Shown here: in pieces, positions 1-64,000 of the stretch | Position numbering within the stretch: the stretch's first letter is position 1 | Layout: each line of letters opens with the position of its first letter | From: Bombiscardovia coagulans | Lineage (GTDB): Bacteria > Actinomycetota > Actinomycetes > Actinomycetales > Bifidobacteriaceae | DNA length: 64,000 bases | Reading direction: 5' to 3' | Assembly: GCF_002259585.1 (NCBI RefSeq) | Contig: NZ_MWWS01000003.1 | Span: 24,308-88,307, forward strand | Position numbers and translations under genes: made by a program | The notes under the pieces: model-generated | What the model saw: only the letters and a program-made list of their open reading frames with translations | What the model was told of the DNA's origin: nothing | Databases searched by the model: none

Positions 1-298
1 AGAGCACTCACTGGCAATCGATACCAGCGGACATGCATGGAGCTGGGGAAGCAACTATCGTGGGCAACTCGGTGACGGCACCGATACCAACCAAAACACA
101 CCTGTACAAGTAGCAAGCGACACAACATTCACCAGCATCAGCGCAGGTGAAGAGCACTCACTGGCAATCGATACCAGCGGACATGCATGGAGCTGGGGAA
201 GCAACAATGACGGACGGCTCGGCGACGGCACCTCAACTGAACGCGATACACCTGTACAGGTAGCATGCGACGCAACATTCACCAGCATCAGCGCTGGA
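1..298 (+). repeat. 150-bp tandem coding repeat (RCC1 blades)
   Basis: Bases 1-55 and 151-205 are identical, giving a 150-bp (50-codon) period. Bases 122-145 and 272-295 again differ at few positions. The later blades of the same gene are much more diverged. Recent duplication or gene conversion of propeller blades is the likely cause, and the array probably continues to the left of the window. Confidence 0.85.
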
Positions 299-2293
299 TA
301 TGAGTTTTCTCTTGCATTGGATACCAACAACAACATTTGGAGTTGGGGAGCCAGCTATAGCGGGCAACTTGGTGACATAACCACCGACCGATATCTCGAT
401 GTGCAAGTAGCTTGGCCAACATATAACATTACAGAAGTAACCTTCGATAATAATCCAGCTAGCAAAGTTTCTGAAGATCCTGATACTCGGGCATGGACGG
501 TAAATGTTCCTCTACATAGCAAGAGTATTGTAAACGTTAAAATTACTTATCGCCGTGATATCCGTAATATCAACAATGAGATTATGGTTGGTACATCCGT
601 CGGAACCACAAAATTGCGATATGAATATAAGGATACATACACTGTTCAATTTGACCTAGGAGGAGGACCAGGAATCACACCTCCCGCTCAAATTGTTGTA
701 CAGGAGGAACGTGTTACTTGGCCCTCCGGATCTAATCCGAGCTGGAATAATCACTGGTTCGATGGCTGGTTCACCGATAGTGGCAAAGCTTGGAACTTCA
801 ATGACCCAGTAACCAGTAACATGACTCTGACTGCTAAATGGGAAGAATATCAGTTCTCTCTTACGCCCACCCGTGGGCCAGTTAACGGGGGCACCCCCAT
901 TTCAATCAGCGCACCAGAACCACCACAACACCTTACATATCACGAAATTAGTGCCGGTTGGTATCATACTTTAGCAGTTGCTTCTGATGGCAAGGTATAT
1001 GCTTGGGGACGAAATGATTACGGCCAGTTAGGCAACGGAACTGAAAATGATAGCAATACACCAGTACAAGTACCTACACCAGATGAAGTACACTTCACTC
1101 AGGTCAGCGCAGGTCGACACCACTCGTTGGCGATTGACAGTGTTGGTAACGCTTGGTCTTGGGGTAATCAAATTGAACAACATACACCGAAACGTGTAGA
1201 AGCTAATACAACTTTCACGAGCATCAGTGCAGGATGGAAACACTCATTAGCACTCGACAACAGCGGTAGAGCTTGGACATGGGGAGCTAATGACTGCGGA
1301 CAACTTGGTGATGGCACTATTGAAAACCGATTAACACCCGTTCTCGTCAAGACAGACGTCAGATTCACCAAGATCAGCACAAAATACAAACATTCACTCG
1401 CCCTTGACCACAAAGGACACGTATGGGGTTGGGGTTGGAATCAGGAAGGTGAGCTTGGCAATAGCAGAGCCAATCCGAATCAGCTCACCCCTGTACAAAC
1501 AATTAGCGATAGCATCTTTAGCGCTATCAGCGCAGGGATGTATCATTCAACTGCACTAGATAATTTAGGTTATGCATGGAGCTGGGGGCACAATGACAAA
1601 GGTCAGCTTGGCACCAACACCACTACTGATCAGGCGTGGCCAAAGCAGGCTAATACTCAAACCCCTTTTTCCTACATTACCGCTGGTTCTAACCACACAA
1701 TAGCTCTCGATAAGTACGGACTTATATGGAGCTGGGGAGACAACAATTCAGGCCAATTAGGCACAGACAACACCATACCCCGGCTGTCTCCTCGACAAGT
1801 GTTTACCGGTTCTTCATATAAACGCATTACCAGTGGAGATTCACACACGACAGCTCTGGACACTGCCGACAGCATATGGGGTTGGGGAGGTAATCAATAT
1901 GGTCAGTTCGGCAATAACACCACAGACGATGAACCTCACCCCACACCAACTGTTCAAAAAATTCAGCAAGTCATTGATATTACTGGCATAACTTTTGATT
2001 CCATTAGCATTAACCCAACACCAGCGCAGGATGCAACGGGCCGAAAATGGAATTTTACAAGTCCAGCTCACTTGGAGGGTCCAATTGATATTGTTATCCA
2101 TTGGACCTATGGTGGACTAGAAAAAGAGGACTATGTGATCCCTAGTGGTTTCCTCTATCAAGCTCTCACCAAACTTCCAAAAGCTGGTGACATCCCGCTG
2201 ACGAGAATCAGTGGCCTCTCGTTATTACTTTTCAGTCTCCTCGGCGGTCTCATTTTGGCACGAAGAACAATATTACGAGGTAAAACCAAGTAA
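1..2293 (+). CDS. RCC1-repeat surface protein with sortase signal, 5' end missing
   Basis: The frame is open from the left edge (first full codon at base 2), so the gene begins outside the window. The TTG at 317 lies inside a repeat and is not a start. Seen: many RCC1/BNR-type blades of about 50 residues with the core H-S-L-A-[IL]-D...W-S-W-G...G-Q-L-G. In the middle is a Listeria-Bacteroides (flg_new) repeat ending in L-T-A-K-W, then a TIG-like segment (P-x-x-G-P-V-N-G-G-T), then more RCC1 blades. The C-terminus has LPKAG, a hydrophobic helix and a basic tail (RR..RGKTK), an LPxTG-like sorting signal. Inference: a wall-anchored beta-propeller protein exposed on the surface, perhaps an adhesin. 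The ligand is unknown. Confidence 0.85.
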   Translation, partial: EHSLAIDTSGHAWSWGSNYRGQLGDGTDTNQNTPVQVASDTTFTSISAGEEHSLAIDTSGHAWSWGSNNDGRLGDGTSTERDTPVQVACDATFTSISAGYEFSLALDTNNNIWSWGASYSGQLGDITTDRYLDVQVAWPTYNITEVTFDNNPASKVSEDPDTRAWTVNVPLHSKSIVNVKITYRRDIRNINNEIMVGTSVGTTKLRYEYKDTYTVQFDLGGGPGITPPAQIVVQEERVTWPSGSNPSWNNHWFDGWFTDSGKAWNFNDPVTSNMTLTAKWEEYQFSLTPTRGPVNGGTPISISAPEPPQHLTYHEISAGWYHTLAVASDGKVYAWGRNDYGQLGNGTENDSNTPVQVPTPDEVHFTQVSAGRHHSLAIDSVGNAWSWGNQIEQHTPKRVEANTTFTSISAGWKHSLALDNSGRAWTWGANDCGQLGDGTIENRLTPVLVKTDVRFTKISTKYKHSLALDHKGHVWGWGWNQEGELGNSRANPNQLTPVQTISDSIFSAISAGMYHSTALDNLGYAWSWGHNDKGQLGTNTTTDQAWPKQANTQTPFSYITAGSNHTIALDKYGLIWSWGDNNSGQLGTDNTIPRLSPRQVFTGSSYKRITSGDSHTTALDTADSIWGWGGNQYGQFGNNTTDDEPHPTPTVQKIQQVIDITGITFDSISINPTPAQDATGRKWNFTSPAHLEGPIDIVIHWTYGGLEKEDYVIPSGFLYQALTKLPKAGDIPLTRISGLSLLLFSLLGGLILARRTILRGKTK

Positions 2294-2321
2294 TAGTAGA
2301 ATCCACCTGTCACATACACTC

Positions 2322-2364
2322 AACAGTTGTTGTTCGTTTCTTACACAGGGCGACAACAACTGTT
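2322..2364 (+). terminator. Hairpin after the RCC1 gene
   Basis: A 12-bp perfect inverted repeat (2322-2333 with 2353-2364, AACAGTTGTTGT/ACAACAACTGTT) with a 19-nt loop starts 28 bp after the stop codon. No strong T tract follows, so termination is plausible but not certain. Confidence 0.45.
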
Positions 2365-2991
2365 CTATTATTGGCAGATCAAAGCCTTTTCACAATTACT
2401 TGGATAGACAGGCTGATCCCTATATACTTGACTTCCAAGTTCTCTTGGAGACCTTCAATATGATTCCATTCGAACGTTGTTAGCCAAACACAAACTTCAA
2501 TCTGATGAAACAGTGTTCAAGCTATACACTGCAAGTGCTTTAGCACCTAAACGACTTACTATCACCACCACATACATAACACAGTAACAAATAATTCATC
2601 AGTATTGATTTGCATATAATTTTACGAACTGCCTCGAATCCATCGTGACGATCACGGGGATAAACAATCAATGTTGACAGTTCTAAAACACATAGATAAC
2701 TACCACAAGGTTGTATGCATCCGACCATGTGCGAAAAGATATTGTGCACTGTCTCTTTATGACAACGATTCGGGTTTTACGAAACTTATCGTAACCATAA
2801 CCGCAATATAAACAGTACAATATAACCACCTGGTTCCCAAAAAGCTGAGACAGCAGTGCGTTTTCCATAAGACAAAATTTGTGGATATGGTGGTTGAATT
2901 AACAACTCTCCCAAGCTTGTCATTCACGATGTTAATCGTCGATAGATTACTGGTTTCAAGCCCTGAAAAAATCTGTTTCATTAGGGAATAC

Positions 2992-3020
2992 TTCATACCG
3001 TACCTTGTTTTTAGTATACA
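2992..3020 (+). promoter_or_regulatory. Possible sigma-70-type promoter of the lipase-like gene
   Basis: TTCATA (2992-2997), a 17-bp spacer and TATACA (3015-3020), each matching 4 of 6 consensus bases. It lies about 85 bp before the start at 3104. Weak but correctly spaced. Confidence 0.3.
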
Positions 3021-3103
3021 TATCCATACATTTGGTCCACTAGTCCCACTGGGACATTTGATAAAGGAAAATTGACGTTCTTACAAGCATCGGGAAAGAT
3101 AAT

Positions 3104-3964
3104 ATGGCATTCACGCTTCAGCAATTGAATCTGCTCTGCCAGTACTCTTACGGAGTAAATAGGGCAGACGTGTTAACAACTCCTGGAAAACATGATTTCA
3201 ATGTTCCACAGGCTGGTTCCTTTTGGATTGCCGAGTCACAATACGACCACGACAGTGGCTTTGAGGGAATGATAGCTACTCCTATACATTCGGACGGTCA
3301 ATTAGATTACGCCCATATCGTTGTTGTTTTTGCAGGATTCAATTTTAAGGATGATGCATATCACGATACTTGTTCCATTTTCAACATACTATACCCGTCT
3401 CGGAGGCAACCTGTCCGTCAGGTAATTCAAGCCGAACGGTTAGTTCAACTTGCAAGTAACCTATCTAGGGATCACGGCTATGACACTTCTACTATCTTGC
3501 TCACCGGTCACAGTCTAGGTGGTTGTCTAGCTCTCATCTGTGCACTACGCAACAACGCAACAGCCAAGACCTTTTGCGCACTCGATCCCTGGCCTTTACT
3601 AACCGCAACTGAAGCGACTAATATCAGATCAGCCATAGAAAGCGAACAGCTTGTCGATTATCGCCTTTCAAAGGATCTTCTGACAAATCCCGTCAATCGA
3701 CTGTTGAGTGGAGAAACAAACCGAAGTGCGAAAGTAATTTGGTGTGGACAAGGAAATAAACCTCCTTACCATTGGTTAGGAGATTTTACGTTCGATGCCA
3801 GCGGTCATTTACTTACACAAAAGCACGACCCTACACCACCTCGAAAATCACACTGGTATCCAATTGACTGGCAGCGGCTGCATAGCAAACTACTAGTCAT
3901 AAGCAAGCGTATGCGTGCACCTTTTGCTCGCATAAAAGCCCTTATCTCAATAGCATCAAGATAA
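3104..3964 (+). CDS. Lipase-like alpha/beta hydrolase
   Basis: 286 residues, no signal peptide. The nucleophile elbow T-G-H-S-L-G-G places the catalytic Ser at residue 137, preceded by a hydrophobic strand, as in class-3 lipase / DUF2974-type hydrolases. The start ATG has a GGGAAAG sequence a few bases upstream. The substrate cannot be read from sequence; ester or acyl-lipid hydrolysis is the family expectation. The last codons and the TAA are built into a 22-bp hairpin shared with the convergent RNase J gene. It stands alone on + next to the surface-protein gene, and could be part of an accessory segment. Confidence 0.75.
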   Translation: MAFTLQQLNLLCQYSYGVNRADVLTTPGKHDFNVPQAGSFWIAESQYDHDSGFEGMIATPIHSDGQLDYAHIVVVFAGFNFKDDAYHDTCSIFNILYPSRRQPVRQVIQAERLVQLASNLSRDHGYDTSTILLTGHSLGGCLALICALRNNATAKTFCALDPWPLLTATEATNIRSAIESEQLVDYRLSKDLLTNPVNRLLSGETNRSAKVIWCGQGNKPPYHWLGDFTFDASGHLLTQKHDPTPPRKSHWYPIDWQRLHSKLLVISKRMRAPFARIKALISIASR

Positions 3965-3980
3965 GGGCTTTTATGCGAGC
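3926..3980. terminator. Bidirectional terminator, 22-bp perfect stem
   Basis: 3926-3947 pairs perfectly with 3959-3980 (GCTCGCATAAAAGCC.../...GGCTTTTATGCGAGC) around an 11-nt loop. The stem contains AAAAGCCC/GGGCTTTT, so an A/T tract flanks the GC core in both directions. It serves the + hydrolase gene, whose stop codon (3962-3964) lies in the right arm, and the minus RNase J gene, which stops at 3986. Confidence 0.85.
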
Positions 3981-3985
3981 TTTGG

Positions 3986-5854
3986 TTATGCGCTAGGAAC
4001 TTCCACGTCCGTAGCGATGTCTGCCACGACTGGAACAATGACCGGACGACGGTGGAGTTTTCGGGAAATCCAACCACCCAAGGTACGTCGCATCAGCTGC
4101 TGAAGCTTATAGGTATCGTGTGTACCTGAAGCCATAGCATCTTCTAGTTGAGCAACTATCTGATCTTCAATCGCATGGAATTCACGTTCATCTTCTGCAA
4201 CCGCATTCAAATAAATCTTCGGACCTGAGACTACTTCATGAGTCTCAGTGTCAACTACAGTAAATGCAGAAACGAAACCTTCTGTACCGAGAATACGACG
4301 TTGCTCTAGTTCCTCGTCGGTCAATTCACCAACCGAACCACCATCTACATACACATAGCCACAAGGAACAGAACCCACGACAGCAGCCTGTCCGTGATAG
4401 AGATCAACCACGTCACCGTCTTCTGCTAGAACCACATTCTGCGGATCCACACCAGTCTTTACAGCAATCAATCCATTAGCTACAAGATGTCGATTTTCAC
4501 CGTGGATTGGCATGGCGCACTTTGGCTGGACAATGTTGTAGAAGTGTAAGAGTTCACCCTCTTCTGAGTGACCAGAAACATGGATAGCAGCGTTGTCTCG
4601 ATTCACAACACGCGCACCCAAACGAATGAGCTTGTTGATGATTTTGTACACACCATGTTCGTTTCCCGGTATCAATGAAGAAGCCATAATTACGGTATCG
4701 AACTCGTTAATACTGATGTCGCGGTGAGTACCATCAGCAATACGTCCCAAGGCCGCCATGGGCTCACCCTGAGACCCAGTGCACATATAGACAATCTCAT
4801 CGTCAGGAATTTTATGAGCATCTTTAATATCGACGACGGTGTTTTCCGGCAAGTGCAAGTATCCCAAATCGGCAGCTATACCCATGTTACGGACCATAGA
4901 ACGTCCAACAAAAACAACCTTGCGCCCGTGCTTGTGAGCAGCATCAACTACTTGCTGGACACGATGCACGTGGCTGGAGAAAGATGCCACTATTATTTTA
5001 CGCTGTGCTTCACCAAAAGCTTTATCGAGAGCTGGTGCGATAGAAATCTCAGGCTTAACGAACCCAGGAACCTCAGCGTTTGTAGAATCGACCATGAGCA
5101 GGTCAACACCTGACTCACCTAACCTGGCAAATTCACGTAAATCAGTCAGACGGTGGTCTAAAGGAAGGGGGTCGATTTTCATATCGCCAGTATCGATAAT
5201 GTGTCCGGCAGGCGTGCGAATTGATACCGCTAGAGCATCTGGAATCGAGTGGGTCACTGATACAAACTCAAGGTTGAAGGGACCTACCTTGAGCTTGTCG
5301 CGTCCATGAACTTCCACGGTGGTTGGATGCTGATGGTGCTCTTCACACTTAGCAGAGACAAACGCAAGCGTCAGCTTAGATCCAATTAACGGAATATCTG
5401 GACGCAATTTGAGAAGGTAAGGTACGCCACCAATATGGTCTTCATGCCCATGAGTTAGCACCAATGCATCAATCTGATCCAGCTTATCTTTAATGTAACT
5501 GAAATCAGGCAAGATAAGGTCGACACCCGGCTGCTCTTCCTCTGGAAACAGTACACCGCAGTCGATTAAGAGAATGTGACCATTATACTCGATCACGTTC
5601 ATATTACGACCAATCTCACCTAAACCACCCAGTGGGGTAATCCTCATGGAACCCTTGCGGTATTTGGGAGGTGCAATGAGTTCTGGCTGTTCTGGTTTAC
5701 TGACACCAGCGCGACGGTTATTAGAACGGGTATCAGTCCTACGTTGGTTTCCACCAGTCCTTTTACCATTCCTGTTATCGCTTTTTGAACGACCTGCACT
5801 GTTCTTACGAGTTTTTCCAGTGCTTTTACTATCTTCTTTTGTTGTCTTTGCCAT
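3986..5854 (-). CDS. rnj: Ribonuclease J
   Basis: Metallo-beta-lactamase / beta-CASP ribonuclease for mRNA decay and RNA 5'-end processing. Seen: a basic Lys/Ser/Arg-rich N-terminal tail of about 60 residues, then the core with the T-H-G-H-E-D-H zinc motif (first His about residue 135), I-D-T-G-D, S-G-H and the late P-x-H-G-E motif. About 622 residues, slightly longer than typical RNase J because of the tail. The ATG at 5854 is preferred; a GTG two codons upstream (5860) is possible, and neither has a strong ribosome binding site. It is the last gene of a minus-strand run and ends at a strong hairpin. Confidence 0.93.
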   Translation of the reverse strand: MAKTTKEDSKSTGKTRKNSAGRSKSDNRNGKRTGGNQRRTDTRSNNRRAGVSKPEQPELIAPPKYRKGSMRITPLGGLGEIGRNMNVIEYNGHILLIDCGVLFPEEEQPGVDLILPDFSYIKDKLDQIDALVLTHGHEDHIGGVPYLLKLRPDIPLIGSKLTLAFVSAKCEEHHQHPTTVEVHGRDKLKVGPFNLEFVSVTHSIPDALAVSIRTPAGHIIDTGDMKIDPLPLDHRLTDLREFARLGESGVDLLMVDSTNAEVPGFVKPEISIAPALDKAFGEAQRKIIVASFSSHVHRVQQVVDAAHKHGRKVVFVGRSMVRNMGIAADLGYLHLPENTVVDIKDAHKIPDDEIVYMCTGSQGEPMAALGRIADGTHRDISINEFDTVIMASSLIPGNEHGVYKIINKLIRLGARVVNRDNAAIHVSGHSEEGELLHFYNIVQPKCAMPIHGENRHLVANGLIAVKTGVDPQNVVLAEDGDVVDLYHGQAAVVGSVPCGYVYVDGGSVGELTDEELEQRRILGTEGFVSAFTVVDTETHEVVSGPKIYLNAVAEDEREFHAIEDQIVAQLEDAMASGTHDTYKLQQLMRRTLGGWISRKLHRRPVIVPVVADIATDVEVPSA

Positions 5855-5999
5855 TTCCACTTATATTTCTATTTGTACCCCCACCTGTGTGAGGATGACG
5901 TTTAAAACTGCCTCTAGCACCGTATGACTCCGGTTGTTTTCTGCAACCCCTGGGGGATCGGTGCTGCCAAACTAGGCACAGTCTTATAAAGTTATCAGG

Positions 6000-6042
6000 T
6001 GCCAATGCTCTTGGGACTCATAGAACGCCTCTTGCATTGGCA
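6000..6042 (-). terminator. Hairpin downstream of the MFS gene
   Basis: TGCCAATGC (6000-6008) and GCATTGGCA (6034-6042) can form a 9-bp stem with a 25-nt loop, about 40 bp after the MFS stop. There is no T tract. It could be a terminator or a leader structure for rnj. The rest of 5855-6080 shows nothing clear. Confidence 0.3.
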
Positions 6043-6080
6043 GGCTCTTCACTACTTATACGCTACTTCACCGTCGGGAC

Positions 6081-7406
6081 TCACAGTTGATTTGTCTTTT
6101 TGTCCCTTTTCCTACTGACTGCCCATCCCAGCAATGCCAATGGAACAGAGCAAGCAGTCACAATCCAAGGAATCATCATTGCACCGGGAGGCCCAAAAGC
6201 ATCAAGAGCAACACCAGCCAGCGTAGAACCTAATGAAGTACCAATAGAAGAGCCTGTGTTAAGCCAAGACAACCCTTCCGTCAACGAGGAAGAATCTACT
6301 GTGCCACGCACAATGAGATTACCCGTTGCATAAATAGGTGAGACACAAAGACCTGTTACCAGCTCAACCATACCCAACAACACTAAATTGTTCATTGTCA
6401 ATCTGAATCCTACATAGCCTATGGTCAGCAAGATTAAATATCGAAGCAGGTAGCGCCAACGTGAGCCCTTGAGTTTGAGTGAGCCAAAAATTAACGCCCC
6501 GCAGAGAGAACCCACTGCAATCAACGAGAGTTGAAGGCCCACAATTCCTTCTTTACCCATCTGTTTAGTTAAGGCTGTTACGGTTACATCTACCGCAGAG
6601 AAGGACATATTAAAGACGATAAAAATAATGAATAACAGGAAAACCGCTGGGAATGATAAGGCGCTCTTTGCCTTGTACCGTCCCTGATGAGCACCTGGTT
6701 TAACCACTCCACCCTGGTCTACTGGAGAATTGGTAACGCGACCTGCTTGGCCTAACTGTTCCTGACTAACTTCGGTGATTGCTGGAGGTTCGGTAGACCG
6801 CAAGGAGAAGAAAGCAAGGCCACCCAGCAGCAAAGCAGCAACGGGCACGAACAATTGAGCTACTGGATTGACAGATGTAGCCAACCAGGCTGAAAGAATG
6901 GGACCTAAAATGAAAACACATTCGTCTACACCAGACTCCAATGCATATGCTGTATTGAGGAGCTCTTCTCCCCTAGCTCCTTGGGGAGCCAAGGCCCATG
7001 CCCAACGGGTACGCACGAGGGCACCAAAAGCAAACTGGGTTAATCCCATGAGGACTGCCAATATAAACAAGAGCCCTATAGAAATCCTATGCATAGCACC
7101 AAAGGCGAAAGCAAGCATAGCTACAGCTTGGACACTCAACACCACAAGACCCACTTTGCGTTGTCCAAACCGATCGAACAGGCGGGCGTAGAAGGGTGTC
7201 ACAACTGCTGCCGAGAAGGTAAAGACGGCGCTCATGAGCCCTGCCGAAGTCCAATTGTTGTATATGTGGTTTAAGGCAAGCACAATACCTAAGCCCATCA
7301 TCGCAACAGGCAAACGAGCAATTGCTGCTGAAAGACAAAAGCCCTTGGCTCCCGGCAAGCTAAAAAGTTCCGAGTATGGGGACTTGGTTTTTGTTACTGA
7401 ATCCAT
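6081..7406 (-). CDS. MFS transporter, 12-TM type
   Basis: 441 residues with about 12 hydrophobic segments in two halves, joined by a hydrophilic loop near residues 205-250. Between TM2 and TM3 is the sequence Y-A-R-L-F-D-R-F-G-Q-R-K, close to the MFS motif A (G-x-x-x-D-R-x-G-R-R-K). The substrate is unknown; export of a drug or metabolite is the usual guess for this class. The start ATG shares one base with the TGA of the upstream acetyltransferase gene (TGATG), so translation is probably coupled and the two are co-expressed. Confidence 0.85.
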   Translation of the reverse strand: MDSVTKTKSPYSELFSLPGAKGFCLSAAIARLPVAMMGLGIVLALNHIYNNWTSAGLMSAVFTFSAAVVTPFYARLFDRFGQRKVGLVVLSVQAVAMLAFAFGAMHRISIGLLFILAVLMGLTQFAFGALVRTRWAWALAPQGARGEELLNTAYALESGVDECVFILGPILSAWLATSVNPVAQLFVPVAALLLGGLAFFSLRSTEPPAITEVSQEQLGQAGRVTNSPVDQGGVVKPGAHQGRYKAKSALSFPAVFLLFIIFIVFNMSFSAVDVTVTALTKQMGKEGIVGLQLSLIAVGSLCGALIFGSLKLKGSRWRYLLRYLILLTIGYVGFRLTMNNLVLLGMVELVTGLCVSPIYATGNLIVRGTVDSSSLTEGLSWLNTGSSIGTSLGSTLAGVALDAFGPPGAMMIPWIVTACSVPLALLGWAVSRKRDKKTNQL

Positions 7407-8164
7407 CAGTTTGTACCTCTTGACACACCTGTCGGCAATTGTTCTTGCTTATCCTGCATTCCCCAACGTTCTATTTGTTGTGAAAGATTGGCAGCATAAA
7501 TAAAGATGTCGTCGTAAAAGTCTCCACGCTGTGAACGCTCATCGGGATGATCAGCTCCCATGCGAGACGCCACACAATCCATACCTATGTGGTCATAATA
7601 GGAGACATCACAAGAAGAATCGGTGTGCAAAAAGAAGGCATTTGCCCCTTGTTCTTGCAAGTAAGAGAGCATATCTTTCCAGAGCAGAGCCCCCACACCA
7701 TGACCTCGTGCATCAGCTGAAACGAGGAATAACTTTAATTCCGCCTGCGCATAGTTCAGCACATCGGATTCTGCTTCTGCTTCGTCCTCCAACCGTTGCC
7801 AGAAGATCATTCTAGACAAATTCTGTTGACCTTCTGGGGTTACCTCTAACTGTGCATCAACCGCTTCCAATGATGATTGAGCACTCTCGAATAGGAGAGG
7901 TTGACCGCCCATAGCCAGAAGAGTCACTCCCATGAACCTGCCATCTAGTTCAGCTATGCGTGCCCTACTCGTACCAATGAGATAATGCAAGACGAAGTGC
8001 CTTGCATTTAACTCAGCAATATCAGTACTTACAGTTTCTCCCTCACCCCAAGTGCGGTTGAACTCATCCACTATTTGGTCTACGTCATGCCAGCACATGG
8101 GACGTATAATAACCTGCCCTGAATGCCCTTGTATTTCCTTCTGTACCTGTGTACTTTCACTCAT
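7406..8164 (-). CDS. GNAT-family N-acetyltransferase
   Basis: 252 residues. The acetyl-CoA-binding motif A is seen as A-R-G-H-G-V-G-A-L-L (R-x-x-G-x-G/A pattern) about residue 160, preceded by the strand K-L-F-L-V-S. C-terminal strands with F-F-L-H-T-D and Y-Y-D-H-I-G fit the GNAT core. Acceptor unknown. It directly precedes the MFS exporter with an overlapping start, which suggests the pair handles one compound by acetylation and efflux. That link is inference. Confidence 0.8.
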   Translation of the reverse strand: MSESTQVQKEIQGHSGQVIIRPMCWHDVDQIVDEFNRTWGEGETVSTDIAELNARHFVLHYLIGTSRARIAELDGRFMGVTLLAMGGQPLLFESAQSSLEAVDAQLEVTPEGQQNLSRMIFWQRLEDEAEAESDVLNYAQAELKLFLVSADARGHGVGALLWKDMLSYLQEQGANAFFLHTDSSCDVSYYDHIGMDCVASRMGADHPDERSQRGDFYDDIFIYAANLSQQIERWGMQDKQEQLPTGVSRGTN

Positions 8165-8276
8165 GAATGCTATGCCTACGTCTATTCCTCATTATTGGGC
8201 AGCTATCTGCCTGTCACTTGTTGAACCCGCTACTATCCAGCAAAAGTTGCAATATCACCACTACAATTGAAGAGCA

Positions 8277-11200
8277 TCAATCATTATCAGATTGTTCGGG
8301 CAGACCAGCCAGTATTTCAATTTCAATATCTTGCTCGCTCTTCGTTCTTGCTACGATTAAACGTTGAGTAGAATCTTCTACACTTACATAGTAGAGACAA
8401 GCATCGATAGAATCCAAAGCAATATTCTCTTTACGAGAAAGTAGAAGACGGTACAGGTCAAGTTGTGCAAGTTTCGACTCACGCTCATCGGACAGCAAGG
8501 GTTTGTGCCCAGTCTTCCAATCTACAATCGTGTAACGTTTAGTATTATCGCTGAGATTTAATCCACCAGCAAATACCGCATCGAGTTTGCCCTTTACCAC
8601 CTGACCAGCGACCACCGCCACTATAGGTCGCTCAACCCAGACCGGTTCTCGATCAGCCCACTGTGATTGAGATAAACGCTGCTCCCACTCCAAGAGCATT
8701 TTCTTGCGACCAATTGCGCCTTGCTCACGGGCATCTAACGTGTCTGCTCCAAGTTCATCTAACTTGTGCTTCTCCACCTCTAATTGTTCTACGAGTGCTG
8801 CTCGCGCGGCCAACGAATTACCGTTTATATCGCCAGATGACCTTCCTAAATCACCGTTCGGAAGTGCAGTAATCAGGCCAGCCGTGTTTTCCAATTCAGG
8901 CAGCAAAAAGTCGGCCGCCCAAGCATGAAAGGCAGTACCAGCTTGCGCTAATGGTGAGGGCACCTGAGGGATAGGTCGGACCACACTCAGCCAATAGCGA
9001 CGCTCTGCTGGTTCGCCTAACGCTCCAGAACGTGCTTGAACAGCTGTAACTGATTGTGCGTTATGGCTAACAACTCGGGCTCCCACTTGTTTCAAAACCT
9101 CAGTATCATGCACCAACACGTCACCTTGTACACCTAGACGTCCTGAACCTGCTCTCAACAAGGTACGTGCATGAGCGTAGAGCGAGTTACCGTTCAAACT
9201 CTTCTGGCTATATTCATGTACATCCACTTCAGCAACATGTCGGGCAGATTCTGCGAGCGCAGTCTGTATGCGATTACCTAATTGTACCGGCCATATACCT
9301 GTCATCTCACCACCGGTCAATTCCATCTCTGGAGCTTGCTGAAGAGCATCACTTACCACGGACTGTTCGTATTCCGCAGCCCTCTGCCCAATGAAATATC
9401 CACGGGGAATCAATCGTTGAGGATCAGCATCTTTCTCGTGACTGTTCAGCCAGGCCGATCCAGACATAACGCACTCCGTACGCCCAGCAAAACCAACTTC
9501 TAGCTCACGCCAAAAGTTAGAAGCACTGTTAGCAATAACTTGATACACATCTGTCTCACTGGATGCTGTTAGAGCGTTCTCAGGTATAGCCTCAGTGCCA
9601 TCAAGTAAGGCTGGATCCAGATTGGATGTTTGCGCACTAAAGGTCACTAAGAGATCATGCCTGGCTCGAGTCAAAGCCACATACGCTAATCGGCGCTCAT
9701 CATTATGCAGTCGGCGCCCGTACTCCTGAGGTTGACTTAAGTAGTCCGGTATAGCGTCCTCAGCCAATACCACCTCTCCTGTTTCAGGATTGCAGCTAGC
9801 CGCTGTGTCATCTACGAATCCGGTACGAGAGCGCAAAATACCATATGCCTCATTTTCCAAGCTAGTCAGCGTTAACCCAGCCAATGCCTCTTCAGTTGAT
9901 TGCTTGTGTGAAGCCTGATGGGGAAAGCGCGGTAGGATTTGACTGTCTGCTCGCACAGGTACGGGTACGGCTGTGGAATCTTCCAACCAAGTCTTTGCTG
10001 TACTTTCATAAGACATTGGTAAGGAGTCGGTATCCCAATCCCCCTGCGCTAGTATTGACAAATTGTCGCCTTGATTGCTGGGGAAATTATCTTTTTTCAT
10101 TCCCACAACAGCAACAGCATCCCATTCCAGTCCCTTTGCCTGATGAATGGTCATCAACACTACATCTGCATGTGTATCTATGGCGGCAATAGGCTCTTCC
10201 GGACTGGTACTCATAGCGTCAATCCAGGAGACAAAACCCGCTAAACTTGCATTCACTCCCTGTGGCAGCTCCTGCACATACGCATCAACCTGCTCAAAGA
10301 ATGCACTCAAACTGGCTCTTGCAGTCGAAGCATCGATGTGGTCATCTGACTCTTTTAATGACTGTGCTACGACCAGGTCAAGATCCAAATCGAGAGCCCT
10401 AACAGCCGCTAAGACTGCCTGTCGGAGCGGCGATGATGCCTGGGACTGCGCCTGACTGAACACACGCGAAGCCTTAATAAGTAAGGAATGCCCCTGTGGG
10501 CTTATTCGTTGTGCCTTTGGGCTCGACATGAGTTCAGGGAAGTCATCTTGCATGAGCATATCAACCAAGAAAACCCCTGTATGTAGTTGGTCCCGATGTT
10601 TTCGTACTTGTTCATACATGTTTTCAGCTTGCAAACCAGCAGGTGCGATTCCAGCTTGTACTAAGGCCTGATACTGACTCTCAATATTAAGCTGACTAGC
10701 TAAGTCTGATAAAGCACTGAGATCCCCTGGGGTCAAGTTGAACCTGGGCGACGCTAACAACCGTAAGAGCGAATATGAATCTGTATGATCACAGACTAAG
10801 CGGAGCAGCGCTAACAAATCCATAATTTCAGGACGGTCAAACAGTGCAGAATACCCTATTACTTGCACCCGCAAACCTGATTCTTCCAAGGCTTGTTGGT
10901 AATCAGGCATACTAGTTTTTGACCGGAAGAGCACAGCAACGTGCGGGGCACCCTTATCTAACCCCTGTTCATCTGCTTGACCGTACATGGATACAGCACT
11001 GCGGACGAAACGAACTACACCGTTAACTTCCTGTCCTAAGGTTTTATACCCAAGCAAACCTAACGTTCCCGCGTCGGCATCATTCCGGGGGCTTAGCTCA
11101 CCAACCTCAACTTCTTCAAGCTGAGCGCTAGTCTTTGGCTGCCCGTCGACAGACCTGCCTCTTAAAGGGGCAGTCAGCAGATTTGCTGCTTCCAAGACTA

Positions 11201-12476
11201 TACGTGAATTGCGGAAGGTTTGAGACAAGGTAAGAGGATCTTTGCCAGACTGACCATAGGTATGCAGGAACGCCGTATCAGTGTGCGGCTCCATACCGAA
11301 TTCTCTCTGGAAGGTTTTGAACGCACCAGGACTGGCACCACGCCATGCATATATTGATTGGAAGGGGTCTCCTACTGCACTCACCGCCGAGCATTGTTTA
11401 CCAGACAGCCTTTCCTCGAAAACCTTACCAGTAGGTTCTGAATGAAACAGAGCAGCCAGCAACAAGGCTTGAGTGGTTGATGTGTCCTGGTATTCATCCA
11501 GGAAAACATGAGAAAAGCGACGACGGTAGATAGCGCCTATTGATGGAAACCTCGTGACCAGCTGAAAAGCAGCCAAAGTGAAGTCCGAGAACTCAGCCAC
11601 ACCAGCCGCACGCTTAGCTTCTTGATAATATTGCACCAAGGTGAGTAGGCGTTCCCGGCGCCGGACAGTGCGTCGCAAAGAATCGGCCTGCCATAAGCGG
11701 AACGAATGTCGCTCTTGCCGCATCTGCCCGAGCTTGTCTTCTATTGTTGATCGTGAACTTTTACCGGGTTTTTTAGGCAAACTCATAGCGGTTGTTGAAG
11801 GGCACTTAGCAGGTATTGCTTCTGAGCCAACTAAAGCATTGACACGGTCGAGGAAAGCAGCATCCCAAGATCGAATACGGGATATTGCATCTCCAAAGGT
11901 GGGACAATCCTTACTGATCATGGCAGTAGAACACGCTTGACTCAAGGCCAGCACATCCCGCACAAGAGTCTTGAAGGCGCCCGATTCGCCCTCATCCTCG
12001 TTAGGACTCAATGGCGGCTGCACCTGCCCCTCATCTGCCACGTCATCCACATGGCTAGCAAAGACGACATCCAAGTGTTCTTGAACCACCTGTGCAGCGA
12101 GTTGAAAGGCTCCAGCATCGGTAAGGGGCTGAGTGCCCTGATCCATACCAACCAAGAGACCATACTGCCCGACTATTGCTTGGAAAAAAGCATCATAGGT
12201 TTGCACTTCGGGTTTCAAGAAAGCTGAATTAGGATCCCAACCTCCCTCTTGCCCCTGGGCCGCCACTGCTGCTGATACCCTAGAAAGAAGCTCAGACGCA
12301 GCTTTCTTGGTAAATGTTAATCCCAGAATTGACTCTTGAGGAACTCCGCGCTGGATAAGAGAAACAATGCGGTTTGTCATCGTCATTGTTTTTCCTGATC
12401 CGGCACCCGCTATCACCAATAAATCGTCTTCTACCGAGGCCTCAATAATTGACTTCTGCTCGTCGGTATACTTCAT
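8277..12476 (-). CDS. adnB: UvrD/Rep-like helicase with RecB nuclease domain (AdnB-like)
   Basis: 1399 residues. SF1A motor: Walker A A-G-A-G-S-G-K-T near residue 25, motif II F-L-D-E-Y-Q-D-T, motif III V-G-D-P-F-Q-S-I-Y-A-W-R-G, motif V H-Q-A-K-G-L-E-W and motif VI Y-V-A-L-T-R-A-R. The C-terminus carries a PD-(D/E)XK nuclease: F-H-A-W, K-L-D-A-V, V-D-W-K-T-G. This matches actinobacterial AdnB, the active motor subunit of the heterodimer that resects double-strand breaks. The ATG at 12476 is chosen because it overlaps the adnA stop (ATGA) and has GGAGG 7 nt upstream; the frame is open 48 bp further, but without a better site. It is about 300 residues longer than mycobacterial AdnB. Confidence 0.85.
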   Translation of the reverse strand: MKYTDEQKSIIEASVEDDLLVIAGAGSGKTMTMTNRIVSLIQRGVPQESILGLTFTKKAASELLSRVSAAVAAQGQEGGWDPNSAFLKPEVQTYDAFFQAIVGQYGLLVGMDQGTQPLTDAGAFQLAAQVVQEHLDVVFASHVDDVADEGQVQPPLSPNEDEGESGAFKTLVRDVLALSQACSTAMISKDCPTFGDAISRIRSWDAAFLDRVNALVGSEAIPAKCPSTTAMSLPKKPGKSSRSTIEDKLGQMRQERHSFRLWQADSLRRTVRRRERLLTLVQYYQEAKRAAGVAEFSDFTLAAFQLVTRFPSIGAIYRRRFSHVFLDEYQDTSTTQALLLAALFHSEPTGKVFEERLSGKQCSAVSAVGDPFQSIYAWRGASPGAFKTFQREFGMEPHTDTAFLHTYGQSGKDPLTLSQTFRNSRIVLEAANLLTAPLRGRSVDGQPKTSAQLEEVEVGELSPRNDADAGTLGLLGYKTLGQEVNGVVRFVRSAVSMYGQADEQGLDKGAPHVAVLFRSKTSMPDYQQALEESGLRVQVIGYSALFDRPEIMDLLALLRLVCDHTDSYSLLRLLASPRFNLTPGDLSALSDLASQLNIESQYQALVQAGIAPAGLQAENMYEQVRKHRDQLHTGVFLVDMLMQDDFPELMSSPKAQRISPQGHSLLIKASRVFSQAQSQASSPLRQAVLAAVRALDLDLDLVVAQSLKESDDHIDASTARASLSAFFEQVDAYVQELPQGVNASLAGFVSWIDAMSTSPEEPIAAIDTHADVVLMTIHQAKGLEWDAVAVVGMKKDNFPSNQGDNLSILAQGDWDTDSLPMSYESTAKTWLEDSTAVPVPVRADSQILPRFPHQASHKQSTEEALAGLTLTSLENEAYGILRSRTGFVDDTAASCNPETGEVVLAEDAIPDYLSQPQEYGRRLHNDERRLAYVALTRARHDLLVTFSAQTSNLDPALLDGTEAIPENALTASSETDVYQVIANSASNFWRELEVGFAGRTECVMSGSAWLNSHEKDADPQRLIPRGYFIGQRAAEYEQSVVSDALQQAPEMELTGGEMTGIWPVQLGNRIQTALAESARHVAEVDVHEYSQKSLNGNSLYAHARTLLRAGSGRLGVQGDVLVHDTEVLKQVGARVVSHNAQSVTAVQARSGALGEPAERRYWLSVVRPIPQVPSPLAQAGTAFHAWAADFLLPELENTAGLITALPNGDLGRSSGDINGNSLAARAALVEQLEVEKHKLDELGADTLDAREQGAIGRKKMLLEWEQRLSQSQWADREPVWVERPIVAVVAGQVVKGKLDAVFAGGLNLSDNTKRYTIVDWKTGHKPLLSDERESKLAQLDLYRLLLSRKENIALDSIDACLYYVSVEDSTQRLIVARTKSEQDIEIEILAGLPEQSDND

Positions 12477-15400
12477 CGTTGGTCCTCCATCACCGTGCCA
12501 GCCACGAATTCCCAAGCTTGACAATTGCCATTCTTGTTTTTCTTGTGACAGTGGACCGAGTCAAACATGACATCTTGCAATTGAGTGGAGAGTTTAATTC
12601 CGGCAGCAAAACACACTCGAGCAACCATAGTCAGAGCCCAAATCCCTTGATCAGTTGATTGAACCTGCCGTACAAAATCCCAAGTCTGCTGTCTAACGCC
12701 GTTCGGCGTACGTACACTGAGAGGGTCAAGCTTGGCTAACTTGCTCAGTTTTCCTTGATAAAAGCGTGGTTCAAACACTGTATTAAATCTACCCTCTCGA
12801 AAGAGCGCAGGCTGGTATACCGTCTCAGCAGTCCTAGACCAAGCAGGAGCATGACACATGGAAACATCAAACAAAACCGCCTGACTCACTGGGTCTGCCT
12901 GTTCCAAGCTGCTCATTGCAGTAGAAGCACTAGCTCCAGATGCTTGTTCACTTGTAAAGGCTAAACCTAACTGGTAGCACACCAATTGTAGGTCACTAAA
13001 GACCTGAGGACCGGTGTGCTTAGTATTACCTGTTTTATAGTCAACGAGACGGTTGACTCGCATTCCATCAATTTCTCGATGCTCTAAGCGGTCAATACGA
13101 CCAGACAAGGTAATGTTCGTATCCAAAGAGAGGGATTTGGGGAAGCCACCTGAAAGGGCAGAAATCAAAGCAAAAAATTCTTCCTCTTCAAGTGCATGTT
13201 CGGGGTATGTAGCATTCCAAATGGCAGTGAAATCACCTGGAGTAAAGCTGGCCGTGAACTGTTCCTCCTGTTGAACATCAAGCAGGGTCCCGACCACAAC
13301 AGGCGTTTTCCCTCCACTGGCGTATCCTTCCTGGGCACTCTTCACAAAGTACGACGCAATATTACCTAAAACTGAGCGAGCACGACTGTCCCGTCGTCGG
13401 ACTTCGTATGCATCCTTTGGATGAGAAAAAGTAGGGAAATGCTCAAGCAAATCACGGTATATTTCCATCATCGAATCCGTCGTGTACTCGATCAGCTTCT
13501 GACTACCTACATCATCTTTACCCAAGTCCAGTCGACCAGGACAATCCAGCCCATCTTTGCTAGCTTGCTCAGCTACCTGATGTATCAGACTTCCAAAGCT
13601 CATAGCTACTGAGCTAGCGCCTGGCCCCGAAAATCTGTTACCCATGGCCCATTCCAAGGGGCAGGACCAAATATTATCTACGGCCGAAGGGGAAAGTGTT
13701 ACATGCTGTACTGAAGTTCCCTCAGTTCGCGTGCTACTGGGCTGACTAACCTGAAATTGAGCTTCCTGGGAGCTGTACACAAAGGGCCAGTTAGCAGGAT
13801 TCGCTTCTCGTAAGCCCTTATGCGCCAAAAGACGTAGTGTTGCTGCAGCGTCATCAGCTGTCTCAGCACTAATGTACTGACCACCTACAGGCAGTTCATG
13901 ATTGTTCCGAACACCATCCAATTCCTGGATAGAGTGACGAACTAGTATCGATCGTGCAGCTGCTACCAGCCCCCGCTCTCCCACTTCTAAACCTGAGAAA
14001 AGCTTAGTTGAATCGTCACGCTCACCTACTTGAGTAAAATGAGCCTGACTCACATCACTCACCCGAGGGAAGAGCTCAGGAAGAAACCCATAGAGAAAAT
14101 CGGAAGGTACTGTCGAGTCATTCCAGACCGCAGATACTTTCAATTCCCGTTCAGCACGACTTACTGCGATTAAGAACCCTTTTTCTTCGGCATAGAGGGT
14201 GTTTTTGAGTCGAGAGTTATGTGCTCGCTGACCTGGTTCAACCTGACGGATGGAACCATACAGTATTACATTAGCGAGGTCTTCGGCTCCAAAAAGCATA
14301 TCTCGAGGCACCAAATTGGGCCAGACCCCCTCTTGCAGGGATGGTAACCACACAACCGGCCAAGTCTGGGCCAAGGCAGCAGCCCCTGCGGGAGTAGTGA
14401 GCGTGACTGCATGTTCCACAGGACCAACATGTGCCAAAGAATCAGCTTCAATCTGCATGCCCTCAACCTGAGACATGAAGTCGTTAATACTAGCAAACAC
14501 TTGTGATGAAGTCGCAAATTGGAAAAGTCGCATCATGGCATCTAGGCGGTCATTCGCCTGCTCACCAGCTAAAGAAGCCTCTAACGATTCAGTTTGCCAT
14601 TGATCAGCTAATCCCGTTGCCTCCCAAGCCTGCCAAAGCACATATTCTGGCTCGTCATGATCTAAGGAATCTAAGCCCCGAGCTGTTTTATCAACTATGT
14701 ACAAGCAGTGTTCTAAAGCTTTGAGATCTGGATCAGTCTGATGAGAGTCAGCGATTGCTTGCAAAACTTTCATCACTGACTGACGCAATCCGCTCTCACC
14801 AGCCCCAGCTGGCAGATTACCTTCCTGCGATTCAGGTACTCCATCGAACAAGAGAAGAGTATACAGAGCATCTACACTTAACGAATCCAGCCCTAACTGC
14901 ATCGAACCTGGAGCAGGTGAGGCAATACCGTCCATAAGCGAGTCATCCACACTCACGCCAGTCTGGGCTTGAAGCTGGTTCCTCATATTCTCATGCTCTT
15001 GCACATATCGCTTCCACTGTGCACTCATCTGTCTTATGGCAGCTGCTGATGTTACATCTGCCCCACCATCAGCATCAGAGACCTGCACCTGCTCTATATG
15101 CGTTAGTGACACGACAACTGCCAGAAGCGTATCAAGATGACCAACACGGACAGGTCTTGTGGTCTGCCAGTCAGGCAATTGAGCCTGTATAAGAGGACTA
15201 GATAAGAGTGTTCGAAAATGTGAGGCCAAGCTTTGTGCTTGTTCCTTGGCTTGCTGGTACTGACTAGCATATAAATTTTGAGACCTTGCTTGAGCAAGAT
15301 GGATTAAAGCAAACAGCCCCTGAACTGTCGGTACGTCTTTGAGTGGTTGAGCAATGGAGGAATACCGTACAGGAACCCCCTCAACCCGTAGCTTTTGCCC

Positions 15401-16876
15401 AATGGAACGCACAGTCGCATTGTCATGAGCAATGACGGCCATATCATTCCAGTCCCAGTGTCCGGCAAGAAACTCGTGTTTGACCTGCCAAACCACATCA
15501 GCTTCTTCTTGGTCTGGCTGTTGGAAAAGACGGGCTGTAACCGAACCATCCGAACAGAGTGCACTGCCACTGTCCAGTGGAGTAATCGGCGCGGTGTGTT
15601 CCCAATGTGGCATTTTCCCAGGTCTGTCAAACAGAGGATCAGCATTTTCTTCTTCATCAAGAATGCTTAAACTAATGCGTGCAGTCAGTAAGTCAGCAAA
15701 GGATGCGGGACGAGTAGAAGACATTCGTTTCTCGACAGCAGGTGTACAGCTGTTATGAACATCCTGCTCAACCTGAGTTATCGGTCGATAAGGCAATTGC
15801 AAACAGACTGCTCCTAAGCAGCCAAAATCTGCCGGCAGGAGCGACCTCCCCGCTATATAGTCGTCTTGGTGTACAAGCTGCCGGATCCTTCTAGACAAAA
15901 ACTCCGGATAGGAACCACGGAAGGCCTGTACTGATTCATCATTGTTTCCAACCAATACAAGCCGCACTCCATGCTCCCACAACGCCTGCACGAAGCCCAT
16001 TCCAGCTATAGTCAAATCCTGCCAGTCATCTACCACCAGCATCCGAGGCAAAGCAAGACCTTCAGTGTGAACTACTGCTTCTCGACTTGCTATCAGAAGC
16101 TGTGATGAATCCAGACGATATTCTCCTCTGTAGGTAGATTCAATTTCATCCAAGTATTCCTTCCACAGCGCGAAAGCGAGTCGCCATTGGACATTCAACC
16201 GATCGCGTGCATCCAAATCAAGTTTCTGTTGTGCTAAAGCTTCCAGTACATCATCTTGGCCTAATGTGTCCAATCCCAGTTCAGTCATGCGAGCTATCAT
16301 GTCTCGCAACTGGGCAATAAAGCTGTCATCTACATGATCAGACAATTCCCTAGCACCTATTGGTGTTTTGGTAACTACTCCCGACCAATTCACTTCACTA
16401 GCAAAATAACGCTCAAGTAAGCGGCAGGATACACAATCGTCTCCAGACCGTACATGAGCTACGTGTCGGGCTACTACTGTTCGCAACAAGGCATCTTGCT
16501 CTGCACCATTAAGCAGTTTAGGAAGTGCCTGGCCGTTTTTTAACTGACAGGCAGCAGTCAACAGCTGGAAAGCGAACGCTTGTAAGGTACCGACCGGTCG
16601 AGTTTGGCCTAGGGAACCCATCTGAGTAATAATATGGCGGCTAAGCTTATCTGCGGCATGACGACCAGAAACCACCAGCCTAGCTGCTCCATCACCATAA
16701 GCTCTCAAGGCAAGCAACAATACTTGGCTGGCTACAGTCGTTTTCCCTGACCGAGGTGGCCCCGCTAAGCACACCACCCTGCTAGGGCCACCATCATCAG
16801 CAGTGAGCCCCACCTCGATGAGTTCTTCAACAATTTGAAGAGCCTGTTCCTGGTCCACTAACCTCGTTTGCGTCAT
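12473..16876 (-). CDS. adnA: AdnA-like helicase-nuclease subunit
   Basis: 1467 residues, the upstream partner of the AdnB-like gene, which it overlaps by 4 bp. Walker A is present (A-G-P-P-R-S-G-K-T-T) and motif II reads V-V-D-D-W-Q-D, but motif III is altered (V-G-N-N-D-E-S-V-Q-A-F-R-G) and motif V lacks the usual H-x-A-K-G. This fits the weak or vestigial motor known for AdnA. The C-terminal nuclease has I-H-Q, G-R-I-D and V-D-Y-K-T-G. Cysteines in the C-terminal domain, including C-x8-C near the end, may hold an Fe-S cluster as in related nucleases (inference). Start ATG at 16876. Confidence 0.82.
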   Translation of the reverse strand: MTQTRLVDQEQALQIVEELIEVGLTADDGGPSRVVCLAGPPRSGKTTVASQVLLLALRAYGDGAARLVVSGRHAADKLSRHIITQMGSLGQTRPVGTLQAFAFQLLTAACQLKNGQALPKLLNGAEQDALLRTVVARHVAHVRSGDDCVSCRLLERYFASEVNWSGVVTKTPIGARELSDHVDDSFIAQLRDMIARMTELGLDTLGQDDVLEALAQQKLDLDARDRLNVQWRLAFALWKEYLDEIESTYRGEYRLDSSQLLIASREAVVHTEGLALPRMLVVDDWQDLTIAGMGFVQALWEHGVRLVLVGNNDESVQAFRGSYPEFLSRRIRQLVHQDDYIAGRSLLPADFGCLGAVCLQLPYRPITQVEQDVHNSCTPAVEKRMSSTRPASFADLLTARISLSILDEEENADPLFDRPGKMPHWEHTAPITPLDSGSALCSDGSVTARLFQQPDQEEADVVWQVKHEFLAGHWDWNDMAVIAHDNATVRSIGQKLRVEGVPVRYSSIAQPLKDVPTVQGLFALIHLAQARSQNLYASQYQQAKEQAQSLASHFRTLLSSPLIQAQLPDWQTTRPVRVGHLDTLLAVVVSLTHIEQVQVSDADGGADVTSAAAIRQMSAQWKRYVQEHENMRNQLQAQTGVSVDDSLMDGIASPAPGSMQLGLDSLSVDALYTLLLFDGVPESQEGNLPAGAGESGLRQSVMKVLQAIADSHQTDPDLKALEHCLYIVDKTARGLDSLDHDEPEYVLWQAWEATGLADQWQTESLEASLAGEQANDRLDAMMRLFQFATSSQVFASINDFMSQVEGMQIEADSLAHVGPVEHAVTLTTPAGAAALAQTWPVVWLPSLQEGVWPNLVPRDMLFGAEDLANVILYGSIRQVEPGQRAHNSRLKNTLYAEEKGFLIAVSRAERELKVSAVWNDSTVPSDFLYGFLPELFPRVSDVSQAHFTQVGERDDSTKLFSGLEVGERGLVAAARSILVRHSIQELDGVRNNHELPVGGQYISAETADDAAATLRLLAHKGLREANPANWPFVYSSQEAQFQVSQPSSTRTEGTSVQHVTLSPSAVDNIWSCPLEWAMGNRFSGPGASSVAMSFGSLIHQVAEQASKDGLDCPGRLDLGKDDVGSQKLIEYTTDSMMEIYRDLLEHFPTFSHPKDAYEVRRRDSRARSVLGNIASYFVKSAQEGYASGGKTPVVVGTLLDVQQEEQFTASFTPGDFTAIWNATYPEHALEEEEFFALISALSGGFPKSLSLDTNITLSGRIDRLEHREIDGMRVNRLVDYKTGNTKHTGPQVFSDLQLVCYQLGLAFTSEQASGASASTAMSSLEQADPVSQAVLFDVSMCHAPAWSRTAETVYQPALFREGRFNTVFEPRFYQGKLSKLAKLDPLSVRTPNGVRQQTWDFVRQVQSTDQGIWALTMVARVCFAAGIKLSTQLQDVMFDSVHCHKKNKNGNCQAWEFVAGTVMEDQR

Positions 16877-16975
16877 AGTTTCAGCCTACGATTCGGCATA
16901 GTCTACCGAGATCATCTCCCTCAAGCAGCTAACTAGTACACAGTATTGCAATGAGTGTAAGAGTACACCTTTATT

Positions 16976-17740
16976 TCAGTTGCTTCTCAAAGCCTTGCGA
17001 ATACTGTCTATGTCTGCTTGACTTCCTCCATGAGCGAGAATGTAGTCAGCCACACCACCATATTCAGAGTCAATTTTGCTCAAGATTTCTTCGATGAGTT
17101 CAGGAGGTGTCAGCACCATCATCGGTCTAATAGCTTCTGGAACAGATACGCCTGTTTTTTCAATTGCAGCCAGCATAGCGTCCTGCCAAGCTCCGCTCAG
17201 GTTCTTCTGAGAAGCAGCATAATCTGCAACGATCTGCTCACGTTTAGCGCCTGCCAAGCTGAGAATGAAAGCGACTGATGTACCAGTGCGATCCTTGCCA
17301 GCTGAGCAGTGAATCAACGTACCTTTACCTTCAGAAGCAGTCTGAGCAACATGATGGACAATATTGACATAATCTTTCCCATTGTTTGCAATGAGAGACA
17401 GGTAGGTCTGGTGTAGAAGCTCAGCAGCATCCTTATGCTGGCCTTCCCTCTCTTGTATATCTTGCTCATCTTCTGGCATGGCACCACTCAACATGGGAAT
17501 GTGCACTTTTTCGATACCGTCAAGATCAGGATCAGGCTGTTTTGTAGCCTCTTCATCTGCCCGTAAGTCAAGTATGAGCTTCAACGGTGAGGCCTCGAGC
17601 TGTCGTTTACCTTGTTCACTGAGGCCAAATAGGGCTTCAGAGCGGTAGAGCAACCCCCCAGTTATATGCCCGTTATCTGTCTCCATTCCACCGACATCAC
17701 GGAAGTTATACAGTCCATCAACATGATTTATTCCTACCAA
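16976..17740 (-). CDS. Tyrosine/lipid phosphatase, Y_phosphatase3 type
   Basis: 254 residues. The N-terminal N-F-R-D-V-G-G and the active-site loop H-C-S-A-G-K-D-R-T-G (Cys about residue 145, Arg in C-x5-R) are the signature of the bacterial atypical dual-specificity phosphatases related to mycobacterial PtpB. No signal peptide, so cytoplasmic unless exported by other means. It removes phosphate from phosphotyrosine, phosphoserine/threonine or phosphoinositides in known relatives. It diverges from a Ser/Thr kinase gene across a 214-bp gap and lies about 100 bp upstream of adnA. Confidence 0.88.
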   Translation of the reverse strand: MVGINHVDGLYNFRDVGGMETDNGHITGGLLYRSEALFGLSEQGKRQLEASPLKLILDLRADEEATKQPDPDLDGIEKVHIPMLSGAMPEDEQDIQEREGQHKDAAELLHQTYLSLIANNGKDYVNIVHHVAQTASEGKGTLIHCSAGKDRTGTSVAFILSLAGAKREQIVADYAASQKNLSGAWQDAMLAAIEKTGVSVPEAIRPMMVLTPPELIEEILSKIDSEYGGVADYILAHGGSQADIDSIRKALRSN

Positions 17741-17954
17741 TATTTCCCCTTAGTCTTAAGTGTTCTTCAGCCAACTACCACACAGTATAAGCCCATCACC
17801 TGGCATTATCCTCGGTGGTGGACTACTGTAGCACCCCGTTATTACTGTTCCTCATACGAGCATAATATTCTTGGCATGCACTATGCTCCTGCCTCTCTAA
17901 TAGAATGCGGGTATGGGTATTGACTGAACGAGAACTCAGGAAGAAGGTGTAGAA

Positions 17955-19004
17955 ATGACGGCAGTAACTGGAGCAGCACCAATGCAGCATCAGGCTCCCG
18001 TTATCCGAAACCTCAGATATCTACGCCCACTAGGCTCTGGCGGAACCTGCTGGGTTTATCTTTACGAACAAAAAGAAGCCCAGCGGTTAGTTGCAGTCAA
18101 AGTCTCAAAGCAAAGAGCCAATAACAAATCCCATGAACTCTTTTTGAAAGAAGCAACGTTCATGGCCCGCCTTTCCAAGCATCCAGCTATTCTTAGCATT
18201 TTTTCGGCAGGTGTGAGTCGGGATGGCCACGACTACATTGTCATGGAATACGCTCCCGGTGGAAACTGTAAGCGCATCATGAAAACTAAGCCTCTCAGTC
18301 AGCCACAGGCACTGAATTTGGGGGTGCATATTGCCTCTGCACTCTATACTGCTCATCAGCAAGGCATTATTCACCGTGATGTAAAACCTGGAAATGTACT
18401 CATTACAGCTGATAACCTGCCAGTATTGGCTGATTTTGGTATCTCAGCCTCTACATATCGTGCTTCTCAGGCCAAGGGGCTATCAATTCCCTGGGCTGCT
18501 CCAGAAGTCATTGCTCACCAGTCTGGTGGATCTGAGGCTAGTGACATTTACTCTTTAGGCGCAACTCTGTTTGGTCTCTTAACCGGTAAGTCACCATATG
18601 AATACGGCTTCAAGGTGCACAACGAACAAGAGTTGTCTGAGGCTATTACCACTTTAGAGCTCCCAAAACTGCGCCGAAGAGAAGCAGACACCGACTTTGA
18701 ACGAGTCCTGCGCAAAACAATGGCGCACAATCAAGAAGAACGTTACTTCTCTGCCCTTGATTTTGCAAGAGATATGCAAGTCTTACAGGCTCACCTCTAC
18801 GGGTCAATGACACCGTTGATAGCTCATAACACTGATCCCTATCCTACTAGTGAGGAATTGGGAACGAGCGGACGTTTGGCAAGGCTGAATACTTACCGGT
18901 CACGGGGGAATCAGACAGCATTGCGAGACAGAGTCCCGACAGGAAGTAATCCAAAAACATTAAACCCACCACCTCCGAAACAGCACAACACACGAGCCTT
19001 ATAA
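17955..19004 (+). CDS. Soluble Hanks-type Ser/Thr protein kinase
   Basis: 349 residues. Glycine loop G-S-G-G-T-C-W-V, the ATP-binding Lys in V-A-V-K-V-S, catalytic H-R-D-V-K-P-G-N (Asp about residue 142) and A-D-F-G-I-S are all intact, so it should be active. The kinase domain ends about residue 280 and is followed by a basic, Pro-rich tail of about 65 residues. No transmembrane helix and no PASTA domains, unlike PknB. The start has AGAAGG a few bases upstream. The gene diverges from a phosphatase gene; kinase and phosphatase may oppose each other (inference). Confidence 0.88.
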   Translation: MTAVTGAAPMQHQAPVIRNLRYLRPLGSGGTCWVYLYEQKEAQRLVAVKVSKQRANNKSHELFLKEATFMARLSKHPAILSIFSAGVSRDGHDYIVMEYAPGGNCKRIMKTKPLSQPQALNLGVHIASALYTAHQQGIIHRDVKPGNVLITADNLPVLADFGISASTYRASQAKGLSIPWAAPEVIAHQSGGSEASDIYSLGATLFGLLTGKSPYEYGFKVHNEQELSEAITTLELPKLRRREADTDFERVLRKTMAHNQEERYFSALDFARDMQVLQAHLYGSMTPLIAHNTDPYPTSEELGTSGRLARLNTYRSRGNQTALRDRVPTGSNPKTLNPPPPKQHNTRAL

Positions 19005-19217
19005 CACCATTGGAATGATCCTCATTCGAACCGTATAACCTGCAAGCAAAGCCGCCGAGCTGAAACAACACCTAGAACTTGGTATGTACCAGTAAGCTGT
19101 CTTCATTCTTTCGTTTGAGGCTTATTGCTTGTACCATCTCAGAAAAACACACTTCACTGTTGTGTCCCACACGAATTAGGCCATCGATTATGCATGGGTC
19201 ATGTCATACATAAATAG

Positions 19218-19254
19218 CAAAACCCGCCTTGGCTCATTACCTCGGCGGGTTTTG
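19218..19254 (-). terminator. Terminator after rpoC
   Basis: CAAAACCCGCC (19218-19228) pairs perfectly with GGCGGGTTTTG (19244-19254) around a 15-nt loop, giving an 11-bp stem with an A/T tract on either side. It sits between the convergent kinase gene and rpoC, 25 bp past the rpoC stop, and can act in both directions. The rest of 19005-19279 shows nothing else clear. Confidence 0.85.
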
Positions 19255-19279
19255 TTAGTGCAGTAACTGCGAATCCAGC

Positions 19280-22200
19280 TTACTCATCAGCTCCGAATAC
19301 GGAAGCCTCACTGTCGCCAGTGGAAGCAGGATTCACACCCTGTCCACCATCAGCCGGTTCACCGTGTGACTGATCAGTGTTAGATGAGCCATCCTCAGAC
19401 TTGTCGTCTTCAATCTGAGCAGCTATGTCCAAGTTGCTTGGCATTTCCATACTCATGTCGAGACTGGCCTGTCCACCCTCATCATTCAGGAAATCGTCCG
19501 GGTTGAAATCATCTCCTAGTTTCAAGTCACCGAAGTCGATATTGGAGAAATCGACATCTGCCAAATCTGCATCAGACAGATCGCCAGATCCATTGTTCCC
19601 CAAGCCGAAGTTCGGGTAAATGGTATCGCGAATAGCCTTGTCTGGTTCAACCTTGGCATTGCGGTAACGAGCTAAGCCGGTTCCTGCAGGAATCAGCTTA
19701 CCGATAATGACGTTCTCTTTGAGACCCTTCAAGTCATCGACCTTCTGGCTCAAGGCTGCCTCGGTAAGAACACGAGTAGTCTCTTGGAAGGAAGCAGCAG
19801 AGAGCCATGAATCTGTCGCCAGCGAAGCCTTAGTAATACCCATCAGCTCTGGTCGTCCAGCAGCAGGCTTGCCACCCGCCTTGACGGCCTTCATATTGGC
19901 AGAACGGAACCTTGCCTGGTCAACTAACTCACCTGGCAACAGATCAGTATCACCAGAATCAATGACCGTAACACGACGCAACATCTGATGCACAATAACT
20001 TCAATGTGCTTGTCGTGAATATCAACACCCTGAGAGCGGTACACAGTGTGCACTTCATCCACGATATTGACCTGAGCCGCACGAGGTCCGAGAATACGCA
20101 GAATCTTCTTAGGATCGACCGAACCTTCGATCAGCTGAGTGCCAGCTTCCACATGCTGCCCGTCTTTCACCAACATGGGTGCACGACGTGTTACTGGGTA
20201 GCTGAGTGGCTCGATAGTTCCATCATCAGGAGTCAATGTCACCTGACGACCTCGATCAGTGTCTTCCACCTTGACGGTTCCAGGGAACTCAGCAATCGGA
20301 GCCTCACCCTTAGGAGTACGTGCTTCAAAGAGCTCGGTCACACGAGGTAGACCCTGGGTAATATCGGAAGCCGAGGCCACACCACCGGAGTGGAAGGAAC
20401 GCAAGGTCAGCTGGGTACCAGGTTCGCCGATGGACTGAGCAGCTACAATACCGACTGCCTCACCCACATCAACCAAGCGCATGGTGGCAAGTGACCAGCC
20501 ATAGCACTTAGCACACACTCCGCGACTTGATTCGCAGGTCAGTACTGAACGGCACTTAACTTCTTCTACTCCATGAGCAACCAAGTCACGAAGGACATCC
20601 ATTGACAGAGCATCGTCGCGCTTGTACAGCACGGTCTTGCCATCTTGTGGATCAAGGACATTCTCAGCAAGCAGACGAGAGTATGGACCACCGTCAGCAG
20701 CTTTGACGAGAACTAGGTTACCGTTATCATCGCGCTCAGCAACCTTCATAGCCAGGCCTCGCTTAGTGCCGCAATCTTCCTCACGGATGATGACGTCCTG
20801 AGATACGTCCACCAGACGACGGGTCAAGTATCCGGACTCAGCCGTGCGAAGTGCAGTATCAGCCAGACCCTTACGGGCGCCGTGCTGAGAGATGAAGTAC
20901 TCCAAAACGGAAAGTCCGTCGTGGTAGTTTGACTTCACCGGTCGGGGGATAATTTCACCCTTCGGATTGGCCACGAGACCACGCATACCAGCAATCTGAC
21001 GAATCTGCATCCAGTTACCGCGAGCACCGGACTGGACCATGATGTTCACATTATTAGCATCATGGAAGTTGTCACGCATGGCATCCGCAACCTTATCGGT
21101 GCATTCAGTCCACAGGTTAATCAGTTCCTGACGACGCTCCTCATTGGTCAGCAGACCCATGTCATACTGGGAGTTGACTTTATTAGCCTGACCCTCATAT
21201 TCCTTGATGATCTCTGAGCGATCTGGCGGTACGACGATATCTGAGAAGGCCATAGTAACGCCAGACCAAGGTGCGCGTGTGAAACCTAGATCCTTAAGGG
21301 CATCCAAGCTAGCCGCAACCTGTGCTGTGGAATAACGAGTAGCAATGTCATCGACGATGCCAGCCAGTTTACCCTTAGCTACCTGCTCGTTGACGAACGG
21401 ATAGTCAACAGGCAGGGTACGGTTGAAGAGCACACGCCCATAGTTGGTAGCAAAGAGCTTGGAACCGTCTGTGAAGACTTCTTCCTTCACCACATCTGGG
21501 CTGCCTGGCTCAGGGTCTACGGCCTTCAGCTCTCCTGGCTGCCAATCCTTAGGCATTACAAAATCTGCAGGAACGCGCAGTAGAATCTTCGCCTGCATAT
21601 CGATTTCGCCCAAGTCTAAGGCCATACGTGCCTCAGACATAGAGGAGAAGATGCGGCCCTGCCCTTTGGCACCATCCACTACGGTCGTCAAGTAGTACAG
21701 ACCCAGAATCATATCCTGAGATGGCATGGTGACTGTGTGTCCATCAGCAGGCTTGAGAATGTTGTCCGAAGCGAGCATGAGTGAACGTGCCTCAGCCTGG
21801 GCTTCTGCTGATAGTGGCAGGTGGACTGCCATCTGATCACCATCGAAGTCGGCATTGAAAGCTGCACAAGCCAATGGAGGCAGGTGGATAGCTTTACCTT
21901 CAACGAGGATTGGTTCAAAGGCCTGAATACCAAGACGGTGCAAGGTTGGTGCACGGTTAAGCAAGACAGGATGTTCTGCAATAACTTCCTCGAGCACTCC
22001 CCACACTGCAGCGTCACCGCGATCAACGAGGCGCTTTGCTGACTTCATGTTCTGCGCAAAGTTCATGTCCACTAAACGCTTAATAACGAAGGGCTTGAAG
22101 AGTTCCAAGGCCATCGGCTTAGGTAGACCACACTGGTGCATACGCAAAGATGGGCCAACCACGATAACAGAACGACCAGAGTAATCAACACGCTTACCCA

Positions 22201-23455
22201 GCAAGTTTTGACGGAAACGACCCTGCTTACCTTTGAGCATATCTGCCAAGGACTTCAAAGGTCTGTTTGAAGCACCTGTAACTGGACGGCCACGGCGACC
22301 GTTGTCAAAGAGGGAGTCAACAGCCTCCTGAAGCATCCTCTTTTCATTGTTGAGCATGATCTCAGGCGCATTCAACTCTAGTAATCGCTTCAAGCGATTG
22401 TTACGGTTGATGACACGACGGTATAGATCGTTCAAATCCGAGGTTGCGAAACGTCCACCATCCAGCTGAACCATTGGACGCAGGTCCGGAGGAATCACTG
22501 GGATTGCGTCTAAGACCATTGCTTCTGGCTTATTTTCAGTGGTTAGGAAGGCGTTAACAACCTTCAAACGCTTTAAAGCACGAGCCTTACGCTGGCCGGT
22601 ACCAGTAGCAATCTCTTCACGCAGTTCCTTAGCTGCAGCTTCCAAATCGAAGTCCTGCAAACGCTTCTTAATTGCCTCTGCACCCATGCAACCTTCGAAG
22701 TAGTCACCGTAACGGTCCTGCATCTCTCGCCACAGGTCCACATCACCTTCCATGTCACCAGGCTTCAATTCTTTGAAGCTGTCGAACACAACGGTCAGGC
22801 GCTGGATCTGATCGTCATAGCGTTTACGGATTGAGGTCATATCTCGCTCTGCACCGTTACGCAGACGGCTCTTCATGCTGCCTTTAGCTTCATCGGTTTG
22901 TTCGAGTTCAGCTAAATCTTCTTCGAGTTTCTTAGCACGTTTTTCGATTTCAATATCGCGCTTCTTCTCCAGCTGAGCTATCTCGTTATCAAACTCATCC
23001 TGAAGATCTGGCAGGTCCTGATGACGCTGCTCATCATTTACTTTAGTAACCATGTAGGCAGCGAAGTAAATAACCTTTTCCAAATCCTTAGGAGCTATGT
23101 CTAGCAGGTAACCCAAGCGAGAAGGAACACCCTTGAAGTACCAAATATGGGTAACTGGAGCTGCTAGCTCAATGTGACCCATACGTTCACGACGGACACG
23201 TGACCTGGTAACTTCAACCCCGCAACGTTCGCAAACAATGCCCTTAAAGCGAACACGCTTGTACTTACCGCAGGCGCATTCCCAATCTCGGGTTGGCCCG
23301 AAGATTTGCTCACCGAAAAGACCATCTTTTTCCGGCTTAAGCGTTCTGTAGTTAATAGTTTCTGGCTTCTTGACCTCGCCGTAGCTCCAGCTACGAATAT
23401 CATCGGCAGTGGCCAATCCAATTCTCAGTTTGTCAAAAGCATTGACATCCAACAC
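19280..23455 (-). CDS. rpoC: RNA polymerase beta' subunit
   Basis: 1391 residues. Seen: N-terminal zinc site C-A-C-G...C-E-R-C-G, the catalytic N-A-D-F-D-G-D-Q with its three Mg-binding Asp, the second zinc site with C-x-K-C-Y-G, and the conserved [10 protein letters not shown] trigger-loop region. The start is GTG at 23455 with AGGA upstream. The last 105 residues (about 1287-1391) form an acidic tail that goes beyond the conserved core; its first part has a 5-residue period. Cotranscribed with rpoB, 108 bp downstream of it. Confidence 0.97.
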
Positions 23456-23518
23456 TATGTTGTCCTGTCTTTCACAATCATGCAGCTCTATAATCTGCTG
23501 CTTCTTCGACTCTTAGGG

Positions 23519-23548
23519 GGGTTACCAGCGAAAGTACGTTGGTAACCC
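23519..23548 (-). other. Hairpin in the rpoB-rpoC gap
   Basis: GGGTTACCA (23519-23527) and TGGTAACCC (23540-23548) form a 9-bp perfect stem with a 12-nt loop just after the rpoB stop. On the minus strand it is followed by C-rich sequence and not by a T tract, so complete termination is unlikely. RNA processing or partial attenuation between rpoB and rpoC is possible. Confidence 0.6.
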
Positions 23549-23563
23549 ATATTGGCTATCCGC

Positions 23564-26500
23564 CTATCGATACTCCGGTTCAGGAGCACTCTGGTCAACC
23601 TTAGCTGATGCATCGGGTCGGGCTCCGATATTGAAGCCTAAGTCATTAGATGCGTCCACCGGATCATCTTCCTCATCGCGCATCTCAATGGTATTGCCTT
23701 CTGCATTGAGAACTTCAACGTTAAGAGACAGCGACTGCATTTCCTTCAGCAGTACCTTGAAGGACTCAGGGATACCTGCCGGTGGGAGATTCTCTCCTCT
23801 AACTATGGCACCATATGCTCTCACGCGACCATCGACGTCATCAGACTTTGTCGTCATCATCTCGTGCAGAGTGTATGCAGCACCATAGGCCTCAAGGGCC
23901 CAAACTTCCATCTCACCGAAGCGCTGACCACCGAATTGTGCCTTTCCACCCAAAGGCTGCTGTGTAATCATCGAGTACGGGCCTGTGGAACGAGCATGAA
24001 TCTTGTCATCGACCAAGTGGTGCAACTTGAGCATGTACATATAGCCCACTGAAATTGGCTTCGGGAAAGGTTCACCTGTACGACCGTCATACAGTACAGC
24101 CTTACCATTATCACCAACAAGCTTATTGCCATCGCGGTCAGGAAGGGTGCTCTTGAGGAGGCCTCTAATGGTCTCAGGACGAACACCATCGAAGACAGGT
24201 GTAGCTACAGGAGTACCTGGCTCACCCTTTTCTGCACCCTGAGGCACGTACTTCTTCCACTCAGCTTCCAAGTCGGGATCCAAACTAATATCCCAACCTG
24301 CATGTGCAATCCAGCCCAAGTGGAGCTCTAGCACCTGGCCAAGGTTCATTCGGCTAGGTACACCCAGTGGGTTGAGCATGATGTCGATTGGTGTACCATC
24401 AGGCAGGAAGGGCATGTCTTCTTCCGGCAAAATACGGGAAATAACACCCTTATTACCGTGGCGGCCCGATAGCTTATCACCCTGGGTGATCTTCCTGTGC
24501 TGAGCCACATACACCCGAATCATACGGTTGACACCGTTAGGCAGCTCATCGCCGTCTTCTTCTGCCTCTTCGCGTGTGATTTCCTTAATTTGAATGACAG
24601 TACCGGTCTCACCGTGAGGCACACGCAGCGAAGTATCTCGGACTTCGCGGCTCTTCTCACCGAAGATAGCGCGTAGGAGTCGCTCTTCTGGAGTAAGTTC
24701 AGTTTCACCCTTGGGGGTCACCTTACCGACAAGAATGTCGCCGGCTTCGACCTCTGCACCAATACGGATGATACCGCGTTCGTCTAAGTTAGCTACTGCA
24801 TCCTCACCAACGTTTGGCAGATCCCGAGTAATCTCTTCAGCACCCAACTTCGTTTCACGGGCATCAATTTCGTACTCTTCGATATGGATAGAAGAGAGAG
24901 TGTCATCACGGACAAGGCGCTGAGAAATAATCACGGCGTCCTCGTAGTTGTATCCATTCCATGGCATGAATGCCACTAGGACATTCTTTCCGAGAGCCAT
25001 TTCGCCCTTCTCAGTGGCGGGACCATCGGCTAGAACTGTGCCTGCTTCTACACGTTCACCGTCTTTAATTAGTGCAACCTGGTTGTAGCAGTTAGTCTGG
25101 TTCGAACGCTGGAACTTAGCTAAGCGGTATGAAGACTGAGTGCCATCGTCGTTCATAACACGAATCATGTCAGCTGAGACATAAGTGACGACACCTGGTT
25201 TTTCTGCCACGATCACATCGCCAGAGTCCACCGCAGAGCGCCACTCAGATCCGGTACCCACCAGAGGACGTTCAGACTTGACCAAAGGCACGGCCTGACG
25301 CTGCATGTTGGTACCCATGAGAGCTCGGTGGCCCTCATCGTGTTCCAGGAATGGAATAAGCGAAGCGCCAACAGAAACCATCTGTCGTGGAGAAACGTCC
25401 ATCAAATCAACTTCGTCAATAGGCACATCTATTGCCTCTGCCTCGGCATTTCTTACCAAAGCCTGAGAGTCTACAAAGTGCCCATCATCTGTCAATTCTT
25501 GGTTTGCCTGAGCAATGGTGTGTTCAGACTCCTGATCAGCAGTCATGTAGACCACATCATCAGTAACTTGCCCGTCAACAACCTTCCGGTAAGGAGTCTC
25601 AATGAAGCCAAAGGGATTGACCCTCGCGAACGTTGCCAAAGATCCGATCAGACCGATGTTTGGACCTTCAGGAGACTCAATTGGACACATGCGCCCGTAG
25701 TGAGATGGGTGTACATCTCGCACTTCCATAGACGCACGGTCTCGAGAAAGACCTCCTGGACCCAGGGCTGAAAGGCGACGCTTATTGGTCACACCAGACA
25801 GTGGGTTGTTTTGATCCATGAACTGTGACAACTGAGAAGTTCCGAAGAACTCCTTGATGGTTGCATTCAGAGGACGGATATTGATCAAGGACTGAGGAGT
25901 GATAGCCTCTGCATCTTGAGTGGTCATCCGCTCACGAACAACTCGCTCCATGCGGCTCAGACCGGTACGAAGTTGATTTTGAATCAGCTCGCCAACTTGA
26001 CGAACACGGCGGTTGCCAAAGTGGTCAATGTCGTCCACATCTACACGAAGCTGTACATCTTCACCATCACGCCTGCCAGCAAATTCCTTGCCACCGTCAT
26101 GTAAGGTAACTAAGTACTTGATGGTAGCCACGATGTCTTCAGGACGAAGGCTGCGGTCATTGTAGTCAGATTCTAAACCTAATTTACGGTTAATCTTGTA
26201 ACGACCAACGCGGGCCAAATCATAACGCTTTGTGTTGAAATAGAAGGATTCTAACAGGTTGCGTCCAGCTTCTGGAGATGCAGAGTCAGCTGGTCGAATC
26301 TTGCGATACAGATCAGTCAGAGCTTCATCCTGACTATCGATTTGTTCCTTCTCTAATGCATCCAGAACTAACGGATAGCCCTTAAAGGCCTTACGAATAT
26401 CCGCCTTGGACATACCTAGAGCCATCAGGAAGACAATAGCGGACTGCTTACGCTTGCGATCCACACGTACGCCCAGAGTATCGCGCTTGTCAATCTCGAA

Positions 26501-27130
26501 CTCAAGCCAAGCTCCACGTGATGGGATAATTTTCGCACCGAATACTTCCTTGTCAGAAGTACGGTCAGGGGTACGATCAAAGTAAACACCAGGAGAACGC
26601 ACAAGTTGGGTAACAATTACTCGCTCAGTGCCTCCAATGATGAACGTGCCATGAGGAGTTTGCAGGGGAAAATCACCCATAAAGACTGTCTGGCTCTTGA
26701 TCTCGCCAGTGTCTCCATTTTCGAACTCAGCATTTACGTATAGAGGTGCAGAGTAGGTGTAATCCTTTTCCTTGCACTCCTGTACCGTGTGGCGCGGTTC
26801 TTCGAAGTAAGGATCAGAGAATGTCAGACTCATGGTCTGGGCAAAGTTTTCAATAGGAGAAATCTCTTGGAAGACTTCCTCTAACCCTGAGACGTGTGGC
26901 ACCACATTGGTACCGTTGGCCTCATCTTCTTCTACCTGCTGTTTCCACCGCTCATTGCCGATGAGCCAGTCGAAACTATCAGTCTGAACACCCAGCAAGT
27001 ATGGAACATCTATAGGCTCTTTAATAGAACCAAAATTCACGCGGTCAGAAGCTTTGTGCAAGGTGATTGCAGCTTCGTCGGCGCGTGCATGGACTTTTGT
27101 AGTATTCTTTGCAGCTTTTTTGGCAGCCAA
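23564..27130 (-). CDS. rpoB: RNA polymerase beta subunit
   Basis: 1188 residues, normal actinobacterial length. The rifampicin region is clear ([21 protein letters not shown]), followed by the conserved [10 protein letters not shown] and later R-H-G-N-K-G. Position 449, which aligns with E. coli His526, is Asn (codon at 25784-25786). The start is TTG at 27130 with AAGGAAAG upstream, encoding an Ala/Lys-rich N-terminus. First gene of the rpoBC pair, with its own likely promoter at 27278-27306. Confidence 0.97.
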
Positions 27131-27219
27131 AATGGACTTTCCTTATCGTTCGCCGTACTCGATAATTCCTGTATGCGTTACTCCAGAGCAAGCGCCGAAT
27201 AGCCTCTATATGCCTAACT

Positions 27220-27249
27220 GCGGGCGCCTCCTCTATGACGCATGCCCGC
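27220..27249 (-). other. GC-rich hairpin in the rpoB leader
   Basis: GCGGGC (27220-27225) and GCCCGC (27244-27249) form a 6-bp GC stem within the predicted rpoB 5' leader, about 90 nt before the start codon. Possible attenuation or mRNA stability element; short stem, so low certainty. Confidence 0.35.
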
Positions 27250-27277
27250 TATATGACACACCTCATACAAATTCATA

Positions 27278-27306
27278 AGTTTACTACGTTATTTTGCAAT
27301 TTGCAA
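27278..27306 (-). promoter_or_regulatory. Likely rpoBC promoter
   Basis: On the minus strand: TTGCAA (27306-27301), 17-bp spacer, TAAACT (27283-27278). Each box matches 4 of 6 sigma-70 consensus bases. The predicted start of transcription near 27271 gives a leader of about 140 nt before the TTG start. Confidence 0.5.
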
Positions 27307-27350
27307 GTACGACTATCATCGATATTGACTACACCACAATCCACTTAGCC

Positions 27351-28031
27351 TTATTCAACTAGCAGGGGAACAACTTGGGATTTGACCTTGGGATTTGACT
27401 TGAGAATGAGCTGTGCCTTGTAGCTTCCCGAGTTTACTTTAGGCAAACGCTCACTACTTTGACACTGGTCTGTAGTTGAGTTTGCCTCCCAACGAATGTT
27501 TTGCTCATCGCGATCTCCCTGCGCCATGAGCAAAAGGCGGTTATCTACTGGACAGGAATCCGAGCGCCAGATCGTTTGATCTCCTGAAGTGATCACCAAA
27601 ACACGCGAGCCATTTGAAGCATCAATAAGACAGGAATCTGAACCCTCATGCCGGATTGATACAGTAAAATCTATATAACCTCCCACCATTGTTGAAGGTT
27701 CAGGGGCGCTTAAAGCCAATTCCGTATCGTTAGAAGAACAATTTGGAATGCTGGATTTCTCATCGTTAACAGCTGGCTTTCCCTTATCTTTTACAGCCTT
27801 TTTATCCTTAGCCTCGCTCTTTTTATTGCTAGCAGCAGAAGAAGGAGTTGGAGCTGCTGAACTCGATTGGCTGGTAGTTTTCGGCTGTTCACGCGAGCGG
27901 TTAAGCGAACGTATGCCAGCAGAGATTCCCCAAACCAGTCCTATCAATACAAGCAGCAAGATGATAAGAGCTACGATTCGCCGCCTACGATACACTTTGC
28001 GCTGGCGCTCACTAATCTTCCTGTTCGTCAT
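27351..28031 (-). CDS. Membrane-anchored extracytoplasmic protein, function unknown
   Basis: 226 residues. A basic N-terminus (RRRR at about 15-18) is followed by one transmembrane helix (about 19-40), a Ser/Lys/Ala-rich linker (about 45-95), then a C-terminal domain with four Cys (C-S-S, S-C-L, S-C-P, Q-C-Q) that looks all-beta, Ig-like. N-in, C-out topology fits the positive-inside rule. The Cys pattern suggests disulfides outside the cell. It lies 19 bp after mutY and 220 bp before rpoB. No family recognised with confidence. Confidence 0.8.
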   Translation of the reverse strand: MTNRKISERQRKVYRRRRIVALIILLLVLIGLVWGISAGIRSLNRSREQPKTTSQSSSAAPTPSSAASNKKSEAKDKKAVKDKGKPAVNDEKSSIPNCSSNDTELALSAPEPSTMVGGYIDFTVSIRHEGSDSCLIDASNGSRVLVITSGDQTIWRSDSCPVDNRLLLMAQGDRDEQNIRWEANSTTDQCQSSERLPKVNSGSYKAQLILKSNPKVKSQVVPLLVE

Positions 28032-28050
28032 ATTGCTTTATTCTACTGGC

Positions 28051-28962
28051 TTACCCGGGCAAACGAATAGAATCTCCACCCACGATCTCAATAAGCCCAT
28101 CGTCGTCGAGTGATGCCAGGCAGGAACCGAGTTGTGAGGCGTCAGGCCAGAGGTTATCAACCTCATTCATAGGAAGACTGGAACCCACTGGCAATTCACG
28201 TAGAGCAGCCAGAATGACACCTCTGACCTGCCGGTCAGTACCACGGAAATGCTGGCGTGGTCTAGTTCGCCCCTCCCCCAATCCTGGACAACCTGCTTTG
28301 AGAAAAGCACAGACGCCATTCAATGGGCATTGAGAGCAGTCAGGGTTCTTGGCAGTGCAAACGAGAGCACCAAGTTCCATAGTTGCTTGATTCCAAACCA
28401 CAGCTTCCTGAGCTTGACCAGGCAAGACCTCTTCGGCCAGAACTTTATCTTGTGGTTTGGTAGCGCCTCCATGTGATTCAACTCCAGTAAACACACGGGT
28501 CAGCACTCGGCGAATGTTGGTATCAATAACAGCCACTCGCTGACCATAGGCAAAGGAAAGAACTGCATTTGCTGTGTAATCACCGATACCAGGCAAAGAG
28601 ATAAGTTCTTCGTAGGTTTGAGGTAACTGATTGTTGAAACGATCTCGCACCTGTTGAGCACATGCTTTGAGCCTTAAAGCCCTACGAGGATATCCCAACC
28701 TGCCCCATGCCGTGATAACTTCAGCTGGAGTCGCATCCGCCAGAGTAGCCGCATCAGGCCACAGCTCCATCCATTTTTTCCAGTACGGAACTACCCGGCT
28801 CATCTGTGTCTGCTGGCTCATCACTTCACAAACCAAGATCGCCCATGGGGTGGTACTTCTATTCCTCCATGGCAGATCACGCGCACCGCTCTCCCACCAG
28901 TGAGCAAGCAGTGTATGGGATCGCTGTATTGGTCTTGGTACGTTTTTCTGCGAGCCTGTCAT
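28051..28962 (-). CDS. mutY: A/G-specific adenine glycosylase
   Basis: 303 residues. Removes adenine mispaired with 8-oxoguanine in base excision repair. Seen: the helix-hairpin-helix L-P-G-I-G-D-Y-T-A followed by the catalytic Asp in V-I-D-T-N, and the Fe-S cluster motif C-x6-C-x2-C-x5-C (C-T-A-K-N-P-D-C-S-Q-C-P-L-N-G-V-C). The C-terminal MutT-like domain that reads 8-oxoG is short here, as is common in actinobacteria. It diverges from trmL across 67 bp and is followed by the membrane-anchored gene and rpoBC. Confidence 0.93.
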   Translation of the reverse strand: MTGSQKNVPRPIQRSHTLLAHWWESGARDLPWRNRSTTPWAILVCEVMSQQTQMSRVVPYWKKWMELWPDAATLADATPAEVITAWGRLGYPRRALRLKACAQQVRDRFNNQLPQTYEELISLPGIGDYTANAVLSFAYGQRVAVIDTNIRRVLTRVFTGVESHGGATKPQDKVLAEEVLPGQAQEAVVWNQATMELGALVCTAKNPDCSQCPLNGVCAFLKAGCPGLGEGRTRPRQHFRGTDRQVRGVILAALRELPVGSSLPMNEVDNLWPDASQLGSCLASLDDDGLIEIVGGDSIRLPG

Positions 28963-29029
28963 AATACTCTCATTGTGAGTGAACGGCCTGACTTTCAGCT
29001 GTCGCTTTCAACGATTAGGTTAGTGCAGT

Positions 29030-29683
29030 ATGAGTGAGCACGAGACAGCAAATCAGCAATCTGCGGCAGAACAGGTTAGCAGCATGTATGAGTACGGATA
29101 TCGAAAAACTGGATATCAGCCTGATGAACTCGTTACCGATGCTCATGGCAACCCTATAGCAGTGACCGATGCCATGCTACGAGCCGAGGATGCAGCTAAA
29201 CAGGTCACTACAACTCCTCACCTGTGCTACTACTCTCCTCGCATTCCAGGTAATACCGGGTCAGCCATCAGGTTGTGCGCAGTGACGGGCACTATCCTGC
29301 ACCTTGTTGAGCCACTAGGATTCAACCTCAAAGATACCAAGCTGCGTCGGGCGGGGCTTGACTACCACGATATGGCACACGTGGTCTTGCACCCTAATTT
29401 CGACAATGTGCTGGAAACCATGCCCAACTCACGTGTTATTGCGTTCACCGCCCATGCCAGCAAGCTCTACACGGAAATAGAATATCGTCCAACTGACATC
29501 TTGCTCTTTGGCCCCGAGCCAGGCGACATTCCCGATCCTATGGATATTATGGGTGGCCCCCATATAGCTGAGCAGGTTCGACTTCCCATGCGACCTAGTT
29601 TGCGCTCACTCAACCTCACTAATTGCGCCTCCATTGCTATCTACGAAGCATGGAGACAGCTTGGATTTGCTGGCGGTCAGTAA
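29030..29683 (+). CDS. trmL: tRNA (cytidine/uridine-34 2'-O)-methyltransferase, SPOUT class
   Basis: 217 residues with an N-terminal extension of about 60 over classical TrmL. Knot motifs are present: N-x-G-x-x-I/A-R in P-G-N-T-G-S-A-I-R, L-L-F-G-P-E-P-G-D-I-P, and the C-terminal R-S-L-N-L-T-N-C-A-S-I-A with Y-E-A-W-R-Q. It methylates the wobble ribose of certain leucine tRNAs in known bacteria. Single-gene unit on +, convergent with galK, its stop codon lying in an imperfect hairpin. Confidence 0.88.
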   Translation: MSEHETANQQSAAEQVSSMYEYGYRKTGYQPDELVTDAHGNPIAVTDAMLRAEDAAKQVTTTPHLCYYSPRIPGNTGSAIRLCAVTGTILHLVEPLGFNLKDTKLRRAGLDYHDMAHVVLHPNFDNVLETMPNSRVIAFTAHASKLYTEIEYRPTDILLFGPEPGDIPDPMDIMGGPHIAEQVRLPMRPSLRSLNLTNCASIAIYEAWRQLGFAGGQ

Positions 29684-29703
29684 GTGTGAGCACATACTGC
29701 CGC
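29673..29703. terminator. Imperfect hairpin between trmL and galK
   Basis: GCGG(T)CAGTA (29673-29682) pairs with TACTGCCGC (29695-29703) with one bulged T; the trmL stop codon is in the arm. It is the only structure in the 28-bp gap between convergent genes, so it is a candidate shared terminator. Confidence 0.4.
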
Positions 29704-29711
29704 TAGTACTG

Positions 29712-30971
29712 TCAGACCTCTCGTTCAGCAGATGACGAGGCCACAGCAGCAAGCGCCCGGGGGCAGCGGAAACCCAACCGGTCAAACTCACGTGCAACTT
29801 CCTGAGCCACCAACTGTGACTGTCCTTTCTTCACAAGTGCAATAATTGACCCACCAAAGCCGCCACCTGTCATACGAGCACCGTAAGCTCCTTGCAACCG
29901 CGCAACGTCAACCGCAATATCTAATTCTGGAACTGTTACCTCATAGTCATCCCTTAAAGAGTCATGGGAGGCATCAAGGAGCTGACCTGCCCGATCAATA
30001 TCACCCACCCCAAAAGCATCTATAAATTGTCCAACGCGCGCTATCTCGGTAATAACATGTCTCACTCTTTTGCGTTGCGTAGGATCGCTTAATTTGCCCA
30101 GAACTTCATCCAAAGCCTGCTGTGAATCACTGGCTGACGCCACTTCGTCTGCAACTACCCGTAAATTGTCAACTCCGAGAGTAGCTGCAGCATCCTCACA
30201 GGACTTCCGCCTCGCTGCATATTGTCCATCGTTGAGTTGATGGGGGGCCTGGGTGTCTAAAACCAGCAGTTCAAGTCCATGAACAAGCAGGTCAAAGGGC
30301 ACTTGCTTCACTGACTGCAAAGCAGATAACCCGGGCTTGCAATCCAATTCGATAGCATGCCCGGACTGGCATCGCATCGAAGCAGATTGGTCCAAACCGC
30401 CTGTTGAAGCACCTGCCATTTCATTTTCAGATCGAATGGCTGCATCAATAAGTGTCAGCCGGCCCTCGTCTGTGCTCCCATAGCCTAACTGGTAAACGTC
30501 ATCTAAGGCTAGAGCAGTGGAGCAGGTCATTGCTGCCGAAGAGCTGAGTCCAGAACCTACTGGGACACAGGAAACAAAAGCTGCATCAAAGCCCCCCACT
30601 TGTTCGAAACCAGCCTTACGCAAAGCCCAAGCCACACCCACTGGGTAAGCAGCCCATCCCTGGACTCCACCAGCCTGCAGTCCATGAAGTTCAGCTAGTT
30701 CGATTTGTTCGGGAGCAAATGAAGAAACAAGACGAACCTTGTCATCTTGCCTGGCTCGCAAGGCTAAAAACGTACGATGAGGCAAGGCAATGGGCAGACA
30801 TAGGCCCGCATTATAATCAGTATGTTCCCCGATTACATTGACCCTGCCTGGAGAAGACCAAACGCCTTCTGCCTCATACTTGAAGGTCTCCCTAAATAGC
30901 TGTTGTGCAAGTCTGGTTCCACAGCCTTGACTACCTGTAGTCATGGCCTCCACGAATTCAACAGTTTCCAT
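29712..30971 (-). CDS. galK: Galactokinase
   Basis: 419 residues, GHMP kinase family. Phosphorylates galactose to galactose-1-phosphate. Seen: the galactokinase signature G-E-H-T-D-Y-N-A-G near the N-terminus, the ATP-binding P-V-G-S-G-L-S-S-S-A-A and the C-terminal M-T-G-G-G-F-G-G-S. The ATG at 30971 has AAAGGAG at good spacing. Last gene of deoR-galT-galK, 42 bp after galT. Confidence 0.96.
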   Translation of the reverse strand: METVEFVEAMTTGSQGCGTRLAQQLFRETFKYEAEGVWSSPGRVNVIGEHTDYNAGLCLPIALPHRTFLALRARQDDKVRLVSSFAPEQIELAELHGLQAGGVQGWAAYPVGVAWALRKAGFEQVGGFDAAFVSCVPVGSGLSSSAAMTCSTALALDDVYQLGYGSTDEGRLTLIDAAIRSENEMAGASTGGLDQSASMRCQSGHAIELDCKPGLSALQSVKQVPFDLLVHGLELLVLDTQAPHQLNDGQYAARRKSCEDAAATLGVDNLRVVADEVASASDSQQALDEVLGKLSDPTQRKRVRHVITEIARVGQFIDAFGVGDIDRAGQLLDASHDSLRDDYEVTVPELDIAVDVARLQGAYGARMTGGGFGGSIIALVKKGQSQLVAQEVAREFDRLGFRCPRALAAVASSSAEREV

Positions 30972-31013
30972 TCCGTACGCTCCTTTGCGTTGTCAGCTGG
31001 GGGTACACAACCA

Positions 31014-32297
31014 CTAGCTTTCGATATCTATAGGTCCTAGTTCTTGAAGACGATTTGCGATTTTCTCAGGTGTAGTGTCAGAAATCCATGCAGCCATGCC
31101 CGATTCCGACCCTGCTAGGTACTTCATTTTATGGGTTGCGCGACGCAAGGAAAAGAACTGGAGGTTCAATCGGTAATTGTCCCGTCTTGAATCTCGAACT
31201 GGGCCCTGGTGCCACGCAGCGATATACGGGAGGTCCATACCTTTTCCGTCACCTTTATCAAAGAAAGCATTGCCCCTCTGGAGAAGAGTCGAATACATCT
31301 GCGCCAAGTCCCAACGTTCTTGATCATTGAGCTGATCAAGACTTAAAAGACCATTTCTCACTGGTGCGACATGAACCTCTAATGGCCAACGGGCTGCGGC
31401 AGGAACGTAGGCGACCCAAGAATGATTACGCATCACAATACGCTCTTCTGCTTCTATCTCAGCAGATAAGATGTCTTGCAGTAAGTTACCCCCTGTACGT
31501 TCATGGTAGACCTGGCTTTGATGAAGTTCAGCTTCCATCTTCGGTGGAACAAAGGGGTAGGAGTAAATCTGCCCATGTGGATGTGACAGTGAGACACCAA
31601 TTTCCTGCCCATGATTTTCAAAAGGGAATACTTGTTCAATACCATCCAAAGCGCTCAATTCAGCAGAGCGAAAGGCCCATGCCTCTACGACGGTACGTAA
31701 ACGTCGAATTGGTAATTGTGCAGGCAAAGCATTCTCATCAGGATCAAAGCATACAACTTCACACCTACCATTGGCTTCCCGTTCTTCCCACAGGTGGTTT
31801 CCATTAATATAAGTCGTCTCGAGCTTGTCACCAGGCACTTGCATCATTGAAGGGAAGCGATTCTCAAAGACCACCACATCGTAATCAGTATCTGGCACTT
31901 CACCGTCTTGATATGGATCGCCTAGTTTACGTGCCGCCAGTGGATTGCCGGTTGTAGATGCATTTGGACCAGCTGTAATGGGTCGATCCATACGGGCAGT
32001 TGCCATGGGAATCCAATCACCTGTAAGTGGATCTCGCCTCATCTGTGGAGCTTGTGGAGCTACAACCCTTCCCGCCTCATCAACAGTTGAGGCAAAGCGA
32101 TCAGCTAATGGTCTCGGATCCTTGAGCTCACGTGTTTTACTACCGCTAACATATTCTGGGCTGTCATCCAAGTAGAAGAACTCGCGTCCATCTGAGAGTT
32201 TAGTTGGTGTAATACGAATATGTTCTTGCGCATACTCACCCGGCTGGTAGTTATGAAATAGACATTTCTCCTGCTGTCCTAGCTCGCGTTGATTCAT
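31014..32297 (-). CDS. galT: Galactose-1-phosphate uridylyltransferase
   Basis: 427 residues from the ATG at 32297, which has AGGAAGG 8 nt upstream; the frame stays open upstream into deoR but without a good site. Exchanges UMP between UDP-glucose and galactose-1-phosphate. The active-site H-P-H-G-Q is present, together with the family sequence around F-E-N-R-F-P and H-E-V. Middle gene of the Leloir operon, 43 bp downstream of the regulator gene. No galE lies in this window. Confidence 0.95.
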   Translation of the reverse strand: MNQRELGQQEKCLFHNYQPGEYAQEHIRITPTKLSDGREFFYLDDSPEYVSGSKTRELKDPRPLADRFASTVDEAGRVVAPQAPQMRRDPLTGDWIPMATARMDRPITAGPNASTTGNPLAARKLGDPYQDGEVPDTDYDVVVFENRFPSMMQVPGDKLETTYINGNHLWEEREANGRCEVVCFDPDENALPAQLPIRRLRTVVEAWAFRSAELSALDGIEQVFPFENHGQEIGVSLSHPHGQIYSYPFVPPKMEAELHQSQVYHERTGGNLLQDILSAEIEAEERIVMRNHSWVAYVPAAARWPLEVHVAPVRNGLLSLDQLNDQERWDLAQMYSTLLQRGNAFFDKGDGKGMDLPYIAAWHQGPVRDSRRDNYRLNLQFFSLRRATHKMKYLAGSESGMAAWISDTTPEKIANRLQELGPIDIES

Positions 32298-32340
32298 GAA
32301 ACCCGCCTTCCTGCCTGTACACTTCGATGTGAAATGACAC

Positions 32341-33165
32341 TTATCTGCCCCCATGAGACTCGGCAATGTGTGCATCACGACCCTTTTCTCGGGGCGTAAG
32401 AACGAGTTCACGGACTAACGCCTTTGTCTCGTCAACATACTGTTTATCGAGCCCATCGTCAGTTATAACAGTATCCACTTGGTCAAAGGATGCGAACAGA
32501 GAAAGCGAAGTGCATGACCATTTGGTGTGATCAGTCAAAATAATCGTGCGGTCAGCGATTGACATAAGCGCCATATCAGTAGCAGCTTCCAAAGAATTAG
32601 GCATCAGGAAACCTCGTGGAATGGAGACAGAATGGGTGCCTAAAAAGACAGTATTAATCCTCAGAGAAGCCACTACCTTATCTGCGATAGGACCTACGAG
32701 CGAGCTAGATCGAGTGATTACGCCGCCAGTAACTATAACCTCAACGTCTTTATTCTCCATAGCTTGGACAAGTTCTGCCACCGGAATGGAATTCGTTAAA
32801 AGAGTAATACCTTCGCACTGGCTAGACTCCAGCAAGTGTTGCGCAAACACATAAGCAGTGGTGCCACCACCAACAGCGATAACATCGCCTGGGGAAACAT
32901 AGGAAACAGCTCTGCGAGCAATAACATCTTTGAGCCCCATATCCATCTGAGACTTGACTGAGAAAAGAGGTTCAGCCAGAAGAGATGAGGTGGTAACGGC
33001 ACCACCATGCACACGTTTCAGTAGACCTTTATCACTCAGGTCTGCAATATCACGCCGAATAGTCATCGCTGAAACACCTAGCTCGTGCGATAGAGCACTG
33101 ATGCGTACTGCACCTCGGGTTCGGAGCCTATTAAGGATCAGATGTTGCCTCTGAGAAGATATCAT
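32341..33165 (-). CDS. DeoR-family transcriptional regulator of the gal genes
   Basis: 274 residues from ATG 33165; the frame is open to a TTG at 33201 but neither has a strong ribosome binding site. N-terminal helix-turn-helix (I-S-A-L-S-H-E-L-G-V-S-A-M-T-I-R-R-D) is followed by the DeoR sensor domain with V-G-G-G-T-T and T-N-S sugar-phosphate-binding features. First gene of the operon with galT and galK, so it most likely controls galactose use and its own promoter, responding to a sugar phosphate (inference). Confidence 0.88.
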   Translation of the reverse strand: MISSQRQHLILNRLRTRGAVRISALSHELGVSAMTIRRDIADLSDKGLLKRVHGGAVTTSSLLAEPLFSVKSQMDMGLKDVIARRAVSYVSPGDVIAVGGGTTAYVFAQHLLESSQCEGITLLTNSIPVAELVQAMENKDVEVIVTGGVITRSSSLVGPIADKVVASLRINTVFLGTHSVSIPRGFLMPNSLEAATDMALMSIADRTIILTDHTKWSCTSLSLFASFDQVDTVITDDGLDKQYVDETKALVRELVLTPREKGRDAHIAESHGGR

Positions 33166-33364
33166 TTGAACATTATCGCACACTTTCGCCCAAATACACA
33201 ATATCGGCGAGCATACTCATCCGTCACTATAATGTACGCGTTATATCAACGATTATTAAAGTTGCCATAATCATTATGAGCAATGAGTTCCGCGTCTCAG
33301 AGTGAACATTCTTAACATATGTTGTTTACAATAACGTTAGAAACGAACAACTTGCAATATCACC
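33166..33364 (-). promoter_or_regulatory. Promoter/operator region of deoR-galTK
   Basis: AT-rich gap with several inverted repeats: ATAATCATTAT (33267-33277), GATTAT/ATAATC (33251-33256 with 33267-33272), AACATATGTT (33314-33323), and GTTGTT/AACAAC (33321-33326 with 33346-33351). The last may end transcription of the upstream mannosyltransferase gene. The others are candidate sites for the DeoR protein. No promoter boxes stand out clearly. Confidence 0.4.
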
Positions 33365-34168
33365 CTATCGTGACCTCAAGTCTGCCACAACACGACTAAT
33401 CCACCATGACGTAACACGCACCATAGCTTCTACAACGATTTTCAACCCCATTTTTGAAGCACCCAACCGTCTCTCTATGAACACAATTGGGAGCTCGACA
33501 ATATTACCGCCCGCTTGCTGAACCCGTCGTATCATATCTATTTGGAAGACATAACCAGCAGATTCAACCTCCTGCAAATCCAATCTGCGCAGCATACTAG
33601 CTCGATAAGCCCGAAAGCCAGCTGTAGCATCGCGTATTGGTAAGTGTAAAACTCGATGAGCATACCAAGAACCGCACCGAGATATGAAATCCCGATACCA
33701 AGGCCAACCCACTGTCTTGCCTCCAGCCACACGCCGTGAGCCTATAACCACATCAATATCATCCGCTTGATCCAGTTTTTGTAACAGTCTCGGTAAATCT
33801 TGTGGACGGTGTGATCCATCCATATCCATTTCACAGATAGTGCAATATTGACCCTGTAATCCCCATGCGAACCCCGCTAAATAAGCTGGCCCCAGGCCTC
33901 GAGGTCCATTGCGATGAATGACATGCACCCGGGTATCTTGACCAGCTAAAGCATCTGCTATGCGCCCTGTCCCATCAGGCGAGCAATCATCAACGACCAA
34001 AATAGTAATTTCAGGGCAATAATCCAGAACTTGCCCTACCGTAGACTTGATGCTGGCAGCCTCATTATAGGTAGGCATTACCACTAATACACCTGCACCC
34101 CTAGACAAAGCATCCGATTGCTTATCTGGCCTGGGTGTCGATACTTGAAGTACATGAGATGCTTGCAT
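33365..34168 (-). CDS. Polyprenol-phosphate mannosyltransferase (DPM1/Ppm1-like)
   Basis: 267 residues, GT2 fold. Seen: V-M-P-T-Y-N-E near the N-terminus, V-V-D-D-C-S-P-D-G-T, the metal-binding D-M-D-G-S-H-R, and V-I-G-S-R-R-V-x-G-G. This is the pattern of dolichol/polyprenol-phosphate-mannose synthases, which load mannose from GDP-mannose on a lipid carrier for envelope glycans. No transmembrane helices and no fused acyltransferase domain, unlike mycobacterial Ppm1. It lies 244 bp downstream of the PBP gene, with a small 7-bp hairpin between. Confidence 0.88.
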   Translation of the reverse strand: MQASHVLQVSTPRPDKQSDALSRGAGVLVVMPTYNEAASIKSTVGQVLDYCPEITILVVDDCSPDGTGRIADALAGQDTRVHVIHRNGPRGLGPAYLAGFAWGLQGQYCTICEMDMDGSHRPQDLPRLLQKLDQADDIDVVIGSRRVAGGKTVGWPWYRDFISRCGSWYAHRVLHLPIRDATAGFRAYRASMLRRLDLQEVESAGYVFQIDMIRRVQQAGGNIVELPIVFIERRLGASKMGLKIVVEAMVRVTSWWISRVVADLRSR

Positions 34169-34341
34169 CAGTGGCTCCGCACCTTAAAATCAGCAATTCC
34201 AAGCCAGGAGTCTACAAGCGGTGTCCCTGTCTCAACACCTACCGATATAAGGAGAGTATTCCCGGACATGAAATCACTTTCTCTATGCATGCTTATGCCC
34301 AAAACCCAACGTATGTCAGTCCTAACTGTAAGTTATTGCAC

Positions 34342-34360
34342 TGGCAAGAGTTCCTTGCCA
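34342..34360 (-). terminator. Small hairpin after the PBP gene
   Basis: TGGCAAG (34342-34348) and CTTGCCA (34354-34360) form a 7-bp stem with a 5-nt loop about 50 bp past the PBP stop. No T tract on the minus strand; weak candidate. Confidence 0.3.
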
Positions 34361-34412
34361 CCTCAGGAAATCAATGAATGTGCATCACGATTTGCCGGCG
34401 GACCGACTGTAA

Positions 34413-36701
34413 TTAATTGGGCTGCGCAGCAGGAGCAGCAGGTGGAGCAGGAACCGCAGGTGCAGCCGGAGCCGCTGGAGCGGCAGGCGGTGCTGCTTGA
34501 GGCTGATTACTTGCAGGCGGATGAGTGGCTGACTGGCTCTGCTGGTTTGCCTGAACTCCACCCAAGTACTTGGGATCAGGATTACCGTAATTGTTGTCTG
34601 CTGGAATACCGGCCGCATTCAAGTAGTCATTCATAAACTTCTTCCAAGCTGGCGTAGCAATGTACATACCGTACCAATTGCCCCTTGAAACCCCGTTTAT
34701 AGACTTACCAGTAAAGGAAACTTGACCTTCTGCATTACCAACAGCTACGTATGCAGCAACCTGAGGCACAAAACCGCCAGTTAACATGTACGTATCTTCA
34801 TGAGTACCAGTCTTAGCGAAAGTCTTACGCCCACCATCAAGCTGGGTCGTATTAGCTTCTCCACCGGGCTGTACCACACCCTGGTTGAGGGCATAGGCTG
34901 TTGTTTGCGCAATTTTAGGATCGATCGCTTGATGACAATTTGCTGAAGGAACTTGTATTTCCTTATCGCTTCGGTCGGTAACCTTCTTAATAGCAATTGG
35001 AGAACAAGCCACACCGTTAGCCGCAAGCGTGGCATATACATTAGCCATAGTCAGCGGTGAAGCATAAGAAGTTCCGATCGTCATAGATGGCTGGAAAGAG
35101 TTTGCAGAATACACGTCCATCTGATTACGAGTAGAGTTGTGGTAGCCCAGCTCCTTGGCTGCATCTGCAACCGCACATAACCCAATCTGCTGGGCCATAG
35201 AAGCTTGAGTAGTATTGTGCGATCGCACTAAAGCTTGAAGCGGGGTCTCAGGTGATACTGTACCACCGCCTGAATTTGAAACCGACCAAGAGCCACCAAA
35301 ACCATACTCATTGCCTTGGGCATCATGGCAAGAGAAAGACGAGTTAGGATATGAAAGCATCGTCTTCAAGGGCTGATTGATTGATTTGCCAGCTTTCATC
35401 CAGGCAACCATATTAATGGGCTTCCAAGTAGAACCTTCAGGAAAGCCTTGTCCGCCACCATCAACTTGGTCAACAGCATAATTAATAGCAGTCCGCGTAC
35501 CACCACTTGCACTCTCAGTGGCATCATAGATACGATTTATTCCAAATCCAAGAACTTCTCCAGTTCCCGGCTTAATTGCAGCCATAGAGACTTCAAAACC
35601 TGATGGGTCATCGACAGGAACAGTGGCACGGGCAGCTTCCATGGCAGCGGAATTGGCTGCTACATCCATGGTGCTGTATATTTCTAGCCCACCTTCCTTG
35701 AGAAGCTTATTGCGATCCTCCTGAGTCTTACCGAATTCCTTTGAGTTGAGAATTTGTTTGGTCACATAATCACAGAAGAATGCTGCATCTCCAGCAGCTT
35801 GACAGCCTGCACCGACGCTCTGAACATGCAACATTTGGTCCAAAGGCACTGCTTTTGCCTTCTCACTTTGTTCCGAAGAAATATACCCCTCACGAGCCAT
35901 TAAATCTAAAACGATATTACGCTGCTCTTGAGAAGCAGCAATATCCACAGTCGGATCAAACTTAGCAGGATTCTTCGTGACTGCTGCTATGGTCGCCGCC
36001 TCGCCTGAATTCAAATCTTTTGCATGCTTATTGAAGTAGCGTCGCGCAGCTGTTTCGACACCGTAAGTGTTGGTACCAAACTGCGCGATATTAAGATAGC
36101 CTTGTAAAATTTCAGCCTTAGAGTACTTTTTTTCCATTTGGACAGCGATCAGCATTTCACGCATCTTGCGAGCGACAGTTTCTTCGCGAGCGTGATATTC
36201 AGCAATGGGGTCATTGTCTTGCTCAGCCTGATTCATCAACACATTCTTGACGTACTGCTGAGTTAACGATGAGCCACCTTGCGTGTCACCCTGTTTGACA
36301 TACGTTTGAATAAAAGCACGTAAGACACCTTGCATATCGACGCCAGAATGCTCGAAGAATCGACGATCCTCACGTGCAACGACTGCCTTTTGCATGGTAT
36401 CAGAAACCTCTTTAAGAGGTACCACAATACGGTTTTGGGCATAAAAAGTAGCAATTACTGTCTGCCCATCCGCAGCATAGATTCTTGACTGCTGAGGCAA
36501 ATCATTGACATTAAAGTCAACATTATCCACATTCAGATCAGGCATTAAATTCTTTGCAGCCGCATTAACCCCATATACGCCAGGCAGGAGGAAACCAGAG
36601 ACCACCACTCCTCCAGCCAAGCAAAACATCAAATAGGCTAGCATGAGTGCGAAAAAGCGGTGAACAGTCATCGACTTCTTGTTTTCAGGCATGTAGTCCA
36701 T
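34413..36701 (-). CDS. Class A penicillin-binding protein
   Basis: 762 residues. Makes and cross-links peptidoglycan. One N-terminal TM helix (about 15-38). Glycosyltransferase motifs E-D-R-R-F-F-E-H and G-G-S-S-L-T-Q-Q-Y-V-K-N; transpeptidase S-x-x-K as S-T-W-K (Ser about residue 424), S-x-N as S-H-N and K-T-G-T. The last 40 residues are a Pro/Ala-rich tail, probably wall-spanning or unstructured. The ATG at 36701 has no strong ribosome binding site; a second ATG lies 3 codons in. Downstream of the Crp-family gene by about 70 bp. Confidence 0.93.
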   Translation of the reverse strand: MDYMPENKKSMTVHRFFALMLAYLMFCLAGGVVVSGFLLPGVYGVNAAAKNLMPDLNVDNVDFNVNDLPQQSRIYAADGQTVIATFYAQNRIVVPLKEVSDTMQKAVVAREDRRFFEHSGVDMQGVLRAFIQTYVKQGDTQGGSSLTQQYVKNVLMNQAEQDNDPIAEYHAREETVARKMREMLIAVQMEKKYSKAEILQGYLNIAQFGTNTYGVETAARRYFNKHAKDLNSGEAATIAAVTKNPAKFDPTVDIAASQEQRNIVLDLMAREGYISSEQSEKAKAVPLDQMLHVQSVGAGCQAAGDAAFFCDYVTKQILNSKEFGKTQEDRNKLLKEGGLEIYSTMDVAANSAAMEAARATVPVDDPSGFEVSMAAIKPGTGEVLGFGINRIYDATESASGGTRTAINYAVDQVDGGGQGFPEGSTWKPINMVAWMKAGKSINQPLKTMLSYPNSSFSCHDAQGNEYGFGGSWSVSNSGGGTVSPETPLQALVRSHNTTQASMAQQIGLCAVADAAKELGYHNSTRNQMDVYSANSFQPSMTIGTSYASPLTMANVYATLAANGVACSPIAIKKVTDRSDKEIQVPSANCHQAIDPKIAQTTAYALNQGVVQPGGEANTTQLDGGRKTFAKTGTHEDTYMLTGGFVPQVAAYVAVGNAEGQVSFTGKSINGVSRGNWYGMYIATPAWKKFMNDYLNAAGIPADNNYGNPDPKYLGGVQANQQSQSATHPPASNQPQAAPPAAPAAPAAPAVPAPPAAPAAQPN

Positions 36702-36770
36702 ATTAGAACTGCGGCTCTACCGACACAGCCGACACACGCAGACTTGGACAAGGTTCACAAAAGTTGCAGT

Positions 36771-37493
36771 TTACATGCGTGAGCGACGAATTAATGCCCC
36801 CGGATGGTAGATAATAATCGTGCGGCCTTTACGAGAAATCCATTTTCTATTAGAGAAGTCCATCAAAGCTTTGTTAACTGTCTCACGAGAAGCACCGACC
36901 AACTGAGCCAGTTCCTCTTGCGTAAGGTCGTGGGGAACCATCAATCCTTTTTCAACAGGCTCACCAAAGCGGGTCGCTAAGTCTATCAACGTTTTAGCCA
37001 AACGAGCTGGGACATCCATAAATACTAAGTCCGAAATTCGTTCATTATTGGCACGCAAACGGCCTGCAAGGACCTGCAACATATCGATAGCTACCCTAGG
37101 ATGCTCATTAAGCCAAGCAAATAGGTCATCATGCTCCAATGCAGCTACTTGTGAATTATTAACCATTACCACAGCTGAAGCAGTACGTGGACCGCCACGT
37201 GGATCAAAGACTGGTATTTCACCGAGAATCTCACCCCAACCGTGAATACTTAAGAGTTGTACCCTGTGATCTGGAGACTGTCTCACTAACTTAACTCGGC
37301 CTCTTTTCAGCAAATACATTCGCTGGTCAGTATCCCCCTGACGAAATATGGTCGATCCTTTAGGAAGGGTGTATTCCTTGAGCAAGCCTAACAGTTGTTC
37401 TGCTTGTGGTTTCGGAATCTGCTTGAAGAGGGCAGTTTGCATCAATACATCATCTTCCGCAGGGCTTTCACAAGACTTACGAGCCACCACCAT
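36771..37493 (-). CDS. Crp/Fnr-family transcriptional regulator
   Basis: 240 residues. N-terminal cyclic-nucleotide-binding fold with F-R-Q-G-D and L-x-x-G-R-V-K-L, then the phosphate-binding region G-E-I-P-V-F-D...P-R-T-A-S-A, a long dimerisation helix and a C-terminal helix-turn-helix (T-Q-E-E-L-A-Q-L-V-G-A-S-R-E-T-V-N-K). Related to GlxR/Crp of actinobacteria. The R-x-A-S-A signature suggests cyclic AMP or a similar ligand (inference). ATG 37493 has GGGAAGGG upstream. Confidence 0.88.
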   Translation of the reverse strand: MVVARKSCESPAEDDVLMQTALFKQIPKPQAEQLLGLLKEYTLPKGSTIFRQGDTDQRMYLLKRGRVKLVRQSPDHRVQLLSIHGWGEILGEIPVFDPRGGPRTASAVVMVNNSQVAALEHDDLFAWLNEHPRVAIDMLQVLAGRLRANNERISDLVFMDVPARLAKTLIDLATRFGEPVEKGLMVPHDLTQEELAQLVGASRETVNKALMDFSNRKWISRKGRTIIIYHPGALIRRSRM

Positions 37494-37633
37494 TTAATTC
37501 CCTTCCCAAGTCACCGTAATCGTCTTCGACTGCTGTGACCATCACTTTCTATTTATACCGGTTAATACTTGGACTGCTACCACTGTTCTTCAAACGAGAC
37601 ACAAGGCAATTGTCGAATTTCCCACCAGCTACA

Positions 37634-38878
37634 TCATATGATACTAGCTGTCCATTGAGTTGAGCAAAAATATTTTGCAGCTAGCTCATTTCCTTGCACT
37701 GCCATTTGTTCATTCACCACAGACAAACGAGTTGCGGGGGCAATATCAGGCAATGTAGCCACAAGCGCCTCCGTTAGTTGTTTTCTGCTGAGGCGAGTTT
37801 GCCTCTCGAGAGGATCAATTCGAGCTTTAGCCGAACGAACAGCCTTATCTACGACTTTTTCATCAGAAGTATTAAGCACTTGAACCATCTTGTCAGCATC
37901 AATACTGTAGGAAAGCATATCATGGTGTAAAAAAGCCCCTACTCTACCAGGGTGTACTGGTAGCCGACGTTGGGCTGATCCGCCGATTTTTCCTTTTGGA
38001 GAAGCAATATCATTCATACCAGTCCAACCAGCTGTGATTCCTAAGTGCTCCAGACCCTTGAGTAGCCACACATCACACAAATAATATGTCAAAGTTCGAT
38101 TCAGACCACTAGCAAACGATATTGGAAGATACAACGAATAAGTAATCACCCGGTCTGGTTCAGCGAACATGGCCCCACCGCCACTCATTCTCCGAACAAC
38201 AGTAAAACCAAGTTCGTGCGCCCTTGCCACATGCACTTCATTATGTAAAGACTGAAAACGGCCGATAACTACCGCAGGGCTCGCCCACTGCCAAATACGC
38301 AAGCTAGGCGGTTGCTCACCCCGGTCGACAGCCTGGAGCATAGCCAAATCTAGACCTATCTGCTCTGCTGGTTCACGTTCCACATCCATGATGACGTTGA
38401 GTGGTAACTGCCCCCAGCGGTCAAAAAAGTCACTTGTCTGTGCATTCGTGAAATCATCTAGAGTCAGTATACGATCCAGTAAATCTGTTCGTGTATGTAA
38501 ATGACCATCTATCGTATTCGTTGGATAGCCAGGAACCTGAGTTAGTGCCCGAATCAATGCAAGCGTTATCGTATTCGCATTAATACCGATCAGATAGCTA
38601 TCTTTATATCGATTAATTACAGCTTCTAACCGCCCATTAATGTCACCCTCTGCTAGGGGAAGGACAATATTCTCAATTTCGCGTTCCAGCGCTTTTAGAA
38701 TATTGAGTTGATCGCGAGCTGCATCGATAAAAAAATCACCGTCTATCTGACAGTGCTCAACATGAGAAGCACCCCTGGTAAGAAATACCTGTGGGTTCAA
38801 TTGAACACTTACAGCAACCAGCTTACCGCCCGGGAGTTTGCATTCACCACGATAAGTGGTCAGTGCTTGACTAATCAC
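37634..38878 (-). CDS. lplA: Lipoate-protein ligase with accessory domain at the N-terminus
   Basis: 414 residues from a GTG start with GAAGG upstream. Activates lipoate as lipoyl-AMP and attaches it to a lysine of acceptor proteins. Seen: residues about 10-110 resemble the small accessory domain (P-G-G-K-L-V, I-D-G-D-F-F), which in E. coli LplA is C-terminal and in some archaea is a separate protein, LplB. The catalytic domain follows with R-R-M-S-G-G-G-A and G-K-I-G-G-S-A-Q carrying the likely catalytic Lys. Only 21 bp after the TM2 gene. GcvH, a possible acceptor, is about 5 kb upstream in the same direction. Confidence 0.87.
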   Translation of the reverse strand: MISQALTTYRGECKLPGGKLVAVSVQLNPQVFLTRGASHVEHCQIDGDFFIDAARDQLNILKALEREIENIVLPLAEGDINGRLEAVINRYKDSYLIGINANTITLALIRALTQVPGYPTNTIDGHLHTRTDLLDRILTLDDFTNAQTSDFFDRWGQLPLNVIMDVEREPAEQIGLDLAMLQAVDRGEQPPSLRIWQWASPAVVIGRFQSLHNEVHVARAHELGFTVVRRMSGGGAMFAEPDRVITYSLYLPISFASGLNRTLTYYLCDVWLLKGLEHLGITAGWTGMNDIASPKGKIGGSAQRRLPVHPGRVGAFLHHDMLSYSIDADKMVQVLNTSDEKVVDKAVRSAKARIDPLERQTRLSRKQLTEALVATLPDIAPATRLSVVNEQMAVQGNELAAKYFCSTQWTASII

Positions 38879-38899
38879 AGTACAGCCTTCATAGGGCAG

Positions 38900-40132
38900 T
38901 TACTCAGTGAGCTCAAGACCATACGCATCTTTATGGTGTGACGATCCGGGGCGTGAACACAGGATAAGGATACCCTCAAGAATTCCCCAGGCCCAAGAGA
39001 CAACCGGTCCTATAAAGAAGAAGAAGGCGCCGATGCAAGTAATCATCAGCTGAGCCATCCCCCTACCAGTGTTACCGAGGTAAAAGTTTTGCACACCGAA
39101 TGCTCCGAGGAAAATACCTAGCATACCAGCAACCAGTTTACTGTGTGCCTTTCTGGTTTGGACCACAGGACCGGAAGCAGAACCAGAAGTAGGCTGAGTT
39201 CCCATCTGCTCAGGTGAAAGCTGAGGATACGCGGCGTATTGATTACCTTCCAGTGAAGGCATATATTGCAACGGATGCGACGATCTTACAGTACTATCTT
39301 GTGTCGTTTGGCTTGGTGTAGAGGTAGCCACACGTGGTTCGCCCGAAACCACCGATTGTGCCTGCTGCTGAGACTGAGGCTGCCATGCAGGCTGTGACCC
39401 AAAAGCAGCTGCTTGATCAGGTGCAACAGCAAGAGAACCGTTGTTGACTGCTGGCGACGGGTCAGCCTGAAACTGTCCATGGTACATCTGTACTGACGGA
39501 TCCACCGGATTGGTGGCAGGACCTGCTGGACCTACCGCGGGCTCTATAGGCTGAGTAAACTGTCCAGCTCCAGGAGAATAACTGCGCTCTGGTACCCAGC
39601 CTTGAGTTTGATAAGTACTGAACTGACCAGCCTGAAGGTTGTCAGGCTGTGAATTCATTGGTTGGTAATCCATAACAGCCGGATAAGTCGGCTCAAGATT
39701 GGTAACTGGCATTTGATTCGACTGATCTGTCTGATAAGCCCCTGAACCTGCTACATATGTTGATGCTCCAGCAGAACCCGAATGCACCGTCGGTTGCGAC
39801 GATGCAGAAGGCATAGATGATGGTGCATTCACAGCTACCACCGGATCGACGTGAGCTACCTGAGATACCGGAAACACGGGTTGATTCACCTCAGGCACTT
39901 GCCAGTTAGGCAGCGGTGATGATGGCTGCCATGATTCTTCCAGTCTATTTGCGACAGGCTGTTCGGGTACTGCTGCACTACTATCTGTGTGAAGGTAAGC
40001 CTGGTAAGGCGATGATACTTCTGGAACAACCGGATACTCTGCTGGTACTGCCTGCCAAGACTGAACGTCTGGTGGCACATTGCCATACGACTGATCACCT
40101 TCCGGCGTATTCTCAGGTTGATACTCACTCAT
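38900..40132 (-). CDS. TM2-domain membrane protein with long Pro/Gln/Ser-rich N-terminus
   Basis: 410 residues from ATG 40132, which has GAAGGG at good spacing. Residues 1 to about 325 are low-complexity, rich in Pro, Gln, Ser, Val and Tyr, and probably unfolded in the cytoplasm. The C-terminal 75 residues are a TM2 domain: basic K-A-H-S-K, a hydrophobic helix, G-x-x-x-F-Y-L-G-N-T-G-R-G, a second helix ending in W-A-W-G-I-L-E-G. The role of TM2 proteins is poorly known. Likely transcribed with the lipoate ligase gene. Confidence 0.85.
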   Translation of the reverse strand: MSEYQPENTPEGDQSYGNVPPDVQSWQAVPAEYPVVPEVSSPYQAYLHTDSSAAVPEQPVANRLEESWQPSSPLPNWQVPEVNQPVFPVSQVAHVDPVVAVNAPSSMPSASSQPTVHSGSAGASTYVAGSGAYQTDQSNQMPVTNLEPTYPAVMDYQPMNSQPDNLQAGQFSTYQTQGWVPERSYSPGAGQFTQPIEPAVGPAGPATNPVDPSVQMYHGQFQADPSPAVNNGSLAVAPDQAAAFGSQPAWQPQSQQQAQSVVSGEPRVATSTPSQTTQDSTVRSSHPLQYMPSLEGNQYAAYPQLSPEQMGTQPTSGSASGPVVQTRKAHSKLVAGMLGIFLGAFGVQNFYLGNTGRGMAQLMITCIGAFFFFIGPVVSWAWGILEGILILCSRPGSSHHKDAYGLELTE

Positions 40133-40265
40133 AATATTCCCTTCACCACTTCGCTGCCAGCATTCAAACATGCCGACAAGCTCAGACTGCCAGAAAGTCC
40201 TGTTAACTCCTCAACATATCTTATTCAGTATAGCTTGAATCCTGTAAACCAGTTTTCGGGCAGTT

Positions 40266-42719
40266 TTACAAGAGGTCTGGATCATCAGGAGTAAGTATGG
40301 ATAAGCAAAAAGCATTTTCAAGAGCTAATTCTTCCCACTGTTTATACCGTCCTGATGTTCCCCCATGCCCACCATCTATTTCAATCTTAATTATTGCATC
40401 TGCTCCCACAGCTTCTTCCTGCAAGCGCGCTGTCCACTTCAGCGGTTCCACATATAAAACACGAGTATCGTTAAGGGAGGTTGTAACCAATACCTTCGGG
40501 AAATGAGTACTACCGAATTTTCTCGAACGTTCTTCCTTGTCTGGCACATTTTCGTATGGTGTATATTCTTTCATATATCGGTAAACCGTTGGATTGTGTA
40601 AGGGATCGCCCCATTCGTCCCATTCAGTTACCGTCAAAGGTAAGGCTGGGTCCAGCATAGTATTGAGAGCATCCACAAATGGAACATCAGCCTCGATTCC
40701 CGCGTACAACTGGGGAGCCATATTCGCCACGGCACCTATCAGTAGTCCACCAGCTGAGCCACCGTTCGCCACAGTCCTGTGGGGATCTATCCATCCGGAA
40801 TGTTCCAGTGCTGCTGTGACATCGATGAAATCTTCAAACGTATGCTTCTTATGAAGTCGACGACCCTGCTCATACCAAGCACGACCCATCTCTCCGCCGC
40901 CACGCACGTGCACGCACGCATACACTACTCCTCGATCGAGTAAACTCAATCTTCCCGTAGAAAAACCAGAATCAGAAGCGATCTCGTAGGCTCCATAGCC
41001 GGTAATAAAGCAAGGTGCCCCCGTGGGACGGACCAGTTTGCCAGTATTCTCTCCCTCAGATTGCCAAGCCCCAGAATGCATACTACGGGGAGCACTCAGT
41101 ACTTGCGAGCATAGTCCCTCGGTAGGTTCGGCCCCTAAGCCAGACAAGGTTCCCCTACGCCATACCAAGGAAACCGGAACTAAAGCACCATCTCGTACTT
41201 TTACCCACATCCTGCGCTCACAGTATTGATCAGGATCAAAATCACCTAAAACTTGTGCTCGTTTTAACAGTAGGTCCTCACCAGTTGCCACGTTGAGTTC
41301 ATGGAGTTGCGCTGGGCAAGTATACGAGCCAAAAGAGTACCGTACAGTCGGCGCATCATAAGAAGGGTTATCAGCAGCAGCGATGGAATACATTTTGTTT
41401 TTGTCACCTCCCGCTGGCTCAATTTCGCGGAAACTCCATGGCTGACCTGCCTCAAGATCTTGTGCTGCCTGTTGTGCAGAAACCACGCACAGATGAAGCA
41501 GGCTATCAGCCCTATAACTCATAAGCACGAAGTGTTGATAGATCCCCATGCCTTCAATACTTAATCCGCGAGATCCCTGCAAAATAGCAGGATTCCCCTG
41601 CCAGTAATAGGGCTCATCAACACCTGCCTCCCTGCCTGTCGTAACCTGCTCACAGCCATAGGGAGAACCTTGAGCTACCACAACACCTTCATCGCAGCTG
41701 AAGGGGGGCCGATGGATTCGCATGTCTATGAGACGAATACTAAAATTGGGATTTTCAAGGTTATGGTAAACCACCGCAACAGGAAAACTTGACTCAGTCC
41801 CATCGGGACTTTTGCAAGGCAAAGAAGCAAATGAAACATCGTATTCCACACCCTCTTGCCGTTCGATAAAAGTTTGAAAAACCCCTTGAGGATTAGACAG
41901 GGAAAGTGTGAGTATTTCACTAGTGGTCTTCGAACTGGTACCGATTACGACCATGCTTTCATCGAAACTCAGACCGACACCTACCCAAAAGCGTTCATCG
42001 TCCTCCTCGAACACACACACATCTTCACTTACATCGCAACCAACTTGATGTCGCCACACCGAGCATGGGCGCCAGGCCTGGTCCACCTTAACGTAAAAAA
42101 TCCACTGTCCATCTGGAGTCAACACGGGACCAGAAGAGACCTGGTCAATGTGGTCAGGCAAATCAAGGCCCGTTTCCAAGTCTCTCAAGCGTATGTCGTA
42201 CCTCTCATCACCACGTGTATCTACGCAGTAGAGGAGCCAACGACCGTCGGTACTCACATCTAAACCACCTAGACGGTAAAAATCATGCCCCTGAGCTTCG
42301 CGGTTACTATCAAAGAAAACTTCCTCGCCTGGCTCACTTCCTGGCTCAGCAAGTGCATCTATGGTAGGTGGAGTCCAGTCGTCTACATCCTTAACCGGAA
42401 TACGGCACTGTCTTGCATACTGGTCACCTTCTCGGGTACGCGTGAAGTACCAGTATCCATGCATGCGCGTAGGCACAGACATATCAGTCTCAAGTACACG
42501 AGATTTGAATTCCTCAAAAAGCGTATGCTGTAGCTTCATAACAGGTGCTAAACGCTGTTGGCAATATTCATTTTGAGCTGCAATGTAGGATGTGGTCTCT
42601 GGACTATCCTTATCCCTCATCCATTCATAAGGGTCAGTAAAGCGGTCACCGTGTATTTCCCGTACCACTGGAATCTGCTGAGCTACTGGCACATCGGAGA
42701 GTCTAGTTGGATTGGTCAT
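40266..42719 (-). CDS. ptrB: Prolyl oligopeptidase family protease (oligopeptidase B-like)
   Basis: About 817 residues. N-terminal beta-propeller opening with D-P-Y-E-W-M-R, then the catalytic alpha/beta-hydrolase domain: nucleophile in G-G-S-A-G-G, Asp in N-D-T-R-V-x-Y, His in G-G-H-G-G. Cleaves short peptides after basic or proline residues in known relatives; cytoplasmic. Family similarity begins at about ATG 42719; the frame is open to an ATG at 42776, which would overlap the upstream gene by 11 bp. None of the starts has a clear ribosome binding site, so translational coupling from the longer start is possible. Confidence 0.88.
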   Translation of the reverse strand: MTNPTRLSDVPVAQQIPVVREIHGDRFTDPYEWMRDKDSPETTSYIAAQNEYCQQRLAPVMKLQHTLFEEFKSRVLETDMSVPTRMHGYWYFTRTREGDQYARQCRIPVKDVDDWTPPTIDALAEPGSEPGEEVFFDSNREAQGHDFYRLGGLDVSTDGRWLLYCVDTRGDERYDIRLRDLETGLDLPDHIDQVSSGPVLTPDGQWIFYVKVDQAWRPCSVWRHQVGCDVSEDVCVFEEDDERFWVGVGLSFDESMVVIGTSSKTTSEILTLSLSNPQGVFQTFIERQEGVEYDVSFASLPCKSPDGTESSFPVAVVYHNLENPNFSIRLIDMRIHRPPFSCDEGVVVAQGSPYGCEQVTTGREAGVDEPYYWQGNPAILQGSRGLSIEGMGIYQHFVLMSYRADSLLHLCVVSAQQAAQDLEAGQPWSFREIEPAGGDKNKMYSIAAADNPSYDAPTVRYSFGSYTCPAQLHELNVATGEDLLLKRAQVLGDFDPDQYCERRMWVKVRDGALVPVSLVWRRGTLSGLGAEPTEGLCSQVLSAPRSMHSGAWQSEGENTGKLVRPTGAPCFITGYGAYEIASDSGFSTGRLSLLDRGVVYACVHVRGGGEMGRAWYEQGRRLHKKHTFEDFIDVTAALEHSGWIDPHRTVANGGSAGGLLIGAVANMAPQLYAGIEADVPFVDALNTMLDPALPLTVTEWDEWGDPLHNPTVYRYMKEYTPYENVPDKEERSRKFGSTHFPKVLVTTSLNDTRVLYVEPLKWTARLQEEAVGADAIIKIEIDGGHGGTSGRYKQWEELALENAFCLSILTPDDPDLL

Positions 42720-42765
42720 ATTCTGGCGGCAAAGAGAAGTCATGAAGTGATTATATGTAAGTTCT

Positions 42766-43956
42766 CTAACAAACATGGCGTAAGTACGGAAGCATGGTCT
42801 TCATCAGATTAGCTCCCGTCGTGCCATAGAAGATCGGAACATCAATGTCAGGCGCTGGACGACTGTTGGACCATCCCAATGAGGATAAGCTTGTTTCACT
42901 CGGACCCAACTGACGGATGCCGATTGCTAAGACTCGGCCAGGATAGCGTCTTACAACATCAGTATACGTTGTAATATCTCGCTGCCCATCATCTCCAAAG
43001 AGAATAAACCGCATATTAGGAAAGTCAGCCATGAGCTGTCGTATAAACTCGTGTTTATGCTGCACGCTCGTGGGGACAAAGGTCTTGGGTCTTGGGTCCA
43101 AATCCCGAAGGAGTAACGGACCACTAGGGAATCCATGGTCTTGGATAAACAGACGAATAGTACGTTCCACATTCCATGGTGATGCAGACAAGTAGAAAAA
43201 GGGCATCTGTGGGTCTAAATCATGGATACGCGTATATAAAACGCTCATGCCCGGTACCGATACACGCTTCGTTGGATTCGATAACAACAGGTTGTATGAT
43301 GCCTTGAACTTACTGGTAGCTTGTGTGACTAAAATAGTGTCGTCCACATCAGAAATAACGCCAATACGCGCCGAAGTAGGAATCGTATAAATGGGAGCTG
43401 AAACAAGTGAGCGACCTGGCACATGATACGTTAGCTCATGGAGCCCTACGGATAAGTTATGCTCTGCTACCAAATCCAAATACCCTGACCGGTCAGAGCG
43501 AATACTGTTGCTGCTCTGGTTACGCCTTGAGTCAGGAGCGTCATAATACTCGAAGTCGCCAAGTTGCGCAGATTGGATAGGAACAGAATCTATAGCCAAC
43601 GAGACTCGAGTATGAGGAGCCGGAACTGTTAGTGCTGTCCATATCCCCCGACTTGCTGAACTAGTCTGAGGACCAGGTGGAGAAAGAACTGTACGGCAGA
43701 TAAGCCGAGAATAGTGCTCAGTTCCATAACTCACATAAGGCTCAACTCGGGGGTACCAGCCTAACCGACGGCTCATATTCGTTGACAACTGGACCCAGAA
43801 GTCGAACGTACTTGTCACGCTTTTGCGTACTAATTGGATAGGGATGGACTGTCTGTCAAAGCGTTCATTTGGTGCAGCAGTATCGAAGCTAGACGCAACA
43901 TGACGAGCACGAATGGCGGAATGCCGTTTACGACCTTTGCTCTCAGTACTAGTCAT
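42766..43956 (-). CDS. APP1-domain (phosphatidate phosphatase-like) protein
   Basis: 396 residues. The N-terminal half is a beta-rich domain; the C-terminal half is the APP1 catalytic domain of the HAD superfamily: nucleophile D-V-D-D-T-I-L, then L-S-A-S-P-W-N, R-D-L-D-P-R-P and K-H, and F-G-D-D-G-Q-R-D. Yeast App1 is a phosphatidate phosphatase; in bacteria the substrate is not settled. ATG 43956 has AGGAAGG upstream. Follows gcvH by 43 bp and runs into the oligopeptidase gene. Confidence 0.87.
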   Translation of the reverse strand: MTSTESKGRKRHSAIRARHVASSFDTAAPNERFDRQSIPIQLVRKSVTSTFDFWVQLSTNMSRRLGWYPRVEPYVSYGTEHYSRLICRTVLSPPGPQTSSASRGIWTALTVPAPHTRVSLAIDSVPIQSAQLGDFEYYDAPDSRRNQSSNSIRSDRSGYLDLVAEHNLSVGLHELTYHVPGRSLVSAPIYTIPTSARIGVISDVDDTILVTQATSKFKASYNLLLSNPTKRVSVPGMSVLYTRIHDLDPQMPFFYLSASPWNVERTIRLFIQDHGFPSGPLLLRDLDPRPKTFVPTSVQHKHEFIRQLMADFPNMRFILFGDDGQRDITTYTDVVRRYPGRVLAIGIRQLGPSETSLSSLGWSNSRPAPDIDVPIFYGTTGANLMKTMLPYLRHVC

Positions 43957-43999
43957 GGATATACCTTCCTAGCCGTACTGTGTTGAACTGCCCCGCACG

Positions 44000-44410
44000 T
44001 TATTGGGCGTCAATAATTCTAATGTAGGAATCAGCATCCAAAAGTTCAGGCTGATCATCGTCAAGTTCCAACTTGAGAATCCAGCCTTCACCGTATGGAT
44101 CTGAGTTAATCACAGAAGGATCATCTGCTGCGGAACGATTAACATAACTAATAGTACCTGCAAGAGGACAAATCAACGGTTCCACCGCTTTAGAAGACTC
44201 TAGTTCTACTACTTCGTCTCCTGCATCAACATGTGTCCCAGTTTCCGGTAGGTCAAGGAAAACCAAATCTCCAAGCTGTTCTACTGCGTACTCAGTCACC
44301 CCTAAAACAGCAGGTGTTTCAGCAGTATTTACCCAGACATGATCCTGTGAATATGATAACTGCTCAGGAACATCCAGATGCTCTGAATTCTTCTGCGATT
44401 GTGTAACCAT
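44000..44410 (-). CDS. gcvH: Glycine cleavage H protein-like lipoyl carrier
   Basis: 136 residues, normal length. The lipoyl-lysine is Lys74 in V-E-L-E-S-S-K-A-V-E-P-L, followed by the domain end P-L-A-G-T-I-S-Y-V-N. The start has TGGAG a few bases upstream. In the glycine cleavage system it shuttles intermediates between the P, T and L proteins, none of which is in this window. It lies in a minus-strand run with an L,D-transpeptidase upstream (67 bp) and the APP1 gene downstream. A lipoate ligase gene follows 5 kb on. Confidence 0.93.
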   Translation of the reverse strand: MVTQSQKNSEHLDVPEQLSYSQDHVWVNTAETPAVLGVTEYAVEQLGDLVFLDLPETGTHVDAGDEVVELESSKAVEPLICPLAGTISYVNRSAADDPSVINSDPYGEGWILKLELDDDQPELLDADSYIRIIDAQ

Positions 44411-44477
44411 TTCTCCAGCTTATCTCTAGGCCTCTAATAGGCAGACACATAAATTGGGCGGTATTTGCTAACTTGGT

Positions 44478-46229
44478 TTAACGCACCGGCTGAGTTGGCT
44501 GATCTCCAATAACCTTGACCATTGTACCGATTGGGCAATTGTCATAGATCCATTTGGCATCTTGTTCATACATATTGATACAGCCGTGAGAACCACGGTT
44601 TGCTGCGTCACCATGAGCTATAGCATCATAATTCCACAGCGCAGTGTGGAATCCTTCTGAACCATTGTAATAGGAAACCCAAGGTACATTTGGAGACACA
44701 TAACCTGGACCTCGCATGGTTTGAACAGCGTAACGGACGTTAATGAAGAAGGTCCCCAAGTCTGATTCATCACCATTGCGGGGCAGACCTGAACAGATAG
44801 GGAAGGATTTAACCTGCGTTGTTCCAGCATATGCGGTAGCAGTTTGTGTTGTGAGATTGACTTCCACCCACATGTCACCATTGGGAACGTCGTAATTGAC
44901 AGTACGACTCTCTACTTTGTGGGGTTCAACATCTGCGACAGCCTTTATCGGCGTTATCTGACCAGACTTCAGCTGATCTAAGATCTGAGTGGCTGTTGTT
45001 CCTGTATCTTTGATTTTGACACCATCAACACCCTTATTGGTGACAGTCAACACCTCACCTTGAGGATTTTTAATATTTTTTTCAACAACCATGTCCTGAT
45101 TGAGATTGGCGCTCAGTTCTTTGGCTGCATAAGAGGTAACTGCTTCAGTATCGTAAGAAAGGGTAATTGTACCTTTTTGAGGATCAGAAACTGGTTTAAT
45201 CCATTGAGCTACTTGCTCAACAGGAATGGTCAGAGTACCGCCTTTGCCGTTCTCAATTACCATGGGTGTAGTGAGTCGCTTATTGGCATCGTCAGCAGCC
45301 TGAATGGCCGTATCTTTTGTGATTGGCATGCTTGTATCATGATAGCTAATCTTCACGGGTATAGTTTGTCCTGGACTCTGAGATATCTTCTCCACTGCGC
45401 TGGTCACACTATCCATGCGAGGAGCACTTCCATCCTTACCTTCATGAGCTAGAAAACGATGAGAGTCCTTATCATAAACTATCGAAGATGGAAGGGATCG
45501 CTTGTCTTGGTGGACAAAGGTCTCAGTCAAATAATTATTCATAGCACCTTTGTTTACAGACACCACCATCGGTACTGATTCATGCTCAAAAGGGTTGAGT
45601 TTTGCAAACTGATTGTGGTTTTTGGCTGACAGAATATTCTGTACAGTTGCTCCTGCATCCACTTGTACACCCAGCTCCTTGAGCTTGGCTGTAGACCGTC
45701 CACCATTACCATCACTGATAGTGAGACCGGAAGAGGCAGACTTAGAAGAAACCAACTGCTTCAAATCATGTTCTGAAAGACCCGAAACATTCTCTCCCGC
45801 AAAGCTGACACCTGGTGCAGCCTTGTGCGCATAATATGAGCGCGCACCAAAGAACCCAAGGACCAACACTGTGATTATCAAGGCAAGTAGGCCCGAAATA
45901 ATAATGAGCGAGAGATGAGACCGCTTATGTTTGGCGACTGCATGCCCCCTAGATGGCTGAAAATCAACAGCCCCATTGTCGGTTTGCTCCGGTTGTATGT
46001 TCATATAAGGTGCATAACTGCTATCTTGAGAAATAGATGCAGTTGGTGGTATAGCCGTCGGCATTTCCGTATGCATTTGTCCGACGGAATACTCAGGCAT
46101 TGGCTGAATATTACCAACATGCATAGTATTGTTAGCGGCGTGTGCTGATTGAGAGTTGCCGTTTTGACCGTATTCACCTGATGCCCCATATGGAGGAATT
46201 CCGGCCCCACCAATCACTTCGTCGGTCAT
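44478..46229 (-). CDS. L,D-transpeptidase (YkuD) with PG-binding domain, membrane anchored
   Basis: 583 residues. A low-complexity cytoplasmic N-terminus of about 105 residues, one TM helix (about 106-128), an extracellular region resembling the repeated PG_binding_4 domain, and a C-terminal YkuD catalytic domain with S-H-G-C-I-N-M (Cys about residue 550). Forms 3-3 peptide cross-links or attaches molecules to the wall, a reaction not blocked by most penicillins. ATG 46229 has GGAAGG upstream. The long N-terminal tail is richer in Pro/Gln/Ser than the rest. Confidence 0.92.
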   Translation of the reverse strand: MTDEVIGGAGIPPYGASGEYGQNGNSQSAHAANNTMHVGNIQPMPEYSVGQMHTEMPTAIPPTASISQDSSYAPYMNIQPEQTDNGAVDFQPSRGHAVAKHKRSHLSLIIISGLLALIITVLVLGFFGARSYYAHKAAPGVSFAGENVSGLSEHDLKQLVSSKSASSGLTISDGNGGRSTAKLKELGVQVDAGATVQNILSAKNHNQFAKLNPFEHESVPMVVSVNKGAMNNYLTETFVHQDKRSLPSSIVYDKDSHRFLAHEGKDGSAPRMDSVTSAVEKISQSPGQTIPVKISYHDTSMPITKDTAIQAADDANKRLTTPMVIENGKGGTLTIPVEQVAQWIKPVSDPQKGTITLSYDTEAVTSYAAKELSANLNQDMVVEKNIKNPQGEVLTVTNKGVDGVKIKDTGTTATQILDQLKSGQITPIKAVADVEPHKVESRTVNYDVPNGDMWVEVNLTTQTATAYAGTTQVKSFPICSGLPRNGDESDLGTFFINVRYAVQTMRGPGYVSPNVPWVSYYNGSEGFHTALWNYDAIAHGDAANRGSHGCINMYEQDAKWIYDNCPIGTMVKVIGDQPTQPVR

Positions 46230-46308
46230 CGCTCACACCTTCCGTCAGGTCTTCTACTGTCAGACAACTATAGCCTATGGCCACGAAACTCACTCGCAAC
46301 AACTGACC

Positions 46309-47346
46309 TCACAGCATATGCCCATACCATTGCTCAATCATGTAATGAGCAACGGAGGCTTGCGTTGGTGGCACTATAGTGCCCTGGGACAGAGCTTGAC
46401 TGTATTCATCCCGGCTTACCCACAGCGCATGGTCTATCTCCTGCCCGTCAACAGTAACATCATCGGTCAGTGCCTGAGCTTTAAAAGCCACCATGAGAGA
46501 TGATGGAAACGGCCAAGGCTGCGAGCCTAGGTAGCGCATGTGACCTAAGGGTATCTGTAACTCCTCCATGGCCTCCCGGCGAACAGCTCTTTCAAAACTC
46601 TCCCCTGCTTCCACAAAGCCCGCACACAAGGAGTAACGATCTGGTTCCCAAGCGGTGTTGTGTGCCAGAAGAAGACGATCCTTGCTATCTACGATTTCAG
46701 TAATCACTGCTGGTTCAATACGAGCAAAAAACTCTCGACTCGGGCCCTCTTGAGTACACACTTGCTCCCAACCATTAGCGAACGGCTGAGTTGAGGCCCC
46801 ACATGATGGGCAGTATTGTTGGCTATTCTGCCAAGAACTCAAGGCTACAGCACTAGTTGCTAAGCCCACATCCCGAGAAAGACCACGGGGAGCAAAGGAC
46901 TTTAAATCCAGCCACTCAAAGCGAGTCTGAGCACGGTCGATAAAGTCACCAACCTCTTTGGCAGTGCTGCTATTGGTAGACAATTTTTTCGCTAGATCGA
47001 GGTCAAGTGCAAAAAAGTGCTGTTCTGAAGCACTCCCCAAGAAGTATAGACTCGACGAGCCACCAGGGGCTGAACCCACAAAAGATGGTACGTATTCGCC
47101 AGGCAATAGGGCGAGACTTAAGGTACCTGAACCTTGTTGTGCTCGTTCTAGCGACCCATATGGTACCCCTAAGCGCTGCCCTTGGACAAGCATGACGAGA
47201 ACTTTCTTCTGCCTAGACAACTGTTGAAAAAGACCACTTTGCCTTCGTAAGTGTGTACAGTAGTCGACTTGAGATTGAGCCAGCGGTAAAAAAGGCAACG
47301 TCTGAGCCAAAGAAAACGGGGAAAAATAGGTCTGCTGAGCGTCCAC
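46309..47346 (-). CDS. nudC: NADH pyrophosphatase (NudC family)
   Basis: 345 residues, GTG start with AAAGG 8 nt upstream. Splits NADH to NMNH and AMP; NudC enzymes also remove NAD caps from RNA. Seen: Nudix box G-F-V-E-A-G-E-S-F-E...R-E-A-M-E-E-L and the NudC tag S-Q-P-W-P-F-P-S-S. The zinc ribbon has C-P-S-C and one later Cys (V-C-T-Q-E), but the expected fourth Cys is replaced, so zinc binding may be altered. 15 bp downstream of the hydrolase gene, hence likely cotranscribed. Confidence 0.92.
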   Translation of the reverse strand: MDAQQTYFSPFSLAQTLPFLPLAQSQVDYCTHLRRQSGLFQQLSRQKKVLVMLVQGQRLGVPYGSLERAQQGSGTLSLALLPGEYVPSFVGSAPGGSSSLYFLGSASEQHFFALDLDLAKKLSTNSSTAKEVGDFIDRAQTRFEWLDLKSFAPRGLSRDVGLATSAVALSSWQNSQQYCPSCGASTQPFANGWEQVCTQEGPSREFFARIEPAVITEIVDSKDRLLLAHNTAWEPDRYSLCAGFVEAGESFERAVRREAMEELQIPLGHMRYLGSQPWPFPSSLMVAFKAQALTDDVTVDGQEIDHALWVSRDEYSQALSQGTIVPPTQASVAHYMIEQWYGHML

Positions 47347-47360
47347 AGTATTTGCCTTTC

Positions 47361-48209
47361 TTAGGACTCTTGCACCCGTTGTACGAGTTCTACAAGTGCG
47401 CGCGCAACGGTATCAGGATGCTCTACAGCACTGAAATGACCACAGTTAGCAATTGTTGTAAACATACGTTCAGTGGCGGTGAGGCCTTGAACAAGACTTG
47501 CCATCCGTTCAGGTGGACTTGACGGATCTAACTCCCCTGAAATCACAGCTACTGGAGCTGTAACTTCAGGTAGGATTTCACTTTGGTCTGGCCTACCAGC
47601 AGCCATACGTTCACGCCAGGCAATACCTGCTGGATTCTGATCCTTGATCCAAGCAGAAAACATTGCCACAAACTCAGAGGAGCGCTTGATTGTTGAATCG
47701 TGCTCTGTTGGCTGCGCAAAACTCATAACCTCTCGAACACTATCTTCCTGTTCACACAGCTGAGCTACCCGCATTCGATTGACTTTGCTATCAGGAGTAT
47801 CCGCAACAACGTTAGTATCACAAAAAGCAAGTCCTGCCACACATTCTGGATGTAGCCTCTGTATAGCAGCCGTTACGTATCCACCCATTGAAAGACCTAC
47901 CCATATAGCCTTTTGGTGACCTAGAGCAGACAATATGTCAACATAACTTTCTGCAAGCAAGTCGAGCGCTTGATAGTAGGCACCATCAGCATCCCTAGCA
48001 CCACTATCTTGCAGGCTCGGCACTGGACTGAGCCCAGCTCCGGGCATATCGGGAGCATACACAGAAAATGACTCTAAGCCCGCCTCTTCCGCCTGCTGAG
48101 TGAGATGTCTGGCACATGTCAGCCACATTCGATGGTCTACCGGAAAAGCATGTATAAGCACAACTGGCACAGCTGTACCTGAATACAAGACATGATTGAT
48201 AATTTTCAT
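47361..48209 (-). CDS. Alpha/beta hydrolase
   Basis: 282 residues from ATG 48209; the frame extends to a GTG at 48263, but the fold begins near V-P-V-V-L-I-H-A-F-P, so the later start is favoured. Nucleophile elbow V-G-L-S-M-G-G-Y, likely acid in I-S-G-E-L-D and catalytic His in C-G-H-F. Resembles enol-lactonase/esterase-type hydrolases; the substrate is unknown. Lies between the DUF4916-like gene and nudC, with short gaps. Confidence 0.83.
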   Translation of the reverse strand: MKIINHVLYSGTAVPVVLIHAFPVDHRMWLTCARHLTQQAEEAGLESFSVYAPDMPGAGLSPVPSLQDSGARDADGAYYQALDLLAESYVDILSALGHQKAIWVGLSMGGYVTAAIQRLHPECVAGLAFCDTNVVADTPDSKVNRMRVAQLCEQEDSVREVMSFAQPTEHDSTIKRSSEFVAMFSAWIKDQNPAGIAWRERMAAGRPDQSEILPEVTAPVAVISGELDPSSPPERMASLVQGLTATERMFTTIANCGHFSAVEHPDTVARALVELVQRVQES

Positions 48210-48278
48210 ATTGATTCCATTCTTCTCATCAGCAGCCTCCCACCAGCTTGCTTGCCCCACCACTGACTAAGGCTTCAC

Positions 48279-48908
48279 TTACCAGACGCCTGCCCACAGG
48301 AGGGCCTGTTGCAATATCTTTTCATGCCCACCCTGCATTTGTCGGATAAAAATATCAAGTGTTTCATTGTGCGGGTCAACCCATTCCACATCCAAGGTTT
48401 CATCTTGAGATTTGCAATCACCAGCCATAGGAACGAGGTAGCACAAGGCTATAGCATGTTGACGGGCATCATAATACTCAGATGTTCCTGGCGTTGGGAA
48501 AAACTCTGCAACAGTAAACGGTACGGGGCTTGGTGGAAGCACCGGTAGGGCCAGCTCACCCAGATCTTTGGAAATGTTACGCGTCAGGGCTTCACGTATG
48601 GTTTCGTGATAACGGATGCGACCGGTAATTAACGTTCGTTCTATATTGCCATCGTCGTCAACACACAGTAACGTACCCACTTGCTTTACACAACCCGCAG
48701 TATCGATACGAGCAGGGACCACTTCTACATATGACAGTGGTAGCTTAGCCCTTGCCCAGTTGATCTCCTCGGCATTAAGCCAGCCAGGTGGATTACCCTG
48801 CCCTGAGTCCCGGATAAAGTCTTCAGGAGTGATATGAGAAAACTCGCCGCGCGGTCGATCCGCATCAAAGTCCGAATCGTCCGGTATTTCATCGTGTAGT
48901 ACTGGCAT
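48279..48908 (-). CDS. DUF4916-like protein with degenerate Nudix box
   Basis: 209 residues. The segment G-R-I-R-Y-H-E-T-I-R-E-A-L-T-R-N-I-S-K-D-L-G follows the Nudix spacing (G-x5-E-x7-R-E-U-x-E-E-x-G-U), but the metal-binding Glu residues are replaced by Asn, Lys and Asp, so catalysis is doubtful. I assign it to the actinobacterial DUF4916 group from memory of its general look, with moderate certainty. First gene of a run with a hydrolase and the true Nudix enzyme NudC; it diverges from trxA. Confidence 0.75.
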   Translation of the reverse strand: MPVLHDEIPDDSDFDADRPRGEFSHITPEDFIRDSGQGNPPGWLNAEEINWARAKLPLSYVEVVPARIDTAGCVKQVGTLLCVDDDGNIERTLITGRIRYHETIREALTRNISKDLGELALPVLPPSPVPFTVAEFFPTPGTSEYYDARQHAIALCYLVPMAGDCKSQDETLDVEWVDPHNETLDIFIRQMQGGHEKILQQALLWAGVW

Positions 48909-49020
48909 ACTTCATATTATCCGACTATATTTCCATTGGTTCAAGCTCAAGCTACCTTCGAGCCAACAACCAGCATGAACCACTAGGAATGAGTTCGAGC
49001 ATACTATTTCCAAACACAAT

Positions 49021-49047
49021 GGAATTTTAAAGATACCAGGGATGTTG
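49021..49047 (+). promoter_or_regulatory. Sigma-R/SigH-type promoter of trxA
   Basis: GGAAT (49021-49025), exactly 18 bp, then GTTG (49044-49047). This equals the GGAAT-N18-GTT consensus of the disulfide-stress sigma factors SigR of Streptomyces and SigH of mycobacteria, for which thioredoxin genes are classical targets. The expected start of transcription is about 30 nt before the trxA ATG. Confidence 0.6.
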
Positions 49048-49084
49048 ATCTGGTAAGGTCAATGCACATTTTCAAGGAGCGACC

Positions 49085-49441
49085 ATGACGACAGTAACCC
49101 TCAACACACATAACTTTCAAGAAACTATGGAAAACAACAAGCTAGTTTTCGTTGACTTTTGGGCTACTTGGTGCGGCCCTTGCAAGGCTTTTGGCCCGAT
49201 TTATGAGAAAGCTTCTGAAACTAATACAGACATAGTTTTTGGCAAGGTAGATATCGACCAAAACCAAGAACTGGCTGCTACTTTAGACATTCAAGCGGTA
49301 CCAACACTGATGATCGTTAAAGATGGACAAATTATCTTTAAACAAGCTGGAGCCCTGCGAGCTTCAGACCTGGATAGCGTCATCAGCCAGGCACGCAAGG
49401 TCACTCTAGACGAAGGCGACAAAGAAACCGCTCAAGCATGA
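49085..49441 (+). CDS. trxA: Thioredoxin
   Basis: 118 residues. Reduces protein disulfides in the cytoplasm. The active site W-C-G-P-C is at residues 29-33 and the cis-Pro loop reads A-V-P-T-L. The start has AAGGAG at ideal spacing. A single-gene unit with its own promoter and terminator. An extra tail of about ten charged residues follows the fold. The GGAAT-N18-GTT promoter suggests induction by thiol stress. Confidence 0.96.
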   Translation: MTTVTLNTHNFQETMENNKLVFVDFWATWCGPCKAFGPIYEKASETNTDIVFGKVDIDQNQELAATLDIQAVPTLMIVKDGQIIFKQAGALRASDLDSVISQARKVTLDEGDKETAQA

Positions 49442-49471
49442 GTCAGCTACTGTAACGAGTTACTTTGGTAT

Positions 49472-49513
49472 ATGAGGTTACAGTCAAGGAATTTTGCATG
49501 TAACCTCATTTTT
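49472..49513 (+). terminator. Terminator after trxA
   Basis: ATGAGGTTAC (49472-49481) pairs with GTAACCTCAT (49500-49509), 10-bp stem and 18-nt loop, followed by a T run to 49513. Confidence 0.85.
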
Positions 49514-49535
49514 ACTCTTACAGCTGTTCAATTGT

Positions 49536-49675
49536 ACAGATTCGGCACTGAGTACTACAGTTGTATAGAAGCATGCTTGCCGGTGGTACTTTCATGCCAT
49601 AACAGCATTTAGCGAAAGTAGCATGCGAATGTGAACTATTTGCATGCTCACATGGAAAGCCCACCGAGGATCTGT
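49536..49675 (+). promoter_or_regulatory. Structured, switch-like leader of the G5 protein gene
   Basis: Nested pairing visible on +: outer stem ACAGATTC (49536-49543) with GGATCTGT (49668-49675, one G-T pair); second stem CGGTGG (49581-49586) with CCACCG (49661-49666); inside it two adjacent hairpins, TACTTTC/GAAAGTA (49587-49593 with 49614-49620) and AGCATGC/GCATGCT (49620-49626 with 49642-49648). A third GCATGCT copy at 49571-49577 can instead pair with 49620-49626, which would exclude the second stem. It lies 20 nt before the start codon region. I could not match it to a known riboswitch consensus; a c-di-AMP (ydaO) element is the obvious class to test given the gene type. Confidence 0.45.
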
Positions 49676-49696
49676 AAACAGAGATAGAGGAGCGTA

Positions 49697-50737
49697 ATGC
49701 CAACCCATCGTAGGAAACATACAGAAGCTTTAAGAGCATTGACCAAACGTCAGTGGCTAAGACTTGGAGCAGGTTGTGTTGCCCTGACAATGGTCGTAGG
49801 TGCAGGTTTTGCTTCACTAGGTTTCTATCAAAACCAAGATGCAACACCACATCCAGCCGCTACCGCCTATTCCGCAACGCAACCCGAACAGCAAGAAGTC
49901 TCCCGAGATTCTGTTCGTGCAGCCCTCTCTCACCGTGAGGGCGGTTCCAGTGCTGGAACTTCCTACGTGACTGTGCAGATTAATGGTGCCAATAAAATTG
50001 TTTTAGGCGAGCACTTCACTACAGTTAAATCAGTCCTTGACGCAGGCAACATTGTTTTAGAACCTGGCGATCAAGTCACTCCTTCTTTAGAGGAAAAGGT
50101 CACAGAATCGACAGTCATCAAAATAGACCGGTCTGATTCTAAAATAGTCACTGAGAATTCAACCATTCCCTTCAATACTATTGAAGAGAAAACTGACAGC
50201 TTGCCTGCCGGCACTAAAAAAGTAAAGACAGAAGGCAAGGAAGGTGTCATGGAAACAACCAGCCTTGTGACTACGGCTGGCTCAAAAAATCTATCAAGCA
50301 ATGTCTTTGCATCCTTTGTTAAAGAAGCACCAGTCAACAAAGTCATACAGGTCGGTACAGGAGCAGTGGTTACTGCAACTCCTGGAAAGAATGGCCCTGC
50401 TGGCGCACCTGCACCAACAAACGCAACAACAGCTCCTGTGGGAGAATCACAGAGCATTGCTCACGGCATAGTGCTTTCTCGAGGCATGGGCGAAGGAGAA
50501 TTCACCTGCCTTGTACAGCTTTGGAATAAAGAGTCAGGTTGGCGAACCAACGCCGCTAATCCTTCTGGTGCATATGGTATCCCCCAAGCATTGCCTGGCT
50601 CCAAGATGGCATCAGCCGGCGCTGACTGGCAGACCAATCCAACGACACAAATTACCTGGGGCTTGGGATACATCGCCGGCCGCTATGGTACACCTTGTGG
50701 TGCTTGGTCTCACTCGCAAGCTACTGGCTGGTATTAA
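49697..50737 (+). CDS. Secreted G5-domain protein with transglycosylase-like C-terminus
   Basis: 346 residues. Basic N-terminus and one hydrophobic helix (about 22-45), a signal or anchor. Then a DUF348-like segment (about 95-145), a G5 domain (about 150-220), a Pro/Ala/Thr linker, and a C-terminal domain (about 265-346) with L-W-x-K-E-S-G-W...N-P-S-G-A-Y-G-I-P-Q-A, the pattern of actinobacterial lysozyme/transglycosylase-like wall proteins related to resuscitation-promoting factors. The Glu in N-K-E-S-G is the likely catalytic acid. GAGGAG precedes the ATG. Expected to remodel peptidoglycan; regulated perhaps through the structured leader. Confidence 0.88.
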   Translation: MPTHRRKHTEALRALTKRQWLRLGAGCVALTMVVGAGFASLGFYQNQDATPHPAATAYSATQPEQQEVSRDSVRAALSHREGGSSAGTSYVTVQINGANKIVLGEHFTTVKSVLDAGNIVLEPGDQVTPSLEEKVTESTVIKIDRSDSKIVTENSTIPFNTIEEKTDSLPAGTKKVKTEGKEGVMETTSLVTTAGSKNLSSNVFASFVKEAPVNKVIQVGTGAVVTATPGKNGPAGAPAPTNATTAPVGESQSIAHGIVLSRGMGEGEFTCLVQLWNKESGWRTNAANPSGAYGIPQALPGSKMASAGADWQTNPTTQITWGLGYIAGRYGTPCGAWSHSQATGWY

Positions 50738-50745
50738 ATTTCTCT

Positions 50746-50796
50746 ATACTAAAATCCCCTACTCATACAAACAATATGAGTAGGGGATTTTAGTAT
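50746..50796. terminator. Terminator, 22-bp perfect stem
   Basis: 50746-50767 pairs perfectly with 50775-50796 around a 7-nt loop; the arms contain AAAATCCCCTACTC / GAGTAGGGGATTTT. It follows the G5 gene by 8 bp. Confidence 0.9.
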
Positions 50797-50898
50797 GCTC
50801 TTCCTTACGAGATATCTTCATACAGTCTCAGAGCAAGACTACCAGTCTCACTTATTGCTGTCTGGTACCCTGATTGCTCTGTTACTGTCTCTCAATAG

Positions 50899-50943
50899 AT
50901 TGAGGGGGCTGGATTGTACAAAAGCCAATCCAGCCCCCTCAAT
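50899..50943. terminator. Terminator after the NCS2 permease, 18-bp perfect stem
   Basis: 50899-50916 pairs perfectly with 50926-50943 (GAGGGGGCTGG / CCAGCCCCCTC core) around a 9-nt loop, 10 bp past the stop of the minus-strand permease gene. Together with the hairpin at 50746-50796, it insulates the convergent genes. Confidence 0.87.
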
Positions 50944-50952
50944 TCGTATTGC

Positions 50953-52353
50953 TTAGAAGATAGCTTGCAGAACAAAATCAAGAATAAAGAGCAGACCAAC
51001 GATCCACATGATGGGATGTACTTCTTTGGCCTTACCCTTGCAGGTCATAGTGAGGCAGTATGTAATAAAACCAGCAGCTACACCATACGAGATCGAGTAG
51101 GACAAGCCCATAAATATCGAAGAGAAGAAAGCTGGTATAGCTTCAGACAAATCAGTCCACTTGATGTCCGCAAAACTCGACATCATCATGCAGCCCACGA
51201 CAACGAGTACAGGAGCCGTAGCAGCTGATGGCACCGCGGAAATAAGGGGGGCAAAGAGGGAAGACAGTGCAAAACAGATAGCTATCACCACAGAGGTCAA
51301 ACCTGTGCGCCCACCGACTGCAATGCCTGAAGCTGACTCCACATACGTGGTGGTGTTGGAAGTACCAAAGAGAGCACCTATAGAAGTAGCCGTAGCATCA
51401 GCGAAGAGAGCCTTATCCATCTTTGAAGAGAAGCCCTTCCCTGTCTCCAGTGCTTTTTCATCAGCTTCTGAGAAGATACCTGAACGCCTTCCCGTTCCAA
51501 CAAACGTACCGATAGTGTCAAAGGTATCCGACAGTGAAAAAGCAAAAATAGTTACTAACACAATCGGCAACTTAGCTGGGTCAGAAAAGAGTGCGGGGAA
51601 ACCTTTCGGACTGAAGATCGCTAAGAACGTCTCAGGCAATTGGGAGAATGCCTCACCCAAATTAACTGATTGAGCCATGCTCGTAACACCCATCGGTATG
51701 CCTAAAAGGCTAACTGCAATAATGGCAATAACAAATGCACCTCGGTTAAGGAAGGACCAAGCCCCCTTACCCTTACAAACCAAGAGGATAATAGTAATAG
51801 CCAAACCAACTAGGAAGAGAATGGTTGAGGGCGTATTAAAGGTAGTCAAGCTAGGATTTGCACCAGCAGCCGATGACTTATCAGGACTAAAGGTCACAAT
51901 ACCTACATTGAGTAACCCGACGTAAGCTATAAAAACACCAATGCCACCACCGATAGCATGCTGGAGGACAGGTGGAATAGCCTGAATAATCATTTTACGA
52001 AGTTTGGTGGCAGTAACGATGATGTTGATAATACCGCAAATAAATACCATACTGAGCGTTTCTTGCCAGGAAAAGCCTAATCCCTTAACAACAGTGAAAG
52101 TAAAGAAGGCATTAAGACCAACACCAGGAGCCACACCATATGGCACATTCGCAACAAGCCCCATGATCAAAGTACCAATAATCGCGGCAATAATAGTTGC
52201 AATAAAAACAGCTCCCCATGGCATGCCAGCCGTGGAGAGCACTGAGGGGCTTAATGCGATAATATAAGCCATAGAGAAGAAGGTAGTTATACCTGCAAGC
52301 ACCTCTGTAGAAACTGTGGTATTATGCTCTTTAAGCCTGAATAGCTCGTGCAT
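50953..52353 (-). CDS. NCS2-family purine permease (AzgA/PbuG-like)
   Basis: 466 residues with about 12-14 hydrophobic segments. The N-terminus H-E-L-F-R-L-K-E-H-N-T-x-V-x-T-E-x-x-A-G-x-T-T-F and A-Y-I are the AzgA-type signature; G-V-G-L-N-A-F-F and the late D-T-A/D-T-F-D-T-I-G and A-S-G-I-A-V-G-G-R-T-G-L segments mark the substrate sites. Imports hypoxanthine, guanine or adenine with protons. ATG has AGGAG upstream. I found no purine riboswitch in front of it. Confidence 0.92.
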   Translation of the reverse strand: MHELFRLKEHNTTVSTEVLAGITTFFSMAYIIALSPSVLSTAGMPWGAVFIATIIAAIIGTLIMGLVANVPYGVAPGVGLNAFFTFTVVKGLGFSWQETLSMVFICGIINIIVTATKLRKMIIQAIPPVLQHAIGGGIGVFIAYVGLLNVGIVTFSPDKSSAAGANPSLTTFNTPSTILFLVGLAITIILLVCKGKGAWSFLNRGAFVIAIIAVSLLGIPMGVTSMAQSVNLGEAFSQLPETFLAIFSPKGFPALFSDPAKLPIVLVTIFAFSLSDTFDTIGTFVGTGRRSGIFSEADEKALETGKGFSSKMDKALFADATATSIGALFGTSNTTTYVESASGIAVGGRTGLTSVVIAICFALSSLFAPLISAVPSAATAPVLVVVGCMMMSSFADIKWTDLSEAIPAFFSSIFMGLSYSISYGVAAGFITYCLTMTCKGKAKEVHPIMWIVGLLFILDFVLQAIF

Positions 52354-52715
52354 AGTTCTCCTAATATGTTGGTTTTAGCGATCCAGCATAATGAAGAATA
52401 TCACGAGCCTAGGCTCTTTTTTTACCATAACGTCACAATATGGACATCAGTCGTGCATAGTTGTTCGTTGATTTTGATGGACGTGCTACAGACGTTTTGC
52501 ATAGAACAAAAACATTACGGCTGCGGTTCATGTTTGGGTATTGCCACTTACTTTTTACCTGCTCCCCTACAGCATCGATCTAGTTCTAACAATAAGAAAT
52601 ATCTCATGAGTATGAACGAGCCACTATAGCCCTATCTCACAAAGCGAGCGACGCACTGTTATAAAACTTACCAGCCACTTCGAAACACCCCAATGCAGGT
52701 ATAAACAGGGCAAGG
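52354..52715. other. 362-bp gap, nothing clear
   Basis: Upstream region of the permease gene and downstream region of pstB. GAGCCTAGGCTC (52404-52415), a perfect 12-bp palindrome, is followed by a T run on + but no + gene ends there. No purine riboswitch core, no clear promoter boxes and no convincing terminator for pstB seen. Confidence 0.5.
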
Positions 52716-53495
52716 TTAGCCAAAGCGCCCAGAAATATAACGCTCCGTATCCTCCTCACGAGGGTTAGAGAAGATAGTAGAAGTATTATCCATTTCTACG
52801 AGATGTCCAGGCTGACCGACTGCCTTGAGATTAAAGAAAGCCGTATAGTCAGAGACACGAGCTGCTTGCTGCATGTTGTGCGTCACAATCACAATCGTGT
52901 AATCACGCTTGAGCTCGTTTATTAAATCTTCGACTGCCAGTGTGGAGATAGGATCCAGGGCTGAGCAAGGTTCGTCCATGAGGAGCACCTGTGGATGAAC
53001 GGCCACAGCCCTAGCTATACACAGGCGTTGCTGTTGCCCACCAGACAAACCGATACCTGGTTTATCGAGTCGGTCCTTAACTTCATTCCATAAATTAGCT
53101 CCGCGTAAAGCCCACTCAACGAGATCATCAGCATCTGCCTTAGCGATACGACGATTGTTGAGACGGATACCTGCCAAGACATTCTCTCGGATTGACATAG
53201 TTGGGAAGGGATTAGCCCGCTGAAAGACCATTCCTACATCCCTACGAACGGCAACGGGATCCACATCATCTCCGTATAAGTCTTGTCCCTCAAGCAGCAC
53301 TTGTCCTTTGACATGGGCACCAGGAGTGATCTCGTGCATTCGATCGAGGGTTCGCAAAACTGTTGACTTACCGCATCCTGAGGGGCCTATAAAAGCAGTG
53401 ACCTTGTTGGCATTGATTTTCATGTTCACATCTTCGACGGCAAGAAAATCACCATAGAAAACATTCAGATGGTTGATATCTATGCGCTGACCCAT
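52716..53495 (-). CDS. pstB: Phosphate ABC transporter ATPase
   Basis: 259 residues from ATG 53495, the usual PstB length; the open frame begins at a TTG 54 bp upstream but that part does not look like PstB. Walker [10 protein letters not shown], signature L-S-G-G-Q-Q-Q-R, Walker [13 protein letters not shown], and the switch His in V-T-H-N-M. Powers phosphate import with PstA/PstC. Last gene of pstSCAB; the gap to pstA is about 80 bp. No phoU follows in the window. Confidence 0.96.
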
Positions 53496-53577
53496 TACAA
53501 GCTCACTCTCTGGCAGAGTTCTTGGCCCACAAACAGCAGGGATACCCAAGAACCATAGGTAGATATATCTAACATTA

Positions 53578-54591
53578 TTACTTCTCCTCTACAGAAAAGA
53601 CCTTAGATATCAGACGACCCAGCAAATTCAAAAACAGAACGATGACAATGAGTACGAGAGCTGCTGCCCAGGCCCGTTCCATGCGAATACTGGCTACACA
53701 CCCTGGATCTGCACCCGGACCACACACTGCCAATCCTTGAGAATACTCGTTATACACATACACTGGCAGTGTTGTCATGCGCCCAGAAAACAGATTGAAA
53801 TTGGTGGAAACAATAAAACCTGATGCAATCAGTAATGGTGCTGTCTCACCAATCACGCGAGCGATAGCCAAAATAACACCTGAAACAATGCCTGGCAAAG
53901 CAGTACGCAAAACGATCTTGGTGATAGTACGCTGTTTGGTGACCCCGAGCGCATATGCTGCCTCTCGCAAATCGTTAGGAACCACCCTGAGCATGTCCTC
54001 CGAGGTTTTAACCACTGTTGGGATCATCAATAACGATAAGGCTATCGAGCCAGAAAAACCGTTAACCGCTCCTGGCCCCACAATGGTAGCAAACATAGAG
54101 AACGCAAAAAGACCAGCTACGATAGAGGGGATACCACTCATAACATCTACCAAAAGCGCAATAGCTTTTGCTATCCGTCCGCCGGCAGCGTATTCGACGA
54201 GGAAAACTGCGCACATGACACCAATAGGAACTGAGATAACCATGGCACCAGCAGTTACTTCCAGGGTACCAATAATGGCGTGTAGTATCCCCCCATGGCC
54301 ACCGGTGAGTGTTGGGTTGCCACCAACTACGCCAGCCATATTGTGCGTTAAGAAGTCCCAATTCAAACGTTTTAGACCTTTAGAGATACTGACCCATAAC
54401 ACTGAAACCAGCGGAACAAGAGCTATGAGGAAGGAAAACACAACGAGTCCGGTCATCACAACATTATGACGCTTACGGGCACGAATTGAAGACCTAGTAG
54501 GTCTAAATCGATCAAAATCGATAACGGGTTTGGAACCACTCTTGAGTTTCTGCTCGACCGCTTGTACTGGGGAAGACGTTTGCTGACTCAC
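53578..54591 (-). CDS. pstA: Phosphate ABC transporter permease PstA
   Basis: 337 residues, six predicted TM helices after a hydrophilic N-terminus of about 45 residues. The permease coupling loop with [10 protein letters not shown] is present. GTG start at 54591 with GGAG upstream, overlapping the pstC stop (GTGA), so translation is coupled. Confidence 0.94.
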
Positions 54592-55592
54592 TTGCTGCTC
54601 CCTTTACCGGTAATACGCCGCGCAATGAAGTTGACGAGAAATGTGATCAGGAAGAGCACTAGACCTGTTGCAATAAGGCTTGCAACTCCCATAGCATTTG
54701 CCTCTGGGAACTGTGACGCAATGTTTGCCGCTATGGTCTGACTGGTAGAAGCCCGTAAAAGGTGTAAGGAGTATGAGAAACCAGGAGACAAAATCATCAG
54801 AACAGCCATGGTTTCACCTAAAGCACGCCCCAAACCCAACATAGACGCAGAAATAAGGCCGGACTTAGCAAAAGGAAGCACCGCTAGTCGGATAGTCTCC
54901 CACTTAGTGGCACCCAAGGCAAGAGCTGCTTCTTGCTGCAATCGCGGTGCTTGTGCACATATATCGCGAGCAACTGAGGTGATTATCGGCACAATCATAA
55001 CCGCTAACACCAAAGCTACAGTAGCCACAGAGCGTGCAGGTGCTGCCACGGGTCCTGAAAAGAGAGGAATCCATCCTAGATAGTGCGCAACCCAAGCCCA
55101 AAAACCAGTGATAGCTGGCACTACTATGAGGGCTCCCCACAATCCGTATACGACAGAGGGAATTGCTGCCAACAAATCAATCACAGAGCTGAGTAATGTA
55201 GAAAGTTTACGTGGCGCATAATGAGTGATAAAGAGCGCGATACCTACCGAAATTGGGAAGGCTACCAGCAGAGAGAGACCAGCGATAATGACTGTACCAA
55301 ACAGTAATGGTCCTACGTACGCCAAAAAGCTCGTCACACGACCACCACTCAGCGCATCGAGAGCACTGGCACGATCAGCTGGAGAGCCCGTAAATGCAGG
55401 CAATGCACGCAGGATCAGAAAAAGAGTCACGGCAGCAAGCGCTACAAAAATAACGATACCAGCAGTCCAAGCCAGGATTTTAAAAATCCGATCTGCTAAG
55501 TGCCCTGACTGTGTTGCATCGGCTTCAGTGAAGGAAGATACCTGATTGCTCTTACAGTTGTTGACAGGTTGAGAGCTCGCCATATTTTTCAT
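54588..55592 (-). CDS. pstC: Phosphate ABC transporter permease PstC
   Basis: 334 residues from ATG 55592, which overlaps the pstS stop (ATGA). The frame is open about 120 bp further into pstS, but that stretch has no PstC features. Six predicted TM helices; the coupling loop is Q-E-A-A-L-A-L-G-A-T-K-W-E. Second gene of pstSCAB. Confidence 0.94.
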   Translation of the reverse strand: MKNMASSQPVNNCKSNQVSSFTEADATQSGHLADRIFKILAWTAGIVIFVALAAVTLFLILRALPAFTGSPADRASALDALSGGRVTSFLAYVGPLLFGTVIIAGLSLLVAFPISVGIALFITHYAPRKLSTLLSSVIDLLAAIPSVVYGLWGALIVVPAITGFWAWVAHYLGWIPLFSGPVAAPARSVATVALVLAVMIVPIITSVARDICAQAPRLQQEAALALGATKWETIRLAVLPFAKSGLISASMLGLGRALGETMAVLMILSPGFSYSLHLLRASTSQTIAANIASQFPEANAMGVASLIATGLVLFLITFLVNFIARRITGKGSSK

Positions 55593-56737
55593 GCTACCCC
55601 AATTTCTCGAACTGAGTGCGCAAACCCCTGACGAATATTGCTGCTTAAGGGCACAGATCCTGCATTGCTTGCCGACTGTTGTTGTCCAGAGTCGCTTTCC
55701 AGATACGTCAACCAAGACTTGGCAAAGTCAGCTTTTTTACCGTTAGCATCATTGCGATAGGCTTTGCAAACGACATCGTATGAGATCAAAAGAATTGGAT
55801 ACGTGCCTGCCTTGTTTGTGGCATAATCCACGTCCAGCACCTTACGCAATGAATTCGCGCCTTGTGGCTTAAACGTCACCTTGTGTTCCAACATAGCGGC
55901 TGCAGTTTGTTCAGTAGCCGGTACATATGAACTGCCTACTCGAACTGCCACTGTACCTAATCCGTTTGTCTGAGCCACGTCAGCATACCCAAAAGTGCCC
56001 TCTGCTTGTGTGAGAGTCATGACCAATCCTGCGGTTCCCTTGGCACCCTGACCAATATCATTAGGCCAGTTTTGACCCGGCTGATAAGGCCATGCAGGAC
56101 CAGCTGAGGCTTCCATGTACTTCAGTAAACTCTTGGTTGTACCAGACTTATCCGAACGATGAATGACAGTGATAGCTAAATCGGGCAGTTCCACATCTGG
56201 ATTAAGCTCTGCCAATCGCCTGTCATTCCACCGAGTAATCTGGCCTTGGAATATTTGAGCTATGGTGACTGGGTCCATGTTCAGGTGCCGGTTAGGTTTA
56301 TTCAATCCCGCCTGGGGCAGATTGTAAGCTAAAGCGATTGGTGTTACATAAACCGGTAGCTCAAAAGCACTGCTTCCAGCACACACCGATTTCGACTGTT
56401 CAACCTGATCGTCGCTCAATGGTTCATCAGTTCCCGCCCAAATAACGGAACCGTTCAAAAATGCCGTAACTCCGGCGCCTGAACCAGCAGGATCATACGA
56501 AATGCGAGCCCCCGTATGGCGGTATTGAAAGCCAGCGATCCACGCCTCATTAGCAGATTGCTGAGAAGAAGCCCCAGAGCCTGCAAACTCACCAACTATG
56601 TGACCAGATTCAGTCTCTACTTGACCTTGCGAGTTATGCTGCGGTACTGGCTGGTTATCACCACAAGCTGCCAGACCGACAGAAATAGTAAGAGCTAGTA
56701 CAAAGGCAGCCCCTCGGGCAAAGGCGTTTTTATGCAT
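55589..56737 (-). CDS. pstS: Phosphate-binding lipoprotein PstS
   Basis: 382 residues. A lipoprotein signal peptide ends in L-A-A-C-G (lipid on Cys about 25). Phosphate-site segments G-S-G-A-S-S, D-P-A-G-S-G-A-G and H-R-S-D-K-S-G-T-T-K are visible. Captures phosphate outside the membrane for PstCA. ATG 56737 has GAGGAAG upstream. First gene of the operon. Confidence 0.95.
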   Translation of the reverse strand: MHKNAFARGAAFVLALTISVGLAACGDNQPVPQHNSQGQVETESGHIVGEFAGSGASSQQSANEAWIAGFQYRHTGARISYDPAGSGAGVTAFLNGSVIWAGTDEPLSDDQVEQSKSVCAGSSAFELPVYVTPIALAYNLPQAGLNKPNRHLNMDPVTIAQIFQGQITRWNDRRLAELNPDVELPDLAITVIHRSDKSGTTKSLLKYMEASAGPAWPYQPGQNWPNDIGQGAKGTAGLVMTLTQAEGTFGYADVAQTNGLGTVAVRVGSSYVPATEQTAAAMLEHKVTFKPQGANSLRKVLDVDYATNKAGTYPILLISYDVVCKAYRNDANGKKADFAKSWLTYLESDSGQQQSASNAGSVPLSSNIRQGFAHSVREIGVA

Positions 56738-57052
56738 GCCACTTCCTCAACTCGTCATTCCAACCAGCTACATACTAGCTTAATCGTATCCACCGATGAA
56801 TCGCCAGAAGACTTCGTATGGCTGGCGTACTATACTGAAATAAGGAGTTGGACATATCTTTCATGTTGTCATAAAGGGATAGAAATACAGTTACATTCTC
56901 TTTATTTCTAAGACAACAGAATGTTATTGATTGCCCCGCCACCACGATTACCAGACAATCACGCATTGTGCAGACAAGGAATTGGCTATTTGTAAGCCCA
57001 TACACCCTCTCCGATGCTTGTGAACTTATACAGAAAGAGGAAGTGGTTGTGA
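56738..57052. promoter_or_regulatory. Divergent promoter region of pstS and the MFS exporter
   Basis: 315 bp. An inverted repeat AGAAATA/TATTTCT (56881-56887 with 56903-56909) sits about 150 bp before pstS and is the main structure seen. AT-rich stretches around it could hold promoters for both genes. I could not identify a PhoP box by consensus, so phosphate control is expected from the family but not shown. Confidence 0.35.
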
Positions 57053-58645
57053 ATGCGGAAACCAGAGCTTACTGCAAGCAAGCAGACGCTCAGTAGAGAG
57101 GCATCGTTTCAGAATGGGAAGTTGACACGACCCGCACTAATCTCCCTCTCTGTACTCACTGCGATTACCTTCCTAGGTAATTTCACTCAGTTACAACTAG
57201 CGAGTGCTTTACCTACTATCGTTTCAGAATTCCACATTTCCCTAACAACCGGACAATGGCTCACTTCCATCTTCCAACTCGTCATGGGAGTTATGGTTCC
57301 ACTTACCGGCTTCCTCACTAAGCGCTTCTCCACCAGAGAAATAGTCATCACTTCGATGACAATTTTTACGATCGGCTCTGTACTCAGCTGGCAGTCTTCC
57401 TCGTTCTCTCTGGTTTTGCTGGGGCGTATGTTGGAAGCGATTGGCACCGGTGCCATGTGGCCAGTTCTACAAATCACTGTTTTCTCTATTTATCCTCTAG
57501 CTAAACGCGGTATGGCTATGGGAACTGTAGGTGTAGCCATGAGTGTAGCTCCAGCTATCGGTCCCACCTTCGGAGGCTGGCAAACTGATTCACATGGCTG
57601 GAGGTCCATCTTCCTCTCCTTAGCTATTCTCGGTGCCTTCGGTCTAATCGCAGCCACCGTACTTTTACGCAACTTCGGTGAAATCAACAAAACCATAAAG
57701 ACAGACTTCTTCTCTGTCGCTCTCTCAATTTTTGGCTTTGGCGGGCTTATGTTTGGTTTTACCAATATTGAAAACGTACCTGTCACTAGCCCTATGGTCT
57801 GGCTTCCCATGATTATCGGCCTAGTTGGCATTGTCTGGTTTGTGCTCCGTCAACTTCATAGGACCAATCCCCTACTCAATCTGCGAGTCCTTAAGGTTAA
57901 GAATTTTACTGTTGGCACAGTCATTGCTTCTCTATCCTTCTTTGCTTTTAGCTCTGTTACTGTGATTTTGCCACTATATATCCAGACTGATCGTGGTTTT
58001 TCAGCTACTATGTCCGGTCTCGTTATGCTGCCTGGAGCTATAGGGACTGCTATAGCCCAATTCTTCGGTGGACGTCTGCTTGACCGTATGGGAGCTCGTC
58101 CGGTCGCACTCACCGGCTGCACTATCCTCTTCATCGGCACTCTTGGAATGAGTATGATCGGTGCAACAACATGGATTGGCATGGTTTCTCTCCTCCAATT
58201 CGTGCGTCAGATTGGCATGGGATTCACTCTTATGCCTCTCACTACATGGTCCCTTAACAACCTCCCTTCTAAGGATTTGTCAGCAGGCTCAGCAGTAACT
58301 AACACGGCCAGACAGATCGCTGGCGCAATAGGTGCTCCTATTTTGGTGATTGCGATGGAAACCATTACTGAAATGCACCATCAGTCAGTTGGAGGCGGTG
58401 CCGCTACAGCAGCAGCTTCTAATATTTTCGGCGTGCAGTGGGCATTGCGAATTTCAGCTATTATCTGCTTTGCTATGCTCACCTTGGTTTACTTCGGAGT
58501 ACGAGGAGAGGATGCAGGTTCTGGCCGTGCTATGTCTCGCATGGTTTTGCGCCGTATGCACCTAGTTCATGTGCCCGCAACGGCAAGTGGTTGGCAATCT
58601 TCAGACTCCACTCACGAAGCCACGGTGAAAGAAAAATTACAATAG
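57053..58645 (+). CDS. DHA2-family MFS multidrug exporter (EmrB/QacA-like)
   Basis: 530 residues, about 14 TM helices. N-terminal A-L-P-T-I-V-S-E-F and Q-W-L-T-S-I-F-Q-L-V match the DHA2 motifs; G-F-L-T-K-R-F-S-T-R fits motif A and G-P-T-F-G-G motif C of antiporters. Expected to export drugs or other hydrophobic cations by proton antiport; the real substrate is unknown. GAGGAAG upstream of the ATG. No TetR-type regulator next to it. Confidence 0.9.
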   Translation: MRKPELTASKQTLSREASFQNGKLTRPALISLSVLTAITFLGNFTQLQLASALPTIVSEFHISLTTGQWLTSIFQLVMGVMVPLTGFLTKRFSTREIVITSMTIFTIGSVLSWQSSSFSLVLLGRMLEAIGTGAMWPVLQITVFSIYPLAKRGMAMGTVGVAMSVAPAIGPTFGGWQTDSHGWRSIFLSLAILGAFGLIAATVLLRNFGEINKTIKTDFFSVALSIFGFGGLMFGFTNIENVPVTSPMVWLPMIIGLVGIVWFVLRQLHRTNPLLNLRVLKVKNFTVGTVIASLSFFAFSSVTVILPLYIQTDRGFSATMSGLVMLPGAIGTAIAQFFGGRLLDRMGARPVALTGCTILFIGTLGMSMIGATTWIGMVSLLQFVRQIGMGFTLMPLTTWSLNNLPSKDLSAGSAVTNTARQIAGAIGAPILVIAMETITEMHHQSVGGGAATAAASNIFGVQWALRISAIICFAMLTLVYFGVRGEDAGSGRAMSRMVLRRMHLVHVPATASGWQSSDSTHEATVKEKLQ

Positions 58646-58692
58646 TTAACAGATTTCAACTGTTGGCATACGTATCTTTGCTGATTGCTGAA

Positions 58693-58730
58693 CAGCGGTA
58701 GGTACTACATATATACGTATGCTACCGCTG
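58693..58730. terminator. Terminator between convergent MFS and HNH genes
   Basis: CAGCGGTAG (58693-58701) pairs with CTACCGCTG (58722-58730), 9-bp stem with a 20-nt loop, in the gap between the + exporter gene and the minus nuclease gene. Confidence 0.6.
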
Positions 58731-58777
58731 GACCAAGTTTCCCGTTTATCCAGCAACTCACTACTTACATTCGGTGA

Positions 58778-59647
58778 TCATTTCTGTGGCAAAGCTTGGT
58801 TGGGACAACTGTGGAGTACACCAAGCATGGCATCCTTCTCTTGGCTGGTTACCGTCAACCCATATTTGGCTTTAACACCTATCTGCCGCGAGACATAGTC
58901 ACATCGGTAATCAGTTTTGGGCGGTAGCCAATATGCTGCCGAAGCTGCCCCCTTATCCTGATTAGTCTGCCCATCGACTGCCAACAAATTATAGGGATCA
59001 TTCCCTAATTGATACCGCTTGGACTGATTCCACTGACTAGCTCCAGAATTCCATGCATTCTCTAGGGCAACTACATGATCAATTTGCACTAAGGAACTCG
59101 TATTTGCCCCTCTTTGGAATCTGATAGTTTTACCAGTATAAGGGTCATGAAGAACTCCACTTTGAACCTTGCACCCACCAGATTTGGTATATCTGACGTC
59201 TTGCAGGTCTCGGGTAAGAACATCTTCTCGGACATTACAACCATTTCCATCATCATCAGTCTCTTTAAACCCGAACGAGTCCCGCTGGTAGCGCTGTTTA
59301 GGTTTGGAATGATCTACGACGCTCAACTGATTCAGAGTTCGGGCTGCGTCACCAGACGCTGTTCTCATACCAGTCATCCGCGAAATTCTAGGATTTACCC
59401 TTGGCAGAATAATACCGATAGTGATCCCTACTACTACAGCAATGACTAACAGGATAAGTAGGCGCTCAGTCAAACTGGATGACCTAAAATGGGCTGACGG
59501 TACCGGCTGCACCCGTTGGTTTGCGTTCATCATGGGCTTAGGATCACTGTGAAGTTGACGGCCGCTGGAAGATGTTCCATCAGAAGAATGAACGCGTCCA
59601 TTCACTCCGGTTTGCTTTGGATCGCTCACTGGGTCACTACTCTTCAT
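58778..59647 (-). CDS. Membrane-anchored HNH nuclease, DUF1524 type
   Basis: 289 residues. A hydrophilic N-terminus, one TM helix (about 62-82), then a domain with R-E-D-V-L-T-R-D-L and the HNH core: I-D-H-V-V-A-L-E-N-A-W, N-D-P-Y-N-L-L-A-V-D, N-x-x-K-G as N-Q-D-K-G. These are the DUF1524/GmrSD-C-like nucleases, common as secreted or surface DNases in actinobacteria. Topology puts the nuclease outside the cell, suggesting DNA scavenging or a role in DNA uptake (inference). Confidence 0.85.
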   Translation of the reverse strand: MKSSDPVSDPKQTGVNGRVHSSDGTSSSGRQLHSDPKPMMNANQRVQPVPSAHFRSSSLTERLLILLVIAVVVGITIGIILPRVNPRISRMTGMRTASGDAARTLNQLSVVDHSKPKQRYQRDSFGFKETDDDGNGCNVREDVLTRDLQDVRYTKSGGCKVQSGVLHDPYTGKTIRFQRGANTSSLVQIDHVVALENAWNSGASQWNQSKRYQLGNDPYNLLAVDGQTNQDKGAASAAYWLPPKTDYRCDYVSRQIGVKAKYGLTVTSQEKDAMLGVLHSCPNQALPQK

Positions 59648-59719
59648 CGAACTCTAGTGGTCCAGAACTGAATGGAATAGACATCATCTAACAATCCTCC
59701 TTTTGCAAATTACTCAGTA

Positions 59720-60568
59720 TCAGGCATAGGTGAACGTCAGTGGATCGTGACCGGCACGATTTGGGCTGTCTAAAGCATCAACCTGAGCCATCTCGTTGTC
59801 TGAAAGACTGAACGAAAAGACATCTATATTCTCCTTTTGCCTGAAGCGGTGCACTGACTTAGGAATGACGATCATTCCATGCTGAATATGCCAGCGCAAA
59901 ATCACTTGTGCTGGAGTTACAGCATGCGTTTGAGCGATTCGCTCAATGAGACCATTTCCAGCTTGCAAGTCAGCTCCTCTGGCAAGTGGAGAATATGATT
60001 CAATGGCAATCCCATGCTGTCTACAAAACGCGACTGTCTCTCGCTGCTGCCAGCTAGGGTGCAGTTCTATCTGATTGACCAACGGGTACTCACCAGTTTG
60101 CTGGCACAAACGCTCCATGTGCTCAGGCAAAAAATTACACACACCTAGGCAACGAACCCTGCCTTCGGCACGCAGGCGTTGAAAAGCTTTCCAAGTTTGA
60201 TCACTGCGCCAGTCAAAGGGTGTAGGCCAGTGAATCATATACATATCTATGTAGTCTGTTCGTAAAAGGGCGATCTGACGGTCGAAGGCACGCAAAGTTG
60301 GATCATACCCTTGTTCAGAATCCTTAAGTTTAGTTGTCAACCATAGCTGTTGCCGCTGCTTTCCGTCAGCGTAACCAGCTGCCATCAACCCTTGCCCTAC
60401 ACCTGCTTCATTATCATACCCAGCAGCAGTATCGATATGCCTATACCCCACATCCAGAGCAGACTGAACTACCGATGATGTTTGACTGTCCGGTACTCTC
60501 AAAACGCCAATACCTACTTGGGGAATCTGAGAACCATCGCCCAATGTAACTGTCGGTATCACTTCCAT
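59720..60568 (-). CDS. Aldo/keto reductase
   Basis: 282 residues, TIM barrel. Catalytic residues: Asp and Tyr in D-T-A-A-G-Y-D-N-E, Lys in T-T-K-L-K and His in M-I-H-W-P. NADPH-binding end I-P-K-S-V. Similar to 2,5-diketo-gluconate reductase-type enzymes; the natural substrate is not known. An AGGAG lies about 10 bases before the ATG. Confidence 0.92.
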   Translation of the reverse strand: MEVIPTVTLGDGSQIPQVGIGVLRVPDSQTSSVVQSALDVGYRHIDTAAGYDNEAGVGQGLMAAGYADGKQRQQLWLTTKLKDSEQGYDPTLRAFDRQIALLRTDYIDMYMIHWPTPFDWRSDQTWKAFQRLRAEGRVRCLGVCNFLPEHMERLCQQTGEYPLVNQIELHPSWQQRETVAFCRQHGIAIESYSPLARGADLQAGNGLIERIAQTHAVTPAQVILRWHIQHGMIVIPKSVHRFRQKENIDVFSFSLSDNEMAQVDALDSPNRAGHDPLTFTYA

Positions 60569-60701
60569 TTGACTGCCAGCTCCTGTCCTTCAGATTTGCA
60601 TACTTTTTGCAGTATGAACCACTGTAGTCGCAGAATACAACGACAGGGCCACTCTCCTCCTCATTGTGGTCAACTGTTCACGACCAGTAAAGACAGTAAA
60701 A

Positions 60702-60732
60702 GGTCAGCAGCTACAGTAAGCAACTGCTGACC
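60702..60732 (-). terminator. Terminator of the ara operon
   Basis: GGTCAGCAG (60702-60710) pairs with CTGCTGACC (60724-60732), 9-bp stem with a 13-nt loop; on the minus strand it is followed by TTTTAC. It lies about 25 bp past the araA stop. Confidence 0.8.
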
Positions 60733-60755
60733 CGAACGTTAGGAAAACTACCCTA

Positions 60756-62267
60756 TCAGTGCTGATTTTCCAATCGATGGTAGATTTCTTCCATCATCAA
60801 ATCTTTCTCAAAACGTTCTGGAGTTGTATGCTCATCAATAGTAGCCAATTCAACTCCTGCGATCCTTGCGAAATCTTCCCAAGCTTCACGACCGACGGAT
60901 GTAGTCATGCAAGTATGGTGGGCAGCCCCTGAGCGCAGCCAGCACTCGGCCGACACCTTGAGACTTGGCTGTGGTTTCCACAGTGCGCGTGCGGTAGGAA
61001 GTACCCTGAGCGAGCCATCCGGAGGCACCACATCAGCCACATTCATGACTAAACGGAAACGCTCACGCATATCTGCCATAGATATCACCACCGCATCCTT
61101 GTGAGGCGCAACGGTGAAAACAAGACGCACGGGGTCTGCTTTGTTACCAATACCTAGAGGATGAATTTCCAATCTAGGCTTATTGATCGATCCTACAGAC
61201 GGGGAAACTTCAAGCATATGAGAACCAAGTATTGCCTCATGCCCCGGCACGAAGTTGTAAGAGTAGTCTTCCATCAGGGAAGCGCCACCCTCAAGACCAG
61301 CGCCCATGACCGCACCGATACGCACCAGCATGGAGGTCTTCCAGTCTCCTTCGGCTGAGAATCCGAAACCATGCTCGGAAGGCAAGCGCTGCGCTCCTAC
61401 CCCAGGCAGCTGACTTAAGGATCCCAGGTCTTCGAAATTATCAACTGCAGCCGTTGCTCCATAGTCATTCATCATGTTCACCAGGCCAGCTTCTTCCTTG
61501 GCGGCGGTATACAGCGAATCATAACGAGCATCTAGCAGCTCAGGTGCCAGGTCGTATTGAGACTTGTAGTCTTCAATGAGCATCTTAACCTGATCATCTT
61601 TGACTTTATCGACATAGGAAACTAGTTCATTAACAGACCATGTGTTAACTTGGGTCCCGAAAACTCGCTCAGCTTCGGTCTTGTCACCCTCAGTAACAGC
61701 AACATTACGCATGTTGTCACCCCAGCGCATGACCCGCATGTTCTGAGCAGCATCCCAACCAACACAAGCCCTAGCCCAAATGCCAATTTGCTCAGCCACT
61801 TGTGGATCTGTATAGTGACCGACGACGATTTTACGGGCAATGCCCAAGCGGCTCAGAATATATCCAAATTCACGATCACCATGAGCAGCCTGGTTGAGGT
61901 TCATAAAGTCCATGTCAATCGTGTCCCATGGAATCTCAAAGTGATGCTGAGTATTCAGCTGGAGCAGGGGCTTAGTCAATACTTCAAGTCCACGAATCCA
62001 CATTTTTGCTGGCGAAAAAGTGTGCATCCATGCCACAACGCCGATACATGCTGGATTCGAGGAAGCCTTAGTCATAAACTGCTTGATAGCGTCAGAAGAT
62101 TTTAAGGTTGGTTTGAGAATAAGCTTCACAGGGATTTTACCTGTTTTGTTGAGTTCATCCACAATTTCTGTAGACTGCACTGCCACCTGGCGAAGGGTAT
62201 CCTCACCATAAAGGTCCTGCGAACCCACACCGAACCATATTTCCTTACCTTCAAATGGATTTTCCAT
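60756..62267 (-). CDS. araA: L-arabinose isomerase
   Basis: 503 residues, the usual length. Converts L-arabinose to L-ribulose. Opening G-K-E-I-W-F-G-V-G-S-Q-D-L-Y-G, the metal-site region around E-D and H-M-L-E-V-S-P and the late H-H-T-C are characteristic. Last gene of araBDA, 87 bp after araD. Confidence 0.96.
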   Translation of the reverse strand: MENPFEGKEIWFGVGSQDLYGEDTLRQVAVQSTEIVDELNKTGKIPVKLILKPTLKSSDAIKQFMTKASSNPACIGVVAWMHTFSPAKMWIRGLEVLTKPLLQLNTQHHFEIPWDTIDMDFMNLNQAAHGDREFGYILSRLGIARKIVVGHYTDPQVAEQIGIWARACVGWDAAQNMRVMRWGDNMRNVAVTEGDKTEAERVFGTQVNTWSVNELVSYVDKVKDDQVKMLIEDYKSQYDLAPELLDARYDSLYTAAKEEAGLVNMMNDYGATAAVDNFEDLGSLSQLPGVGAQRLPSEHGFGFSAEGDWKTSMLVRIGAVMGAGLEGGASLMEDYSYNFVPGHEAILGSHMLEVSPSVGSINKPRLEIHPLGIGNKADPVRLVFTVAPHKDAVVISMADMRERFRLVMNVADVVPPDGSLRVLPTARALWKPQPSLKVSAECWLRSGAAHHTCMTTSVGREAWEDFARIAGVELATIDEHTTPERFEKDLMMEEIYHRLENQH

Positions 62268-62354
62268 CGTTCTACTTTCTCATCATGCCTCTTGAACTCG
62301 TGATCGAGAAGCAAATTACCAGACTTTACTTATTTCCTAAAGATGCATTAGCAA

Positions 62355-63047
62355 TCAGTGCTGCCCATAGACGTTCTGATAGCGCTCATTCAGTTTGGCG
62401 ATATCCGCAGGGTCAATCTCAATGATGTCCCCAAGTTGAGCCGCAACCCACATAGTATGTGCGACTTCTTCAGTCATAGCTGCAGCTTTCACTGCACTTT
62501 CAGCATCCTTGCCAATGGTGAAGGGGCCATGATTTTGCATGAGTACAGCCGGAGAGTGGGGATACTGTTCTAATGTCTCAACTACTCCCTTACCAATCTC
62601 TTCAGAACCGATAAGACGGAAAGGTCCGACAGGCACAGGCCCACCAAATTCATCACCCATCATAGTCAAACCACAGGGAATATTCTTACCTGTAGCAGCC
62701 CAAGCTGTCGCGTAAGTAGAGTGCGTGTGAACCACCCCATAGACTTCGGGCATGTGTCGATAAATGTATGCGTGAGAAGCTGTATCCGAACTCGGAGATT
62801 CAGCACCATCTATGACATTACCTTCTAAATCAGTAACCACCATGGACTGCGGTGTCAAAAATTCGTAACGAACACCAGAAGGTTTAATCACCATCAAATC
62901 AGCAGTTCGCAAGCGCTGAGAGACATTGCCTGCGGTCCATACTACCAAATTCCATGTGATCAACTGCTGGTGGAGGGTAGCTACCTGCTCACGTACCTGT
63001 TGGACCTCAGCACGTACCTGTGCTGGATAATCTTGTAAAGTGACCAT
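62355..63047 (-). CDS. araD: L-ribulose-5-phosphate 4-epimerase
   Basis: 230 residues from ATG 63047, which has AGGAG at good spacing; the open frame reaches 51 bp further, but the family length (about 231) fits the internal ATG. Zinc-binding His residues are in V-V-H-T-H-S and the later N-H-G-P; S-G-N/G-N-V-S and K-P-S-G are the phosphate-side motifs. Makes D-xylulose-5-phosphate, which feeds the phosphoketolase pathway of bifidobacteria. Confidence 0.95.
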   Translation of the reverse strand: MVTLQDYPAQVRAEVQQVREQVATLHQQLITWNLVVWTAGNVSQRLRTADLMVIKPSGVRYEFLTPQSMVVTDLEGNVIDGAESPSSDTASHAYIYRHMPEVYGVVHTHSTYATAWAATGKNIPCGLTMMGDEFGGPVPVGPFRLIGSEEIGKGVVETLEQYPHSPAVLMQNHGPFTIGKDAESAVKAAAMTEEVAHTMWVAAQLGDIIEIDPADIAKLNERYQNVYGQH

Positions 63048-63117
63048 TACATCTCCTATTCTGTCTGTATGTTGTTGCTGATACTCTGTGGTACACACCT
63101 CAGGGAAGCCGACGCGG

Positions 63118-64000
63118 TTATGACTCTAGAGGAATGCTCTTTATCGCAGCTTTTTCAATAGGAAGTCCCTGTTCGAATCGAGCAAAGAACTTCTCAAAGC
63201 CTTTTACATCGCTAGGATCTGCCTGCTCGGTGGTAGACTGCACATCTGCAAAGACCCTGGAATCCAAATAATCTGCCAGATCACTGTCAGTGTGATGTAA
63301 GTAATCAGCTAAGACAGCCATGCCCCAAGCACCGCCTTCTGCGGCTGTTGCCATGACCTTGATTGGAGCATTGAAAGCGGCTGCTAGTATCTTTTGCGCC
63401 ACTTGTGGGGTTGCAAAAATACCACCATGCCCTACCAGCGAATCAACTTGAACACCCTCCTGCTTCGTCATAACATCCATGCCAATTTTGACCGGAGAAA
63501 AGGCAGAGAATAGCTGAGCCCGCATAAAGTTAGCCAAACTCATCTTGCTTTCTGGCCCCCGAGCAAAAACTGGACGACCTTCGTCTAAACCAGCAAGGAA
63601 TTCCCCAGAATAGAAGCAATAATTCACCAAACCGCCAGCATCGGGATCACCTTCCAAAGCTGCCCGGAAGAGGTGAGCATATAGTTCATCGGTTGACAGC
63701 GTGGCACCAGTTATCTGAGCGAAGTCTGCAAAAACCTTGACCCAAGCGTTCAAGTCCGAGGTGAAGTTGTTGGCATGACTCATACCTGCTGGATCTCCCG
63801 CAGGTGTATTCACAGGATCGACTTCGGGATGCAATGCATCCATACGGTGTTCAAGAACCACCATAGAGAAAATTGATGTTCCCGCAGATACATTGCCTGT
63901 ACGCGGACGGACAGCATTTGTTGCTACCATTCCAGTACCTGCGTCACCTTCTGGTGGAGCCAGTGGTATGCCGGCCTGAAGGGTACCTGTAGGATCCAAC
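63118..64000 (-). CDS. araB: L-ribulokinase, N-terminal part outside window
   Basis: The last 293 codons of a FGGY-family sugar kinase; the start lies beyond base 64000. Seen: G-N-V-S-A-G-T-S-I-F-S-M-V and the C-terminal G-G-I-F-A-T-P...A-E-G-G-A-W-G-M-A, typical of ribulokinases of the araB type. Phosphorylates L-ribulose. First seen gene of araBDA, 70 bp before araD. Confidence 0.93.
   Translation of the reverse strand, partial: LDPTGTLQAGIPLAPPEGDAGTGMVATNAVRPRTGNVSAGTSIFSMVVLEHRMDALHPEVDPVNTPAGDPAGMSHANNFTSDLNAWVKVFADFAQITGATLSTDELYAHLFRAALEGDPDAGGLVNYCFYSGEFLAGLDEGRPVFARGPESKMSLANFMRAQLFSAFSPVKIGMDVMTKQEGVQVDSLVGHGGIFATPQVAQKILAAAFNAPIKVMATAAEGGAWGMAVLADYLHHTDSDLADYLDSRVFADVQSTTEQADPSDVKGFEKFFARFEQGLPIEKAAIKSIPLES

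Follow-up and report, generated by a model that had tools for sequence, protein, structure and literature searches.

A conserved structured RNA leader, and candidate riboswitch, upstream of a resuscitation-type cell wall gene in Bifidobacteriaceae

What kind of element precedes the cell wall gene of Bombiscardovia coagulans that lies behind a thioredoxin-like gene, and to which signal could it respond? The window, i.e. the whole stretch of 64,000 nucleotides analysed, holds at this place a leader that an initial annotation had read as a switch-like RNA of nested stems, adjacent hairpins and repeated GCATGC motifs. The leader sits between the thioredoxin-like gene and a gene encoding a 346-residue DUF348-G5-SLT (Rpf-like) protein with its ATG at 49697. 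Pfam analysis of the product matched G5 (6.8e-16) and DUF348 (3.1e-06) and gave the SLT domain 20.4 bits, slightly below the 21.3-bit Pfam cut-off, while no RNA-binding domain was found by Pfam in this protein. As a T-tailed inverted repeat (11 bp, loop of 16) stands behind the thioredoxin gene, the DUF348-G5-SLT gene probably has its own promoter; the repeat was missed by the terminator scan, which has a loop limit of 8.

A candidate promoter was recognised in the alignment of the genus leaders, where T49556, A49557 and T49561 of the -10 box are invariant in 18/18 sequences. It carries 7 of the 12 consensus letters and was not listed by the consensus promoter scan. The transcript would be expected to start near 49568, that is, upstream of 49600, the limit which the initial annotation had set for its RNA reading. 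This start bears on the outermost of the stems proposed there, ACAGAT (49536-49541) with ATCTGT (49670-49675). The conserved promoter's -35 box and spacer share bases with the 5' arm of this stem, and with a start near 49568 that arm lies in promoter DNA and is probably not transcribed. Furthermore, the outer stem is intact in only two (L001 and L002) of the five leaders with a GTACA box (L001, L002, L003, L005 and L008). Of the nested stems said to enclose the hairpins, the inner one stands (P1, below) and the outer one falls. In the same region, a CTGTACAG-like palindrome at 49530-49541 overlaps the -35 region, is kept with changes in L002, L003, L005 and L008, and may be an operator. A GTGAAGA-type box upstream of the promoter recurs in the sister-genus leaders L086, L089, L090, L092, L103, L104 and L108 and is possibly a transcription factor site.

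Features of the leader region, with window coordinates and the basis of each assignment
Feature	Position	Strand	Basis
Thioredoxin-like gene	49085-49441		
Terminator-like inverted repeat ATGAGGTTACA/TGTAACCTCAT, then T run	49472-49513	+	read from sequence
Candidate promoter: -35 TTGTAC (49532-49537), 18-nt spacer, -10 TACAGT (49556-49561)	49532-49561	+	genus alignment
Structured 5' leader, likely transcript start to base before ATG	about 49568-49696	+	covariance models R1 and R2; predicted start
PK5, GCATGC copy 1, 5' strand of proposed pseudoknot	49571-49576	+	pairing energies
P1, 5' strand CGGTGG	49581-49586	+	covariation
P2 hairpin, TACTTTC (49587-49593) with GAAAGTA (49614-49620)	49587-49620	+	fold of inner segment
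PK3, GCATGC copy 2, directly after P2	49621-49626	+	pairing energies
Proposed P3 hairpin, ATGTGA (49629-49634) with TCACAT (49648-49653)	49629-49653	+	inspection alone
P1, 3' strand CCACCG	49661-49666	+	covariation
Conserved GAGGATCTG after P1	49666-49674	+	alignment A5
Possible small hairpin P4 (TCTG..CAGA) before ribosome site	49671-49682	+	inspection of alignment
Ribosome binding site GAGGAG	49687-49692	+	sequence
DUF348-G5-SLT (Rpf-like) cell wall protein gene, 346 aa	49697-50737	+	Pfam match

To follow the leader among genomes, we used two covariance models: R1, built from 14 leaders of the window's genus with no leader of the sister genus g32 in training, and R2, built from 33 leaders, which themselves match by construction. 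R1 scored the window at 49570-49699 with 81.9 bits, this sequence being within its training set. It matched 44 of the 189 family genomes at E<=0.1, and at E<=0.01 twelve genomes of g32, in 12/12 at the start of the orthologous gene. R2 at E<=0.05 matched 48/189 family genomes with one match per genome, and both models found a single copy in each of the 27 genomes of the genus (27/27). All 42 R2 matches with E<=1e-5, from 25 genomes of the genus and 17 of the 112 of g32, adjoin the start of the orthologous DUF348-G5-SLT gene, and so do weaker R2 matches in G015 and G019; a confident R2 match was absent in 95 of the 112 sister-genus genomes. R2 matches in G092, G155, G120 and G186, with no homologous gene beside them, were taken as chance. 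A sample of 149 genomes of the order gave matches in 11, nine of them family members; the two outside the family (G254 and G215) were also taken as chance, no homologous gene being shown there, and the G254 match resembles a heat-shock CIRCE repeat. The R1 match in G128 (E 0.1) lies on a different contig from the orthologue. Searches of more than 40 genomes used stricter filters and scored only some candidates (e.g. 17 of 202 in the source genome), so that weak extra copies of the leader could be missed. The source genome is 1.74 Mb in size, and its named family relatives are mostly Bifidobacterium and Gardnerella. On its contig C11 (54897-55244) lies another gene whose product shares this C-terminal domain with the window protein at 51% identity; R1 and R2 found no copy of the leader there.

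The inner stem of the initial annotation, CGGTGG with CCACCG around hairpin-forming sequence, is present and covaries as P1. In an RNAalifold analysis of 14 leaders, with an alignment not fitted to structure, P1 was the only helix predicted and 5 of its 6 pairs were altered on both sides. In alignment A6, comprising 33 chosen leaders without L022 and L026, 96.0% of 198 P1 cells were paired compared with 83.6% after shuffling (0/500 as high); again 5/6 pairs change on both sides, and sliding the partners left at most 59.1% paired. Because A6 was fitted to P1, the pairs were recounted free of gaps, anchored on CC and GAGG. In 22 leaders 124/132 cells were paired (shuffled mean 110.5; 0/20,000 as high), a count that omits L022 and L026, where no 6-bp P1 could be placed, and near-identical leaders (L088, L090, L092 and most of the B. 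asteroides type). By group, the permutation reached the observed value in 2/20,000 cases for the genus and 864/20,000 for g32; like the other permutations used here, it does not correct for the relatedness of the leaders. Out of 40 further leaders fetched, 25 had an R1 match at E<=1 and only 13 (L086-L097 and L099) entered A6. P1 was set by eye in L091, L093, L094 and L099, for which automatic placement had picked another site, and the automatic placements of 3 to 6 pairs for L105, L115-L118, L123 and L125 were left unused; most of them had the ribosome site, or a point upstream of the leader, as their anchor. P1 is broken or shortened in three leaders of the genus (L022, L026 and L027). Three leaders in which no P1 was placed (L106, L116 and L119) still open with GUGUG a short way behind the -10 box, as though the 5' strand had outlived the rest. 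Overall, P1 covaries strongly among orthologous leaders, so a lack of covariation, which would have told against an RNA element, was not what we found. The covarying helix and the fixed gene partner indicate that a conserved structured RNA leader is present before the DUF348-G5-SLT gene. An upstream short reading frame ending at a TGA inside P1 was rejected as an explanation on inspection of the leaders: in L001, L002, L003, L005 and L008 the triplet is CGA, the frame of L018 is disrupted by an insertion, and the T/C change goes along with the P1 pair.

Folding energies are less telling than covariation. The segment 49536-49696 folded with z -2.44 (2/200 shuffles as good) and the likely transcript 49568-49699 with z -1.96 (9/200); the unconstrained best fold of the former was without P1, and that of the latter contained P1 and lacked the conserved P2, which appears when the inner segment of the window is folded alone and not in whole-leader folds. 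By inspection, a hairpin occurs at the place of P2 in 19 of 27 inner segments between the P1 strands, often followed by a second one (P3). The proposed P3 holds GCATGC copy 3 in its loop, and unconstrained folds favour the pairing of copies 2 and 3 over it. Beyond P1, GAGGA within the conserved GAGGATCTG region is invariant in 14 rows of A5, while the possible P4 shows a compensatory UUUGC/GCAAA in L008 and is missing in L003 and L005 (by inspection). The GAGGAG ribosome site just after the element, as described in the initial annotation, was confirmed from the sequence. The energies are only modestly better than those of shuffles and the best folds do not show the drawn structure; the evidence for a structured leader is the covariation. 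The modest energies of the inner segments (27 leaders: mean z -1.11, with 14 at -1 or lower and 3/27 at 0 or higher) would be in keeping with an RNA thermometer, or with plain secondary structure imposed by compositional or promoter constraint; we consider this unlikely in view of the P1 covariation and because the ribosome site is not buried consistently.

The three GCATGC copies (49571, 49621 and 49642) are indeed present, in a window where the hexamer is not enriched as a whole (17 found, 25 expected). The initial annotation had proposed two exclusive pairings of the middle copy, which would make the leader a switch between copy 1:copy 2 and copy 2:copy 3. In the window both pairings are strong, at -11.1 kcal/mol for the first and -14.1 kcal/mol for the second, yet the downstream pairing of the copy 2 segment is weak in L002 (-5.2 kcal/mol) and L005 (-6.5 kcal/mol) and takes another form in L003 (-7.6 kcal/mol) and L008 (-10.9 kcal/mol). 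The five leaders compared thus do not have the second pairing in common as a mechanism, and we regard such a switch as very unlikely. The first pairing, of the type PK5 with PK3, recurs with changed letters in the sister genus; within the window's genus most leaders form it weakly. Its strands read GCATGC/GCATGC in the window and GUGUGC/GCGCAC, GUGUGU/ACGCAU and GGUGCC/GGCACC in other leaders, and GUGCGC/GCGCAC as against GCGCGC/GCGCGC in L128 and L130. In 17 of 25 leaders, PK5 and the stretch that follows P2 paired at -7 kcal/mol or better, compared with 1, 3 and 4 of 25 for the controls. Swapped strands equalled the cognate ones in 35/20,000 permutations over these 25 leaders, which omit L022, L026, L027, L087, L094 and near-identical leaders and in which the P2 end was placed by eye. 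In g32 alone the value was 149/20,000; in the window's genus alone 4 of 11 leaders reached -7 kcal/mol and the value was 3975/20,000. An earlier run had given 412 (21 leaders), 1293 (14) and 598 (8) of 20,000. A control segment at offset 20 likewise favoured cognate pairs (504/20,000), which means that relatedness inflates this test. The pseudoknot has support over the 25 leaders and in the sister genus but is less firm than the P1 covariation, the conservation, the single detected copy and the gene partner. The strand order (PK5, a few bases, P1, P2, PK3, P3, P1) would fit an H-type pseudoknot with hairpins in two of its loops.

How could such a leader act? In the mechanism that we propose, the core would be an H-type pseudoknot in which the 5'-terminal PK5 pairs with PK3 and interlocks with P1, the P2 and P3 hairpins sitting in the two longer loops, and it would be followed by the conserved GAGGAUCUG and then by the ribosome site. 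The P1/pseudoknot core might be stabilised or loosened by a small molecule or ion, and ribosomes might in this way gain or lose access to the Rpf-like peptidoglycan gene downstream. The scan of the window listed no terminator on the + strand and the leader runs up to the ribosome site, which makes translational control the natural guess. We give about even chances to the leader being a ligand-responsive, cis-acting translational element of the riboswitch kind. Comparison of the leaders shows the conservation, the P1 covariation, the single detected copy and the fixed gene partner; a regulatory role, its translational level and a ligand other than c-di-AMP are inferred. Conserved masking of the ribosome site was unsupported in two tests. 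Predicted partners of the site differ between species, with no conserved one in 20 leaders; the row for L089, where a wrong site within the coding region had been taken, was disregarded. Pairing of the 5' strand with the site averaged -4.57 kcal/mol against -4.53 and -4.69 for controls in 24 leaders, with permutation values of 16056/20,000 over all 24 and 1941/20,000 for the g32 subset; in the window alone this pairing is possible at -6.1.

The lack of conserved masking also fits a leader that does not sense a small molecule and instead serves as binding site for a protein or small RNA, or determines how stable the mRNA is, as do the single gene partner, the one copy detected per genome and the variable P2 and P3 around a conserved core. 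We hold this reading to be possible, if rather doubtful. Pseudoknot cores with invariant flanks are common among ligand-binding RNAs, which speaks against it, and autoregulation of the ribosomal-protein kind is unlikely because the product is a cell wall protein without a Pfam RNA-binding domain.

If the leader is a riboswitch, c-di-AMP would be the first ligand to come to mind, since cell wall genes are described in PMC9960051 as the usual targets of c-di-AMP riboswitches in Actinobacteria. The initial annotation had pointed to this class while seeing no such consensus, and its observation was borne out: searches with RF00379 and all Rfam models gave no credible match. None of the 4227 families of Rfam 15 matched the window at the gathering score, loose thresholds applied to the window and 20 relatives yielded nothing but microRNA and viral IRES families with scores far under the respective cut-offs, and RF00379 did not match the window even at a loose threshold. 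Within the family, RF00379 was found in 0/189 genomes (stricter-filter search) and in 0/37 of a smaller set, and the DAC synthase domain was found neither in the source genome nor in 188 of the 189 family genomes. In contrast, among 22 genomes of other families of the order, 16 carry the c-di-AMP riboswitch and 18 the DAC domain. In G040, of another family, the riboswitch (L139, 1227-1382) ends no more than 4 bases from an open frame on the minus strand (348-1223), and the C-terminal domain encoded there shares 50% identity with that of the window protein; in G058, also of another family, the gap is 5 bases and the domain identity 52% (L140). The sole DAC domain among the 189 family genomes (G034, contig C49, 4834-5166) comes from a 76% complete assembly and may be contamination or a true relic.

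As DAC was not found in the source genome and 188 of 189 family genomes, c-di-AMP cannot be assumed as the ligand, and with DAC in 1/189 and RF00379 in 0/189 it was rejected as the likely one. A c-di-AMP riboswitch of divergent ydaO type, or a new aptamer for c-di-AMP, would agree with the ydaO riboswitches before the same gene class in other families of the order (see also PMC9960051). We consider it highly improbable, given the RF00379 result, also at the loose threshold, and a DAC domain confined to one incomplete genome. Bifidobacteriaceae appear to lack both the c-di-AMP signal and its sensor, and the leader described here may have replaced the c-di-AMP riboswitch before the same kind of gene.

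The suggestion that this may be a new regulator class is supported as far as a conserved leader without a credible Rfam match is concerned. Among the matches listed in open-access literature, as far as its texts were covered and with the 2017 survey of 224 candidate RNAs outside that scope, none describes this leader. The orphan RNAs proposed by Weinberg et al. 2010 (PMC2864571) share with it covariation and gene context as evidence; that text contains 'resuscitation' and 'cell wall' 0 times and mentions bifidobacteria once, in a reference. Together this suggests a previously undescribed conserved structured leader, for which a new riboswitch class is a real possibility. A fuller scenario, in which a new Bifidobacteriaceae riboswitch class with an H-type pseudoknot took over the resuscitation-type peptidoglycan gene after the loss of c-di-AMP and its riboswitch, and senses another cell wall or growth signal, is tentative and less likely than not. 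If the leader is a riboswitch, its ligand would reveal the signal that replaces c-di-AMP in cell wall remodelling of bifidobacteria, which are common symbionts of the gut and of bees. The related leaders, the covariation and the covariance model make this short RNA directly testable, and with or without a ligand it is a structured leader beyond those listed in Rfam 15.

Among known systems, SAM-II and preQ1 are H-type pseudoknot riboswitches. They share with the proposed core a 5' strand that pairs across a hairpin into the loop of the second stem, and a compact form ahead of the gene; unlike them, the leader would carry hairpins inserted in two loops, and it has no Rfam match. The SAM-VI riboswitch has a three-way junction, as the leader would, and precedes metK. 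It is a riboswitch of Bifidobacterium (PMC11274715), whereas our leader stands before another gene and is without an Rfam match. Similar in gene context is the c-di-AMP riboswitch, which according to PMC9960051 is also a leader of Rpf-like or NlpC/P60 cell wall genes in Actinobacteria and, in the case of nlpC of C. glutamicum, also lacks a canonical terminator. In contrast to that riboswitch, whose model it does not match, the leader of B. coagulans would be built on P1, two hairpins and a 5'-terminal pseudoknot strand.
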